Below the pieces are notes generated by a model. That model was not told the origin of the DNA. It worked only from the letters and a program-made list of their open reading frames with translations, and ran no database searches. 35,838 bases of DNA from a virus, in the IMG/VR virus record IMGVR_UViG_3300010970_000028, positions 1 through 35,838 of that record. The stretch is one strand, 5' to 3'. Every line of letters starts with the position of its first letter. The stretch's first letter is position 1. The position numbers and the translations under genes were made by a program. Positions 1 to 35,838 of the stretch are shown here, one piece after another.

Positions 1-441
1 CTCCATCGGCAAGATGGCGTCCTCGTAGGGGTATTTGAAGTAATTCAAAGTCTGATTGAACGGGTTCGACCTGACGTTCTGCACGGGTCGGGCGGCGTCG
101 CATCTTGCGGATACCCAGCCCACCGGCTCCTTGGTTTCCTTCTTGAGTTGCATCACGTCTTCGATCAGGTGCTTGTAACTGGTGGGTGTCAGGACGATGT
201 CGTCGTTGGCCACCACCACGGAACTGAAACCATCGGCAAACGCCCTGTCGATGACAGCGTTGTAGGCGTCACCGAAATTGCTCTTGTCGCCCTCGATCTT
301 GTAGTCGGCATCGAACCGATCAATGACGGACAACGGTCCGCGCAGGTAGACGGGGACTTCGGGGCAGTACTCTTTGATGCTGGCAAGCATCACGGCAAGA
401 CCCTTGCCGGACACGGTTGAGACGCAGATCGGTGCGATCAA
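1..441 (-). CDS. Glycosyltransferase-like protein, N-terminal part (continues at 35838)
   Basis: This is the first 147 codons of a protein that runs off base 1. The frame opens at a TTG (441) that overlaps the stop of the upstream gene. An in-frame stop lies two codons before it, so TTG is the only upstream start; the next candidate is an internal ATG. The N terminus (LIAPICVSTVSGKG) is followed by AYNAVIDRAF and then VVVANDDIVL, an N-D-D stretch at residues 79-81 in the place of the DXD metal/nucleotide-sugar motif of GT-A folds. The frame continues exactly at 35838-35590, where typical C-terminal motifs of such phage proteins occur. Sugar donor and acceptor are unknown. Family assignment is from motif pattern only; the break is probably an artefact of linearising a circle. 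Confidence 0.75.
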   Translation of the reverse strand, partial: MIAPICVSTVSGKGLAVMLASIKEYCPEVPVYLRGPLSVIDRFDADYKIEGDKSNFGDAYNAVIDRAFADGFSSVVVANDDIVLTPTSYKHLIEDVMQLKKETKEPVGWVSARCDAARPVQNVRSNPFNQTLNYFKYPYEDAILPME

Positions 442-923
442 TCTTCACCATCCTCTGACTCCATCTCTTCGTCTTCGGCCTCGCCAGTGTTCGGACCACC
501 AACGACCCACGCGTCGCAGGTACGTGTGCCGGCGCACTTGAAGTCGAAGATTTCGCAGTAGCCAAGGTCGGCCAACTCGATAGTTCCCCAGGGATCAGCC
601 TCGTTGCCGATGCCGTCAGCGATGCACTGCTTGACAGAGTCGGACACGTTGAAGGCTGCGCAGTTGCCGCAAAGACTTTGCTTGGCGTCGCTGACTGAGA
701 CGTCCCAGGTGTCTGCCTTCTTCTTCCAAAACGGGGTGTTTGGCAGTGCGGGGTTCTCAGGACCGTAGGCCGCGGTGGTGATCGCCTTGGCGCGGTTCTT
801 CAGGTTTAGGGTGATGTCTTGCGTGGGAAGTGGGCACTTCTTGGTGTCTGTGCCATCCTTCATCATCTGATCCATCGCGCCCTTGTAGCGTGACGGGACG
901 TCACGGGTTGTCTGTGTGGCCAT
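438..923 (-). CDS. Cysteine-rich HiPIP-like protein, unknown role
   Basis: A 161-residue protein with seven cysteines (30, 85, 88, 100, 123, 130, 136). The C85-x2-C88-x11-C100-x22-C123 spacing, with C123 inside GYCEIFDF, resembles the C-x2-C...C...G-(W/Y)-C ligand layout of high-potential iron-sulfur proteins, although the last gap is longer than usual. FKCAGTRTCDAW follows, then a very acidic tail (residues 148-161). Its ATG shares one base with the stop of the preceding small gene, and its stop overlaps the TTG of the glycosyltransferase, so the three are likely translated as a set. Similar proteins recur next to head genes in environmental phages. A metal or Fe-S cluster is inferred; structural zinc or disulfides are alternatives. 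Confidence 0.8.
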   Translation of the reverse strand: MATQTTRDVPSRYKGAMDQMMKDGTDTKKCPLPTQDITLNLKNRAKAITTAAYGPENPALPNTPFWKKKADTWDVSVSDAKQSLCGNCAAFNVSDSVKQCIADGIGNEADPWGTIELADLGYCEIFDFKCAGTRTCDAWVVGGPNTGEAEDEEMESEDGED

Positions 924-1084
924 TACTTCTTACCCTTCTTGAGTTTGCTTGCCTGTGACAGCGCGATCGCAACTGCCTGCTTGGGGTTCTTCACGACCTT
1001 GCCGCCAGCGCCTGAGTGCAGGGACTTGGTCTTGAACTCGTGCATCACGGATGCGATCTTCTTTGCTGCCTTGTCAAGTTTCAT
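923..1084 (-). CDS. Small basic protein, DUF6496-like
   Basis: A 53-residue, lysine-rich protein (MKLDKAAKKIASVMHEF to the KKGKK end). The string KIASVMHEFK...LHSG...VVKNPKQAVAIALSQA matches the conserved core of the DUF6496 family of small proteins found in phages and bacteria, whose function is not known. I chose the ATG at 1084 because GGAG lies 7 bases upstream of it; a second ATG at 1090 sits too close to that site. Longer versions would extend into terL. It lies 26 bases after the terL stop, and its stop codon overlaps the start of the cysteine-rich gene. The high positive charge would allow nucleic-acid binding, but that is only a guess. Confidence 0.75.
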   Translation of the reverse strand: MKLDKAAKKIASVMHEFKTKSLHSGAGGKVVKNPKQAVAIALSQASKLKKGKK

Positions 1085-1110
1085 TTTCATGCTCCAAAGT
1101 GAATGCCCAA

Positions 1111-2631
1111 TTATGCAACTCGCGGGATATTTCGGCGCAGTGGCTTGTTCCACACGGTGCTTGCGGCAGAGCCGTACATACCCATGATGGCGTCGCTGGC
1201 AAAAGTAAGACAGAATGCATCACCGCGGTCAGGGGAGGCCAAGCCACGCTTGCGAATCTCGTCCTTGCCCTCGATCTGTATCTTCCCCGAACTCGTGAAC
1301 GAGTAGCGGACAGCCGCCAGTTCAGCGATCAAGGACTCATCCTTGGGCATCTTGCAGTCCCGCTGCTCAAGCCAGGCCTTGGCCTTGTGCCATAACTCAG
1401 CTTTCAGGTTTCGGTAGGTGGCTCCCATCGCCGGTGACTCGGAGACGTTGATTCCGCGCGCCGGCAACTTTAGTTCTCGCAGCCGGTCAACGACGCCAGC
1501 GCCCAGGCCGATGCTGTCAACAAGAATCTCGTGGGGTCGCTGGCTCGGAGGCAGAGCCTCGTACTCTGCGACCACTGCGCCCGTCAGTTGCATCAGGTCC
1601 AAGTTCTTCCACGTCTTCACGGGTTCCAGGACGGCATTTCCCTGGCGCTTGCACAGGGCAGACCTGTCGGAGCCGAACCGCGCGACGTCCAATCCCCACA
1701 CCAAACGCGCGTGCGCGGACGGCTCGACATCACGGTTCATGGCCAGTTCAAGCAGTTCCATCGGGATGACCGTGTCGTCATCGCTGCGCGGGAACTCGCC
1801 AAGTACGCGGATGCGGAAGGCGTTGGACTCCTCGCCGTAACGTGATCGCATCTCGTCAACGTAGGCGTCCGAGACTCGCGGGGAGTCGGTGCAGTTGACG
1901 CGCATCGTGACCCAGTCATCCTTCAGCCTGTTGTGGGTGTCGTAAAAGAACCCCGAACTGCGCACAGGGTTGCCCAGCAGCAGGGTCACGGCAGAGTGAC
2001 CCGACATTGAGCCGGCTGCAGCCTCAAAGACCTGCTCGGGGATACCCGACGCCTCGTCCGCGACAAGCATCACGTTCTCACTGTGGACGCCCTGCAACGC
2101 CTCGGGCTGCTCGGCTCGTGATGTCCTGGCTGAGATAAACGCCTCGTTGGGGGCGTCTTTGACCTCGATGCGGTCTTGCTTGACCTCAAGTTGATCTCTA
2201 AGGGTTTCGGGTAGCGCCTTCACCCAGCGCTTCAACTCAGCGAACAGGGCGTCGTACAGTTGGCTGGACGTGGGAGCCGTTAAGACGATTTTTACTGGGA
2301 ACCGCAGGAACAGATACCAAAGGATCGCCCAGGACGCTGCGGTTGACTTGCCGACGCCGTGACCTGATCTGACGCTGATGCGTCGGTTCCCGTCCGCGAT
2401 GTGGTTCAGGAACTCGACCTGCCAGTTGTCGGGCTGCGTGTTTAGCACCTCCTGGACAAACAGGGCAGGGTTGTGCTTGTAGCGCTTCACGAACGCGATG
2501 AACGGGTTCTTGTCCTCGGCTGCGGACATGGTGGCAATCTTGGCAATTGCTTCTGTAGTCAATTCTGCATTTTTTTTATTTTTTTTGGGGAGAGGGGCGA
2601 GTTCCGTCGTGGGGGTGGGGGGTGTGGTCAT
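1111..2631 (-). CDS. terL: Terminase large subunit
   Basis: The 506-residue DNA packaging motor. The N-terminal ATPase has Walker A SGHGVGKST (residues 89-97), Walker B VMLVADE (187-193) and a coupling motif LLLGNP (217-222). The C-terminal RNase H-like nuclease begins with VWGLDVARFGSDRSA (first acidic residue D315). It continues with EILVDSIGLGAG and ends near RGDAFCLTFASD. Length and motif order are normal for the family. It follows terS after a 241-bp noncoding gap. The first 34 residues are low complexity and include an A-rich KKNKKN run, so a start at Met35 (MSAAEDKNPF) is possible. Neither start has a strong ribosome site; GAAAG lies 6 bases before the first ATG. Confidence 0.96.
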   Translation of the reverse strand: MTTPPTPTTELAPLPKKNKKNAELTTEAIAKIATMSAAEDKNPFIAFVKRYKHNPALFVQEVLNTQPDNWQVEFLNHIADGNRRISVRSGHGVGKSTAASWAILWYLFLRFPVKIVLTAPTSSQLYDALFAELKRWVKALPETLRDQLEVKQDRIEVKDAPNEAFISARTSRAEQPEALQGVHSENVMLVADEASGIPEQVFEAAAGSMSGHSAVTLLLGNPVRSSGFFYDTHNRLKDDWVTMRVNCTDSPRVSDAYVDEMRSRYGEESNAFRIRVLGEFPRSDDDTVIPMELLELAMNRDVEPSAHARLVWGLDVARFGSDRSALCKRQGNAVLEPVKTWKNLDLMQLTGAVVAEYEALPPSQRPHEILVDSIGLGAGVVDRLRELKLPARGINVSESPAMGATYRNLKAELWHKAKAWLEQRDCKMPKDESLIAELAAVRYSFTSSGKIQIEGKDEIRKRGLASPDRGDAFCLTFASDAIMGMYGSAASTVWNKPLRRNIPRVA

Positions 2632-2770
2632 TGGCGGCTTTCTATGGGTTGTGGGCGGTGTTTGTCAGGGGCAGCATCAGTCCCGCCCCCGCCGATGGCG
2701 CGAAGGGGGGGGGTCAGGCGGCCAGCGGCCAGTACCCAGCCCAAACCCCACGGAATTCCACGATGCGGAA

Positions 2771-2785
2771 CTGTAATTGATACAG
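2771..2785. repeat. Short perfect inverted repeat
   Basis: CTGTA and TACAG flank a 5-base spacer (ATTGA), giving a 15-base dyad in the AT-rich part of the terS-terL gap, 26 bases from the first DnaA-like box. It could be a protein-binding half-site pair or chance; there is no T run, so it is not an intrinsic terminator. Confidence 0.4.
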
Positions 2786-2811
2786 TGTTCATTATGTTAA
2801 TAGGTTTGCTG

Positions 2812-2868
2812 CTTATGCACAGGTTATACAGCGATTTAGTGCCTGATTGGTACTTATGCACAGGTTAT
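2812..2868 (+). repeat. Two 16-bp direct repeats with DnaA-box consensus
   Basis: CTTATGCACAGGTTAT occurs at 2812-2827 and again, identical, at 2853-2868. The copies are 41 bases apart, close to four helical turns, so they lie on the same DNA face. Each contains TTATGCACA, an exact match to the bacterial DnaA-box consensus TTWTNCACA. Just beyond, GTGGACAA occurs at 2878-2885 and 2893-2900. The second is part of TGTGGACAA, whose reverse complement differs from TTATCCACA at one base; these copies lie in the last codons of terS. Best readings are a host-DnaA-dependent origin or a TerS/pac recognition site. Confidence 0.6.
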
Positions 2869-2873
2869 TGTGA

Positions 2874-3308
2874 CTAAGTGGACAATTTGGGTGTGGACAA
2901 CTGCTCCAGCACCTCGACATGGCGCAGTGCGTCCATGCGCATCCCTTGGATGTTGATGTTGACCGCAGCGCCCTTCTGCTGCGCGTATGCCGGCGCGTTC
3001 CAGCGTTCAGCCGTCCAGTGCCGCGTTTGGATGCGTAGCTTGGCCAGGTTGACCTCCTCGATGGTCGCTGAGTCAGCGATCTCCAGCGCGTCGGACACCA
3101 TCAGATCGGCAGCCCTTACGCGCGCACGCGAGACGGATTCTACGTTCTCCGGCTTGCTTAACCACGTGTTCATCGCATCACGACCCACACCCAACTCCGT
3201 GCATATCCGCGCAATCGACTTTCCATGCTCCAGCATCACGATGATCTGCTCCTGCGGAACCTGATCCAACTTGATGAGGTCTTCCCTCCGTTTTGGTCTA
3301 CCAGCCAT
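2874..3308 (-). CDS. terS: Terminase small subunit
   Basis: A 144-residue DNA-recognition subunit of the packaging terminase. A helix-turn-helix is visible at about residues 28-52 (GKSIARICTELGVGRDAMNT). It is followed by helical segments DLMVSDALEIADSA and EEVNLAKLRIQTRHWTAERW, typical of Sf6-like small terminases, which assemble as a ring. The C terminus (LSTPKLST) overlaps the DnaA-like repeat region. AAAGGG lies 7 bases before the ATG. It directly precedes terL, which supports the call. The family is known to bind the packaging site; the actual site in this genome is unknown. Confidence 0.9.
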   Translation of the reverse strand: MAGRPKRREDLIKLDQVPQEQIIVMLEHGKSIARICTELGVGRDAMNTWLSKPENVESVSRARVRAADLMVSDALEIADSATIEEVNLAKLRIQTRHWTAERWNAPAYAQQKGAAVNINIQGMRMDALRHVEVLEQLSTPKLST

Positions 3309-3344
3309 TTTTAAGCCCTTTCTAAGCGTTTTAGTCTATCCAAG

Positions 3345-3368
3345 CACCCAACCCATCACCCAACCCAT
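3345..3368. repeat. Tandem 12-bp repeat upstream of terS
   Basis: CACCCAACCCAT is repeated twice head to tail, 37 bases before the terS start codon and just after the stop of the 217-residue gene. On the coding strand it reads ATGGGTTGGGTG twice. It sits where a late promoter or regulator site would be expected, but no clear sigma70 boxes are aligned with it. Confidence 0.6.
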
Positions 3369-3375
3369 TTTCTCG

Positions 3376-4029
3376 TCAAATTAAGGCATTCCTGCCCGCC
3401 TCTGCCACCTTTGTGTTGAACTTCTTCGGCAGCGTTGACGGTTTGCTGAAATCCAAGTCATTCTCCATATCGTCGAAACCGCTATCACCGCCAACCTTAA
3501 CCATCGTCGCGCCAGGATCAAGTTCCTTAATCCTCATGACCTGCTGCATCACCGTGCCAGCCATCATCGTCTCGATCTCTTCCATGTTCCAAATGTGCCG
3601 TCTCTGAACCTCGGGTCGGAACTGCTGGTACAGCAACGCGTCAGCCTTCGTCTTGACAATGACCATCACCGACCCGTTTACCATCTCATGCTCAATCGCC
3701 GCAATGTCAGGCATCGGCTCTATCCCGTTCTCTACCGCGTACCGCTCCAAGGCGTCATACCCCGCAATCATTCCCTTGACCGCTTTTTCCAACCTCTGCT
3801 CGTCCCGATTCTCTTGAGCCAACCAAACCCGCTCCATCTGATTCCAAAACTTTGTCCTGAGTTCTGCATCCACCAAGTTAATCAACCTATCAGTACCCCA
3901 CACAGCAGTGTGGTCTTTGTTCCGATTGCTGATCGACAACAGCAACGAGTTCAACTTGACCTTGAACGGGTCGGCTGGAAAACTCGGTTGCTCAATCTTT
4001 GCTGCTACTGCACGTTTTTTAGTCACCAT
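3376..4029 (-). CDS. Unknown protein, 217 residues, next to the iteron array
   Basis: No family recognised. The N terminus is basic (MVTKKRAVAAK). A central, mostly helical, charged region (WNQMERVWLAQENRDEQRLE, AVKGMIAGYDALERYAVENG) leads to a block VNGSVMVIVKTKADALLYQ and an acidic stretch GDSGFDDMENDLDF. There is no signal peptide or membrane segment. AAGGA lies 5 bases before the ATG. It lies between the primase-helicase and terS, directly downstream of the palindrome/iteron array, so it could be a replication or DNA-binding partner, or a regulator of its own promoter; this comes from position only. Confidence 0.8.
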   Translation of the reverse strand: MVTKKRAVAAKIEQPSFPADPFKVKLNSLLLSISNRNKDHTAVWGTDRLINLVDAELRTKFWNQMERVWLAQENRDEQRLEKAVKGMIAGYDALERYAVENGIEPMPDIAAIEHEMVNGSVMVIVKTKADALLYQQFRPEVQRRHIWNMEEIETMMAGTVMQQVMRIKELDPGATMVKVGGDSGFDDMENDLDFSKPSTLPKKFNTKVAEAGRNALI

Positions 4030-4064
4030 ATCAATCCTTACTAGTTTCTTACGCTGTCCTCATC

Positions 4065-4120
4065 AATGTAAACAAATGGATGGGCATCCCTTAAGGGATT
4101 TGCCACCATTTGTTTACATT
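4065..4120. repeat. Large imperfect palindrome
   Basis: The outer arms are a perfect 15-base inverted repeat (AATGTAAACAAATGG at 4065-4079 and its complement at 4106-4120). The core is a perfect 14-base palindrome ATCCCTTAAGGGAT at 4086-4099. Both share one exact centre between 4092 and 4093, and 23 of 28 positions per arm match. The arms carry the same CCATTTGTTT unit as the tandem iterons just to the right. It lies upstream of the 217-residue gene, as expected for an initiator or dimeric regulator binding site. Confidence 0.8.
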
Positions 4121-4140
4121 TACCACCAACAAATGGACGC

Positions 4141-4173
4141 ACCATTTGTTTACCATTTGTTTACCATTTGTTT
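4141..4173. repeat. Three tandem 11-bp iterons
   Basis: ACCATTTGTTT occurs three times without a gap (4141-4151, 4152-4162, 4163-4173). The period is about one helical turn, so bound proteins would line up on one face. A further inverted copy (AACAAATGG) is at 4128-4136, and two more copies form the arms of the palindrome at 4065-4120, giving six in about 110 bases. The last repeat unit supplies part of the stop codon of the primase-helicase gene. The arrangement is typical of iteron origins. Confidence 0.8.
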
Positions 4174-6244
4174 ATTTCTGCTCATCATCAGCACCAAACT
4201 CGGATTCGTCCTCAAAGACCGCCCAAACGTAATCCTTGAACACCACGACCTTGTTTCTTGCTACAAACTGACGCATCAAAAAGCTGAATTTGTTAGAAAT
4301 CTGCTTGCCTGTTTTCTCGTATCCCCACACTTCCTTGAACTTTTCTTTCCAAGAATCGATCTTCACGACCTTGTTTCTCTTGCCGTCAAGGTCCCGCATC
4401 TCGCCAAATTCTTTAATTGCCTTGTGCAGAGAGTCAATGCAAACCTTCTGATCTCCGCCCTTGTCACGCATCAGCGGCGGCTTTTTCTCCTTCTTTTCTG
4501 TGTCAGCCATGACCCTTGTGGCCTCATCCGAAGGGTTAACGGCCAGGCTGATGACTGGTTCCAGCCCCAAGTTGGACTCCGCCAGTTCCACCTCTACCAT
4601 CTCAAACCCGATCTTGATGTTGTCCGCGCCGTCCTTTTGCTTGCTGATGGTTAAGAGTCCCGAACCCGCAATCCCGTCCTTCTTTACGCCCGACTCCATC
4701 TTCAGCAGTTCAAGTTGCGTGTCCACGGCTCCTAGTAACGATGAGTGGCCGCGCAGTCCGCGTGTGGCGTCCTTGCCTGAGTGGTGCAATATCATGATGG
4801 TGCAGTCAAGCATCCTTTGGACTCGTCCGATGTTGGTGATGAACGCTCCCATGTCCTGGCTGTCGTTCTCGTTGCCACCTCCGAAGGCGCGCGCCAAGGT
4901 GTCTATCTGTAGGAGGCTGAACTCGACGCCAGTCTCGTTGATGAGTTGCTGGATCGACAGCATCAAGAGGCTGAAGTCCTCCTCCGAAGAGCGCAGGTTG
5001 AGTTGGTGTCTGATGACGTAGATTTCTGCGCCCTGCTGCGTGTTGTTGTGTACCTTGCACGCCCTGATGCGCGCCCCGATACCGCCATGACCCTCTCCGC
5101 AGATGTACAAGACCGCGCCTGGAGTCTTGATCTCGTTACCCATCCACGTCCGTCCCGTGGCCACAGCCTCGGCAATGTCCAGGGCGATGAACGACTTGTA
5201 TGAGCCTGGCGGACCGTACAGCGCGACGAAGGACTTCTTGGGGATGACCTTCTCAATGAGCCACTCGACTGGCTCGTCCTGTATCGTGTCCCACGACTCG
5301 ATGTTGAGGAACGCTGGCTTGGCTGGTGTTGACTCGTCCTGCTGGTCTGAGTTGAAGTCGTAGTCATCAGATGAACTATTTACGCTGTCCTGACCCAACT
5401 GCTCCTCGTTCGTGTCAGTATCCTGCTGCGTGATGGGTGGTAGCTTCTTGGCCAGGTCTGCGAGTTCCGACCTCGTCCCGCCCATCTGCACCCACTCGTA
5501 GGCGTCGTCGCCTGGGAACGGCAGGTCAAGGTCAAGGTATCTCACTGACTTGGCCACTGGGAGCAGGTTCTTGATTACCTTCTTGGCGTACTTCTTCCCC
5601 GCCTCGTCGTTGTCGGGGACCACCACCACGTTGGCGCCGGCGAAGTACTGCGTTATCTCCTCCGGCCAGTGCCCAGCCCCTGCGTGCGACGTCGTGGCTA
5701 TGGCTCCGATTGAGACTAAGGCGTCGGCCGCCTTCTCACCCTCCACCAAGTAGATGGCTCTGCCGGCTGTCTTGGCGTCAAGTAGTTCGGGGAACCTGTA
5801 GGGGACGATCCTGCAATCGCCCAGCCTGGCGTGCCGACGGCCTAGTGCGTCAACTCGGACCAGGCGGTAGTCCTTGCCCTTTTCCGTGTTCGTCTTGAAC
5901 CTCTGCTTGATGAACAGGGTGTTCCTGTCCTCGTCCAAGTACTCCCACTCCTTCTCCAACTTCATGGGTTGAGGCGCGAGCGTGGCGAGGCTACTAAAAA
6001 TCTCGTCGCGCTTTGGCAGTTCAGGCAGCAGACCCCTGTCCTTGATCGCGTTGAACACGTCCTGCTGGTCGCACCCGCCGTGGCAGTGGAACAGGTACTT
6101 CCCGTCCTGGGACTCAGAGATCGACAGGGATGGGTTCTTGTCACCATTCCCCTTGCCGTGTGATTGGACTGGGCATGACGCCAGCCACGACCCGTTTGCT
6201 TGCTTCGCGTTGCCTAGTGCCTGCGCTATTTGTTCGGCTTGCAT
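4172..6244 (-). CDS. Bifunctional primase-helicase (zinc finger, TOPRIM, RecA-like ATPase)
   Basis: A 690-residue replication protein. The N-terminal zinc-binding motif uses C24, H29, C54 and C58 (CPVQSHG...FHCHGGC). The TOPRIM domain has YLVEGEKAADAL (E168) and VVVPDNDEAG (D211, D213), the catalytic acidic residues of primase folds. After an acidic linker (about 272-310) comes a RepA/RecA-type ATPase with Walker A GPPGSYKS (344-351), Walker B LLQIDTL (444-450) and LHHSGKDATRGLRG (486-499), as in hexameric helicases. A charged C-terminal region follows. It should prime and unwind DNA for a host polymerase, as no phage polymerase is seen. Its start overlaps the methyltransferase stop by 19 bases, and its stop lies in the iteron array. 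Confidence 0.93.
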   Translation of the reverse strand: MQAEQIAQALGNAKQANGSWLASCPVQSHGKGNGDKNPSLSISESQDGKYLFHCHGGCDQQDVFNAIKDRGLLPELPKRDEIFSSLATLAPQPMKLEKEWEYLDEDRNTLFIKQRFKTNTEKGKDYRLVRVDALGRRHARLGDCRIVPYRFPELLDAKTAGRAIYLVEGEKAADALVSIGAIATTSHAGAGHWPEEITQYFAGANVVVVPDNDEAGKKYAKKVIKNLLPVAKSVRYLDLDLPFPGDDAYEWVQMGGTRSELADLAKKLPPITQQDTDTNEEQLGQDSVNSSSDDYDFNSDQQDESTPAKPAFLNIESWDTIQDEPVEWLIEKVIPKKSFVALYGPPGSYKSFIALDIAEAVATGRTWMGNEIKTPGAVLYICGEGHGGIGARIRACKVHNNTQQGAEIYVIRHQLNLRSSEEDFSLLMLSIQQLINETGVEFSLLQIDTLARAFGGGNENDSQDMGAFITNIGRVQRMLDCTIMILHHSGKDATRGLRGHSSLLGAVDTQLELLKMESGVKKDGIAGSGLLTISKQKDGADNIKIGFEMVEVELAESNLGLEPVISLAVNPSDEATRVMADTEKKEKKPPLMRDKGGDQKVCIDSLHKAIKEFGEMRDLDGKRNKVVKIDSWKEKFKEVWGYEKTGKQISNKFSFLMRQFVARNKVVVFKDYVWAVFEDESEFGADDEQK

Positions 6245-7653
6245 AGTTGTTCTACCTCGTTTATTCTTTTACCGATCCACGCCATCACAGGCACGGCCAT
6301 TGAGTTGCCCAGCGCCTTGTACCTCGGACCGTCAGGAGTCGCCTTGCCCTTACTCATAATGTCCGTGTAAGTATCGGGAAAGCCTTGCAGCCTCTCGCAC
6401 TCCACAGGTGTGAGTCTGCGAACTGCCATTGACGCTTGCAATACCGAATACACCTGTTGCGTCACCTCAGATGACTGTGGCGATCTGCTTGGATCGTTGG
6501 CTGCTGTAAGTGTTGGGGCGACAACCGTAGGCTGCGCCACCGTATTGTCAAATACTCCACCAGCGGCACAACGCAATGCAGTAACAGTATCTGATGTTGT
6601 TTGGTTGTAAGCATCAAAGGCAATGGGTTGCGCCACCGCATGGCTATGCGCCTTGGTAAGTGTTGGGCATGGGTCGCCTTCCTTGCCAATTCCACTACCC
6701 ATGCGGCCTTCTTTATCGCCTGGTCTGCCTTGCATTGCCATTGTGTTAAGTGGGATTGGCTGCGCCACATTTGTACCAATGCCAGCCTTTGTCATCGTGC
6801 TTGATACATCAGTCTCGCTGACATACAAACCACCATTGGGTCGGTCTGACCTTGTCCCATTGGCATCGCAAAAGGTGATGTTGTAGGCAATGGGTTGCGT
6901 TATCACCGGCACATTCCCACCGCCAGTTCCAAATTTGCTTGTGACGGTGCTGCAAGTCTCACCAAGGTCACGGACACGGCTGTCTTGACCATGCATTTCA
7001 TAAACAGGCTGAGTTATTAAGTCTTCGGTTTCAAAGTCGTAACGCTGGCCAGCGCCTCTTGTAAGGCACTTGGCAGGGTCTTCCCTCTTTTTTCGGCTCG
7101 GCGCAGGATTCCCTGACAGGCTTTCTCGCTCAAAAAGAACCGCTGCGGCACGTCTCCAGTCTCCAAGGTATCCGACAACGAACACACGTCTGCGTCTTTG
7201 GGCCACTCCGAAGTACTGAGCGTCAAGAATCCTGTATGCGAACCCATACCCGAGTTCGCCCAGCGCCCCGAGGAAGACTCCAAAATCTTTTCCTCCGTTA
7301 GATGACAGGACGCCAGGGACGTTTTCCCAAACAATCCACTTGGGTTTATATTGGTCAGCAATGGCAAGATAGGTAAGCATGAGGTTGCCACGAGGGTCAT
7401 CCAGTCCCTTTCGTAGTCCGGCGACTGAGAAAGATTGGCAGGGAGTTCCTCCAACGAGAAGATCGACATCTGAGACATTTGTCCATTCCTTAAATTTTGT
7501 CATGTCACCCAAGTTGGGTGTGTTTGGGTAGTGGTGGGCGAGTACCTCAGATGGGAATCTTTCGATCTCTGAGTACGCTACTGCCTCCCATCCAAGTGGA
7601 TGCCACGCTACCGTTGCCGCTTCTATGCCACTGCAAAGTGATAGATATTTCAT
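6226..7653 (-). CDS. C5-cytosine DNA methyltransferase with repeated target-recognition region
   Basis: A 475-residue enzyme that transfers a methyl group from S-adenosylmethionine to cytosine C5. Visible motifs are I (SLCSGIEAATVAW, 5-17), IV with catalytic C72 (GGTPCQSFSVAG), VI (WENVPG, 109-114), VIII (FGVAQRRRRVFVVG), IX-like (RLTPVECERLQGFP) and X (YKALGNSMAVPV). Between VIII and IX, residues 218-376 hold four diverged modules of 32-45 residues, each ending in TQPI, AQPI or AQPT and containing a T-(V/M/L)-T core. This resembles multi-module recognition regions of phage methyltransferases. It has no visible partner endonuclease, so a protective role is likely. No ribosome site is seen, and a terminator lies just upstream, so expression may be low or depend on readthrough. 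Confidence 0.94.
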   Translation of the reverse strand: MKYLSLCSGIEAATVAWHPLGWEAVAYSEIERFPSEVLAHHYPNTPNLGDMTKFKEWTNVSDVDLLVGGTPCQSFSVAGLRKGLDDPRGNLMLTYLAIADQYKPKWIVWENVPGVLSSNGGKDFGVFLGALGELGYGFAYRILDAQYFGVAQRRRRVFVVGYLGDWRRAAAVLFERESLSGNPAPSRKKREDPAKCLTRGAGQRYDFETEDLITQPVYEMHGQDSRVRDLGETCSTVTSKFGTGGGNVPVITQPIAYNITFCDANGTRSDRPNGGLYVSETDVSSTMTKAGIGTNVAQPIPLNTMAMQGRPGDKEGRMGSGIGKEGDPCPTLTKAHSHAVAQPIAFDAYNQTTSDTVTALRCAAGGVFDNTVAQPTVVAPTLTAANDPSRSPQSSEVTQQVYSVLQASMAVRRLTPVECERLQGFPDTYTDIMSKGKATPDGPRYKALGNSMAVPVMAWIGKRINEVEQLCKPNK

Positions 7654-7671
7654 AGTTATATTTTTTAGAGG

Positions 7672-7701
7672 AAAAAAAAGCCGAGGCTGCTACACCTCGG
7701 C
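7672..7701 (-). terminator. Intrinsic terminator after the SSB gene
   Basis: On the minus strand, GCCGAGG, an 8-base loop and CCTCGGC form a perfect 7-bp stem followed directly by eight T. It lies 15 bases after the SSB stop and 18 bases before the methyltransferase start, so it would end or attenuate leftward transcription between recombination and replication genes. Confidence 0.88.
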
Positions 7702-7716
7702 GTTCGGGACTACAGA

Positions 7717-8280
7717 TTAAAACATCTCGTCCTCGTCCTCCACCACCGCAGCCTTCGCCGGTGCTGTGCGCACTGGCTGTGGTGCTTGCTCTACTGGTGC
7801 TGCCGCAGCGTCCATGCCCTCGGGACGCGCGACCCAGTTCACCAACTCGAACTGAGGGATGCGGGTCGTGCCCTTTCCGATCTTCTCCAACTTGGAACCC
7901 TTGTACTCAACCACGGGCAATTTGCCTGGGTTGGCGGCACGTTCAGCGTCGCAGGCCTTGTACAGGAGTTCGAGTCCCATGTTAGGACCCACACCGTTGG
8001 ATGACCACTCGGCTGCACCGATCTCCTTGTTGTACAGGGTGACCATGAACCCGCGCTTATGCTCAGGCGTTGGCTGCGGACCCTTGCGTCCGAGAGACGC
8101 GTCAGGGTTCCACTCGCGCTGACCGACGGCCAGCAAGAGCCAGCCAGTCTGCACCGCGTCGATGTCGAATACGACCTTCTTGAGTTGGATTTCCTCGTTG
8201 TTGGAGTTTGTCCAGGCGTTGGCCTGTGGTGAGAAACGGATGTAGTTACCGCTGCCGCCGGAGGATGATAAATTTAGCAT
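7717..8280 (-). CDS. Single-stranded DNA-binding protein (putative)
   Basis: A 187-residue protein with a beta-rich, OB-fold-like body (NYIRFSPQANAWT, KKVVFDIDAVQTGWLLLAV, RGFMVTLYN). It has a Pro/Ala-rich linker (about 155-180) and an acidic tail ending EDEDEMF. A short acidic tip with a terminal Phe is the hallmark of SSB proteins and of phage T7 gp2.5, where it recruits partners. It lies between the nuclease and the primase-helicase in the replication block, and a strong terminator follows it, so it may be the most abundant product of the upstream part. The OB fold is inferred; the tail and context are what can be seen. Confidence 0.78.
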   Translation of the reverse strand: MLNLSSSGGSGNYIRFSPQANAWTNSNNEEIQLKKVVFDIDAVQTGWLLLAVGQREWNPDASLGRKGPQPTPEHKRGFMVTLYNKEIGAAEWSSNGVGPNMGLELLYKACDAERAANPGKLPVVEYKGSKLEKIGKGTTRIPQFELVNWVARPEGMDAAAAPVEQAPQPVRTAPAKAAVVEDEDEMF

Positions 8281-8330
8281 TTCGCTTTTCGCTTTCAGAG
8301 TTATGTGACTAAGTCGTCACGGGGTGGTGA

Positions 8331-9401
8331 TTATTGTCCAAGTCCAACTGCTTTGGCAAGCGTTAAACCTGAAGATTCTTTTTTGGTGATGTTCTCAAGG
8401 ACGTGCTTCTTGTCCTTGCCCAAGAGTTTCTCTGCCGCCGCAGGAGAAATCACCTCGGTCAGCATGAGTTTGCTGTGTTCTATTCCCGCATCCTCCAGCG
8501 CCACTACCGCCGCGGCCTCATCGATCCACTTGCGCGTTGCGCGCTTTGGTGACAGTTGCCAGCCTGACAGGACACCGCCCTCTTCCAATACCTTCGTGGC
8601 GTGCTTGCGCAGCGCCGCGATGAAGTCCTCAACCATGTCAGCCCTGGCCAGCAGGTCGCTGACCACTTCAGGAGCGAGGGTCTTGACATCCAACTTGACG
8701 GGAATCAGTTCCAACGCCTTTGTCTGCGCGGGGCAGATCACCTTGGCTGGGCAGTAGCGGCACGCGTCAGTGGATGGCTTTGGCTGGGCGTCTTTGTTTG
8801 CTGACTCAGCGATCGCAGGAATCAGAACGTCGGCCTTCCAACTGTTCAACTCATCCACCGTCATGGTGTGGGTGCGAGTTGGACCTGAGTGCGGCTGGAT
8901 GATGGACAGCCTGACAGTCTCCACGGGCTTGGACTTGATCTTGGCAAGCGTACCCAGCGCGTAAATCTTCATCTGATCGCTGTCAGCGTCCACGTACCCT
9001 CGTCCAGTCTTTAGGTCGGCTATCTCAAGGATGCCATTGCCAAACCCGATCACGTCCGCAGTCCCGCCCAACTTAACAGCCGTGTTGTCAATCACCGTCA
9101 CGTACTGCTCGACCTTGACGGCTCCAAGTTCTGCCTGGAGTGCTGTGATGTGGTCAAGGTGAGCCTGGGCGAACTCCACGTTCTCCTGAGTCATCGTGAT
9201 GCCCTCGACGGACTTGCCAAGGTAGGCGTCAGCCCTCTCGCCAGTCCCGCAGCACTTCTCGGCCAGGGCATGGATGGCAGTTCCGATCTGCGCGGCCTCA
9301 CCAGCGGGTTCGTAGGGTACGCCTTCAGAGAGTCGTACAGATGCGGGGCAGGCAATCCAGCGTGAGGCTGAACTTGGCCGTAGGATTATTTTGTTCGCCA
9401 T
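8331..9401 (-). CDS. PD-(D/E)XK exonuclease with Cas4-like Fe-S cysteines (DUF2800-like)
   Basis: A 356-residue nuclease of the RecB/Cas4 type. Motifs: SASRWIACPASVRLSEG with C18, an upstream histidine (H44 in GTAIHALAEK), GGTADVI (D116) and EIADLKTGRG (D129-x-K131). A late cluster C214-x2-C217-x5-C223 follows. One early cysteine plus three late ones is the iron-sulfur staple arrangement of Cas4/AddB nucleases. The family degrades DNA ends, and in phages this often supports recombination or host DNA breakdown. It overlaps the small gene upstream by 16 bases and sits between RuvC-like and SSB-like genes, which fits recombination. No annealing protein was recognised nearby. Confidence 0.88.
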   Translation of the reverse strand: MANKIILRPSSASRWIACPASVRLSEGVPYEPAGEAAQIGTAIHALAEKCCGTGERADAYLGKSVEGITMTQENVEFAQAHLDHITALQAELGAVKVEQYVTVIDNTAVKLGGTADVIGFGNGILEIADLKTGRGYVDADSDQMKIYALGTLAKIKSKPVETVRLSIIQPHSGPTRTHTMTVDELNSWKADVLIPAIAESANKDAQPKPSTDACRYCPAKVICPAQTKALELIPVKLDVKTLAPEVVSDLLARADMVEDFIAALRKHATKVLEEGGVLSGWQLSPKRATRKWIDEAAAVVALEDAGIEHSKLMLTEVISPAAAEKLLGKDKKHVLENITKKESSGLTLAKAVGLGQ

Positions 9402-9607
9402 GTGTTTCTTTCGTTGTCCGTGTCGTTGATAAGTATTTGGTACGCTAACTTGCGCACCTCGGTGCTGACAGCGTGACCCAAGTCTTCGGGGTCAAGCATT
9501 CGTTTGAGCAGCACGGTCTTCTGACCCGACTGGTGGCGCTCGTTCTCCAACTGCGTCCCCAGGTAGATGATGTGGTCACGCATGACCTTGATCTCGTCTG
9601 TTGTCAC
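9386..9607 (-). CDS. Small charged helical protein, unknown
   Basis: A 73-residue protein starting with GTG (MTTDEIKVMRDHIIYLG) that overlaps the stop of the RuvC-like gene (GTGA). It is rich in charged residues and probably helical throughout (QLENERHQSGQKTVLLKRML, HAVSTEVRKLAYQIL). It has no cysteines or membrane segment and no family was recognised. Tight overlaps on both sides (4 and 16 bases) make it a real member of the recombination operon, perhaps an accessory factor for the nuclease or resolvase. Confidence 0.75.
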   Translation of the reverse strand: MTTDEIKVMRDHIIYLGTQLENERHQSGQKTVLLKRMLDPEDLGHAVSTEVRKLAYQILINDTDNERNTWRTK

Positions 9608-10077
9608 TTCGCCAACTCCCTCAAGTACCAGTACCCAATCAGCACAGCGTCAGCCCTGCCGTCGTCCTTTACGCGTGAGAACTTCTCGCTGTGTGATGGG
9701 TACAGTTCCATCGCCCGATGCCGAGACGCGTCCTTGCCAATGCCACGCGTGATGCCGCGAGTCCACACCGCCGGCTGCACGTAGGTGATCGGAACCATCA
9801 AGGCGGCCAAGACTCCCTCGACAAGCCCAGCGCTGCGGCCGAAGGAGAACATTGAACTCACGCCCTGACCAGGCATCGCGGCCACCTTCTCGATCACCGC
9901 GTGATCTGCCTTGAGTTCAATGATGAGAGTGGCCAGCCCCTGCGCAGATACTTGACGCTTCTGAGTCTTACCGCGCATCACGGTCACGACTGGCATATCT
10001 GCCACGGACTCAAGTACGCCGTCAATGTGCAGGGCGATGGCGCCGCTCATACCTGGGTCAATAGAGATGATCCTCAC
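9604..10077 (-). CDS. RuvC-like Holliday junction resolvase
   Basis: A 157-residue RNase H-fold nuclease. RIISIDPGMSGAIAL places the first catalytic acid at D7. AVIEKVAAMPGQG supplies E63, and the C-terminal KDDGRADAVLIGYW supplies D138/D139 and D143, matching the D-E-D-D order of RuvC. The length is close to that of cellular RuvC (about 170). It starts at GTG, which overlaps the repressor stop (GTGA) and has GAGG 7 bases upstream. It probably resolves branched recombination or replication DNA before packaging. Confidence 0.87.
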   Translation of the reverse strand: MRIISIDPGMSGAIALHIDGVLESVADMPVVTVMRGKTQKRQVSAQGLATLIIELKADHAVIEKVAAMPGQGVSSMFSFGRSAGLVEGVLAALMVPITYVQPAVWTRGITRGIGKDASRHRAMELYPSHSEKFSRVKDDGRADAVLIGYWYLRELAK

Positions 10078-10313
10078 TTGACGGCCTCATCCATGTTCTT
10101 GGCCAACTGCGTCATGCGTGCCGAGATCAGCGCGTCAACAGCCTCATTGAGCTTGATGATTGACGAGTACAGCGGGACGGTCTTGCCTGTTGTCCAGCGT
10201 GAGAGTTGGGCTGGGTCAATGTTGGCCACCCTGCCCACGTCGGAGAGCCGAAACCCTGCCGACTTTGCGCGATCCTTGATCGCTTGAATTGCTTGTTGTG
10301 TCGATGTGTACAT
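10074..10313 (-). CDS. XRE/Cro-type helix-turn-helix regulator
   Basis: A 79-residue protein. The HTH is visible in GFRLSDVGRVANIDPAQLSR, followed by WTTGKTVPLYSS, the usual shape of small Cro/CI-like regulators. The C terminus (ISARMTQLAKNMDEAVK) is helical. I chose the ATG at 10313. The frame stays open to 10505, but that extension would run through two hairpins and a plus-strand promoter and has no protein-like character. It is the first gene of the leftward block, next to the divergent control region, so it probably represses one or both early promoters. Confidence 0.8.
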   Translation of the reverse strand: MYTSTQQAIQAIKDRAKSAGFRLSDVGRVANIDPAQLSRWTTGKTVPLYSSIIKLNEAVDALISARMTQLAKNMDEAVK

Positions 10314-10358
10314 GATTGCGATGTTAACCTCAAGTTGATAAACAGCGCAAGTGTACAG

Positions 10359-10386
10359 AAAAAAGGGGAGAGCGTGAACTCTCCCC
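10359..10386 (-). terminator. Intrinsic terminator upstream of the repressor gene
   Basis: Read leftward, GGGGAGAG, a 6-base loop and CTCTCCCC form a perfect 8-bp stem followed by six T. It lies 45 bases before the repressor start, with no gene to its right on this strand. It therefore acts on a short leader transcript from the divergent region, as an attenuator, small-RNA 3' end or insulator. Confidence 0.85.
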
Positions 10387-10396
10387 GAAGGCAACT

Positions 10397-10417
10397 GCGA
10401 GGGAAACAAGACCTCGC
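10397..10417. other. Second hairpin in the divergent region
   Basis: GCGAGG and CCTCGC pair around a 9-base loop, 10 bases from the terminator at 10359-10386. A leftward transcript would carry both hairpins in a row, as in an attenuator leader or small RNA. There is no T run, so it is not a terminator itself. Confidence 0.5.
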
Positions 10418-10460
10418 GGTGGTATTTTACAGCAGAATAGTTGACTAAAATGTATTGGTA

Positions 10461-10490
10461 TTGACGACTTGTGCAAAACAGGATTACAAT
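10461..10490 (+). promoter_or_regulatory. Sigma70-like promoter of the plus-strand cassette
   Basis: TTGACG (10461-10466) and TACAAT (10485-10490) are separated by 18 bases; each differs from the consensus at one base. Transcription would start near 10497, about 38 bases before the first good start codon at 10535. Another TTGAC lies 20 bases upstream (10441), which could be an overlapping promoter or part of an operator. It is the only clear promoter in front of the fifteen-gene cassette. Confidence 0.6.
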
Positions 10491-10534
10491 TCTAATCAAT
10501 GACACACCGTCAGATGCAACTCAAAGGAAACAAG

Positions 10535-10693
10535 ATGACTGAACAAGAAGAAAAGAAACTCACGGAGCAGGTCGAAGACCTCGCCCAACTCATGCGCGAA
10601 CTGGCCATTGAGCGCCGCCAGGTTATGGAGCAGAATAGTTTTCTACGAGCCATTGGCTCACTTAACGATGGAGTACGAAATGAATACATTTAA
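10535..10693 (+). CDS. Small coiled-coil protein, first gene of plus-strand cassette
   Basis: A 52-residue, highly charged protein (MTEQEEKKLTEQVEDLAQLM) with heptad-like Leu/Val spacing, probably one long helix or coiled coil. I chose the ATG at 10535 because AAAGGA sits 7 bases upstream; an in-frame ATG at 10499 lies too close to the predicted transcription start. It is the promoter-proximal gene of the rightward operon and overlaps the next gene by 14 bases. No family recognised. Confidence 0.7.
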   Translation: MTEQEEKKLTEQVEDLAQLMRELAIERRQVMEQNSFLRAIGSLNDGVRNEYI

Positions 10694-10763
10694 GGACTAC
10701 GCCCTGGCCATCGCCATCGGCATCGCGCTGGCAGCATCACTCGTTCAGTGGTGGTCAACATGA
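10680..10763 (+). CDS. 27-residue single-pass membrane peptide
   Basis: A very short gene encoding a short polar N terminus (MNTFKDY) and one hydrophobic helix (ALAIAIGIALAASLV) ending QWWST. GGAG lies 6 bases before the ATG. Its start overlaps the preceding gene and its stop overlaps the next ATG (ATGA), so the translation signals are complete despite the size. Small one-helix peptides in early phage operons often bind or disturb host membrane proteins; no specific role is visible here. Confidence 0.7.
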   Translation: MNTFKDYALAIAIGIALAASLVQWWST

Positions 10764-11026
10764 GCGAGCCAATGCAAAAAGATATAGACGCTGTCGTGGC
10801 GTTGATGGCTCCACCCTCAAACAGCACAGGACTGCTCACCGCTCGTGACGTTCAGGACATCGTGCGCCGTGCAGCGTCAAAGGGAGCCTTGATCGGCTGG
10901 CTGGCCGCTGAGAAGGACACCCGCGAACGCATGGCACGGACTCTCGCCCAGGTCGAGTACGAGAACCAGTGCAACAAGGACCGCGTGAAGGAGTTGGAGA
11001 TGGAGATCATTGGGTTGCAGCGATGA
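10760..11026 (+). CDS. Unknown protein, 88 residues
   Basis: Starts at the ATG that overlaps the stop of the membrane peptide (ATGA), not at the earlier in-frame ATG at 10748. The protein begins MSEPMQKDIDAVVALMAPPS and has a helical region ARDVQDIVRRAASKGALIGW. It ends in a charged coiled coil (RMARTLAQVEYENQCNKDRV through ELEMEIIGLQR). No catalytic or metal motif is seen and no family was recognised. Tight coupling on both sides supports it as a real gene. Confidence 0.75.
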   Translation: MSEPMQKDIDAVVALMAPPSNSTGLLTARDVQDIVRRAASKGALIGWLAAEKDTRERMARTLAQVEYENQCNKDRVKELEMEIIGLQR

Positions 11027-11487
11027 GAAAGCGCAGCAAGTACAGGCCAAAACCACAACTGCCTGACCCACTGGCGTGGGTCTTGAACGGGCTAAAGCCG
11101 ATCGCAGAGGCTGGCATTGTGGATGTGCAGATCAAGAACCACAACGCCATCGACGCCCTTAGACGTGGCGCCGCCACCCGCCTTGACATCGACTACATCA
11201 TCGAGGCGTTTAACGTGATGGAGGCGCTGTCTCGGCTCGGCGTGGCCGCGTCCTACAAGGACGAGATCAAGACAGCGCAGGACGCGCTATTCACAGCCGT
11301 CAAGCGTGGCGTTGGCAGCGGACGGTACGTGCTGAAGGCAGCCGAACTGAACGCGATCAACTTGGGGATGGAAATCCACGACGCCCAGGTCGAGGTGACG
11401 TCCATTGCCACGATGGAGAAGGCGATGGACATCGTCCTCGGAGAGTTCAAGAAAAAACGAATGCGAGTCATACAGGAGACAACATGA
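11023..11487 (+). CDS. Conserved phage hypothetical protein, 154 residues
   Basis: Starts with MRKRSKYRPKPQLPDPLAWV at the ATGA junction; a longer version from 10969 would overlap the previous gene deeply. The rest is predicted helical (HNAIDALRRGAATRLDIDYI, EAFNVMEALSRLGVAASYKD, ATMEKAMDIVLGEFKKKRMR). There are no cysteines or membrane segments. The N-terminal basic and Pro-rich style and the order of helices resemble small proteins seen in early regions of proteobacterial phages, but no function is known. It could bind nucleic acid through its basic ends; this is a guess. Confidence 0.8.
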   Translation: MRKRSKYRPKPQLPDPLAWVLNGLKPIAEAGIVDVQIKNHNAIDALRRGAATRLDIDYIIEAFNVMEALSRLGVAASYKDEIKTAQDALFTAVKRGVGSGRYVLKAAELNAINLGMEIHDAQVEVTSIATMEKAMDIVLGEFKKKRMRVIQETT

Positions 11488-11690
11488 GCAAGATAAGAAT
11501 CCAACTAGTTGAAGAAGAAGAGACACCGACACCGTTTGAAAGGATGTGGGACTACTTCATCACGTTCCTAAAGTGCGTCGGCATCTTTGCCGCCATCTGC
11601 TTTGCTTTGGGCTACTTCAGCGTGAACCAGGTCCAGGCCAAGCAGTGCGAGTCAACCAAAACAGTTTTAGCAAGGAGCATATTCAAATGA
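11484..11690 (+). CDS. Small membrane protein, 68 residues
   Basis: A charged N terminus (MSKIRIQLVEEEETPTPFER) is followed by one membrane helix at about residues 25-46 (YFITFLKCVGIFAAICFALG). A polar tail (VQAKQCESTKTVLARS) follows. CAGGAG lies 5 bases before the ATG, which overlaps the upstream stop. It may interact with the host inner membrane. It does not look like a holin, which usually has two or three helices or a charged tail, and it is far from the lysis genes. Confidence 0.75.
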   Translation: MSKIRIQLVEEEETPTPFERMWDYFITFLKCVGIFAAICFALGYFSVNQVQAKQCESTKTVLARSIFK

Positions 11691-11875
11691 CACCAGCATT
11701 TCCGATAAACGCAATGACTACCGATGAAGGCATGACCCTGCGTGATTACTTTGCAGCCGCACTTGTTAAGTCAGGAACTGTATTCCCTGAAAGTTTTCCA
11801 ATAAACACACCGGACCGTGTTGCGAAACAAGCGTATGAATTAGCAGACGCCATGATGAAAGCGAGGGAAGCATGA
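11687..11875 (+). CDS. Small conserved phage protein (GMTLRDYFAA type)
   Basis: A 62-residue protein whose string DEGMTLRDYFAAALVKSG followed by VAKQAYELADAMMKAREA is a pattern I recognise from many small proteins of proteobacterial phages and prophages. No function is known for them. AAGGAG lies 9 bases before the ATG, and start and stop overlap the neighbours by ATGA. It is likely soluble and helical. The fragment upstream in the same frame lies inside the previous gene and is not part of it. Confidence 0.8.
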   Translation: MTPAFPINAMTTDEGMTLRDYFAAALVKSGTVFPESFPINTPDRVAKQAYELADAMMKAREA

Positions 11876-12042
11876 GAGTACGAGTAAGGTTTGACCCAAG
11901 AGGTTATTGGATTATTGAAACCAAACGCTGGTATGACTTTTTCTGGATGATTGCAGATTCCGTTACAGGAAACAACGCCTATGAACGCGCTCACTTTTAC
12001 GCACGGGCATTGAAGTACCCACAAACCGAGGAGATCAAATGA
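11872..12042 (+). CDS. Small basic aromatic protein, 56 residues
   Basis: A short gene found from its junctions. It starts at the ATG overlapping the preceding stop, with GAGG 5 bases upstream, and its TGA overlaps the next ATG. The protein (MRVRVRFDPRGYWIIETKRW ... ALKYPQTEEIK) is basic at the N terminus and rich in Tyr, Trp and Phe. It is probably a small beta-alpha fold. Comparable short proteins occur in phage early regions, but no function can be given. Confidence 0.72.
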   Translation: MRVRVRFDPRGYWIIETKRWYDFFWMIADSVTGNNAYERAHFYARALKYPQTEEIK

Positions 12043-12275
12043 AATTTCGTAAAAAGCCCGTAGTCATTGATGCTACGCAATTTTGGATTAACACGCCTGA
12101 TGGCTGGCCTGTTGGTGTTTACAAAGACAGCACTTCACCCACTGGGTATAGGATTGACACGCTTGAGGGCAGTTACGAAGTAACTGAGGGCGACTGGATT
12201 ATCACTGGCGTGAAGGGTGAGCACTACCCATGCAAGCCTGACATTTTTGAAATGACTTACGAGGTAGCAGAATGA
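12039..12275 (+). CDS. Widespread small phage protein (MKFRKKPVVIDA type)
   Basis: A 78-residue protein with the well-known pattern KFRKKPVVIDATQFW ... GYRIDTLEGSYEVTEGDWII followed by GVKGEHYPCKPDIFEMTYE. It occurs in very many phages of Gram-negative and Gram-positive bacteria, without an established function. The length is normal. GAGGAG lies 5 bases before the ATG. The motif TLEG...GDWIITG.KGE suggests a compact beta-rich fold. Its location among small early genes is typical. Confidence 0.85.
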   Translation: MKFRKKPVVIDATQFWINTPDGWPVGVYKDSTSPTGYRIDTLEGSYEVTEGDWIITGVKGEHYPCKPDIFEMTYEVAE

Positions 12276-12484
12276 ACCACATTAAACAAGTATGGCAATG
12301 GATGAGCAATCACTGGGTTATGCCTACCCCTGCGGAGTTAGTGGCAGAGGAACTGATACACGCACAGCGTAGCAAGCTGCGCCACCAGTCAGCACAGGAG
12401 TACCACGCAGCCATCGTTGCCTATAACGTAGCACGAATTAAACGCTTGGAGTCCCTGACCGTAAAGCAGGAGGTGGTGGAATGA
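12272..12484 (+). CDS. Unknown small protein, 70 residues
   Basis: A mostly helical protein (MNHIKQVWQWMSNHWVMPTP ... ELVAEELIHAQRSKLRHQSA ... YHAAIVAYNVARIKRLESL). The segment from PTPAELVAEELIHAQR to YHAAIVAYN resembles short phage proteins that begin with a P-T-x-x-E-L motif, function unknown. GAGG lies 7 bases before the ATG, and both ends overlap neighbours by ATGA. No membrane helix is present despite several Trp residues near the N terminus. Confidence 0.75.
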   Translation: MNHIKQVWQWMSNHWVMPTPAELVAEELIHAQRSKLRHQSAQEYHAAIVAYNVARIKRLESLTVKQEVVE

Positions 12485-12612
12485 CTACAACAGAACAATT
12501 GATATTGCTTGGGACAATTTGGGTGGCTCCTCACTCTCACAAGGGTTACGCCTTTACTGTTGGGGGCATCATTTTCCTCGTGGTTTTCTGCAAAGAAATG
12601 GGGTGGATATGA
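12481..12612 (+). CDS. 43-residue membrane peptide
   Basis: A short gene found from its junctions. It starts at the ATGA overlap with a very strong AGGAGG 7 bases upstream and ends by overlapping the next ATG. The sequence (MTTTEQLILLGTIWVAPHSH ... GYAFTVGGIIFLVVFCKEMG) has one clear hydrophobic helix near residues 25-37 and a weaker hydrophobic stretch at 7-16. It is the second or third likely membrane peptide of this cassette. The role is unknown. Confidence 0.7.
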   Translation: MTTTEQLILLGTIWVAPHSHKGYAFTVGGIIFLVVFCKEMGWI

Positions 12613-12818
12613 AAATAATCATAGACGTACCCGCTACGGCAAAAAAGAAACGCATGGTAACGGTGGCGTTAGACCATGAGGACGAGAAACTTGTTTCGTT
12701 TAGACCTGAGCAGTACTACAGGCTGGGAGAGCCTACAGAAGACATCGTGCAGGGCTACACCATCCTTTGTGCTTCGCGTACATACTGGTGTGCAATAGCG
12801 CAGGAGTGGCAAGAATGA
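12609..12818 (+). CDS. Unknown small protein, 69 residues
   Basis: A beta-rich soluble protein (MKIIIDVPATAKKKRMVTVA ... EDEKLVSFRPEQYYRLGEPT ... CASRTYWCAIAQEWQE). It starts at the ATGA overlap with a G-rich but imperfect ribosome site. The longer version beginning at 12519 lies inside the preceding gene in another frame. Two cysteines near the C terminus could form a disulfide or ligand pair. No family recognised. Confidence 0.72.
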   Translation: MKIIIDVPATAKKKRMVTVALDHEDEKLVSFRPEQYYRLGEPTEDIVQGYTILCASRTYWCAIAQEWQE

Positions 12819-13285
12819 AAGAAGCATGGAAACTTGCGCTTGAGGCGTTGGAATATTGGGATGTGCATGGAAAGTTACACCAACCAACAGAAGAAGCCAT
12901 CACCGCCATCAAAGCAGCCTTGGCACAGCAAGACCATTCCGAGCAACACCTCGATATGGTCAAGGCACAGCAGGAGCCTTGGTGCATGAAGATGAACGGT
13001 TGCACTTCAAAGTGTGAAGACTGCCCTGTCGAGGTGGTAGAGCAGGAGCCTGTGGCGTGGTATGTCGAACGCCAACACATTGGGTTTCGTGACCACGGTC
13101 TGAAGTACGGCCCATTTTGGAAACTGTCTGAAGCAGAAGAATTGACAGACCCCATCCACATTTTGAAGCCTCTCTACACATCCCCACCACAGCCCGAAGA
13201 ACGCAACTTCTGCCCAAGGTGCGGTAAACGCACAAGAGACTTGACCACGATTCATACTTGCACACCACCACAGGAGAACACATGA
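12815..13285 (+). CDS. Modular phage protein with C-terminal zinc ribbon
   Basis: A 156-residue protein with three parts. The N-terminal helix pair (MKEAWKLALEALEYWDV ... EEAITAIKAALAQQ) is a pattern I recognise from many phage hypothetical proteins. A central Cys-rich piece (WCMKMNGCTSKCEDCPVEVV) leads to a repeated QEP(V/W) element (AQQEPWC, EQEPVAWYV). A PLYTSPPQPEERNFCPRCGK tail carries a CxxC that with the later THTC-like cysteine could bind zinc. AGGAG lies 8 bases before the ATG. The recurring QEPVA and YTSPPQP pieces suggest module shuffling among phages. The function is unknown. Confidence 0.8.
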   Translation: MKEAWKLALEALEYWDVHGKLHQPTEEAITAIKAALAQQDHSEQHLDMVKAQQEPWCMKMNGCTSKCEDCPVEVVEQEPVAWYVERQHIGFRDHGLKYGPFWKLSEAEELTDPIHILKPLYTSPPQPEERNFCPRCGKRTRDLTTIHTCTPPQENT

Positions 13286-13395
13286 GCCTGTACAAATTAT
13301 GCGCAAAGTGCTTGGAGTCAAAGCCCCACGATGGCGGCGTTGATATGTCACCAACTAGATGGATATGCCAGCGCTGCTGGCTGCTTAGAAAATGA
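13282..13395 (+). CDS. 37-residue zinc-ribbon peptide
   Basis: A short gene found from its junctions. It starts at the ATGA overlap with AGGAG 5 bases upstream and ends overlapping the next ATG. The peptide (MSLYKLCAKCLESKPHDGGV ... RWICQRCWLLRK) has two CxxC pairs about 20 residues apart, the layout of a minimal four-cysteine zinc ribbon. Such peptides often bind nucleic acid or a host protein; no partner can be named. Confidence 0.72.
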   Translation: MSLYKLCAKCLESKPHDGGVDMSPTRWICQRCWLLRK

Positions 13396-13754
13396 TTAGG
13401 AAGGACAAGGCCATTGAACTGCTGACGGCCAAGGCGATGACGTCAGCGGAACTCAGCCAGGTCATCCACTGCGGACTCAGGGGGACGCGTGGGCTGATCG
13501 GGAAGTTGCGCAAGCAGGGCTTGGTTCACATACAGGGCTACAAGAGGCAGAGACAGGGCATTGCCGCGATGTGGCGTTACGGCATAGGCGTTGATGCTGT
13601 CAAGCCGCCGCCTGTGCCTGATGCGGAGCGTACACGCAAGAGCCGTGAGGGTAAGGGTGTTGAGGAACACGCCTTCGCACTGGCCAGGCAGCGCGCTAAG
13701 AAGTGGAAGATCAAACGCGACCCGTTGGTGGCCGCGTTCTTTGGGAGTAAGTGA
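13392..13754 (+). CDS. Winged-helix DNA-binding-like protein
   Basis: A 120-residue protein. The first 60 residues (AIELLTAKAMTSAELSQVIH ... GLIGKLRKQGLVHIQGYKRQ) look like a winged helix-turn-helix, with the wing at HIQGYKRQRQGIAAMWRYGIG. The rest is a Pro-rich linker (VKPPPVPDAERTRKSREGKG) and a basic C terminus (RQRAKKWKIKRDPLVAAFFG). Many phages carry a related small protein in the early region. It may regulate transcription or bind replication DNA. The start overlaps the zinc-ribbon gene by ATGA but has no clear ribosome site, so translation probably depends on coupling. Confidence 0.82.
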   Translation: MIRKDKAIELLTAKAMTSAELSQVIHCGLRGTRGLIGKLRKQGLVHIQGYKRQRQGIAAMWRYGIGVDAVKPPPVPDAERTRKSREGKGVEEHAFALARQRAKKWKIKRDPLVAAFFGSK

Positions 13755-13942
13755 TGAAAAAACTAGAAGACATGACTCAAGAAGAAAAAATTGAAGCCCT
13801 TAACACGCTTCAGATTTTCATTGAGTCAGCAGTTGAGTCAGAACAAGACGAACCAAAACTATTCAAGCATGAGACGGAACTAAGAATTGATTTAGTTCTT
13901 GTTACTCTAAAAGAGATTTTTGGTTTGCAAGATATTGCATAA
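13754..13942 (+). CDS. Small acidic protein, end of plus-strand cassette
   Basis: A 62-residue acidic, helical protein (MKKLEDMTQEEKIEALNTLQ ... ESEQDEPKLFKHETELRIDL ... LKEIFGLQDIA). I use the ATG at 13754, one base overlapping the previous stop, because GGGAG lies 6 bases upstream; a GTG one codon earlier is also open. Its last 41 bases overlap, tail to tail, the end of the convergent minus-strand structural gene. No terminator was seen between them. Function unknown. Confidence 0.72.
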   Translation: MKKLEDMTQEEKIEALNTLQIFIESAVESEQDEPKLFKHETELRIDLVLVTLKEIFGLQDIA

Positions 13943-15335
13943 CTCCATCAAGCCATTCTTGGTTTGTTGGCTGGATTGGTTTTGACAATTGGAACGAGCG
14001 TACATCGCCGCTTACTGGAGTATTTGCCATCCTGCGTTTTTTGTACCAATCAGGAAACAGAACTTCTTTTGGCAATGACTGCTCTAGTCCTCCAAAATAT
14101 TCTCCAGCCAATTGCGTGTCGTATGTTTTGTGTGGTGATACTGGGTTTGTAATCAAATCAGCACCAGGTTTCATCTTGCCAATTGCAAGTCCACCGGAAT
14201 ACATCGGCTCATTTAGCAGCAATGGGTCTGTGATTGCGTAGCGTGTGTAGGCGATATTTGGGAATCCTGCATTTTGGAATTCATCCAACTGCATACGGTC
14301 TACAAACGCGTGACGTAATGCTCCATTACTTTCAAGTTGAGCGCGAGATTCAGGATGCATTACGCCTTTCCACTCAGGCCGTAATGCTTTTACCTGCTTG
14401 TCAAATGAAGCAATGTCTTTCTTGAAGATTTTCCCTGCCTTCATTTGCTCAAGCAATGCATCAGACATCATGGTGTTGAAGTTCATGGACTCAGGACCCA
14501 TTGCAGAGTACATTCCGAAGACATCGCCACCACCAATTTTTGCGGCCTCATTAACTGCGTTTTGCAGTGATCTAGAAGCACCTTTTTCTGATGCCCAAAT
14601 AGAACCAGTTGGTGACTGCATACGCATGAAGTCATATCCACCTTCAAGTGGGACTGGAGTTTGGAACTGTACATCTCCAATACCAAGTAGATTTTGACCA
14701 GCCGCAGATCGATCGCCAACGAATGGGACTATTGCACCGCCTTGCATACTTTCAGGTGATGCAACAATCTTTGGGGGTAAATTTGCAATTGGTTGCAAGT
14801 CCATCTTCATCTGTGACACTGGTATCGGCAACTTCTTGCCAGCACCAATGTCATGCCAGTAACCTAATGCCTCTGCTTGAGCAGCGCTCATTCGAGGTGC
14901 TTTCTCAATAATCCCAGGCATCATCCCCATGCTCTGCATATAGTTCTCTGCCAACTGGCCAGCCTTGGGAGCAACGAACTTGCCGACTTCAGTAGCGCCA
15001 CGACCTGCAAGACGTGCTGCGTCAATAGGACCGCGAGGGTTCATGGCAGCACCCATCTGCTCCATACCCGCCGTCTCTTGACGTGTGTCGCTGATGCGTG
15101 GAATGTTAGACAACAGACCCGCCGTAGTTGGCAGGACTGGCTGCTCCGATACATTTACTCCACCAGCACCAAAAGAATAGTTCAATCCTTTACGACCCAA
15201 CTCTTCAATATCTCCAAGCAATCCAACTGGCGCGGCTGCAAACCCACGACCAACAGATTCAACATTCCCAAGAGAGCCTAGAAGAGCCTCTAAGAGAATG
15301 TCTTTTCTTGAATATGGATTTCCACGTGTAGCCAT
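13902..15335 (-). CDS. Putative virion-associated protein, end of late operon
   Basis: A 477-residue protein, the last of the leftward late block. The N terminus (NPYSRKDILLEALLGSLGNV) leads to a glycine- and methionine-rich region. Predicted folded segments follow (KGASRSLQNAVNEAAKIGGG, QLESNGALRHAFVDRMQLDE, AGFPNIAYTRYAITDPLLL). The C terminus is QEWLDGVMQYLANQKSLLE. No enzyme motif was recognised. It lies 10 bases after the 689-residue internal protein, a position typical of ejection or internal-core proteins. It could also be an enzyme domain carried in the virion. It overlaps the convergent cassette gene by 41 bases. Confidence 0.75.
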   Translation of the reverse strand: MATRGNPYSRKDILLEALLGSLGNVESVGRGFAAAPVGLLGDIEELGRKGLNYSFGAGGVNVSEQPVLPTTAGLLSNIPRISDTRQETAGMEQMGAAMNPRGPIDAARLAGRGATEVGKFVAPKAGQLAENYMQSMGMMPGIIEKAPRMSAAQAEALGYWHDIGAGKKLPIPVSQMKMDLQPIANLPPKIVASPESMQGGAIVPFVGDRSAAGQNLLGIGDVQFQTPVPLEGGYDFMRMQSPTGSIWASEKGASRSLQNAVNEAAKIGGGDVFGMYSAMGPESMNFNTMMSDALLEQMKAGKIFKKDIASFDKQVKALRPEWKGVMHPESRAQLESNGALRHAFVDRMQLDEFQNAGFPNIAYTRYAITDPLLLNEPMYSGGLAIGKMKPGADLITNPVSPHKTYDTQLAGEYFGGLEQSLPKEVLFPDWYKKRRMANTPVSGDVRSFQLSKPIQPTNQEWLDGVMQYLANQKSLLE

Positions 15336-15345
15336 GTCTGTACCT

Positions 15346-17415
15346 TTAATCTAATAAGCCTGGCAACACCATACCAGCACCAGTTGAGTATCCAGCACGA
15401 CGCGCACCTTCGGCCATCGCACGACGTTGCAGTTCATCCATCACGGGAGTCAATGTCCCAAGGAACTGTTGGTTCTGCAAGTAACTTGGGTTCAGAAGGC
15501 TGCGTGAAACCTCTTCTGCCACATTTTGATTAAGTCCTTGTATGCGTGGTCCGAGTTGACGCGCAAGATTGGCAGCGCCACCAAGCAAATCGCCACGAGC
15601 CATTTGCACACCTGCACCAGCCAACTCACTTGGTGATGCGCCTTGGATTTCATCAATCTCTTGACCAATTCGTGCAGTAGGTGATCCACCTTCAATGCGT
15701 GAACGCGTGATGGCCATCTGACGCTCACGCTCCAACTGCTTAACAAACGCCTCGTACTCATTGGTAGAGTTGAACACTGTTGCAAGGCGATCCTTCATAA
15801 CGCCTTTGCTCAAGTACCGGCTTGCAATGTCAGAAGTCTCTTTTTGGTTGTAGATGTCGTTGCGCAACTGTTCAATTGCACCTAGACGGTACATCTCGCG
15901 CTGGCCTTCATCGCCGAACTTTGAAAGTTCTCTTTTGATCTCTTCAGGAGACTTTCGCATAAAGTTTTTGGAGCCAGCCTCAAGCGCATCTTTGAGCATT
16001 GACTCACTTGAGAAGGTATCAAGCGCCTCACCGTAAACAGGAACCTTCTTGGTAATGGCGTCTTTGAGTGATACGCGAAGATTTTCAAGATCACGCGCAC
16101 GCTCAGAAGTGCCTTTCATCTTTGCCTCATTAGCCATCCCGCCAACGTATTTGTACGCCTTGTCAAGCAGCACCATGTGGTTGTCAGGCAGGTCAGCATA
16201 ATCAGGCAAACGCTTTGCGTCTGCAATAGCAGCCTGTATGTCTTTTGACTTTTTCAACAAATTGCTGATCGCATCTGACTCAACTACTCCAGCGGCGTAT
16301 GCTTGATCGTACTTAGGTGACGCCAGTGCAGAGCGCTTGGCAATGATCTCATCAGCAACATCAGCAATGCTGCGTGGTCCAACAGCCGTTAAGTCTGTAA
16401 TGTCCTGGCCAATACGTTGCCCAGCACCCTGCGCACGCTGCAACAGCATCTGAGTGACTTCGTCCTGCGATCCTGATGGGATGGCCATAGCACCACGCGC
16501 AAGGCGTCGCACAGACTCACCGCCAATGTCTGCCAATGTCTCGTCACGCTGGCCGAGTCTGCCAACTGTCATGGCTTGCTGATTGGCCAACTGTTGCGGA
16601 GTCATCCCCGAACGGTTAATGGCACGAGCAATAAGTTCTTGCGCCTTCTCTGTTGCCGTGATTGGATTTGATCCTGCCAACTCGTTGGCCTTGCGGACTA
16701 CACTTCCACCTCCAGCAGTCACTACTGGGGCAACAGCACCAAGGACGGCTCCAGTACCTGTACCAATCAATGCTCCAGTTGCACGAGTACCCATGTCACC
16801 CTTGGCAGCGCCAAAACCACTTAAGCCACCTGATACCGCTCCGTAGCCTGAACCTTTAAGTACTTGTTTACCCAACTGGGTGGCTGCGCTTGATGCCAAC
16901 TTGCCAACGCGTGCTGTTTGTGCAACAGCAGCCGGAGCCGTAGCACCACCACTTCCAGCCGTCATAAGGTACGTTGCGGCCATTGGCAAAATTGCGCCAG
17001 CAAGTTCAGACGCAACTGCCGTCTTTGGGTTCTGCTGAGAGTACTCTTCAAGCCCAGCACGGACACGAGCCAACTGCTGGTCATACGCTGACTGTGGCTT
17101 TTGTCCTTTGACAATTCCACTCATAGTCTGCTGCGCATCAAACGCGCTCATTCCTGACTGCATCAACGCACGTAAACCAGCCTCAATCTCATCAGAAGTG
17201 TTAAACGACAGGCCTTGAAGTAATGGGCCAAGGAAGGATGACTTAATTGGTGCAGCGCCCAACTTACTTGCGCTTTGGACTGACGCCTCAAATTTTGTAG
17301 GTGTAAATCCTTCGCTCTTTAAGTAGGACTCAACAGCAAAATCAGTCTGACCTTTTTCTTTAAGGCGTCGGACATTCTCTTGAATGCGTTGAATGTTGGT
17401 TTGATTGTCTGCCAT
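15346..17415 (-). CDS. Putative DNA-ejection / internal virion protein
   Basis: A 689-residue protein. The region SFNTSDEIEAGLRA ... YDQQLARVRAGLEEYSQQNP ... TAVASELAGAILP (about 70-145) is a pattern found in ejection proteins and prophage virion proteins. A long Ala/Gly-rich hydrophobic region (about 132-240) could insert into membranes. The remainder is helical and charged (QEVLTQMLLQRAQ-type helices) and ends in MAEGARRAGYSTGAGMVLPG. Size and composition fit proteins that leave the capsid to form a channel for DNA. Its neighbours (477, 513 and 242 residues) look like members of the same set. Confidence 0.72.
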   Translation of the reverse strand: MADNQTNIQRIQENVRRLKEKGQTDFAVESYLKSEGFTPTKFEASVQSASKLGAAPIKSSFLGPLLQGLSFNTSDEIEAGLRALMQSGMSAFDAQQTMSGIVKGQKPQSAYDQQLARVRAGLEEYSQQNPKTAVASELAGAILPMAATYLMTAGSGGATAPAAVAQTARVGKLASSAATQLGKQVLKGSGYGAVSGGLSGFGAAKGDMGTRATGALIGTGTGAVLGAVAPVVTAGGGSVVRKANELAGSNPITATEKAQELIARAINRSGMTPQQLANQQAMTVGRLGQRDETLADIGGESVRRLARGAMAIPSGSQDEVTQMLLQRAQGAGQRIGQDITDLTAVGPRSIADVADEIIAKRSALASPKYDQAYAAGVVESDAISNLLKKSKDIQAAIADAKRLPDYADLPDNHMVLLDKAYKYVGGMANEAKMKGTSERARDLENLRVSLKDAITKKVPVYGEALDTFSSESMLKDALEAGSKNFMRKSPEEIKRELSKFGDEGQREMYRLGAIEQLRNDIYNQKETSDIASRYLSKGVMKDRLATVFNSTNEYEAFVKQLERERQMAITRSRIEGGSPTARIGQEIDEIQGASPSELAGAGVQMARGDLLGGAANLARQLGPRIQGLNQNVAEEVSRSLLNPSYLQNQQFLGTLTPVMDELQRRAMAEGARRAGYSTGAGMVLPGLLD

Positions 17416-17423
17416 GATGATCC

Positions 17424-18965
17424 TTAATTATTCGCTGGAACCAAATCAAATTGATCGTACCAATCTTTTCTGCGTTTTGGCAAAGGTGTATTTGCTGTCT
17501 CAGCAACTCGCTGCTCTGTTGTTTTAATTCTGCTGAATGGGTCAAATACAACTTGTTCAGGGTTTAACTTTGAACGCTTTGCAATATCCGAATACCGCTG
17601 AACAACATCTCCAGCGACTTGACGCTGAGACTCAATGATATTGCGAGCCTGACTCAAAAAGTCAAGCCGAGTATTTTCACCAAGACGCTCACCACTTATA
17701 GCCCTGTTGTACATATTGCGAACTGAATCCGGAACGCTACCTGCATTTTGTGCAGTAGCAAATTCACCCTCACGCACAACAGAACCAGGGTCAAGAACCT
17801 TCATAAACCCATAGACGAGTGCAATGTCACCCGCTGGTGAAGAATTCTTTGCAGCAGTCTCAATTTTTTGGTATGCCTGACTTAATTCAACAAACGGCTT
17901 AACTTGAGTCGTAAACTCTTTACGCAGATCGCCCTCATTTGAAAATGCCTTACCAGCAGCGCCAGTACCAGGTATCAAAGGAGTAAGCCCAGGCATATTT
18001 CCGACGCCAGGCGCAGCGGCTGGTGTTGCGGCTGCTTGCGTTCTGCGTGGTGTATATCCAGCAGGAGCGCCAGCAACTTGCGGCTGCACTGTTGGCTGTG
18101 CTGATGGTGCGCGTGGCGCTCCACCACCGCCACCACCAACTTGATAGTAACCACCGTCAGCGCTACCAATCACACTTGGTGCAAGTGTTTTAGAGATGCG
18201 CTCAATTTCTTTATTTGTAGTCTTGTCACGGACGCTGATGTAACCACCAGCATCTTGGTAGTTGTATTCAGGATTGCGTTGGACATCAAGCAACTTCATA
18301 CCGCCTGACTTGTTCAATACAAAAGAGATCGGAGTGCCAGCCGCACTCAAACCATATTGTGGTGTTGTGCTGAATTCTTCTGTTGGTTTAAGTTGCATTG
18401 CCAAGTCTTGGTATGCCTTTGCCTTTACGGGATCACGGCTATAAACCCTTGACATATCCATATATTTTTCATACTGCAAGTCATTTGCAGACATTGGAGA
18501 TGCAGCAGCACCAGCAGTAGGAATCTGACCAATCATGTCGGCACGAGCCTGAGTTGGACCCGCTTGCATATTTGGAAGCAGTAGTGCCTGTTCAGGCGTA
18601 ATTGCAACACCTGCAGTTGGCATACTTGATCCAGTCCTTGCTTGAATCTTTGCAATTTGGTCCTCTATCTCCTTTGCGCGTTTTAACTCGTCCAACTTTT
18701 GTTTTGTCATGATGTTGGAGATAGCACCCTGCTGCGCTTGCTGATAACCAGTCTGCCCAGCACCGTAAGCCTCACCCAAAGCCTGGCCAATGCCGACTGG
18801 GACTGCGCTTGGACCTGATGACTTGAGCAGGGACGCGGCCAACGCCATGATCCCCTGCTGGTTCATGCGTGAGCGCTGTTCGGGGGTGAGGTACTCCTCA
18901 AGTCCCATGTCGCTACCGCCAAACATATTGGAGCCAAGAAGACCACCGAAATCAAATGCTGCCAT
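17424..18965 (-). CDS. Putative internal virion protein, 513 residues
   Basis: Begins AAFDFGGLLGSNMFGGSDMG and EEYLTPEQRSRMNQQGIMAL. A glycine-rich helical part (GIGQALGEAYGAGQTGYQQA) and a coiled coil (NIMTKQKLDELKRAKEIEDQ) follow. A Pro/Ala/Gly-rich linker spans about 280-335. The C-terminal half is helical (FVELSQAYQKIETAAKNSSP, ALVYGFMKVLDPGSVVREGE). That last string is shared by many phage structural proteins in short-tailed phages, and it supports a virion role. It is separated from its neighbours by only 8 bases on each side. Exact function unknown. Confidence 0.75.
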   Translation of the reverse strand: MAAFDFGGLLGSNMFGGSDMGLEEYLTPEQRSRMNQQGIMALAASLLKSSGPSAVPVGIGQALGEAYGAGQTGYQQAQQGAISNIMTKQKLDELKRAKEIEDQIAKIQARTGSSMPTAGVAITPEQALLLPNMQAGPTQARADMIGQIPTAGAAASPMSANDLQYEKYMDMSRVYSRDPVKAKAYQDLAMQLKPTEEFSTTPQYGLSAAGTPISFVLNKSGGMKLLDVQRNPEYNYQDAGGYISVRDKTTNKEIERISKTLAPSVIGSADGGYYQVGGGGGGAPRAPSAQPTVQPQVAGAPAGYTPRRTQAAATPAAAPGVGNMPGLTPLIPGTGAAGKAFSNEGDLRKEFTTQVKPFVELSQAYQKIETAAKNSSPAGDIALVYGFMKVLDPGSVVREGEFATAQNAGSVPDSVRNMYNRAISGERLGENTRLDFLSQARNIIESQRQVAGDVVQRYSDIAKRSKLNPEQVVFDPFSRIKTTEQRVAETANTPLPKRRKDWYDQFDLVPANN

Positions 18966-18973
18966 GATTCACC

Positions 18974-19702
18974 TCAACCTAAAAGACCAAGAAGACCGCC
19001 GATGGCAGCACCAGGCGCACCAAAGATTTGGCTACCAGCCAACGCGCCACCCAACGCGCCTGATGCCACATTGCGAGAGTAAGGCGTAGTGGTTGACATA
19101 CCGAGGTTTGGAACGCCACCGCTAAGTGCGGCTGAAGTAATTCCTAACTTCTCTGTTCCGATGTTGCGCAAAGCATCCATCTGCTGCTGCAACAGAGCCT
19201 GACGCGCGCCACCCAAAGCCATAACGTTCTGACCGCCTTGGATGTTCTGTCCTCTAGCGTACTGAGCCAAGTTCGCAGCCTGACCATAATTTTGAGAACG
19301 CATATTCGCTGACAGGTCAGCGGCTTGCTTTAGAGCGGCAGCGTTAGTGAGAGCGGCCTGTACGCCTTGACGTGAACCACCAAACGCCTTCGCGCCTGTG
19401 GCTGCCTGACGATCCCTGAGATCGGCCATCTGACGGCTTGTCTCGACATCACCCAGGCTGCGATTGATTACATCCTCCTGGTACGGGTTCATGAAGGCGT
19501 TAATGTCCTGCCCAGTGAACGGAGTCAGGGACTGGTTAACGACCTGCTCCTCACCCGCCATGTACATCGGATTGAAGTCAGCAAACTCACGCACTGGGAG
19601 TGCGCCGGCGACTGACTTAGACTGATTCAAGTTCTCAAGGTACGCCGCCTTTAACTGCGGATCGATGGCTTGAGTTGATGTTGTGGAACCGCCTTTTGAC
19701 AT
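18974..19702 (-). CDS. Putative internal virion protein, 242 residues
   Basis: The N terminus (TTSTQAIDPQLKAAYLENLN) and central helices (DRQAATGAKAFGGSRQGVQA, LKQAADLSANMRSQNYGQAA) are Ala/Gln/Gly rich. The C terminus is a glycine zipper (GALGGALAGSQIFGAPGAAI). The ATTTTQ-IDP start and the FGGSRQ motif are familiar from structural proteins of marine and freshwater podoviruses. The C-terminal glycine zipper could pack in a membrane channel during DNA ejection, but that is inference. It sits between two other structural genes. Confidence 0.72.
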   Translation of the reverse strand: MSKGGSTTSTQAIDPQLKAAYLENLNQSKSVAGALPVREFADFNPMYMAGEEQVVNQSLTPFTGQDINAFMNPYQEDVINRSLGDVETSRQMADLRDRQAATGAKAFGGSRQGVQAALTNAAALKQAADLSANMRSQNYGQAANLAQYARGQNIQGGQNVMALGGARQALLQQQMDALRNIGTEKLGITSAALSGGVPNLGMSTTTPYSRNVASGALGGALAGSQIFGAPGAAIGGLLGLLG

Positions 19703-19713
19703 TTTGTATCTCC

Positions 19714-20760
19714 TTAACCTTCGAGTAAACCGCGAAGTTTGCCCTTTGAAATCTTGCCTGCGTTGATGGCATTCATCAACTCAATACCGTACTTGCCGAC
19801 GGACTTTGCGTTGACGACAAACTCACCGCTCTTCAGTCCAGCGTAGCCGTCATCAGGACCCATTGGGTTTGGACCGTGCAAACGATCCTTTGTGACTTTG
19901 CCGCCTTTGTAGAAGCCGCTATCACCACGCCCGAAACTTCTTCCGGTATCACCGCTACCGCTGTAATCTCCACCACCACTGTAATCTCCACCACCGTCGC
20001 GGGTAGGAGCGCCACCGTATCCAGGTCCTTGATTTAAGCCACCTGAAATCATTCCGCTTGGAGATACAGTCGATCCGTTATATCCACTTGAACTTCCTGC
20101 GTTCATTGCGTCACGCATTGCACTAAGGTCGCCGGCTTGGAACCCTCCAAGAGAACCACTTCCATAAGTCTCACCAACTCCTGCGCTGTATGTTGGATTG
20201 CGCATGGCGTTTAAGTTTGCCACAGCAGTTTCACTGATACGACCACTAGGCCCACTTTCGTAGCCTGGTCCACTGTTAAGCCAGCCACCAATAGTTCGAC
20301 CAATTTCAGCACCAAAACTAGTGTCTGATGTGTCTCGTGGGTCTTGGAACCCTTTGTATGCATCAGACAATGATGTGATAAGACCCAATGGGTTTAACAA
20401 ATTAGCAATAGGATTTAAGTCGTTTTGAATACGAGCATAACGAGTAGTACCTACTGGGTCGCCGTTCTCAATGTCCCGCGCATCTTCTGCGTCCATGAAT
20501 GCATTGATTCGCGCCTTCTCTGCTGGATCAACTTCTTGACGTCCACCACCACGATTGGGATTTACCAATTGCTGTTGACGCATCAGTTCTTCGTAATAAC
20601 TTGATGGTGCAGCCGACACAGAGGCTGGAGCGGACACATTAAAACCGCCGGTGTACGACTGTGGGTTAATGTCACGCTTTTGGCGCATCAACTCCATGAT
20701 CTGCGCATATTTGTTGCTGTCAGCAACTGGACTGATTGTTTGACCGCCACCTAGACTCAT
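19714..20760 (-). CDS. Phage structural protein with GPDDGYAGLKSGEFVVNAKS motif
   Basis: A 348-residue protein. I start at 20760, where ATG overlaps the upstream stop (ATGA); a longer frame from 20787 would lie inside that gene. The N-terminal half is Ser/Gly rich. A central run of Gly/Ser/Tyr repeats (GGGDYSGGGDYSGSGD) leads to the C-terminal motif PDDGYAGLKSGEFVVNAKS followed by KYGIELMNAINAGKISKGKL. That tail is shared by virion proteins of many phages. It probably marks a small module for assembly or maturation; its mechanism is unknown. Confidence 0.75.
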   Translation of the reverse strand: MSLGGGQTISPVADSNKYAQIMELMRQKRDINPQSYTGGFNVSAPASVSAAPSSYYEELMRQQQLVNPNRGGGRQEVDPAEKARINAFMDAEDARDIENGDPVGTTRYARIQNDLNPIANLLNPLGLITSLSDAYKGFQDPRDTSDTSFGAEIGRTIGGWLNSGPGYESGPSGRISETAVANLNAMRNPTYSAGVGETYGSGSLGGFQAGDLSAMRDAMNAGSSSGYNGSTVSPSGMISGGLNQGPGYGGAPTRDGGGDYSGGGDYSGSGDTGRSFGRGDSGFYKGGKVTKDRLHGPNPMGPDDGYAGLKSGEFVVNAKSVGKYGIELMNAINAGKISKGKLRGLLEG

Positions 20761-21122
20761 GATAATTCCTTGCTCAAAATGAACCACCTTGGTTCGTAAC
20801 CCTCATCTTTTAAGAACGTCTTCTGCCAACCCTGACGGCCAGCAAGAGATACTCGCGTGCAACCCAACTGCTTGCCCCAAGACTCGATGTATGGTCGCAT
20901 CATCTTGAGTTCATCTAGGTCGCCGCCAGCAAGGAAGAAGTGCAAGTCCTTGATTCGCGGGTAGACAATGATCTCAGTAATCACTGCGGATTTAGTGCCA
21001 GGCCAAAACTGAAACCTGTTACTGGCCACACCCTCCGCAATGTCCTCAATAGTGTGTGTCCCTCCCGAGTATTCTAAAGCCGCTTCGATGTGTTTGCGCA
21101 GCGACCAAAACTCATCCATCAT
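20757..21122 (-). CDS. GNAT-like conserved phage protein
   Basis: A 121-residue protein with the pattern HIEAALEYSGGTHTIEDIAE, FQFWPGTKSAVITEIIVYPR, LHFFLAGGDLDELKMMRPYI, GCTRVSLAGRQGWQKTFLKD, EGYEPRWFILSKEL. The alternation of strands and helices resembles the GNAT acetyltransferase fold, and similar proteins occur in many short-tailed phages. The usual acetyl-CoA loop is not clear, so enzymatic activity is uncertain. It is coupled by ATGA at both ends to structural genes, so it is probably made late. It might modify a virion or host protein. Confidence 0.8.
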   Translation of the reverse strand: MMDEFWSLRKHIEAALEYSGGTHTIEDIAEGVASNRFQFWPGTKSAVITEIIVYPRIKDLHFFLAGGDLDELKMMRPYIESWGKQLGCTRVSLAGRQGWQKTFLKDEGYEPRWFILSKELS

Positions 21123-22600
21123 CGTTTACCTGCGGTTGTCGTCTCCAACCGCATCACCCCGACGCGCCAGTCGTCCAGCACATCTCCCGTGACCTTCATC
21201 TTGACAGACCGTCCTGAGAACCTGGCGTCGGTAGGAGCGTTGGCAGAGAACGGTCCGTAGGTGGACTCTGCCGAGGTCGGGTACATCCTTGCCGTGAAGG
21301 AGATCGCCACCTCGCCAAGCGTCTGCTCGTCGGGGATAATTGACTTAACAGTCATAACCTTGTCGCCTGTGCCAATCTCAATCGGACCTGACTGCGCGTA
21401 GGGGTTGACTGAATCGTAGGTGAAGCCCACCTCATGCTCGTAAATGTAGGAGTCGGCGCTGACCATCAATGGGTTCTTGAATACACCCCTGTCAGTGCCA
21501 GCCGTGCGTGACATTAAACCAATAGCCCAGTGACCCTCACGGTAGTTGTAGGTCACGTAGGAATCATTCTCATTGGAAGAACTTGACGGGTAGAACCAGG
21601 TGATCTCGCCAAACATGCTGTTGTGGACTGCGTAGACCTTTGACGCCTGGTTGTAGTTGATGTTGTTGAAGACATAGTCAGAGACGTCGCAGTTCATTGG
21701 CTTGACATAGCCGTCGTACTGCCAAAAGCCCGACTTTGACATCCACATTGCGGCAGTGTCGATAGCCGCAATGGACTGGGAAGAGATGACCCCGCAGCCC
21801 GATCCAGCCTTTTCAAACGAGTAGATGTAGGGCAAGCCGATGTAGTTCGCCGTGTGGACATCAACGTCAGTAAACAATAAGTTTATTCCGCGCACTCGCT
21901 TGCCAGCCTTGAGCGCGCCAACTGTGGCCAGTTCAAAGTCTCCAGCCTGATTAGTTGATGCGGCAGTCCATTGCGTGTTGTCTTCTTGGTCACACCAAGA
22001 TACTTTGCGTCCATTTCCACCGGCTCCCAGTGCAAAGATGATTCGCTCTGATGTCACCAACAGGGCGGCGCAACTTGTTGGCGCGTTGGTGATTGCGGCC
22101 GCAACAGTCGGCGTTGAAAAGCCCAACTGCCACTCGTAAAGTTTCCCGTCGAAATCGCTGCACGCTACAAGATACTCACCCCACGTATCAAGACTCCATG
22201 TCGTTGCTGGAATTACAGAACCAATGTCAGGACGGGCAACTCCATAGGAAGATGAACCATAAGTGTTGTAGCCGTAACCAGTGCCGCTGGCTGCGTCAGC
22301 ACGGCCAGTAGTGAATCCTGTTGGGGTGATGTCTTTAATAACTGAGTCTTGACTCATTACATAAAGTTTTGACTGCGTACCTGCCGCAACGTATCTATCA
22401 CCGCCATTTGTTCTCCAGGCCAGCAAACCGCGGCACAATCCGCTAAGTTGGGTGGTTGACTTCTTACGCCAGCCACCGATAGGGCGCAGCGTGTTCTCAA
22501 ACCAGCGCACTAGGTTTGAGTCGTACCAGCGTCCCGCAGCCTGGTACTCAGTACCATTACGGTAGACGCCTGGGGGGATTTTGAGTGGTATGAGTGCCAT
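21119..22600 (-). CDS. Putative tail/DNA-stabilisation protein (P22 gp10-like)
   Basis: A 493-residue beta-rich protein. I start at MALIPLKIPPGVYRNGTEYQ (22600) because the longer frame from 22654 enters the previous gene. Repeated Trp/Tyr-rich blades (GRWYDSNLVRWFENTLRPIG, GGDRYVAAGTQSKLYV, TWGEYLVACSDFDGKLYEWQ, GFWQYDGYVKPMNCDVSDYV) suggest a beta-propeller. Length is close to P22 gp10 (472), a tail hub and DNA stabilisation protein, and this family is often placed with short tails. A tail spike or receptor-binding role is an alternative. No enzyme motif was seen. Confidence 0.65.
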   Translation of the reverse strand: MALIPLKIPPGVYRNGTEYQAAGRWYDSNLVRWFENTLRPIGGWRKKSTTQLSGLCRGLLAWRTNGGDRYVAAGTQSKLYVMSQDSVIKDITPTGFTTGRADAASGTGYGYNTYGSSSYGVARPDIGSVIPATTWSLDTWGEYLVACSDFDGKLYEWQLGFSTPTVAAAITNAPTSCAALLVTSERIIFALGAGGNGRKVSWCDQEDNTQWTAASTNQAGDFELATVGALKAGKRVRGINLLFTDVDVHTANYIGLPYIYSFEKAGSGCGVISSQSIAAIDTAAMWMSKSGFWQYDGYVKPMNCDVSDYVFNNINYNQASKVYAVHNSMFGEITWFYPSSSSNENDSYVTYNYREGHWAIGLMSRTAGTDRGVFKNPLMVSADSYIYEHEVGFTYDSVNPYAQSGPIEIGTGDKVMTVKSIIPDEQTLGEVAISFTARMYPTSAESTYGPFSANAPTDARFSGRSVKMKVTGDVLDDWRVGVMRLETTTAGKR

Positions 22601-22607
22601 GACGAGA

Positions 22608-23273
22608 TTATGCTGTTTCTGTGGACAAATTGGAGACGAACGACATGGTGGCAATCACCGAAGGGATAGCCGGTCTAGTCGGGGAAGTTCCTGCCGCAAA
22701 GGTTTCAATGGTCACCGCAACATCGCTTGTCCTCCAAACGATTTGCATATAGTCATTGGCGGCTAAATTTTGAAAGAAATTAAGGGCAACAATGACGTGG
22801 GATGGGTCACCGGAAGACTTTCTTGCTGAAATACCAAACCTGCTGTTGGATTTTGCAATGTCCGTCCCGTTCTTTCTGAACCAAAAGTCAACGTCAGCAG
22901 AACTGTTTGTGGTGTTCTTGACTTGGATGCTGAACTGAAGGTTATAGATTCCTGGCTGGGACACGTTAAGTCTTGACGAGTTTGACAATGTCACCCCGTT
23001 GCTGAAGTCTGTAGTGTCAAACGTAACTGGGTAGGCTGTGGTGGTGTTGGCAGCAACTTGGTTTGTACCGTCCTGGAACGCTCCGTATGGCACGTTGATG
23101 TACTTCCCTCCCCTTGGCCCGAACAGCGCAGCAATGATGCCTGTGACGCGCTGAAAGTAGTTACCTAAGTTGGACAGGGTTTGGCTGAAGTATCTTTGCT
23201 CGTAATCAGGACCAGGCGTACCCGTGTTGGGTATTGCCGGCGTCGTGATCTGACTGCTGTAGTTTGTTGCCAT
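22608..23273 (-). CDS. Jelly-roll/C1q-like fibre or decoration protein
   Basis: A 221-residue protein. A linker-like N terminus (PNTGTPGPDYEQRYFSQTLS) is followed by PYGAFQDGTNQVAANTTTAY and PVTFDTTDFSNGV. Later strands are GIYNLQFSIQVKNT and VDFWFRKNGTDIAKSNS. This matches the C1q/TNF-like jelly-roll found in tail-fibre tips and decoration proteins of environmental phages. It probably trimerises and contacts host or carbohydrate, although the position (between endolysin and stabilisation protein) is also compatible with a decoration role. Confidence 0.78.
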   Translation of the reverse strand: MATNYSSQITTPAIPNTGTPGPDYEQRYFSQTLSNLGNYFQRVTGIIAALFGPRGGKYINVPYGAFQDGTNQVAANTTTAYPVTFDTTDFSNGVTLSNSSRLNVSQPGIYNLQFSIQVKNTTNSSADVDFWFRKNGTDIAKSNSRFGISARKSSGDPSHVIVALNFFQNLAANDYMQIVWRTSDVAVTIETFAAGTSPTRPAIPSVIATMSFVSNLSTETA

Positions 23274-23701
23274 TACGCAAACTGACGTGTGCCAGCCTTG
23301 TCAATAATCAGCGCAGACTTACGCGGTGTGGCCATGACGGTGTTGGGGATGCTGATATGCGTCCAGCGATCAAACTCACGGATCACTTGGTCGTAGCCAA
23401 TGTCAGAGGCGATGATGTAGCGCACCACCTCGTCGGGTGTCATGCCTGGGACTCGGATGTCAGCCGCGCACCCGCGACGGTGCTGGCTGGTGTCTTTGCT
23501 GCCCACTGCGTCGTTGACGGCCTTGCTGCGAAAGGCAGAGTTCACCATGATGGGTTTACCACCTAGTGTGTATTTGACCTGCTCCAGCACCAGCGCCAAA
23601 CGGGTTAGGTTGGCGATCTCATCGGAGTTGGGTGTGTTGTCCAACTCGCGGTGATCGGTGTGTGTCAGTTCCTCTAGGGTGAAGTTGTTGGTCAGGTTCA
23701 T
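23273..23701 (-). CDS. Endolysin, M15 zinc peptidase
   Basis: A 142-residue cell wall peptidase. The N terminus (NFTLEELTHTDHRELDNTP) is typical of Peptidase_M15_3 proteins. NSAFRSKAVNDAVGS ... SQHRRGCAADIRVPG supplies zinc ligands H74 and D81, and DRWTHISIP supplies H115. An acidic residue near VIREF (E109) is in place for catalysis. The enzyme should cut the peptide crosslink of peptidoglycan, in the D-Ala-D-Ala carboxypeptidase/L-Ala-D-Glu group. It directly follows the holin-like gene, with a 4-base overlap (ATGA). There is no signal peptide, so it needs the holin to reach the wall. Confidence 0.9.
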   Translation of the reverse strand: MNLTNNFTLEELTHTDHRELDNTPNSDEIANLTRLALVLEQVKYTLGGKPIMVNSAFRSKAVNDAVGSKDTSQHRRGCAADIRVPGMTPDEVVRYIIASDIGYDQVIREFDRWTHISIPNTVMATPRKSALIIDKAGTRQFA

Positions 23702-24111
23702 TTCTTAGCCCTCATCTCCATAATGTTCTCAAGGGTTTTGCCGCCGAAGTAGGCTGACATGATGAGCATGCCCCACTGCCCAAGAAGTTGGACATAGGAC
23801 TCTTTAGCGTCGTAACCAAAAGCAGACATAAGCGCAAAAAGAAAATACCCAACAAAGATAGCAACAAGGCTAAGAGGACGGATATTTTTAGCAAGCCAAC
23901 TATCAGTATTTGCATCCGCAGTCCAGCGCTCTGTGACATTGTTTTGCTCCGTCTTGTAGATTTCAGTCTCGTTGGCCATCTTTGCCAGTTCACCGCTTTG
24001 CGCAAGTGTGGCCAACTCAAGTTGGGCTTTTGCCTTTGCCTCGGGGTCAGGGATCAGTTTATCGATTAACTTACCGCCAACTGCCAATAGTCCTGTAATG
24101 TCAAACATCAT
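23698..24111 (-). CDS. Holin, three-helix (Holin_3TMS-like)
   Basis: A 137-residue protein. SWLAKNIRPLSLVAIFVGYF (residues 71-90) leads into LFALMSAFGY, then YVQLLGQWGMLIMSAYFGGK and ENIMEMRAKK. This is the layout of the Holin_3TMS/GTA-holin family. The first 60 residues are helical and charged. The preceding gene overlaps at the start. Two adjacent ATGs exist (24111, 24108); AAGGA fits the second better. It should form membrane holes that release the M15 endolysin encoded directly downstream. Confidence 0.82.
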   Translation of the reverse strand: MMFDITGLLAVGGKLIDKLIPDPEAKAKAQLELATLAQSGELAKMANETEIYKTEQNNVTERWTADANTDSWLAKNIRPLSLVAIFVGYFLFALMSAFGYDAKESYVQLLGQWGMLIMSAYFGGKTLENIMEMRAKK

Positions 24112-24578
24112 TTTCCTTTCAGTTCAATAATTCCCCAACCCACCAACGCAAAGATGGCCGCAGCCACCAGTATGCATAAGCCCATCGTGATGGCCTCGTC
24201 GATCTCTTCCTTGCGATTCTTGGCCGCGTTAGCGTCAAGTATCTCCTGCGTCTTGCGCTTCTGCACAATCGAATTGCGCTCCTGCACAATCTGCTGCCAC
24301 AACGCTGACTGACCCTGATTGATAAAGTGCCACTTCAGTTCCTCCTCGGCCTTGTTCAGTTCATGCAGTTGCATGACGGTGGACATGGCCTGGCTGGTGG
24401 CTGAACTGTATTTCTTCTTTGGGTCTTTTACCGCTTCCTTTGCAACAACGTCTTTGGCGTCGAAGAACTTCATCACGTCACCCGTGATGCCTTGGATGTC
24501 CTTGCCCATCTTGATGGCAGCCTGGATGCCTTTGATAGCACCCTGCGCCAATGCGAATGCGCTAATGGGGTCGATCAC
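24108..24578 (-). CDS. Conserved lysis-region protein with C-terminal membrane helix
   Basis: A 156-residue protein starting at GTG with GGAG 7 bases upstream. The string IDPISAFALAQGAIKGIQAA, KMGKDIQGITGDVMKFFDAK, AEEELKWHFINQGQSALWQQ is familiar from short-tailed environmental phages. One membrane helix lies near the C terminus (about 131-150, GLCILVAAAIFALVGWGIIE). The body is charged and helical and ends ELKGK. It sits between the holin and a holin-like gene. Spanin is possible but unlikely because the helix is at the wrong end. It may be an antiholin or internal virion component. Confidence 0.72.
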   Translation of the reverse strand: MIDPISAFALAQGAIKGIQAAIKMGKDIQGITGDVMKFFDAKDVVAKEAVKDPKKKYSSATSQAMSTVMQLHELNKAEEELKWHFINQGQSALWQQIVQERNSIVQKRKTQEILDANAAKNRKEEIDEAITMGLCILVAAAIFALVGWGIIELKGK

Positions 24579-24735
24579 TTTTAGTCTCCAGTACCCACCG
24601 ACAGACTCTACCGTCCTTATCTAGAAACTCGTTCGCTCCGTATTTCTCACTGGGCAGCACGACTCGGCACACCAACACGATTCTTGTCTCAGTGTTGGGC
24701 CATTGAATCTGTGCGGAGGCAATTGCATCAATCAC
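24562..24735 (-). CDS. Small lysis-region protein, 57 residues
   Basis: A short gene found from junctions. GTG (24735) overlaps the stop of the upstream holin-like gene (GTGA), and the frame is open to TAG at 24562, inside the start of the next gene by 17 bases. The product (MIDAIASAQIQWPNTETRIV, LVCRVVLPSEKYGANEFLDK, DGRVCRWVLETKSDRPH) is beta-rich with two cysteines. It fills what would otherwise be a 153-base gap. No family recognised and no strong ribosome site, so translation probably depends on coupling. Confidence 0.65.
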   Translation of the reverse strand: MIDAIASAQIQWPNTETRIVLVCRVVLPSEKYGANEFLDKDGRVCRWVLETKSDRPH

Positions 24736-24968
24736 TTGAAACCGTGGTTCTTTGCAAAGTCAAATATAAGGTAGGCCAGGGCGACAAGCGCAGCCCACAC
24801 CAAACCTCCCAGTGTCTTCTCAATCACAGCCTGGCGCAGTTTGATTGACTGCTCCTGCTTGTGTATGGCCAACTTAACCCAACGCACCTCATCGTCAGAC
24901 AGGTTGGACGATGCTTTGATTGCTGCCGTGATGTCAGCAATGAATTGGGCGCGTTCTGATTGATCCAT
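24732..24968 (-). CDS. Holin-like small membrane protein, 78 residues
   Basis: A soluble charged N-terminal part (DQSERAQFIADITAAIKASS, DDEVRWVKLAIHKQEQSIKL) is followed by one membrane helix (GLVWAALVALAYLIFDF) and the tail AKNHGFK. The string DEVRWVKLAI ... RQAVIEKTLGGLVWAALVAL resembles small proteins next to lysis genes in many proteobacterial phages. It may be an antiholin or pinholin-like partner for the three-helix holin. It lies 2 bases after the cupin-like gene stop. Confidence 0.75.
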   Translation of the reverse strand: MDQSERAQFIADITAAIKASSNLSDDEVRWVKLAIHKQEQSIKLRQAVIEKTLGGLVWAALVALAYLIFDFAKNHGFK

Positions 24969-24970
24969 AT

Positions 24971-25693
24971 TTACACCGTAGTTGCAGTTTTTTCTTTAGC
25001 AATTTCTTTGACTAAAGCCGTTTTGTACATTTCATAACGCTCATTGAAAGTAGATGGCATTGTTATTTTTGCCCTAACAAGCACTTTTTTACGTTCCTCT
25101 ATGACGTTTTTAAGCGCATCATCACATTTTATAAAAGCGGGTTCACGCCATTTTTGGTCTTGTGTTGATACAGGTTTAGGGTCTGTAAATTCTTTTAATC
25201 CTGCTGTATTTGCACAAACCCCATTGTTGTACTTAATACAGGTAGGGCATATAACGTCATGCACCCGCATATCCAACGCCCATTTACCAGCCTTTTTACG
25301 AATGCCATGAAACCACAATGTCCAAGTGTTTGGGGTCATTTGCCTGAATCTATGGCTTGTTTTCCAACTTCTTAAAACTATGGCTGGGGCAGTTATTTCT
25401 TTAGCGGTTTCTTTGTAATTTTCTTCTTCAACGTAGCCGCCTTTGATAACTATGCTTATGGTGTTCCATGGATGCGTATGTGCAACTTCGTTATCAATCC
25501 ATTGTTTATTTTCCGCACCGACAAAATTATGTACAAATAAATTTGGCAGGTACTTGTCTTTCCAAGTTTTGGCAGTGTTGTTTTCTACAAAAAAAACGTA
25601 GTACCGATATATGAAAATTTCTCCATATACATCAACAAAAGCATATTTGCGGCCCAATTTCCGCATAACGTAATCAAATACAGTAAACAGCAT
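24971..25693 (-). CDS. Cupin-like protein, AT-rich
   Basis: A 240-residue protein. HTHPWNTISIVIKGGYVEE (about residue 72-90) is a cupin-type metal-binding stretch with the two histidines. SWKTSHRFRQMTP and NTWTLWFHGIRKKAGKWALD follow, and this order is shared by cupin-fold proteins of phages and bacteria. A Cys-rich insert (HDVICPTCIKYNNGVCANTA) and a basic C-terminal helix follow. Base composition is visibly more AT-rich than neighbours, with many A/T codon ends, which suggests recent transfer. Substrate unknown; a sugar- or metabolite-modifying enzyme is one possibility. Confidence 0.7.
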   Translation of the reverse strand: MLFTVFDYVMRKLGRKYAFVDVYGEIFIYRYYVFFVENNTAKTWKDKYLPNLFVHNFVGAENKQWIDNEVAHTHPWNTISIVIKGGYVEEENYKETAKEITAPAIVLRSWKTSHRFRQMTPNTWTLWFHGIRKKAGKWALDMRVHDVICPTCIKYNNGVCANTAGLKEFTDPKPVSTQDQKWREPAFIKCDDALKNVIEERKKVLVRAKITMPSTFNERYEMYKTALVKEIAKEKTATTV

Positions 25694-26202
25694 TACTTTT
25701 TCTTGGAAAAAATAATTAACGAGGAATCAGTAGTTGCAGTGATAACTGTATTTTCTGACGCTATTTCCAAAGGCGTAGGAGCAACACCAAGATTAGTTTG
25801 CCCTGATGCAATTAAAATTAACTGGCCCACAGAAGTTGCATAGGTTTTACCAGCCTCTAATGGTACAAATTCCAAGTCGGGTGCGCTATTGTCGTTTAGC
25901 AAATAGTCTAAACACCAAAACTCAGTTTCCCCAACTGCCTTAAAAACGTAACTGCCTTTTTTGTAAGTATGCCCAGCAAAAGCAACTTTGTTTGAAAATC
26001 TGCCTCTTTGCTGTATAAAAAAGTCATCGTTAAAATTTTCAGGGAAAGAAGTTATAACTCTTTCACCTTTAGTCCAAAAAAGCCAATTAGCAGAGACATC
26101 CATAGGCGTATCTTTTTTCCAAATGGCTGACATTTCTTCGCCATTAGCAAGGACATTTTTACTGATAGTCCAACCAAAAATGACGTACTTTACAGCGTTC
26201 AT
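25693..26202 (-). CDS. AT-rich unknown protein, 169 residues
   Basis: No family recognised. The protein (VKYVIFGWTISKNVLANGEE ... MSAIWKKDTPMDVSANWLFW ... KKGSYVFKAVGETEFWCLDY) is beta-rich, with a probable jelly-roll or cupin-like second half. It is similar in AT richness to the following cupin-like gene and shares one base with it. The C terminus (TDSSLIIFSKKK) is basic. It probably forms a two-gene unit with the cupin-like gene and may have arrived together with it. Confidence 0.7.
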   Translation of the reverse strand: MNAVKYVIFGWTISKNVLANGEEMSAIWKKDTPMDVSANWLFWTKGERVITSFPENFNDDFFIQQRGRFSNKVAFAGHTYKKGSYVFKAVGETEFWCLDYLLNDNSAPDLEFVPLEAGKTYATSVGQLILIASGQTNLGVAPTPLEIASENTVITATTDSSLIIFSKKK

Positions 26203-26555
26203 ACAGTAATCTGACCAAGAACAAACGCTTGAGGTGTAGCAGTAGCAATACTTACAGGCGTTTCGACACCAACTAAAGAAGTCACCGCAGACAAAGATGT
26301 ATCCACATTAGGATTAAGTACATCTTCTTGTGTTTTTAGCCATTCAACTGGTGCTCTTGCGTTAATGAAATCATTCAATGCTGACCCTGTTGGGGCTGGC
26401 ACAGGCAAGTCAATAGAGTAGTCCGTTCGGCATCTGCGAATAGCACCATCAAGAACGTCAGTTGCAAGCATTTCCTCTGTGATGATGTCTGTGTAATATC
26501 TAACAACAATTGAATGTTCGTTAGTGTTTACTTCTACAATTTTGTATTTAATCAT
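26199..26555 (-). CDS. Unknown protein coupled to adhesin, 118 residues
   Basis: I start at 26555, where ATG overlaps the adhesin stop (ATGA); the longer frame from 26591 enters the adhesin gene. The protein (MIKYKIVEVNTNEHSIVVRY, YTDIITEEMLATDVLDGAIR, RTDYSIDLPVPAPTGSALND) has a beta-rich first half and ends QAFVLGQITV. It sits directly downstream of the glycine-rich adhesin, so a chaperone or tail-fibre assembly role is possible, like small proteins following fibre genes in other phages. No direct sequence match was recognised. Confidence 0.72.
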   Translation of the reverse strand: MIKYKIVEVNTNEHSIVVRYYTDIITEEMLATDVLDGAIRRCRTDYSIDLPVPAPTGSALNDFINARAPVEWLKTQEDVLNPNVDTSLSAVTSLVGVETPVSIATATPQAFVLGQITV

Positions 26556-27397
26556 GATGCTGTTCCATTCCTTGTTCCGTTTGCTATCCATGTTACGTTT
26601 GAGTTACCCGAAATATACGCTCCAATAGTTCCAGCAGAGCCAGTTGAACCTGAAGAGCCAGCAGCACCACCAGCGCCGCCTCCTCCTGGGCTTCCGTTTG
26701 AGTTTCCAGCAGCACCGCCGGAGCCGGAAGCGCCTGATGCTCCACCTGATCCACCTACGCCGCCGCCATAACCACCGCCGGATCCACCAAAAGGTCCTCC
26801 TCCAGCAACGCTATAACCTGCTCCTCCGGAACCTCCGCTAGTAAAGTCCTTACCTAATATTCCACGCGCTCCAGCACCACCACCACCGCCTGAACGAGTA
26901 CCAGCAGAACCACCTGCGCCACCTGAACCAGCAGTTCCACCTGAAATAGTGTTTATGTTGTTAATGGAAACAGCGACAGATGCAAGTATTGCAAGTCCAC
27001 CAGTTCCACCAGCACCACCAGTTCCACCATTTCCAGCGGCTCCACCAGCACTTCCTGAAGCCCCTGGACTTCCTGTACTTCCAGCGCCACCAGCGCCAGC
27101 AGCACCATGAGTACCTGTAGACCCTGTAGACCCTGTTGCCCCAGTGTATCCCTGGATTGTTCCGCTATTGACTAGCGTTACTCCTGATGGGAATGATCCA
27201 TCAATTGTTAAGGCTGTGCCTGAACCAGTTCCGCTGATTGTGTTACCCGAAGGGATTGTTGCAATTACTTTTCCAAAACCAGTCCATCCAGCCGCTAATG
27301 CTTGCGTCCGCAGATTTAAGTTCGACCCAGTAGTAAGGTTGAAATTAAAGTCGGGTATGCCACCACCCGCCAGCAGGAAGTTTTTAGCAGCAAACAT
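26552..27397 (-). CDS. Glycine-rich adhesin-like protein
   Basis: A 281-residue protein. The N-terminal part (FAAKNFLLAGGGIPDFNFNL, IATIPSGNTISGTGSGTAL) is beta-rich. From about residue 83 to 260 it is dominated by Gly with Ala, Ser and Thr (GYTGATGSTGSTGTHGAAGA, GGSGGAGYSVAGGGPFGG). This is similar to the glycine-rich motifs that form polyglycine-II sandwiches in T-even gp38 adhesins, and to collagen-like fibre parts. A non-Gly insert (LAILASVAVSINNINTISGG) could be a loop. The tail ends SNVTWIANGTRNGTAS. It is in the fibre block and probably recognises a host receptor. Confidence 0.75.
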   Translation of the reverse strand: MFAAKNFLLAGGGIPDFNFNLTTGSNLNLRTQALAAGWTGFGKVIATIPSGNTISGTGSGTALTIDGSFPSGVTLVNSGTIQGYTGATGSTGSTGTHGAAGAGGAGSTGSPGASGSAGGAAGNGGTGGAGGTGGLAILASVAVSINNINTISGGTAGSGGAGGSAGTRSGGGGGAGARGILGKDFTSGGSGGAGYSVAGGGPFGGSGGGYGGGVGGSGGASGASGSGGAAGNSNGSPGGGGAGGAAGSSGSTGSAGTIGAYISGNSNVTWIANGTRNGTAS

Positions 27398-27903
27398 TAT
27401 GGTGTGTATCCTTGTGCAGCCGATCCGTACCAGTTTGTACCGTCAGCGATGAAGGTAAGAATGTCCATCTTTCCAGCAGTTGCTGTAATTGTTGGAGCGC
27501 CGGCTGTGCCCCACTTTACCGAGGTAAATGTCGCTGTACCGTTCCCAGTAGATGCTGCCTGTTTAAGTAGCAACACAAAAGATTTTCCAGCCGTTGCGGT
27601 AGGCATCGTGAATGTGCAAGCAGTTGATGCTGTCAGCGTCGCTGTCTGCACCGTGCCGTTGGTCAATGCCAGTGTTGATGCGCTGGTGACAGTTCCAATT
27701 GCAACAACGGCTTCTGTGTAGTTGCTGACCTTTAGAACTTTACCAGCGCCTACATTTAATCCAACTGATGTTCCTGTACCGTCACCAGTAAAGACTGCAT
27801 CAACGGAGTCCAAGTCAGTATTGATCTTGGTTCCCCATGTATCTGTACTTGCCCCAACTTCGGGCTTGGTAAGCAATAGGTTCGTCGTTGTTGTATCAGC
27901 CAT
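27397..27903 (-). CDS. Tail fibre/baseplate-like structural protein
   Basis: A 168-residue protein. The start [20 protein letters not shown] and [15 protein letters not shown] is very common at the N terminus of tail-fibre proteins of environmental phages, where it attaches to the virion. The rest is a beta-rich low-charge domain ([40 protein letters not shown]) ending with [14 protein letters not shown]. Its stop shares one base with the adhesin start, so the two may assemble together, with this protein near the virion. Confidence 0.82.
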
Positions 27904-27913
27904 TTTTCACCTC

Positions 27914-28408
27914 TTATGCGGCCTCTTGCCACGTTGTCGAATTATCTTCCACAGCAGTCCAAGTCTCCGATGTATCTGCGACTGCTCCCCATCCAAAACC
28001 AAATACGGTTCCAACTGAACCATTAAGTTGTGTGCCAATTATCGCAACAGATATGCCGTTTGTGGCAGTGCCAACTGATCCAGTTCCATCAACACCAGTC
28101 ACATCCTGGAAAGATATAACTTCAGCGCTCAAAGTTCCAACAGAACCTGTTGCGTTGTTACCTGTAGCAATTGGTGCTATTAAGATTGTCCCAATAGAAA
28201 AAGTGGCATCATTGCCGGCTATGGCAATTGAAATTGACAGGGACGCAGTACCTACATTACCAGTGCCAACAGTCCCATCTTCTTGGACTGATCTGCTGGC
28301 CAGCAATGTTCCAACATTGGCTGTTGAGGAGTTTCCGGAAAGTCTTTCACTTGGCTCTCCGTAGCCCCAACGCCCATATCCGTATCTACTACTACCGTAA
28401 GCAGCCAT
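27914..28408 (-). CDS. Repeat-containing structural protein with VGT repeats
   Basis: A 164-residue protein. N-terminal GSSRYGYGRWGYGEP is aromatic and Gly rich. A row of about 18-22-residue units follows, each ending in (S/N)-(I/V)-G-T: NVGT, SIGT, SVGT, SVGT, SVGT. The units look like short beta strands. The C terminus is WGAVADTSETWTAVEDNSTT. The same start and repeats occur in small proteins next to phage fibres. It probably forms a repetitive beta structure on the virion. No enzymatic residues were seen. Confidence 0.75.
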   Translation of the reverse strand: MAAYGSSRYGYGRWGYGEPSERLSGNSSTANVGTLLASRSVQEDGTVGTGNVGTASLSISIAIAGNDATFSIGTILIAPIATGNNATGSVGTLSAEVISFQDVTGVDGTGSVGTATNGISVAIIGTQLNGSVGTVFGFGWGAVADTSETWTAVEDNSTTWQEAA

Positions 28409-28423
28409 GCCGCTGCTCCTGCG

Positions 28424-28879
28424 TTAAGCCAAACGAATCAGGCCGGTGCTTGCGTCGTTTGTTGGCATTGTCAGAGTGAACGTGCCAGCCGTGACGGTTT
28501 GCGATCCGAAGGTGTGTACGCTGACGGCTTTGTTTGACTGGCTGCTGTTGTAGATCAAAACACAATCAAAAGCCGTAGACAGAGTTACAGATGAGTAACT
28601 AATGCTTGCGCTTGGAGTCACAAATGCGGTAGTTCCGCTTGTGCTTGGTGCAGTTCCAAAAGTAACAGCAACACCTCCAGCGGAGTAATTAGTACCTGTC
28701 ACCTCGCCGGTAGATGAATATGCTGTTGTTGATGCATTTACAGTGGCAGATGCCAAGTACAAAGCAGCCTTAAAACTATCAGCGGCAGTTGATGCTCGGA
28801 CAACACCAGTACCAAAGTTGTGATGTCCAACCAACAACTCGCCCTTAAAAGAAGTACACATTGCCTGAGTGTTTGCCAT
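28424..28879 (-). CDS. Conserved phage structural protein, 151 residues
   Basis: A 151-residue protein that begins NTQAMCTSFKGELLVGHHNF and continues with beta-rich Ser/Thr/Ala strands (FKAALYLASATVNASTTAYS, VAVTFGTAPSTSGTTAFVTP). It ends LTMPTNDASTGLIRLA. This pattern is common in the tail/fibre modules of freshwater and marine phages. No charge clusters or catalytic residues are visible. A decoration or tail-structural role is likely. It lies in a run of four consecutive structural genes with short gaps. Confidence 0.78.
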   Translation of the reverse strand: MANTQAMCTSFKGELLVGHHNFGTGVVRASTAADSFKAALYLASATVNASTTAYSSTGEVTGTNYSAGGVAVTFGTAPSTSGTTAFVTPSASISYSSVTLSTAFDCVLIYNSSQSNKAVSVHTFGSQTVTAGTFTLTMPTNDASTGLIRLA

Positions 28880-28887
28880 GATGGTTC

Positions 28888-29076
28888 CTATATTGTTTGG
28901 CTGATTCCGTCAGCCAGTACATTGCGTTTCAAAGTCATATCGACGGAACGGTGAACAAGTTCATTGTTCTGCCAGTACTCGACCCACCGAGTTGTCTCGT
29001 TCTCAGTATCAATTATCCCCTCTTTTTTCTCAAGCAGGGAGTCATCAATTTGTCCTTTGGTTGTCGTGATTAACAT
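28888..29076 (-). CDS. Small structural-region protein, 62 residues
   Basis: I start at MLITTTKGQIDDSLLEKKEG (29076), 2 bases after the stop of the adaptor gene; the longer frame lies inside that gene. The protein continues IIDTENETTRWVEYWQNNEL and ends DMTLKRNVLADGISQTI. WVEYW.N..LVHRS is familiar from short phage proteins next to tail genes, though no function is known. It may be an assembly factor or minor component. Confidence 0.72.
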   Translation of the reverse strand: MLITTTKGQIDDSLLEKKEGIIDTENETTRWVEYWQNNELVHRSVDMTLKRNVLADGISQTI

Positions 29077-29078
29077 TT

Positions 29079-29699
29079 CTACCCCAGTGTTCTTACTCGT
29101 GCAGTCAAAGAACCGCCCGATGTTGTGCTTCTGTCGTCTGCAAGTTGCAGTTGCTCTATCCCTGCAAGGTACAAAGAAGACCAAACTGCAATACGCGCAT
29201 CATCCTGTAGGTAAGGCGCTGCCTGTAGGAGTGAACCATACAGATAGATGTCAGGCGATGAAGTCAGAAGCCAATTTGACGCTACTGAACTTGACAACTT
29301 AGACAACTTTGCGTAGTAAGTAAGTTCTCCGGTGTACGTTGCATCAGGGGTTGGAACAACGCGAAGTTGATTCCCTACAACGCTGAAATAAGTTGGCTTT
29401 CCTGCCGCGTTTGTACGTGATGCCAATATATCCAATGAGTCAATTGTCTCAAACTGCATCGGAGTCACTGGGTTTGTATTTAACTTGAAAGACCTTGCCT
29501 CAAGAAAATTGTCAGGGACTGCGCTGTACTCGCTATTGATGTACGCATCTGCACGAAGCAACATCTGCCGCGTGCGCAGATTACGCTCAATCTGTGCCTC
29601 TGCCAGCGAGATGAAGTCAGGGATTGTGGCCGTCAGGTCTGCACGGACAAGCCAATCTGCAATAGATGCCTTGAGTTCTGTGTATGTCGTGAGAGCCAT
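29079..29699 (-). CDS. Head-tail adaptor (SU10 adaptor-like)
   Basis: A 206-residue connector protein. MALTTYTELKASIADWLVRA, DLTATIPDFISLAEAQIERN, LRTRQMLLRADAYINSEYSA followed by VPDNFLEARSF match the helical N-terminal part of SU10-type adaptors. The protein should attach under the portal ring and carry the short tail. A beta-rich central part and the helical C-terminal part (LLQAAPYLQDDARIAVWSSL) follow. Its position between capsid genes and fibre genes agrees. It starts one base inside the glycosyltransferase stop. Confidence 0.85.
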   Translation of the reverse strand: MALTTYTELKASIADWLVRADLTATIPDFISLAEAQIERNLRTRQMLLRADAYINSEYSAVPDNFLEARSFKLNTNPVTPMQFETIDSLDILASRTNAAGKPTYFSVVGNQLRVVPTPDATYTGELTYYAKLSKLSSSVASNWLLTSSPDIYLYGSLLQAAPYLQDDARIAVWSSLYLAGIEQLQLADDRSTTSGGSLTARVRTLG

Positions 29700-30355
29700 T
29701 AGGTAGCCTTTTCCTTTTCCTCAAGGTCGCGCATGACCCATGTGTGATCGTGCTTGAATTCAAACGTACCGATGTGGCCAATCTCTTTGGACACGTCGTG
29801 GTCAATCCATATCTTAAACCCTGCGGCCTGTGCCTTGCGGCAGAAGAAAATGTCTTCACCGATGTAGCCACGCTTATCGGTGCGCCAGGGAGTCTCAAAC
29901 CAAGGCTCTGTCAACGCCTCAAATACTTTGCGCTTGATTAGCATCACGCCCATCCCGATGCTTCCAACTTCCTCAACGCCAGTGGATTCGGGCATCGTGT
30001 AGACCAACTCGCGCTCTCCGTCAGGACCGTATTTCTGAGCAGTTGGTCCTGTAGGCATCCTGCGACGTGCGCAGTTGGTGGCCACGATGTCAAGGTCATG
30101 CTTGAGCAGCCGCTCGATCATGTCCTGCGGGAATGTCATGTCGGAGTCAACAAACAAGACGTGGGTGCAGTTCTCCCGCATCGCGTCAAGGCATAGGTCT
30201 GCGCGCTGGTTTTGAATCAGCGTACCCTGCATGATCTTCAGAGCGATAGCGTCTGTGGTGTTTAGCGTGTGGTACGCCACCATGTTGACCATGCAATAGG
30301 TGTAGTTTGCGTGAACCATGTCACGCGCTGGGGTGCAGACTGCAATGTAATTCAT
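29699..30355 (-). CDS. GT2-like glycosyltransferase
   Basis: A 218-residue GT-A fold enzyme. IAVCTPARDMVHANY leads to THVLFVDSDMTFPQDMIERL, where D70-S71-D72 is the DXD motif. VGSIGMGVMLIKRKVFEAL and the acceptor-side GYIGEDIFFCRKAQAAGFKI follow, as in many GT2 proteins. IWIDHDVSKEIGHIGTFEFK gives the late histidines. The gene sits among head-tail genes as a cargo gene. It may glycosylate a virion or host surface structure; the sugar is unknown. It is shorter than many cellular GT2 enzymes (about 250), as usual for phage ones. Confidence 0.88.
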   Translation of the reverse strand: MNYIAVCTPARDMVHANYTYCMVNMVAYHTLNTTDAIALKIMQGTLIQNQRADLCLDAMRENCTHVLFVDSDMTFPQDMIERLLKHDLDIVATNCARRRMPTGPTAQKYGPDGERELVYTMPESTGVEEVGSIGMGVMLIKRKVFEALTEPWFETPWRTDKRGYIGEDIFFCRKAQAAGFKIWIDHDVSKEIGHIGTFEFKHDHTWVMRDLEEKEKAT

Positions 30356-30666
30356 ACTTGTCCTGGGCGAGTTCTAAAGTAGCGGTTTTCGGGGTCGTTC
30401 AACCAGCGCTTCATATACGCTGGATCGTCCAACTTTCCCTGTGCCTTGAGGTCAAAGTAGATGCTCAAAGGGATGCTTGCGACCTTGTTCCACTCGCCAT
30501 ATTTGGAGTGCTTCTCTTGCAGGTTGAAGTCCTGCTTGTTCTCTTCAATGATCGCAGTGATGTCCTGCTTAGTCTCAATGGTCGCCTCGTCGGTTTCCGT
30601 GTTGTAGTGCCATGTGCGATTGATGCCCAAGGCATCATTGCGATCAAAATGTTTGGATTCAATCAT
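30352..30666 (-). CDS. Conserved structural-module protein, 104 residues
   Basis: A 104-residue protein with the pattern HYNTETDEATIETKQDITAI, EWNKVASIPLSIYFDLKAQG, WLNDPENRYFRTRPGQV. I recognise this from head modules of many marine and freshwater phages. No function has been set. It follows the capsid gene terminator and is coupled to the glycosyltransferase by ATGA. It may be a minor head, decoration or neck factor. The closing FRTRPG motif suggests a conserved contact site. Confidence 0.8.
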   Translation of the reverse strand: MIESKHFDRNDALGINRTWHYNTETDEATIETKQDITAIIEENKQDFNLQEKHSKYGEWNKVASIPLSIYFDLKAQGKLDDPAYMKRWLNDPENRYFRTRPGQV

Positions 30667-30668
30667 GT

Positions 30669-30692
30669 AAAAAAGAGCCAGGTTTCCCTGGC
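30669..30692 (-). terminator. Intrinsic terminator after the major capsid gene
   Basis: On the minus strand GCCAGG, a GAAA loop and CCTGGC form a 6-bp stem. It is followed by TC and six T, 15 bases after the capsid stop and just before the ATG of the next gene (the T run ends 3 bases before it). It should lower transcription downstream of the capsid gene so that capsid protein is made in excess. Confidence 0.85.
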
Positions 30693-30706
30693 CCTTTCCT
30701 TTTACT

Positions 30707-31669
30707 TTAAGAAGTAATCAAGTCAGCGGCGATGCCATGAGCATCTTCCGCCAACACCTTGTGACCCCACTCGACGATCAACATACGCTTCTCAGCGTCG
30801 CCGGTCTTAGCCAACTCAACTTGTTGGTAAGGACGGAGAACGGTCATCTTTGCGTAATCAGGATCGATCACGAAAGCGTCACGCTCACGTTGGAAGCGGT
30901 TAGGAACCACTTGCACGTTACCGAAGTCGCTGACATAGATGTCTGCTGCGCCAACAATGGTGGCAGGACGAGCGCCGCCATCAATGTTGAAGCGAGAAGA
31001 TGCAATGCCGGAGAAGCCGGATACGCGCTGCTTGTTGACAGGACCAGTCATCAAGATTTTTGGAGTGCCGCCCGAAGTCCATACTTTTTGGATGACATTC
31101 TTCAAAATTGTCTCAGTGAAGGTACGAACGTTGCCATCAGTACGAGCGCTGCTTGGCAGGGTTGTGTACGATGGGTTAGCACCGTTAGTCTGCATATCAA
31201 CGTTGGTCTTCAAGAACGCTTGCAAAGAAGCAGTCGCACGAGCAGTAGTTGTGTTACCAGCGGCAGCAACTGCGCTGTTCAACATGCTGAACTCTTGGTC
31301 ACGCTTCAACTCAGAGCCGCGCTTGGCGATCTGATAAGCCAACTCAGAGCGACGGCCAGCCTTGTTGACTGTCTCTTCAGTTGCGGACAACACGATAGTC
31401 TTGCGAGAGATTTGCGCGTAGTTTTGCAAACGAACAGTGGCAGTCACTGAGTCGAACGATGTAACGTCATCACCCTCTAACTGTGCGTTAGCAGCAGCAG
31501 CGGCGAGTACGTCGGTTTGCCATTCGTACAGGCTGTTAGAAACATTCTCACGTCCAATGTTGGACATGTAAGGTGTCTCTTCAGGAGAGATGTTGGTGAT
31601 TACATTGGAAAGGTCTTCACGGATACCCTTGGCAGAGTAGGTGGTGAAGGTATTAGCAACAATAGCCAT
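30707..31669 (-). CDS. Major capsid protein (SU10-type/DUF5309-like)
   Basis: A 320-residue capsid subunit. TTYSAKGIREDLSNVITNIS, PEETPYMSNIGRENVSNSLY, EWQTDVLAAAA at the start, then the E-loop-like region (YAQISRKTIVLSATEETVNK, GRRSELAYQIAKRGSELKRD) and the C-terminal part (FVIDPDYAKMTVLRPYQQVE) match the SU10-type capsid family (HK97 fold). The gene is just after the scaffold gene (9 bases), and a terminator follows it, as is common for abundant capsid proteins. Confidence 0.93.
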   Translation of the reverse strand: MAIVANTFTTYSAKGIREDLSNVITNISPEETPYMSNIGRENVSNSLYEWQTDVLAAAAANAQLEGDDVTSFDSVTATVRLQNYAQISRKTIVLSATEETVNKAGRRSELAYQIAKRGSELKRDQEFSMLNSAVAAAGNTTTARATASLQAFLKTNVDMQTNGANPSYTTLPSSARTDGNVRTFTETILKNVIQKVWTSGGTPKILMTGPVNKQRVSGFSGIASSRFNIDGGARPATIVGAADIYVSDFGNVQVVPNRFQRERDAFVIDPDYAKMTVLRPYQQVELAKTGDAEKRMLIVEWGHKVLAEDAHGIAADLITS

Positions 31670-31678
31670 TTAAGTGCC

Positions 31679-32674
31679 TCATTTCAATAAAAGTTCAATT
31701 GCGGATGCCGCGTCTTGGACGCGACCAGTTTTTGCAAGACGCTTTTGTGCGAGAGTATTTCCAGTTGACTGAGAGACGCGACCTGCTGCACCAGGCTTGG
31801 CAGGGCGAGGACCGTTGTTGACTACCGGTTTGATGTTGCCTCTCTTGGCCATCATCTGCTCGTACAGGGCTGCTTTACGCAGTACTGATACGACTCGGTG
31901 GTCGAATATGTTCTTCAGTTCATCAGGTGCAAATCCAGCCTTTTGGCCAAACTCGATCAGCATGGACTTCTCGGCTTTTGCCTTCTCAGGATCGCTCCAT
32001 TGAGGCAATGCCTTCAGCAACTGCTCTTGCTCGTGAGCGAGAAACTGTTGCATCGTCTGTGCTTGCTCCTGCTGTGAAATCTGATTAAGCCGTTGCTGTT
32101 CGGATTGAATAGCACGTGCCTTCTCTTGGTTTTCACGCATCACCTCTTTCTGCCGCACCCATTCGATGGGGTCCTCTTGGTAGAGGCGGTCCCAGTCGAT
32201 CTGTGGCTCGGCTGCTTGCTGAACTTGAACTTGCAACGCTCCAAGTAACTGTGCGTACTGACTACGCTCGGCACGGATTGCTTCAGCCTCTTGCTCGACT
32301 TGCTTTCGCACTTCGGCAATTTGCTGGGTCTTCCGTGTGTAGTCCTGGGTTCGTGAGTAACCTTTTTGGAGTTCATCCAAAGTCACAGAGACTTCTTGTC
32401 CGTCAACTTTGACGGTGAAGGTCTGAGGCTGGTCTTCCTCCTCGGATTCATCACTTTCTTCAGACTGTTCATCGTTCGTGTCATCATCGGATGCGTCTGC
32501 ACTCTCCGATAACTCTTCGTCCAATGCCGCTGAGTCGGATTGCTCCTCCTCTACTTGCGCCTCGTCAATTGACTGTTCTCCCTCATCGGGCAGTATTGAA
32601 GAGATTGCACTCACCGCTTCGGTGATACTCATAGGCCCTGCTTGGACACTTCCTTGTGGGGTTGGTGTTGACAT
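31679..32674 (-). CDS. Capsid scaffolding protein
   Basis: A 331-residue protein. The N-terminal 85 residues are extremely acidic (EQSIDEAQVEEEQSDSAALD, DDDTNDEQSEESDESEEEDQ). A short folded patch TFTVKVDGQEVSVTLDELQK is next. A long coiled coil (RKTQQIAEVRKQVEQEAEAI, QEKARAIQSEQQRLNQISQQ) and a basic C terminus (NGPRPAKPGAAGRVSQ) that may dock on the capsid follow. Location between portal and capsid gene and this composition are typical of scaffold proteins. It is probably lost from the mature head. Confidence 0.88.
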   Translation of the reverse strand: MSTPTPQGSVQAGPMSITEAVSAISSILPDEGEQSIDEAQVEEEQSDSAALDEELSESADASDDDTNDEQSEESDESEEEDQPQTFTVKVDGQEVSVTLDELQKGYSRTQDYTRKTQQIAEVRKQVEQEAEAIRAERSQYAQLLGALQVQVQQAAEPQIDWDRLYQEDPIEWVRQKEVMRENQEKARAIQSEQQRLNQISQQEQAQTMQQFLAHEQEQLLKALPQWSDPEKAKAEKSMLIEFGQKAGFAPDELKNIFDHRVVSVLRKAALYEQMMAKRGNIKPVVNNGPRPAKPGAAGRVSQSTGNTLAQKRLAKTGRVQDAASAIELLLK

Positions 32675-32688
32675 GGGTTCTTTCTAAA

Positions 32689-32943
32689 TTACTTGCTGAC
32701 ACGCTCAATGGCACGCTGTGCCACCTTCGCGTTGTCCATCATTTTCGATAATTCTATTTTCAGGTTCTCAATTGCCTTGAGCATTGACCAGGCGATCTCT
32801 CGCTTGGCAGCCTCCTCCGGCTTAGTAGACCTAAAAACCCAAACCTGATCTGCCTCCATCTTGTTGATGGCAGTGTTGAAGGACTCGTCCTCCAAAAACT
32901 GCTTGGCCTTCAAGCCCTTGCGAACTATTTCTTCATCACTCAT
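32689..32943 (-). CDS. Small helical protein between portal and scaffold
   Basis: An 84-residue, mostly helical charged protein (DEEIVRKGLKAKQFLEDESF, NTAINKMEADQVWVFRSTKP, AAKREIAWSMLKAIENLKIE). It starts one base after the portal stop and lies 14 bases before scaffold. The same sort of small protein stands between portal and scaffold in related phages, so an assembly or minor head role is likely. No known domain. Confidence 0.8.
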   Translation of the reverse strand: MSDEEIVRKGLKAKQFLEDESFNTAINKMEADQVWVFRSTKPEEAAKREIAWSMLKAIENLKIELSKMMDNAKVAQRAIERVSK

Positions 32944-35124
32944 TTACGCCATTCCTGTAGGGTTGATGGGCGCAGCCATTGGTTGCATCGCCTGATTAAC
33001 GATGGTCGCCTGTTGCTGCAATACTTCTCGATCCATGTCCTGCGCAGCCTTAATCTCCGCAGTACTGATCTGTGTGTTGTACTTTAACTCAAGTTCGTAT
33101 TTCTTTAGTAGTCCATCTTGGGCTAATTGGTCACGACGGAAGTCGTCGTCACGAATCATCTGATCGCGCTTGAGTTCCAACTCGGCGGCTTTCTTCTGAA
33201 TGTCGGCCTCAATAGACTTAGCCTGGACCTGCGCCAGCACCTCTTCAGGGGTTGGTTTTGGTGCTGGTGGGGCTGGCGGCTGGTAGTCGGCTGGGATGGC
33301 GTTGAAGTACTGGCTGGTGTCGGCAAAGCCGGACATTTCCACGATCTTGCGCAATGTGTAGGCGTACTGGGACGGGGTCACCAGCGGGTTCTGTGGTCCG
33401 AGTTGGGTGAGTGCCTCCTGCTGCTTTCCTGAGATCATCATCAGGGCTTGCATACGCTCGTTTAGGTCGCCGTTGCCAAGGCCGATGTTGATGTTCACGT
33501 CCATGTTGGAGTTCCACGCGCGGGGGTCGATCTCTACAAACTCGTTGCGCAGACGGATCATGCGGGGCTTGTCCTGGTGCGTGGTCATCAAGAACAGGAT
33601 TCCCTTGAAGAGTTTCTTCATGCCCTCGGCCATCAGGCGCGCAGTAAGTTCAATGCGACCTTGGCTTGCGCTGATGGTGGCGTTGACTGCCGCCTTGGTG
33701 CTGGACTGCAACGCGTCAGCGTTTAGACCCATCGCGGCCTTGCTCATTCCGGTGCGGTCTTCCTTGATGGAGTCGATGTAGTCGAGCATCGGGAAGGCTG
33801 CCTGGCCAACAAACGGGGTGGAGAACGGCTGAACCATGCCAGGCGCACGCATACGGATGACGGCTCCAGTCTCGTTGTTCAGCACGTCATCCATGTTGAC
33901 CTGGCCCTCGACCACCGCAGTGCGGGGGTGGATAGCCTGCGCCAACGAGTCAAGGGTGTTGCGCAGAATCTCGGACTTGATCTCTTGGATGTCGTGCGTG
34001 ATGTCAAAAATGGACATCGCCTCAAGTGGTGAGGTGTGTGGTTCGGGGTCGCAGGGGAAGTCCACAAACGGGATGTAAGACGCTGGTAAGTTTCGGACAA
34101 CTTTGTATCCGGCTCCGATGCAGCAAATCTTGCGCAACTCAGGGATGCCGTCTCCGTCATAGTCAACGCGTGAGTACGCCTCAATGTACAAGACGCGGCG
34201 CTGCATTGGGTTGGCAGAGTCGCTGGTTCCAAAGGTGGTGGACAGGGGCTGGCGCGCCAGGTACTCCTCGTTGTTGTCCAGGTCGGTGGAACTGATGTTC
34301 TCCTCAATCTCGTCCTCGTCGTAGCCCATTGCGATCAACTCGGCTACTGTGGCCATCTTGCGGTGGGCGATGATTGCTGCGTCGTCAAACGAGCGAGCGC
34401 GGCGGTCAAGCAGCAACTCTTCGGGTGGCACGGCCATGACCTTGATACGGCCATCCTTTAGCACGCGCTTGATCTGCACGTCGTGCAGCATCGGCTGGGG
34501 AAGAAGCGGACCAAGCTGGCCAGTCACAGGATCAATGCTTTGAATTCCTGGAGACATTGGGTCAGGGTACGAGACGACGATCTTGACCTCGGCGGCCTCG
34601 CCTTCTAGCACTTGAAGGGTTTGGTCATCCAGTCCGCTGTACTCTTCGATTCGGACGCTTTCCACGTCTTCCCACCAGTACTTTGCGATTCCGCACTTGC
34701 GCACCAGCGCGTCTTTGAAGATCGCGTAGGTAGTCATGAAGCCGTTGTTGTCTTTGTTGAATACAAAGTTGGCGTAGTCGGTTGCTTGCTTGGAACCCTC
34801 CACGTCTTCAGGACCTTCGGGGGTGTACTCAACAACGTTCTCACTTCCAAAGAAGACACGCATCAGGCTGGGCAGCATCGCGCTGACGGTGTCGCGCACC
34901 TCCATCGCCACGACCTGGGAACGTCCCTCTTCCTCATTCCCGAAGGGATCGCCACGGTAGTACTCAGTCCCACGGGCGCGGGTTGGGGAAATATCGGTGT
35001 CGATATAACTGATCGCGTCGGTGATGTCCTGCGTGATGATGCTCTGCAACTCGTCATCGTCCATCGGCTCTTTGGCTGCGATGTCGGTGCTTGGGATGTC
35101 AATTGGGAGATCGTTCATGTTCAT
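32944..35124 (-). CDS. Portal protein (P22/SU10-like)
   Basis: A 726-residue protein that forms the 12-fold ring through which DNA enters and leaves. Recognised stretches are RARGTEYYRGDPFGNEEEGR and VVAMEVRDTVSAMLPSLMRV. The stem-like central region has DFPCDPEPHTSPLEAMSIFD, HDIQEIKSEILRNTLDSLAQ and SIKEDRTGMSKAAMGLNADA. A long helical C-terminal barrel (EADIQKKAAELELKRDQMIR) ends in QAMQPMAAPINPTGMA. Size matches P22 portal (725). It overlaps the methyltransferase by ATGA and precedes the scaffold and capsid genes in the normal order. Confidence 0.95.
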   Translation of the reverse strand: MNMNDLPIDIPSTDIAAKEPMDDDELQSIITQDITDAISYIDTDISPTRARGTEYYRGDPFGNEEEGRSQVVAMEVRDTVSAMLPSLMRVFFGSENVVEYTPEGPEDVEGSKQATDYANFVFNKDNNGFMTTYAIFKDALVRKCGIAKYWWEDVESVRIEEYSGLDDQTLQVLEGEAAEVKIVVSYPDPMSPGIQSIDPVTGQLGPLLPQPMLHDVQIKRVLKDGRIKVMAVPPEELLLDRRARSFDDAAIIAHRKMATVAELIAMGYDEDEIEENISSTDLDNNEEYLARQPLSTTFGTSDSANPMQRRVLYIEAYSRVDYDGDGIPELRKICCIGAGYKVVRNLPASYIPFVDFPCDPEPHTSPLEAMSIFDITHDIQEIKSEILRNTLDSLAQAIHPRTAVVEGQVNMDDVLNNETGAVIRMRAPGMVQPFSTPFVGQAAFPMLDYIDSIKEDRTGMSKAAMGLNADALQSSTKAAVNATISASQGRIELTARLMAEGMKKLFKGILFLMTTHQDKPRMIRLRNEFVEIDPRAWNSNMDVNINIGLGNGDLNERMQALMMISGKQQEALTQLGPQNPLVTPSQYAYTLRKIVEMSGFADTSQYFNAIPADYQPPAPPAPKPTPEEVLAQVQAKSIEADIQKKAAELELKRDQMIRDDDFRRDQLAQDGLLKKYELELKYNTQISTAEIKAAQDMDREVLQQQATIVNQAMQPMAAPINPTGMA

Positions 35125-35615
35125 ATCGGTACTTTCTTCAAGATCACGTACATGGAGTCAACGGCACGGGGCGTGCGCATCAGTTCCTCTTGGGGTAATT
35201 CTAGGCTAGCGCCGTACTTGCTGAGTCTGCACTCAAGGTGCGTCATTTGGAATTTGGTGTCCTTCCAGCCCAAGTACCACGACCACTCGCAGTAGTAGAG
35301 CCACGACTTCTCGTTGAAGGCGCGGACGTGCGTCGGGTCTTGCCAAGCGCCCAGGCTCAAGTCATACGGGACATGGATGTGCATCTCGCCACCCATCTCA
35401 AGCATATCCCTGCAATTCTTCATCGCAGTCACCAAGTCGGGCAGGTGTTCAAGGACGTCGTTGGCGATGATCTTGGAGAACTTACGGTCAGTGACTACCT
35501 TGCAGATGTCCATGACCCAGTCGGCGCCGACGTCGTCACGGATGTCTGCGTTGACGCAGCCCTCGCGCCGGTCTTTGCCGGAGCCAAGATTAAGAGTTAA
35601 ACCAGTCTGCTGCAT
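35121..35615 (-). CDS. Class I SAM-dependent methyltransferase
   Basis: A 164-residue protein. The start MQQTGLTLNLGSGKDRREG gives motif I (LNLGSG, residues 8-13), NADIRDDVGADWVMDI has the acidic residue that follows strand 2, and IIANDVLEHLPDLVTAM is the D-(V/A)-LEH-(L/I) motif of Methyltransf_11-like enzymes. HIHVPYDLSLGAWQDPTHVR and LECRLSKYGASLELP follow. I start at 35615 because the longer frame to 35768 overlaps the glycosyltransferase. The target is unknown; with the adjacent glycosyltransferase it may act on a sugar or surface glycan. Confidence 0.82.
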   Translation of the reverse strand: MQQTGLTLNLGSGKDRREGCVNADIRDDVGADWVMDICKVVTDRKFSKIIANDVLEHLPDLVTAMKNCRDMLEMGGEMHIHVPYDLSLGAWQDPTHVRAFNEKSWLYYCEWSWYLGWKDTKFQMTHLECRLSKYGASLELPQEELMRTPRAVDSMYVILKKVPI

Positions 35616-35838
35616 ATTTCGGCCTGTTTTCAATGATCCACGGCTTGGCCTGGGCGACCAGTTTTTCTCCGTCAAGGCCAATAGTTTGTGAACCAATGTG
35701 GTGAACGTAGGATCGGGATAGGTAGTGCTGGAACCCAGCGGCGCGTAAGTCTTCACAGTGGACGTCATCGGAGTACCAGTTCAAGGGTGGGAACTTGAAC
35801 GTGTTCCACGCCTCGTCGCTGATCCACCCGAATATCGG
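35590..35838 (-). CDS. Glycosyltransferase-like protein, C-terminal part (joins 441-1)
   Basis: Eighty-two residues to the stop at 35590, entering in frame from base 35838. The first residues (PIFGWISDEAWNTFKFPP) lead into LNWYSDDVHCEDLRAAGFQH, YLSRSYVHHIGSQTIG, the C-terminal motif set of phage GT-A glycosyltransferases (acidic residues in YSDD, ED.RAAG, and RSYVHH). The part that should precede it, with the DXD-like N-D-D, is at 1-441. Codon position is kept across the two ends (147 codons plus 83 with stop), which strongly suggests one gene of 229 residues. It overlaps the start of the methyltransferase by 26 bases. Confidence 0.75.
   Translation of the reverse strand, partial: PIFGWISDEAWNTFKFPPLNWYSDDVHCEDLRAAGFQHYLSRSYVHHIGSQTIGLDGEKLVAQAKPWIIENRPKYAADWFNS

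Follow-up and report, generated by a model that had tools for sequence, protein, structure and literature searches.

A preliminary description of the phage DNA analyzed here (the window, the whole record of 35,838 bases) placed two exact DnaA boxes between the genes for the small and large terminase (terS and terL), and we asked what they might be doing there. That description had offered two readings, an origin dependent on host DnaA or a TerS/pac site, and had proposed a link between replication and packaging. The ends of the record join in one reading frame and, since an open reading frame passes through them, the record is most likely circular and complete. The - strand carries nearly all genes, in the order exonuclease, DNA methyltransferase, primase-helicase, orf217, terS, a gap of 242 bases and terL, with the portal, capsid and tail genes coming after terL (Table 1). 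The DNA methyltransferase gene (6226-7653, - strand) stands directly before the primase and is partly conserved among relatives; a 153-aa ORF that overlaps it (7017-7478) may be artefactual. Elsewhere, a very glycine-rich, collagen-like protein (26552-27397, - strand) is perhaps a tail or fibre protein.

Table 1. Features of the terS-terL gap and neighboring genes in the window.
Feature	Coordinates	Strand	Remarks
terL (large terminase)	1111..2631	-	phrog_2
C9...G5 tract element just before terL	2686..2713	-	Candidate packaging/terminal-repeat end signal
AT-rich, easily melted segment adjoining the boxes	2769..2812	.	Candidate unwinding element
28-bp dif/cer-like XerC/XerD core	2775..2802	+	AATTGATACAG-TGTTCA-TTATGTTAATA; center of the array
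22-nt direct repeat	2806..2868	+	Two copies, 41-bp period
Exact DnaA box	2813..2821	+	TTATGCACA; array position -21, read on - strand; one of the most frequent places for an exact box in relatives
Exact DnaA box	2854..2862	+	TTATGCACA; array position -62; commonest exact box position in relatives
terS (small terminase)	2874..3308	-	Sf6-type, phrog_1482
Weaker near-box	2877..2885	-	TTGTCCACT; conserved among close relatives; L103 version TTATCCACT
Near DnaA box	2892..2900	-	TTGTCCACA; position -100; overlaps terS 3' end
orf217	3376..4029	-	Conserved partner gene between primase and terS
Primase-helicase	4172..6244	-	TOPRIM-like + AAA_25/RepA-like; replication module tracked by the array

The two exact boxes lie where they had been reported, each within one copy of a direct repeat (2806-2827 and 2847-2868, 91% identical) whose spacing is exactly 41 bases and whose shared core, CTTATGCACAGGTTAT, occupies 2812-2827 and 2853-2868. 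The near-match boxes said to continue into terS (TGTGGACAA at 2892-2900 and AGTGGACAA at 2877-2885) are also present, with the correction that most close relatives have a perfect TTATCCACA in place of the 2892-2900 box, a sequence from which the window's copy is one base off. The inverted repeat noted at 2771-2785 is the palindrome CTGTA-N5-TACAG. The least stable 30-bp segment of positions 2741-2900 begins at 2774 and ranks within the lowest-stability 0.1% of the genome, and no exact IHF consensus occurs in the window's own array; such a site is frequent at DnaA-dependent origins, though not all of them need one. Both exact TTATNCACA boxes of the 35.8-kb genome sit in the gap, with no others elsewhere. 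Two is nevertheless an unremarkable count (shuffle mean 0.93; at least 2 in 24 of 100 shuffles) and is not significant by itself, so that the case depends on conservation. A GC-skew analysis, one of the checks proposed with the preliminary description, was uninformative at the site, being confounded by gene orientation with nearly all genes on one strand.

Relatives were gathered from IMG/VR scans with TerL, TerS and orf217, and conservation was assessed in 15 homologous gaps, or clusters, that are mutually less than 60% identical and amount to 6,251 bp in total. These divergent gaps hold 31 exact DnaA boxes, against a mean of 0.20 and a maximum of 2 in shuffles, and the boxes keep fixed positions; conservation in related genomes, which had been proposed as a check on the repeats, is thereby established for the boxes. 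The exact IHF consensus WATCARNNNNTTR is found in 9 of the 15 clusters, compared with 0.33 in shuffles. A count of 9-mers that presupposed no motif found TTATCCACA, along with its shifted form, in 13 of the 15 clusters, TTGTCCACA in 11 and TTAACATAA in 10, where the best 9-mer in shuffles reaches 4. Among the nearest relatives hardly any change is seen in the boxes or in the segment TATTAACATAATGAACACTGTATCAATTACAGTTCCGCATC, and the spacer between the two repeats is freely variable. Farther relatives (TerL 79-87%) keep arrays at differing spacings, chiefly as TTATCCACA and TTGTCCACA, and in distant phages (TerL about 30%) an array still lies near terS and terL, often between the two. Array DNA gave only chance-level matches in cultured phages.

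Because the gap precedes terL, the array could be read as a DnaA-regulated promoter or leader for that gene, and DnaA does also act as a transcription factor (PMC8203912). Arrays are found in both orientations relative to the genes, however, which is unlike a promoter or mRNA element. They are also tied to replication genes, and in one group, described below, the array is found upstream of terS and not in a terS-terL gap. We consider this reading, which the inverted arrays disfavor, highly improbable.

Phages with other combinations of replication and terminase genes reveal what the array is inherited with. Where homologues of TerS and TerL accompany the window's primase/orf217 module, exact boxes are present in 61/63 cases. 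In module-minus phages (L106-L131; TerS 45-51%, TerL 79-86%) boxes are present in 0 of 14 distinct gaps; these gaps are short (79-206 bp), and the phages examined encode a DUF5906-type primase instead. Since the module-minus phages make up one side of the TerL tree, that contrast counts as a single evolutionary event. Conversely, three groups (L170-173, L175 and L176/L179) have primase, orf217 and array despite terminases that are distant (TerL about 29% identical) or of another family. The array is downstream of orf217 in all three, and in L170-173 it comes before the presumed terS instead of between terS and terL. Representatives resemble their closest compared partners in primase and array and differ from them in terminases: L171 and L064 (primase 77%, array 78%), L175 and L178 (87% and 78%), and L179 and L161 (82% and 86%). 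The array is co-inherited with the replication genes, not with the terminase, whereas a site for TerS would be expected to behave the other way round.

This two-way dissociation argues against a TerS/pac site and for an origin dependent on host DnaA. A TerS-binding (pac or cos) site built from the 41-bp repeats would suit the location between terS and terL, and the terminal repeat of phage phiM5, discussed below, covers the corresponding region. Boxes are nonetheless absent beside homologous TerS and TerL that occur with another primase and present beside other terminases; moreover, the repeat sequence is exactly the general DnaA consensus, and a different element, the C-run, tracks the terminase. 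We have rejected the TerS-binding site as having very little probability. The origin half of the earlier suggestion is supported, its boxes being conserved and following the replication module.

The same linkage bears on whether the array is a decoy in the manner of datA or DARS, titrating host DnaA or changing its nucleotide state and so blocking initiation at the host chromosome. For datA, an IHF site placed between DnaA boxes is required (PMC5835720), and the relatives' arrays, with DnaA boxes and IHF, have similar parts. A decoy should work with any replication module, however, and would not be expected to be tied to one and absent with other replication proteins, as this array is. Unlike the window's array, datA and DARS of E. 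coli are chromosomal control loci with no link to a phage replication module, and we regard a decoy as improbable.

No DnaA, O-like initiator or DNA polymerase was recognized among the phage proteins scanned, a set that covered the small ORFs in part. The product of orf217, which accompanies the primase as a conserved partner in dozens of phages from the environment, has a conserved C-terminal motif (SGFDDxxNDLD...PKxF). It gave no match in Pfam, in PHROG or among PDB folds, and no cultured homologue turned up in 50,697 phage records. Its AlphaFold model is of moderate confidence (pLDDT 75), and a function from fold was dropped when comparison of the model with the PDB gave no credible match. 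As to the host, two scans covering 84,980 bacterial and archaeal genomes found no close relative.

Inside the array lies a conserved XerC/XerD-like core that the preliminary description had missed. It was recognized after a plasmid search in which the L064 array, over its central segment, matched plasmids of Acinetobacter; this match led to a comparison with dif, and the idea that the central 24-bp dyad was an initiator site was dropped. The core has an 11-6-11 layout, with an XerD half (TTATGTTAAGT), a variable 6-bp center and an XerC half that mostly ends in ACAA or ACGA. Compared with E. coli dif, the XerD half (reference form TTATGTTAAAT) matches at 9/11 positions in the window and at 10/11 in most clusters, and the XerC half at 3/11 in the window and up to 7-8/11 in some relatives. 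The window's whole-site score falls within the shuffled range, and the case for the core therefore rests on conservation.

We then have the spacing of the other elements around the core. Sampling IMG/VR by the core only, with neither proteins nor boxes, yielded 80 loci, of which 72 carry an exact DnaA box no more than 300 bp away. Measured from the core, boxes occur at -100 (+), -77 or -87 (+), -62 (-), and -21 (-) or -15 (+); those of the window are at -100 (+, one mismatch), -62 (-) and -21 (-). Exact IHF sites right of the core occur only at +59-61 or +69-70, positions one helical turn apart. This fixed phase suggests that core, boxes and IHF act in one complex. Two further features were seen in particular lineages: L049, L058, L180 and their relatives have two GTAAG repeats, 11 bp (one helical turn) apart, between the core and the IHF site, and the lineage of L161-L168 and L179 has its box/core array in the reverse orientation with respect to the genes.

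The layout of 28 bp as 11-6-11 and the XerD half (TTATGTTAA) are shared with dif, cer and psi and with the dif-like sites of CTXphi and NO16. The Xer-using phages described in PMC2731167 and PMC9966536 are filamentous or tailless and integrate. In contrast to users of the CTXphi and NO16 type, the window is from a tailed phage, and DnaA boxes, joined in relatives by IHF sites, flank its Xer-like site.

The element that tracks the terminase consists of 6-9 or more C in a row, in many cases with a G-run after it. Homologues of this TerL, whether or not they come with the module, have it close to the terL start or immediately ahead of it. Its distance from the array is about 60-100 bp. A stable hairpin at the window's copy was rejected because its folding is not significant; a z of -2.4 was reached in the module-minus type only. 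Sinorhizobium phage phiM5 (MF074189), with a TerL 55% identical, has an annotated 357-bp direct terminal repeat that starts inside a gene matching terS, stops 36 bp before terL, and carries C9 (315-323) and G5 (340-344) tracts at its end. phiM5 thus shares the C-run/G-run element with the window, but neither exact DnaA boxes nor an Xer core were found across 8 kb of its left end. By analogy, the packaging end of the window would lie near 2670, and a repeat of similar length, which could differ, would include the whole array. The C-run/G-run element is a likelier packaging signal than the array. The proposed link between replication and packaging is plausible by position, since the C-run element lies near the array and matches the end of the phiM5 terminal repeat.

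In L190, L200 and L238 the central core is present with no boxes nearby. It follows, at a distance of 22 bp, a gene whose L200 version has matches to HTH_36 and to O-like replication initiators. These three and L208 have a dif-like core (at 8685-8705 of the L200 locus) and a C-run element without DnaA boxes, and in the first three the core stands between the O-like initiator gene and the terminase genes; in L208 the initiator gene is outside the sequence covered. They appear to be a second phage group with an Xer-like site near the packaging genes. Boxes are seen where a phage initiator is unrecognizable, and each appears to stand in for the other.

The persistence of the core beside the C-run element in phages without boxes, together with the fixed spacing of boxes and IHF sites from the 28-bp core, could mean that the array is primarily an Xer recombination site with DnaA and IHF as accessories, the real origin being elsewhere, for example in the primase gene. 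Genomes would then be circularized or resolved at the site, or the phage would insert at the host dif site. Accessory proteins are familiar from cer and psi (ArgR/PepA or ArcA/PepA); we know of no case in which DnaA serves an Xer reaction in this way. Contig ends give weak support for recombination here: 5 of 48 ends in relatives fall within 13 bp at one core edge (Poisson about 5e-4, for a 13-bp interval picked post hoc), a pile-up that may be an assembly artefact. Against a primarily recombinational role, the absence of boxes where an O-like or DUF5906 replication protein occurs fits an origin better, and the scans of 84,980 bacterial and archaeal genomes yielded no integrase-like or prophage evidence. 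We judge such a role unlikely, although among the alternatives it is the main one.

The explanation that we favor, with moderate confidence and on the strength of comparative sequence data, is that the terS-terL gap serves as a plasmid-like origin driven by host proteins, incorporating an Xer site and adjoining the packaging end. The window's missing IHF consensus, its degenerate box and the poor XerC half of its core weigh against this explanation. From the arrangements described above we infer DnaA binding, initiation, Xer recombination and the position within a terminal repeat. Host DnaA would load onto the box array; IHF, where present, would bend the DNA; and the AT-rich segment beside the boxes would open, allowing the phage primase-helicase to be loaded there, perhaps with the help of orf217. 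Host XerC/XerD would join or resolve genome copies at the dif-like core. They might circularize the entering linear genome, if the core lies in a terminal repeat, as Cre-loxP does for P1, or they might resolve dimers or multimers. A more ambitious version would unite a DnaA/IHF origin, a phase-fixed XerC/XerD core and the packaging end in about 200 bp of a tailed-phage terminal-repeat region, the dimer-resolution machinery circularizing the incoming genome and DnaA starting replication in the same complex; this we put forward tentatively, as possible but somewhat doubtful.

Parts of this arrangement have familiar counterparts. DnaA-dependent origins include bacterial oriC and those of the plasmids pSC101 and P1 (oriR), and the array resembles them in its clustered TTATNCACA-consensus boxes beside AT-rich DNA and replication genes, with an IHF site in many relatives of the window. 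It differs from them in lying at the replication/packaging boundary of a phage and in being built around a dif-like core and, unlike Rep/iteron origins, would work, if at all, with a phage primase-helicase. In P1, loxP-Cre lies beside pac and is suited to circularizing terminally redundant DNA. The putative recombination site of the window is likewise near a candidate packaging end; unlike P1, it would use host XerC/XerD and no phage recombinase, in a terminal repeat that is itself deduced by analogy. DnaA-dependent origins, Xer sites and filamentous or tailless Xer phages are each well known. Our literature search, which covered few subscription journals, found no paper combining phage, DnaA boxes, terminase and IHF, and no report of tailed phages in which an oriC-like array and a dif-like core coincide at the terminase genes. 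DnaA sites showed no positional asymmetry when alphaproteobacterial phages were surveyed (PMC9437464).

The origins of uncultivated tailed phages are rarely located, and here a candidate can be picked out from its sequence in numerous related contigs from a public collection of viruses. We predict that these phages need host DnaA, and probably host IHF and XerC/XerD too. In them, DnaA boxes and initiators encoded by the phage appear to substitute for one another at one and the same site, which amounts to a natural experiment. Should the Xer core be functional, these would be tailed phages that use the host's chromosome-dimer resolution beside their packaging site.

Follow-up and report, generated by a model that had tools for sequence, protein, structure and literature searches.

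A probable operon of exchangeable small phage genes joined by ATGA stop/start overlaps

A chain of fifteen open reading frames (ORFs), each encoding 27-156 aa, fills positions 10535-13942 of the plus strand in the virus record IMGVR_UViG_3300010970_000028, whose whole length of 35,838 bases was analyzed (hereafter, the window) and which may represent either part of a genome or almost all of it. Comparison with related phages suggests that this cassette is probably one operon of exchangeable accessory genes, which would be translationally coupled and transcribed away from the replication operon, with ATGA as their common joint.

Organization of the cassette and coding status of its frames

The ORFs, designated g01 to g15, and the features upstream of them are listed in Table 1. 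ATGA stop/start overlaps were found at 12 of the 14 junctions, from g02/g03 through g13/g14; g01 and g02 overlap by 14 nt, and g14 and g15 share 1 nt in TGATG. The first-pass annotation had described fifteen plus-strand ORFs of these sizes with twelve ATGA overlaps, a 14-nt first junction, and a 1-nt last junction, and all of these were verified in the sequence. Its statement that the cassette is the sole plus-strand block was also borne out, no other such block being seen in the 35,838-base record. A codon-usage gene caller without a reward for overlaps also recovered this chain and placed ATGA at 11 of its joints. On the minus strand, this caller gave ATGA at about 10 of about 40 junctions and TGATG at several more. 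ATGA joints are common throughout the phage, yet they are strongly enriched in the cassette (12/14 vs. 10/40; Fisher p=1e-4). No tRNA genes were found in the window. A start of g01 at position 10499 (64 aa) was rejected on two grounds: it is the 52-aa form that relatives retain, and 10499 coincides with the predicted transcription start.

Table 1. Genes of the cassette and upstream features
Feature	Position	Strand	Description
HTH_3-like regulator	10074..10313	-	divergent; heads the replication operon; leaderless mRNA predicted
Intrinsic terminator hairpin (predicted)	10365..10386	-	in 56/64 relatives, 51-63 nt before the HTH gene
Predicted σ70 promoter	10461..10490	+	TTGACG-N18-TACAAT; consensus scan; conserved in most close relatives
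g01	10535..10693	+	52 aa, helical; relatives keep the 52-aa form; dN/dS 0.04 (n=10)
g02	10680..10763	+	27 aa, single-span membrane-type peptide; 14-nt overlap with g01; dN/dS 0.14
g03	10760..11026	+	88 aa, core gene; tandem duplicates in some relatives; aligned; dN/dS 0.12
g04	11023..11487	+	154 aa, helical bundle; phrog_20828, family without assigned function; dN/dS 0.09
g05	11484..11690	+	68 aa, one membrane-type span; 3' end with RBS and ATGA kept ahead of four different partners
g06	11687..11875	+	62 aa, phrog_2201 C-terminal type, family without assigned function; variable module
g07	11872..12042	+	56 aa, variable module; relatives 59-88% identity; dN/dS 0.22 (n=2)
g08	12039..12275	+	78 aa, phrog_419 (E=8e-29), very widespread family without assigned function; dN/dS 0.18
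g09	12272..12484	+	70 aa, mobile module; several right-hand partners via ATGA; dN/dS 0.14
g10	12481..12612	+	43 aa, membrane-type peptide; one relative (L171)
g11	12609..12818	+	69 aa; 9 viral loci; dN/dS 0.26 (n=4)
g12	12815..13285	+	156 aa, CPxCGKR zinc-ribbon-like tail; family often tandem; aligned
g13	13282..13395	+	37 aa, CxxC...CxxC zinc-type peptide; dN/dS 0.08
g14	13392..13754	+	120 aa, core terminal gene; predicted ArsR/MarR-like winged helix and conserved basic C-terminal helices; dN/dS 0.19
g15	13754..13942	+	62 aa, TGATG joint; 41-nt overlap with the end of a convergent minus gene; relatives 68-95% identity; dN/dS 0.08 (n=6)

Relatives were gathered from viral contigs by tblastn with g04, g14, g11, and g08. 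Among the 14 genes with a testable relative, 13 gave dN/dS values of 0.04-0.26 and had no internal stops; g12 stood outside this test, having no relative with enough full-length similarity. The small products, the few family matches, and the dN/dS above 1 of g10 in its only comparison would suit a reading in which the majority of the ORFs are not genuine and their chain arose by chance from an open frame pattern. However, relatives preserve the frames as well as the overlaps, and chance ORFs were rejected by the dN/dS of the 13 genes, so that this reading is extremely improbable. These comparisons indicate that the cassette frames are real genes under purifying selection in 13 of the 14 testable cases. 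In L171, the position, frame, and both ATGA joints of g10 are kept; the coding status of g10 is uncertain because this single relative gives a dN/dS of 1.9, from 27 changes.

The product types named by the first-pass annotation were recovered. Three membrane-type peptides (g02, g05, and g10) are recognizable from the sequence, and the zinc-ribbon-type tail of g12 is present, although a Pfam search with g12 gave nothing above the cut-off. The four-cysteine peptide corresponds to g13, in which C7, C10, C29, and C32 were invariant in 12 sequences, both CxxC pairs being conserved; it gave a weak Pfam match to zf-Tnp_2 and is a predicted zinc-binding peptide. The winged helix was found in g14, whose AlphaFold model has a mean pLDDT of 81 (about 86-94 for residues 1-70, with lower confidence in the C-terminal part) and aligned with 1uly in VIA-align (Z 11.7, rmsd 2.1, 66 residues). 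On the basis of this model, residues 1-66 are confidently predicted to form a winged-helix domain like those of ArsR/MarR regulators. The AlphaFold model of g04 (pLDDT 86) matched nothing in the PDB beyond generic helical bundles (Z up to 6.8). Relatives of g08 were found in over 580 viral stretches, mostly in other phages, and its matches to solved structures were weak. In a DNA search of cultured phages, the sole match was a stretch of about 80 nt of g08.

Core ends and exchange of the interior genes

Sixty-four distinct related cassettes, each spanning the HTH gene to g14, were compared. g03 was present in all 64, and g14 closed the operon in nearly all of them (relative position 1.00). Because the loci were recruited by g04 or g14, the frequency of g14 is biased, and that of g03 is unbiased. 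Judging from these sequences, the array is bounded by core genes, with g03 (g01-g05 in close relatives) at the 5' side and g14 at the 3' side. Since g03 and g14 form a conserved core, the block is not purely accessory.

The interior varied from phage to phage, with 85 clusters overall, many of which were seen once; the g02 and g12 families were present in 40/64 and 30/64 cassettes, respectively, and g08 adjoined g09 in one other cassette (L088). Gene order was largely preserved wherever cassettes shared families, and interior genes were gained, lost, or replaced singly. In L171, g11 and g12 are separated by an additional small gene that runs from ATGA to ATGA, a clean single-gene insertion or deletion. 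The first-pass annotation had proposed a comparison of cassette content among related phages, with random turnover without frame conservation as the outcome against it; the turnover was fast, and frames were kept rather than randomly lost.

Of the homology breaks between close relatives, 39% were at most 2 nt and 72% at most 20 nt away from a gene start or end, compared with 2% and 17%, respectively, expected for random positions. The corresponding values were 33% and 77% in distant relatives and only 17% and 64% in an intermediate clade, and the compared pairs behind all these percentages are not independent. Furthermore, the same gene ends were found before differing partners. The end of g05, GCAAGGAGCATATTCAA-ATGA, is followed, with small variations, by g06, g07, g09, or c11; that of g09, GCAGGAGGTGGTGGA-ATGA, by g10, g12, g13, or c55; and that of g12, AAGGAGAAGAACAC-ATGA, by more than 10 families, nearly all with the 4-nt overlap. 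Therefore, an upstream gene usually carries along the RBS of the gene that follows it. GGAG, GAGG, or AGGA was located upstream of 57% of the distinct ATGA joints.

When the cassettes of the relatives were called without the overlap reward, the overlap of exactly 4 nt was the commonest junction (263/589). Among distinct gene pairs, 89 were gapped and 65 were ATGA-linked, the gapped count being partly inflated by missed or mis-started small genes; a few 13-nt gaps listed before g14 reflect g13 genes that the caller had merged. In addition, a 33-nt linker, GGGGCTACGGCCCCAGCAACTGAAAGGAAACAA, containing a small hairpin and an RBS, precedes g01 where relatives carry extra 5' genes, and occurs twice in L002. 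Repeats of 25-40 nt across ATGA joints were found in L107, L119, L127, and L155.

Genome context, expression, and alternative explanations

On the HTH side of the cassette, the minus strand encodes the HTH regulator, a RuvC-type resolvase, a PDDEXK nuclease (DUF2800), a cytosine methyltransferase, a primase/helicase, and a terminase. On the other side, it encodes structural and lysis proteins, among which the portal, major head protein, endolysin, and holin were recognized. No integrase was recognized in the window. The nearest annotated record, MW202879 (an uncultured member of Caudoviricetes from Manatee Spring), has a 63% identical portal and the same layout, namely an HTH gene, a plus-strand block whose last gene is homologous to g14, and convergent minus-strand structural genes. 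However, most of the small plus-block genes of MW202879 are not shared with this cassette, and its homologues of g11 and g12 are located elsewhere, on the minus strand. The host is perhaps betaproteobacterial, because BFVD (predicted fold) matches of g04 come from phages of Iodobacter, Achromobacter, Ralstonia, and Bordetella. A search of bacterial genomes with g14 gave no relative, and therefore no prophage was found. With g04, the same search gave three contigs, from bins assigned to Verrucomicrobiota, Rhodoferax, and betaproteobacteria; of the window proteins that were tested, only g04, g06, and g13 had homologues on the Verrucomicrobiota and Rhodoferax contigs.

From the predicted consensus promoter, transcription would begin near 10497, read through all 15 genes, and diverge from the HTH-RuvC-replication operon. 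The −10 sequence is TATAAT in L006 and L007, and promoter-like sites in the region were no more frequent than in shuffled sequences in the consensus scan. At each ATGA overlap, a ribosome that stops at TGA could restart at the overlapping ATG, probably helped by a Shine-Dalgarno sequence within the last codons of the upstream gene. Comparison of the relatives shows that each interior gene behaves as an ATGA-to-ATGA module, which can be swapped singly while its neighbors stay in frame and overlapped. g14 may act as a regulator of the phage, and genes of the variable interior may fit the phage to different hosts during early infection. The stem sequence of the hairpin at 10365-10386 differs between clades with pairing preserved. 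An attenuator is disfavored because the HTH promoter lies between the hairpin and its gene; the hairpin could instead stop late minus-strand transcription crossing the cassette, and such transcription might silence the cassette late in infection.

The first-pass annotation had regarded the cassette as a likely site of host-takeover or anti-defense functions. Its genetic basis held up, in that the genes are real, the operon is apparently coupled, and turnover is fast with frames kept, whereas no sign of host takeover or anti-defense was obtained. Turnover with kept frames fits accessory genes at the phage-host interface, and an anti-defense or host-takeover role of the variable genes is plausible. 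A dedicated island in which most interior products block defenses or redirect host machinery would also accord with the tiny membrane, zinc, and DNA-binding-type products, with the fast turnover among relatives, and with transcription divergent from a likely early region. We nevertheless consider such an island rather unlikely: rapid turnover suits any accessory role, the widely shared g04 and g08 families carry no assigned function, and no known defense-related family was matched in PADLOC, Pfam, NCBIfam, or PHROGs. The PADLOC search of the cassette proteins, with a library of defense rather than counter-defense proteins, gave no match, and the other three gave nothing above the cut-off or families without assigned function. 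In 80 sampled cassette proteins from relatives, the assigned families were HTH regulators, zinc ribbons, and one dTDP-sugar epimerase, the rest being unassigned.

As for the joints themselves, ordinary genome compaction, in which ATGA is favored by phages, in-gene joints are selected against, and the overlaps have no role in exchange, is a substantial possibility, although short of an even chance. The ATGA and TGATG junctions of the minus strand agree with it, and homologous recombination would need more than a 4-nt joint. Gene-edge mosaic breaks are, moreover, general in phages and are often ascribed to illegitimate recombination plus selection (PMC3029335). On the other hand, compaction does not readily account for the enrichment of ATGA in the cassette, for one gene keeping an identical joint with many partners, or for the repeats across ATGA joints and the 33-nt repeated leader linkers of some cassettes. 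These repeats would instead favor homologous recombination at short boundary sequences (repeated linkers with RBS and start, some with a hairpin), aided by phage nuclease and RuvC, and both a PDDEXK nuclease and RuvC are encoded nearby. This is, however, unlikely, because most joints have only ATGA and a degenerate RBS in common, repeats of at least 20 nt are limited to 17/64 cassettes, with several inside genes or derived from paralogues, and the contribution of the two enzymes to exchange is speculative. By analogy with integrons, a gene-capture array, in which RBS-bearing overlaps and repeated linkers would serve as standard joints for single-gene insertion or swap between g03 and g14, seems very unlikely. 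Boundary breakpoints are expected from selection alone and are no proof that ATGA guides exchange; between guided recombination at ATGA and survival under selection, the latter is the simpler view. The operon of exchangeable, coupled accessory genes remains our preferred explanation.

Comparison with known systems

The cassettes offer a compact, ordered catalogue of uncharacterized small phage proteins between two conserved markers, which can help to reveal new phage-host interaction genes in any relative. Numbering at least 64 distinct examples, they also form an extensive natural collection with replacements of single genes concentrated at stop/start overlaps, so that boundary-guided and selection-filtered mosaic joints could be tested against each other statistically and in crosses. 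Replacement joints at gene edges are likewise seen in the mosaicism of tailed phages, in which a shared gene end of about 50 bp explains one insertion (PMC3029335); this shared end resembles the repeated linkers of the cassette. In contrast to that mosaicism, the joint of the cassette is mostly the 4-nt stop/start overlap itself, repeated along the whole operon.

The ninR region of lambdoid phages has been called "a chain of interlinked genes" (Kroger and Hobom 1982, described in PMC8022706). Like the cassette, lambda ninR consists of small genes packed by ATGA overlaps in one operon (about ten, mostly dispensable), and its gene content varies between related phages. However, ninR shares an operon with O and P, which lie upstream of it, and is followed by Q, whereas the cassette is oriented away from the replication operon and occupies the strand opposite to everything else. 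In addition, no PHROG or Pfam match carried the name of a ninR gene (ninA-ninI, rap, or orf), and the PHROGs that were matched have no assigned function. By analogy, the cassette may be regarded as a ninR-like interlinked chain in a different phage group, at another position and with no nin gene recognized.

Promoter and leader of the HTH gene

The ATG of the HTH gene, a minus-strand HTH_3-like regulator that heads the replication operon divergent from the cassette, lies exactly 7 nt past the end of a promoter-like TTGNNN-N18-TARCAT element, and a Shine-Dalgarno site is usually absent beside this element. Because of these two features, the HTH gene mRNA is predicted from sequence to be leaderless. 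This arrangement was found in 50 of the 64 related cassettes with the strict pattern and in 6 further ones by eye. The remaining relatives, clade L019-L029, carry a GGAGG-type site at the HTH gene in its place.

Conserved hairpins upstream of the HTH gene

An intrinsic terminator hairpin was located 51-63 nt upstream of the HTH gene in 56/64 relatives and is absent from clade L019-L029. Its stems vary in sequence among relatives, with pairing retained. It is possibly the end point for late transcripts antisense to the cassette. The second hairpin reads GCGAGGGAAACAAGACCTCGC in the window and GCGGGGGAAACAATACCCCGC in relatives, a compensatory change.

Features located in the window
Feature	Position	Strand	Remark
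Region of HTH gene with promoter-like TTGNNN-N18-TARCAT	10311-10350	minus	pattern match
Strong intrinsic terminator hairpin	10365-10386	minus	kept in most relatives
Second conserved hairpin	10400-10425		adjoins terminator; compensatory change
Cytosine-C5 DNA methyltransferase, 475 aa	6226-7653	minus	matches split
3'-end overlap of g15 (last cassette gene) and convergent minus-strand gene	13902-13942		41 nt

Other genes and related contigs

A long middle part of the methyltransferase separates its split matches. Homologues of g06 (phrog_2201 type), g13 (a CxxC...CxxC peptide), and g04 (a helical bundle) show identical arrangement and spacing in contigs L252 and L253, which had been assigned to Verrucomicrobiota and Rhodoferax bins; therefore, at least one of them is probably a mis-binned phage contig. 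In g08 (phrog_419 family), a stretch of approximately 80 nt at 12183-12276 exhibits 74-84% DNA identity to phages whose hosts are Staphylococcus, Gordonia, Arthrobacter, and enterobacteria, and such DNA-level similarity across hosts so far apart is unusual.
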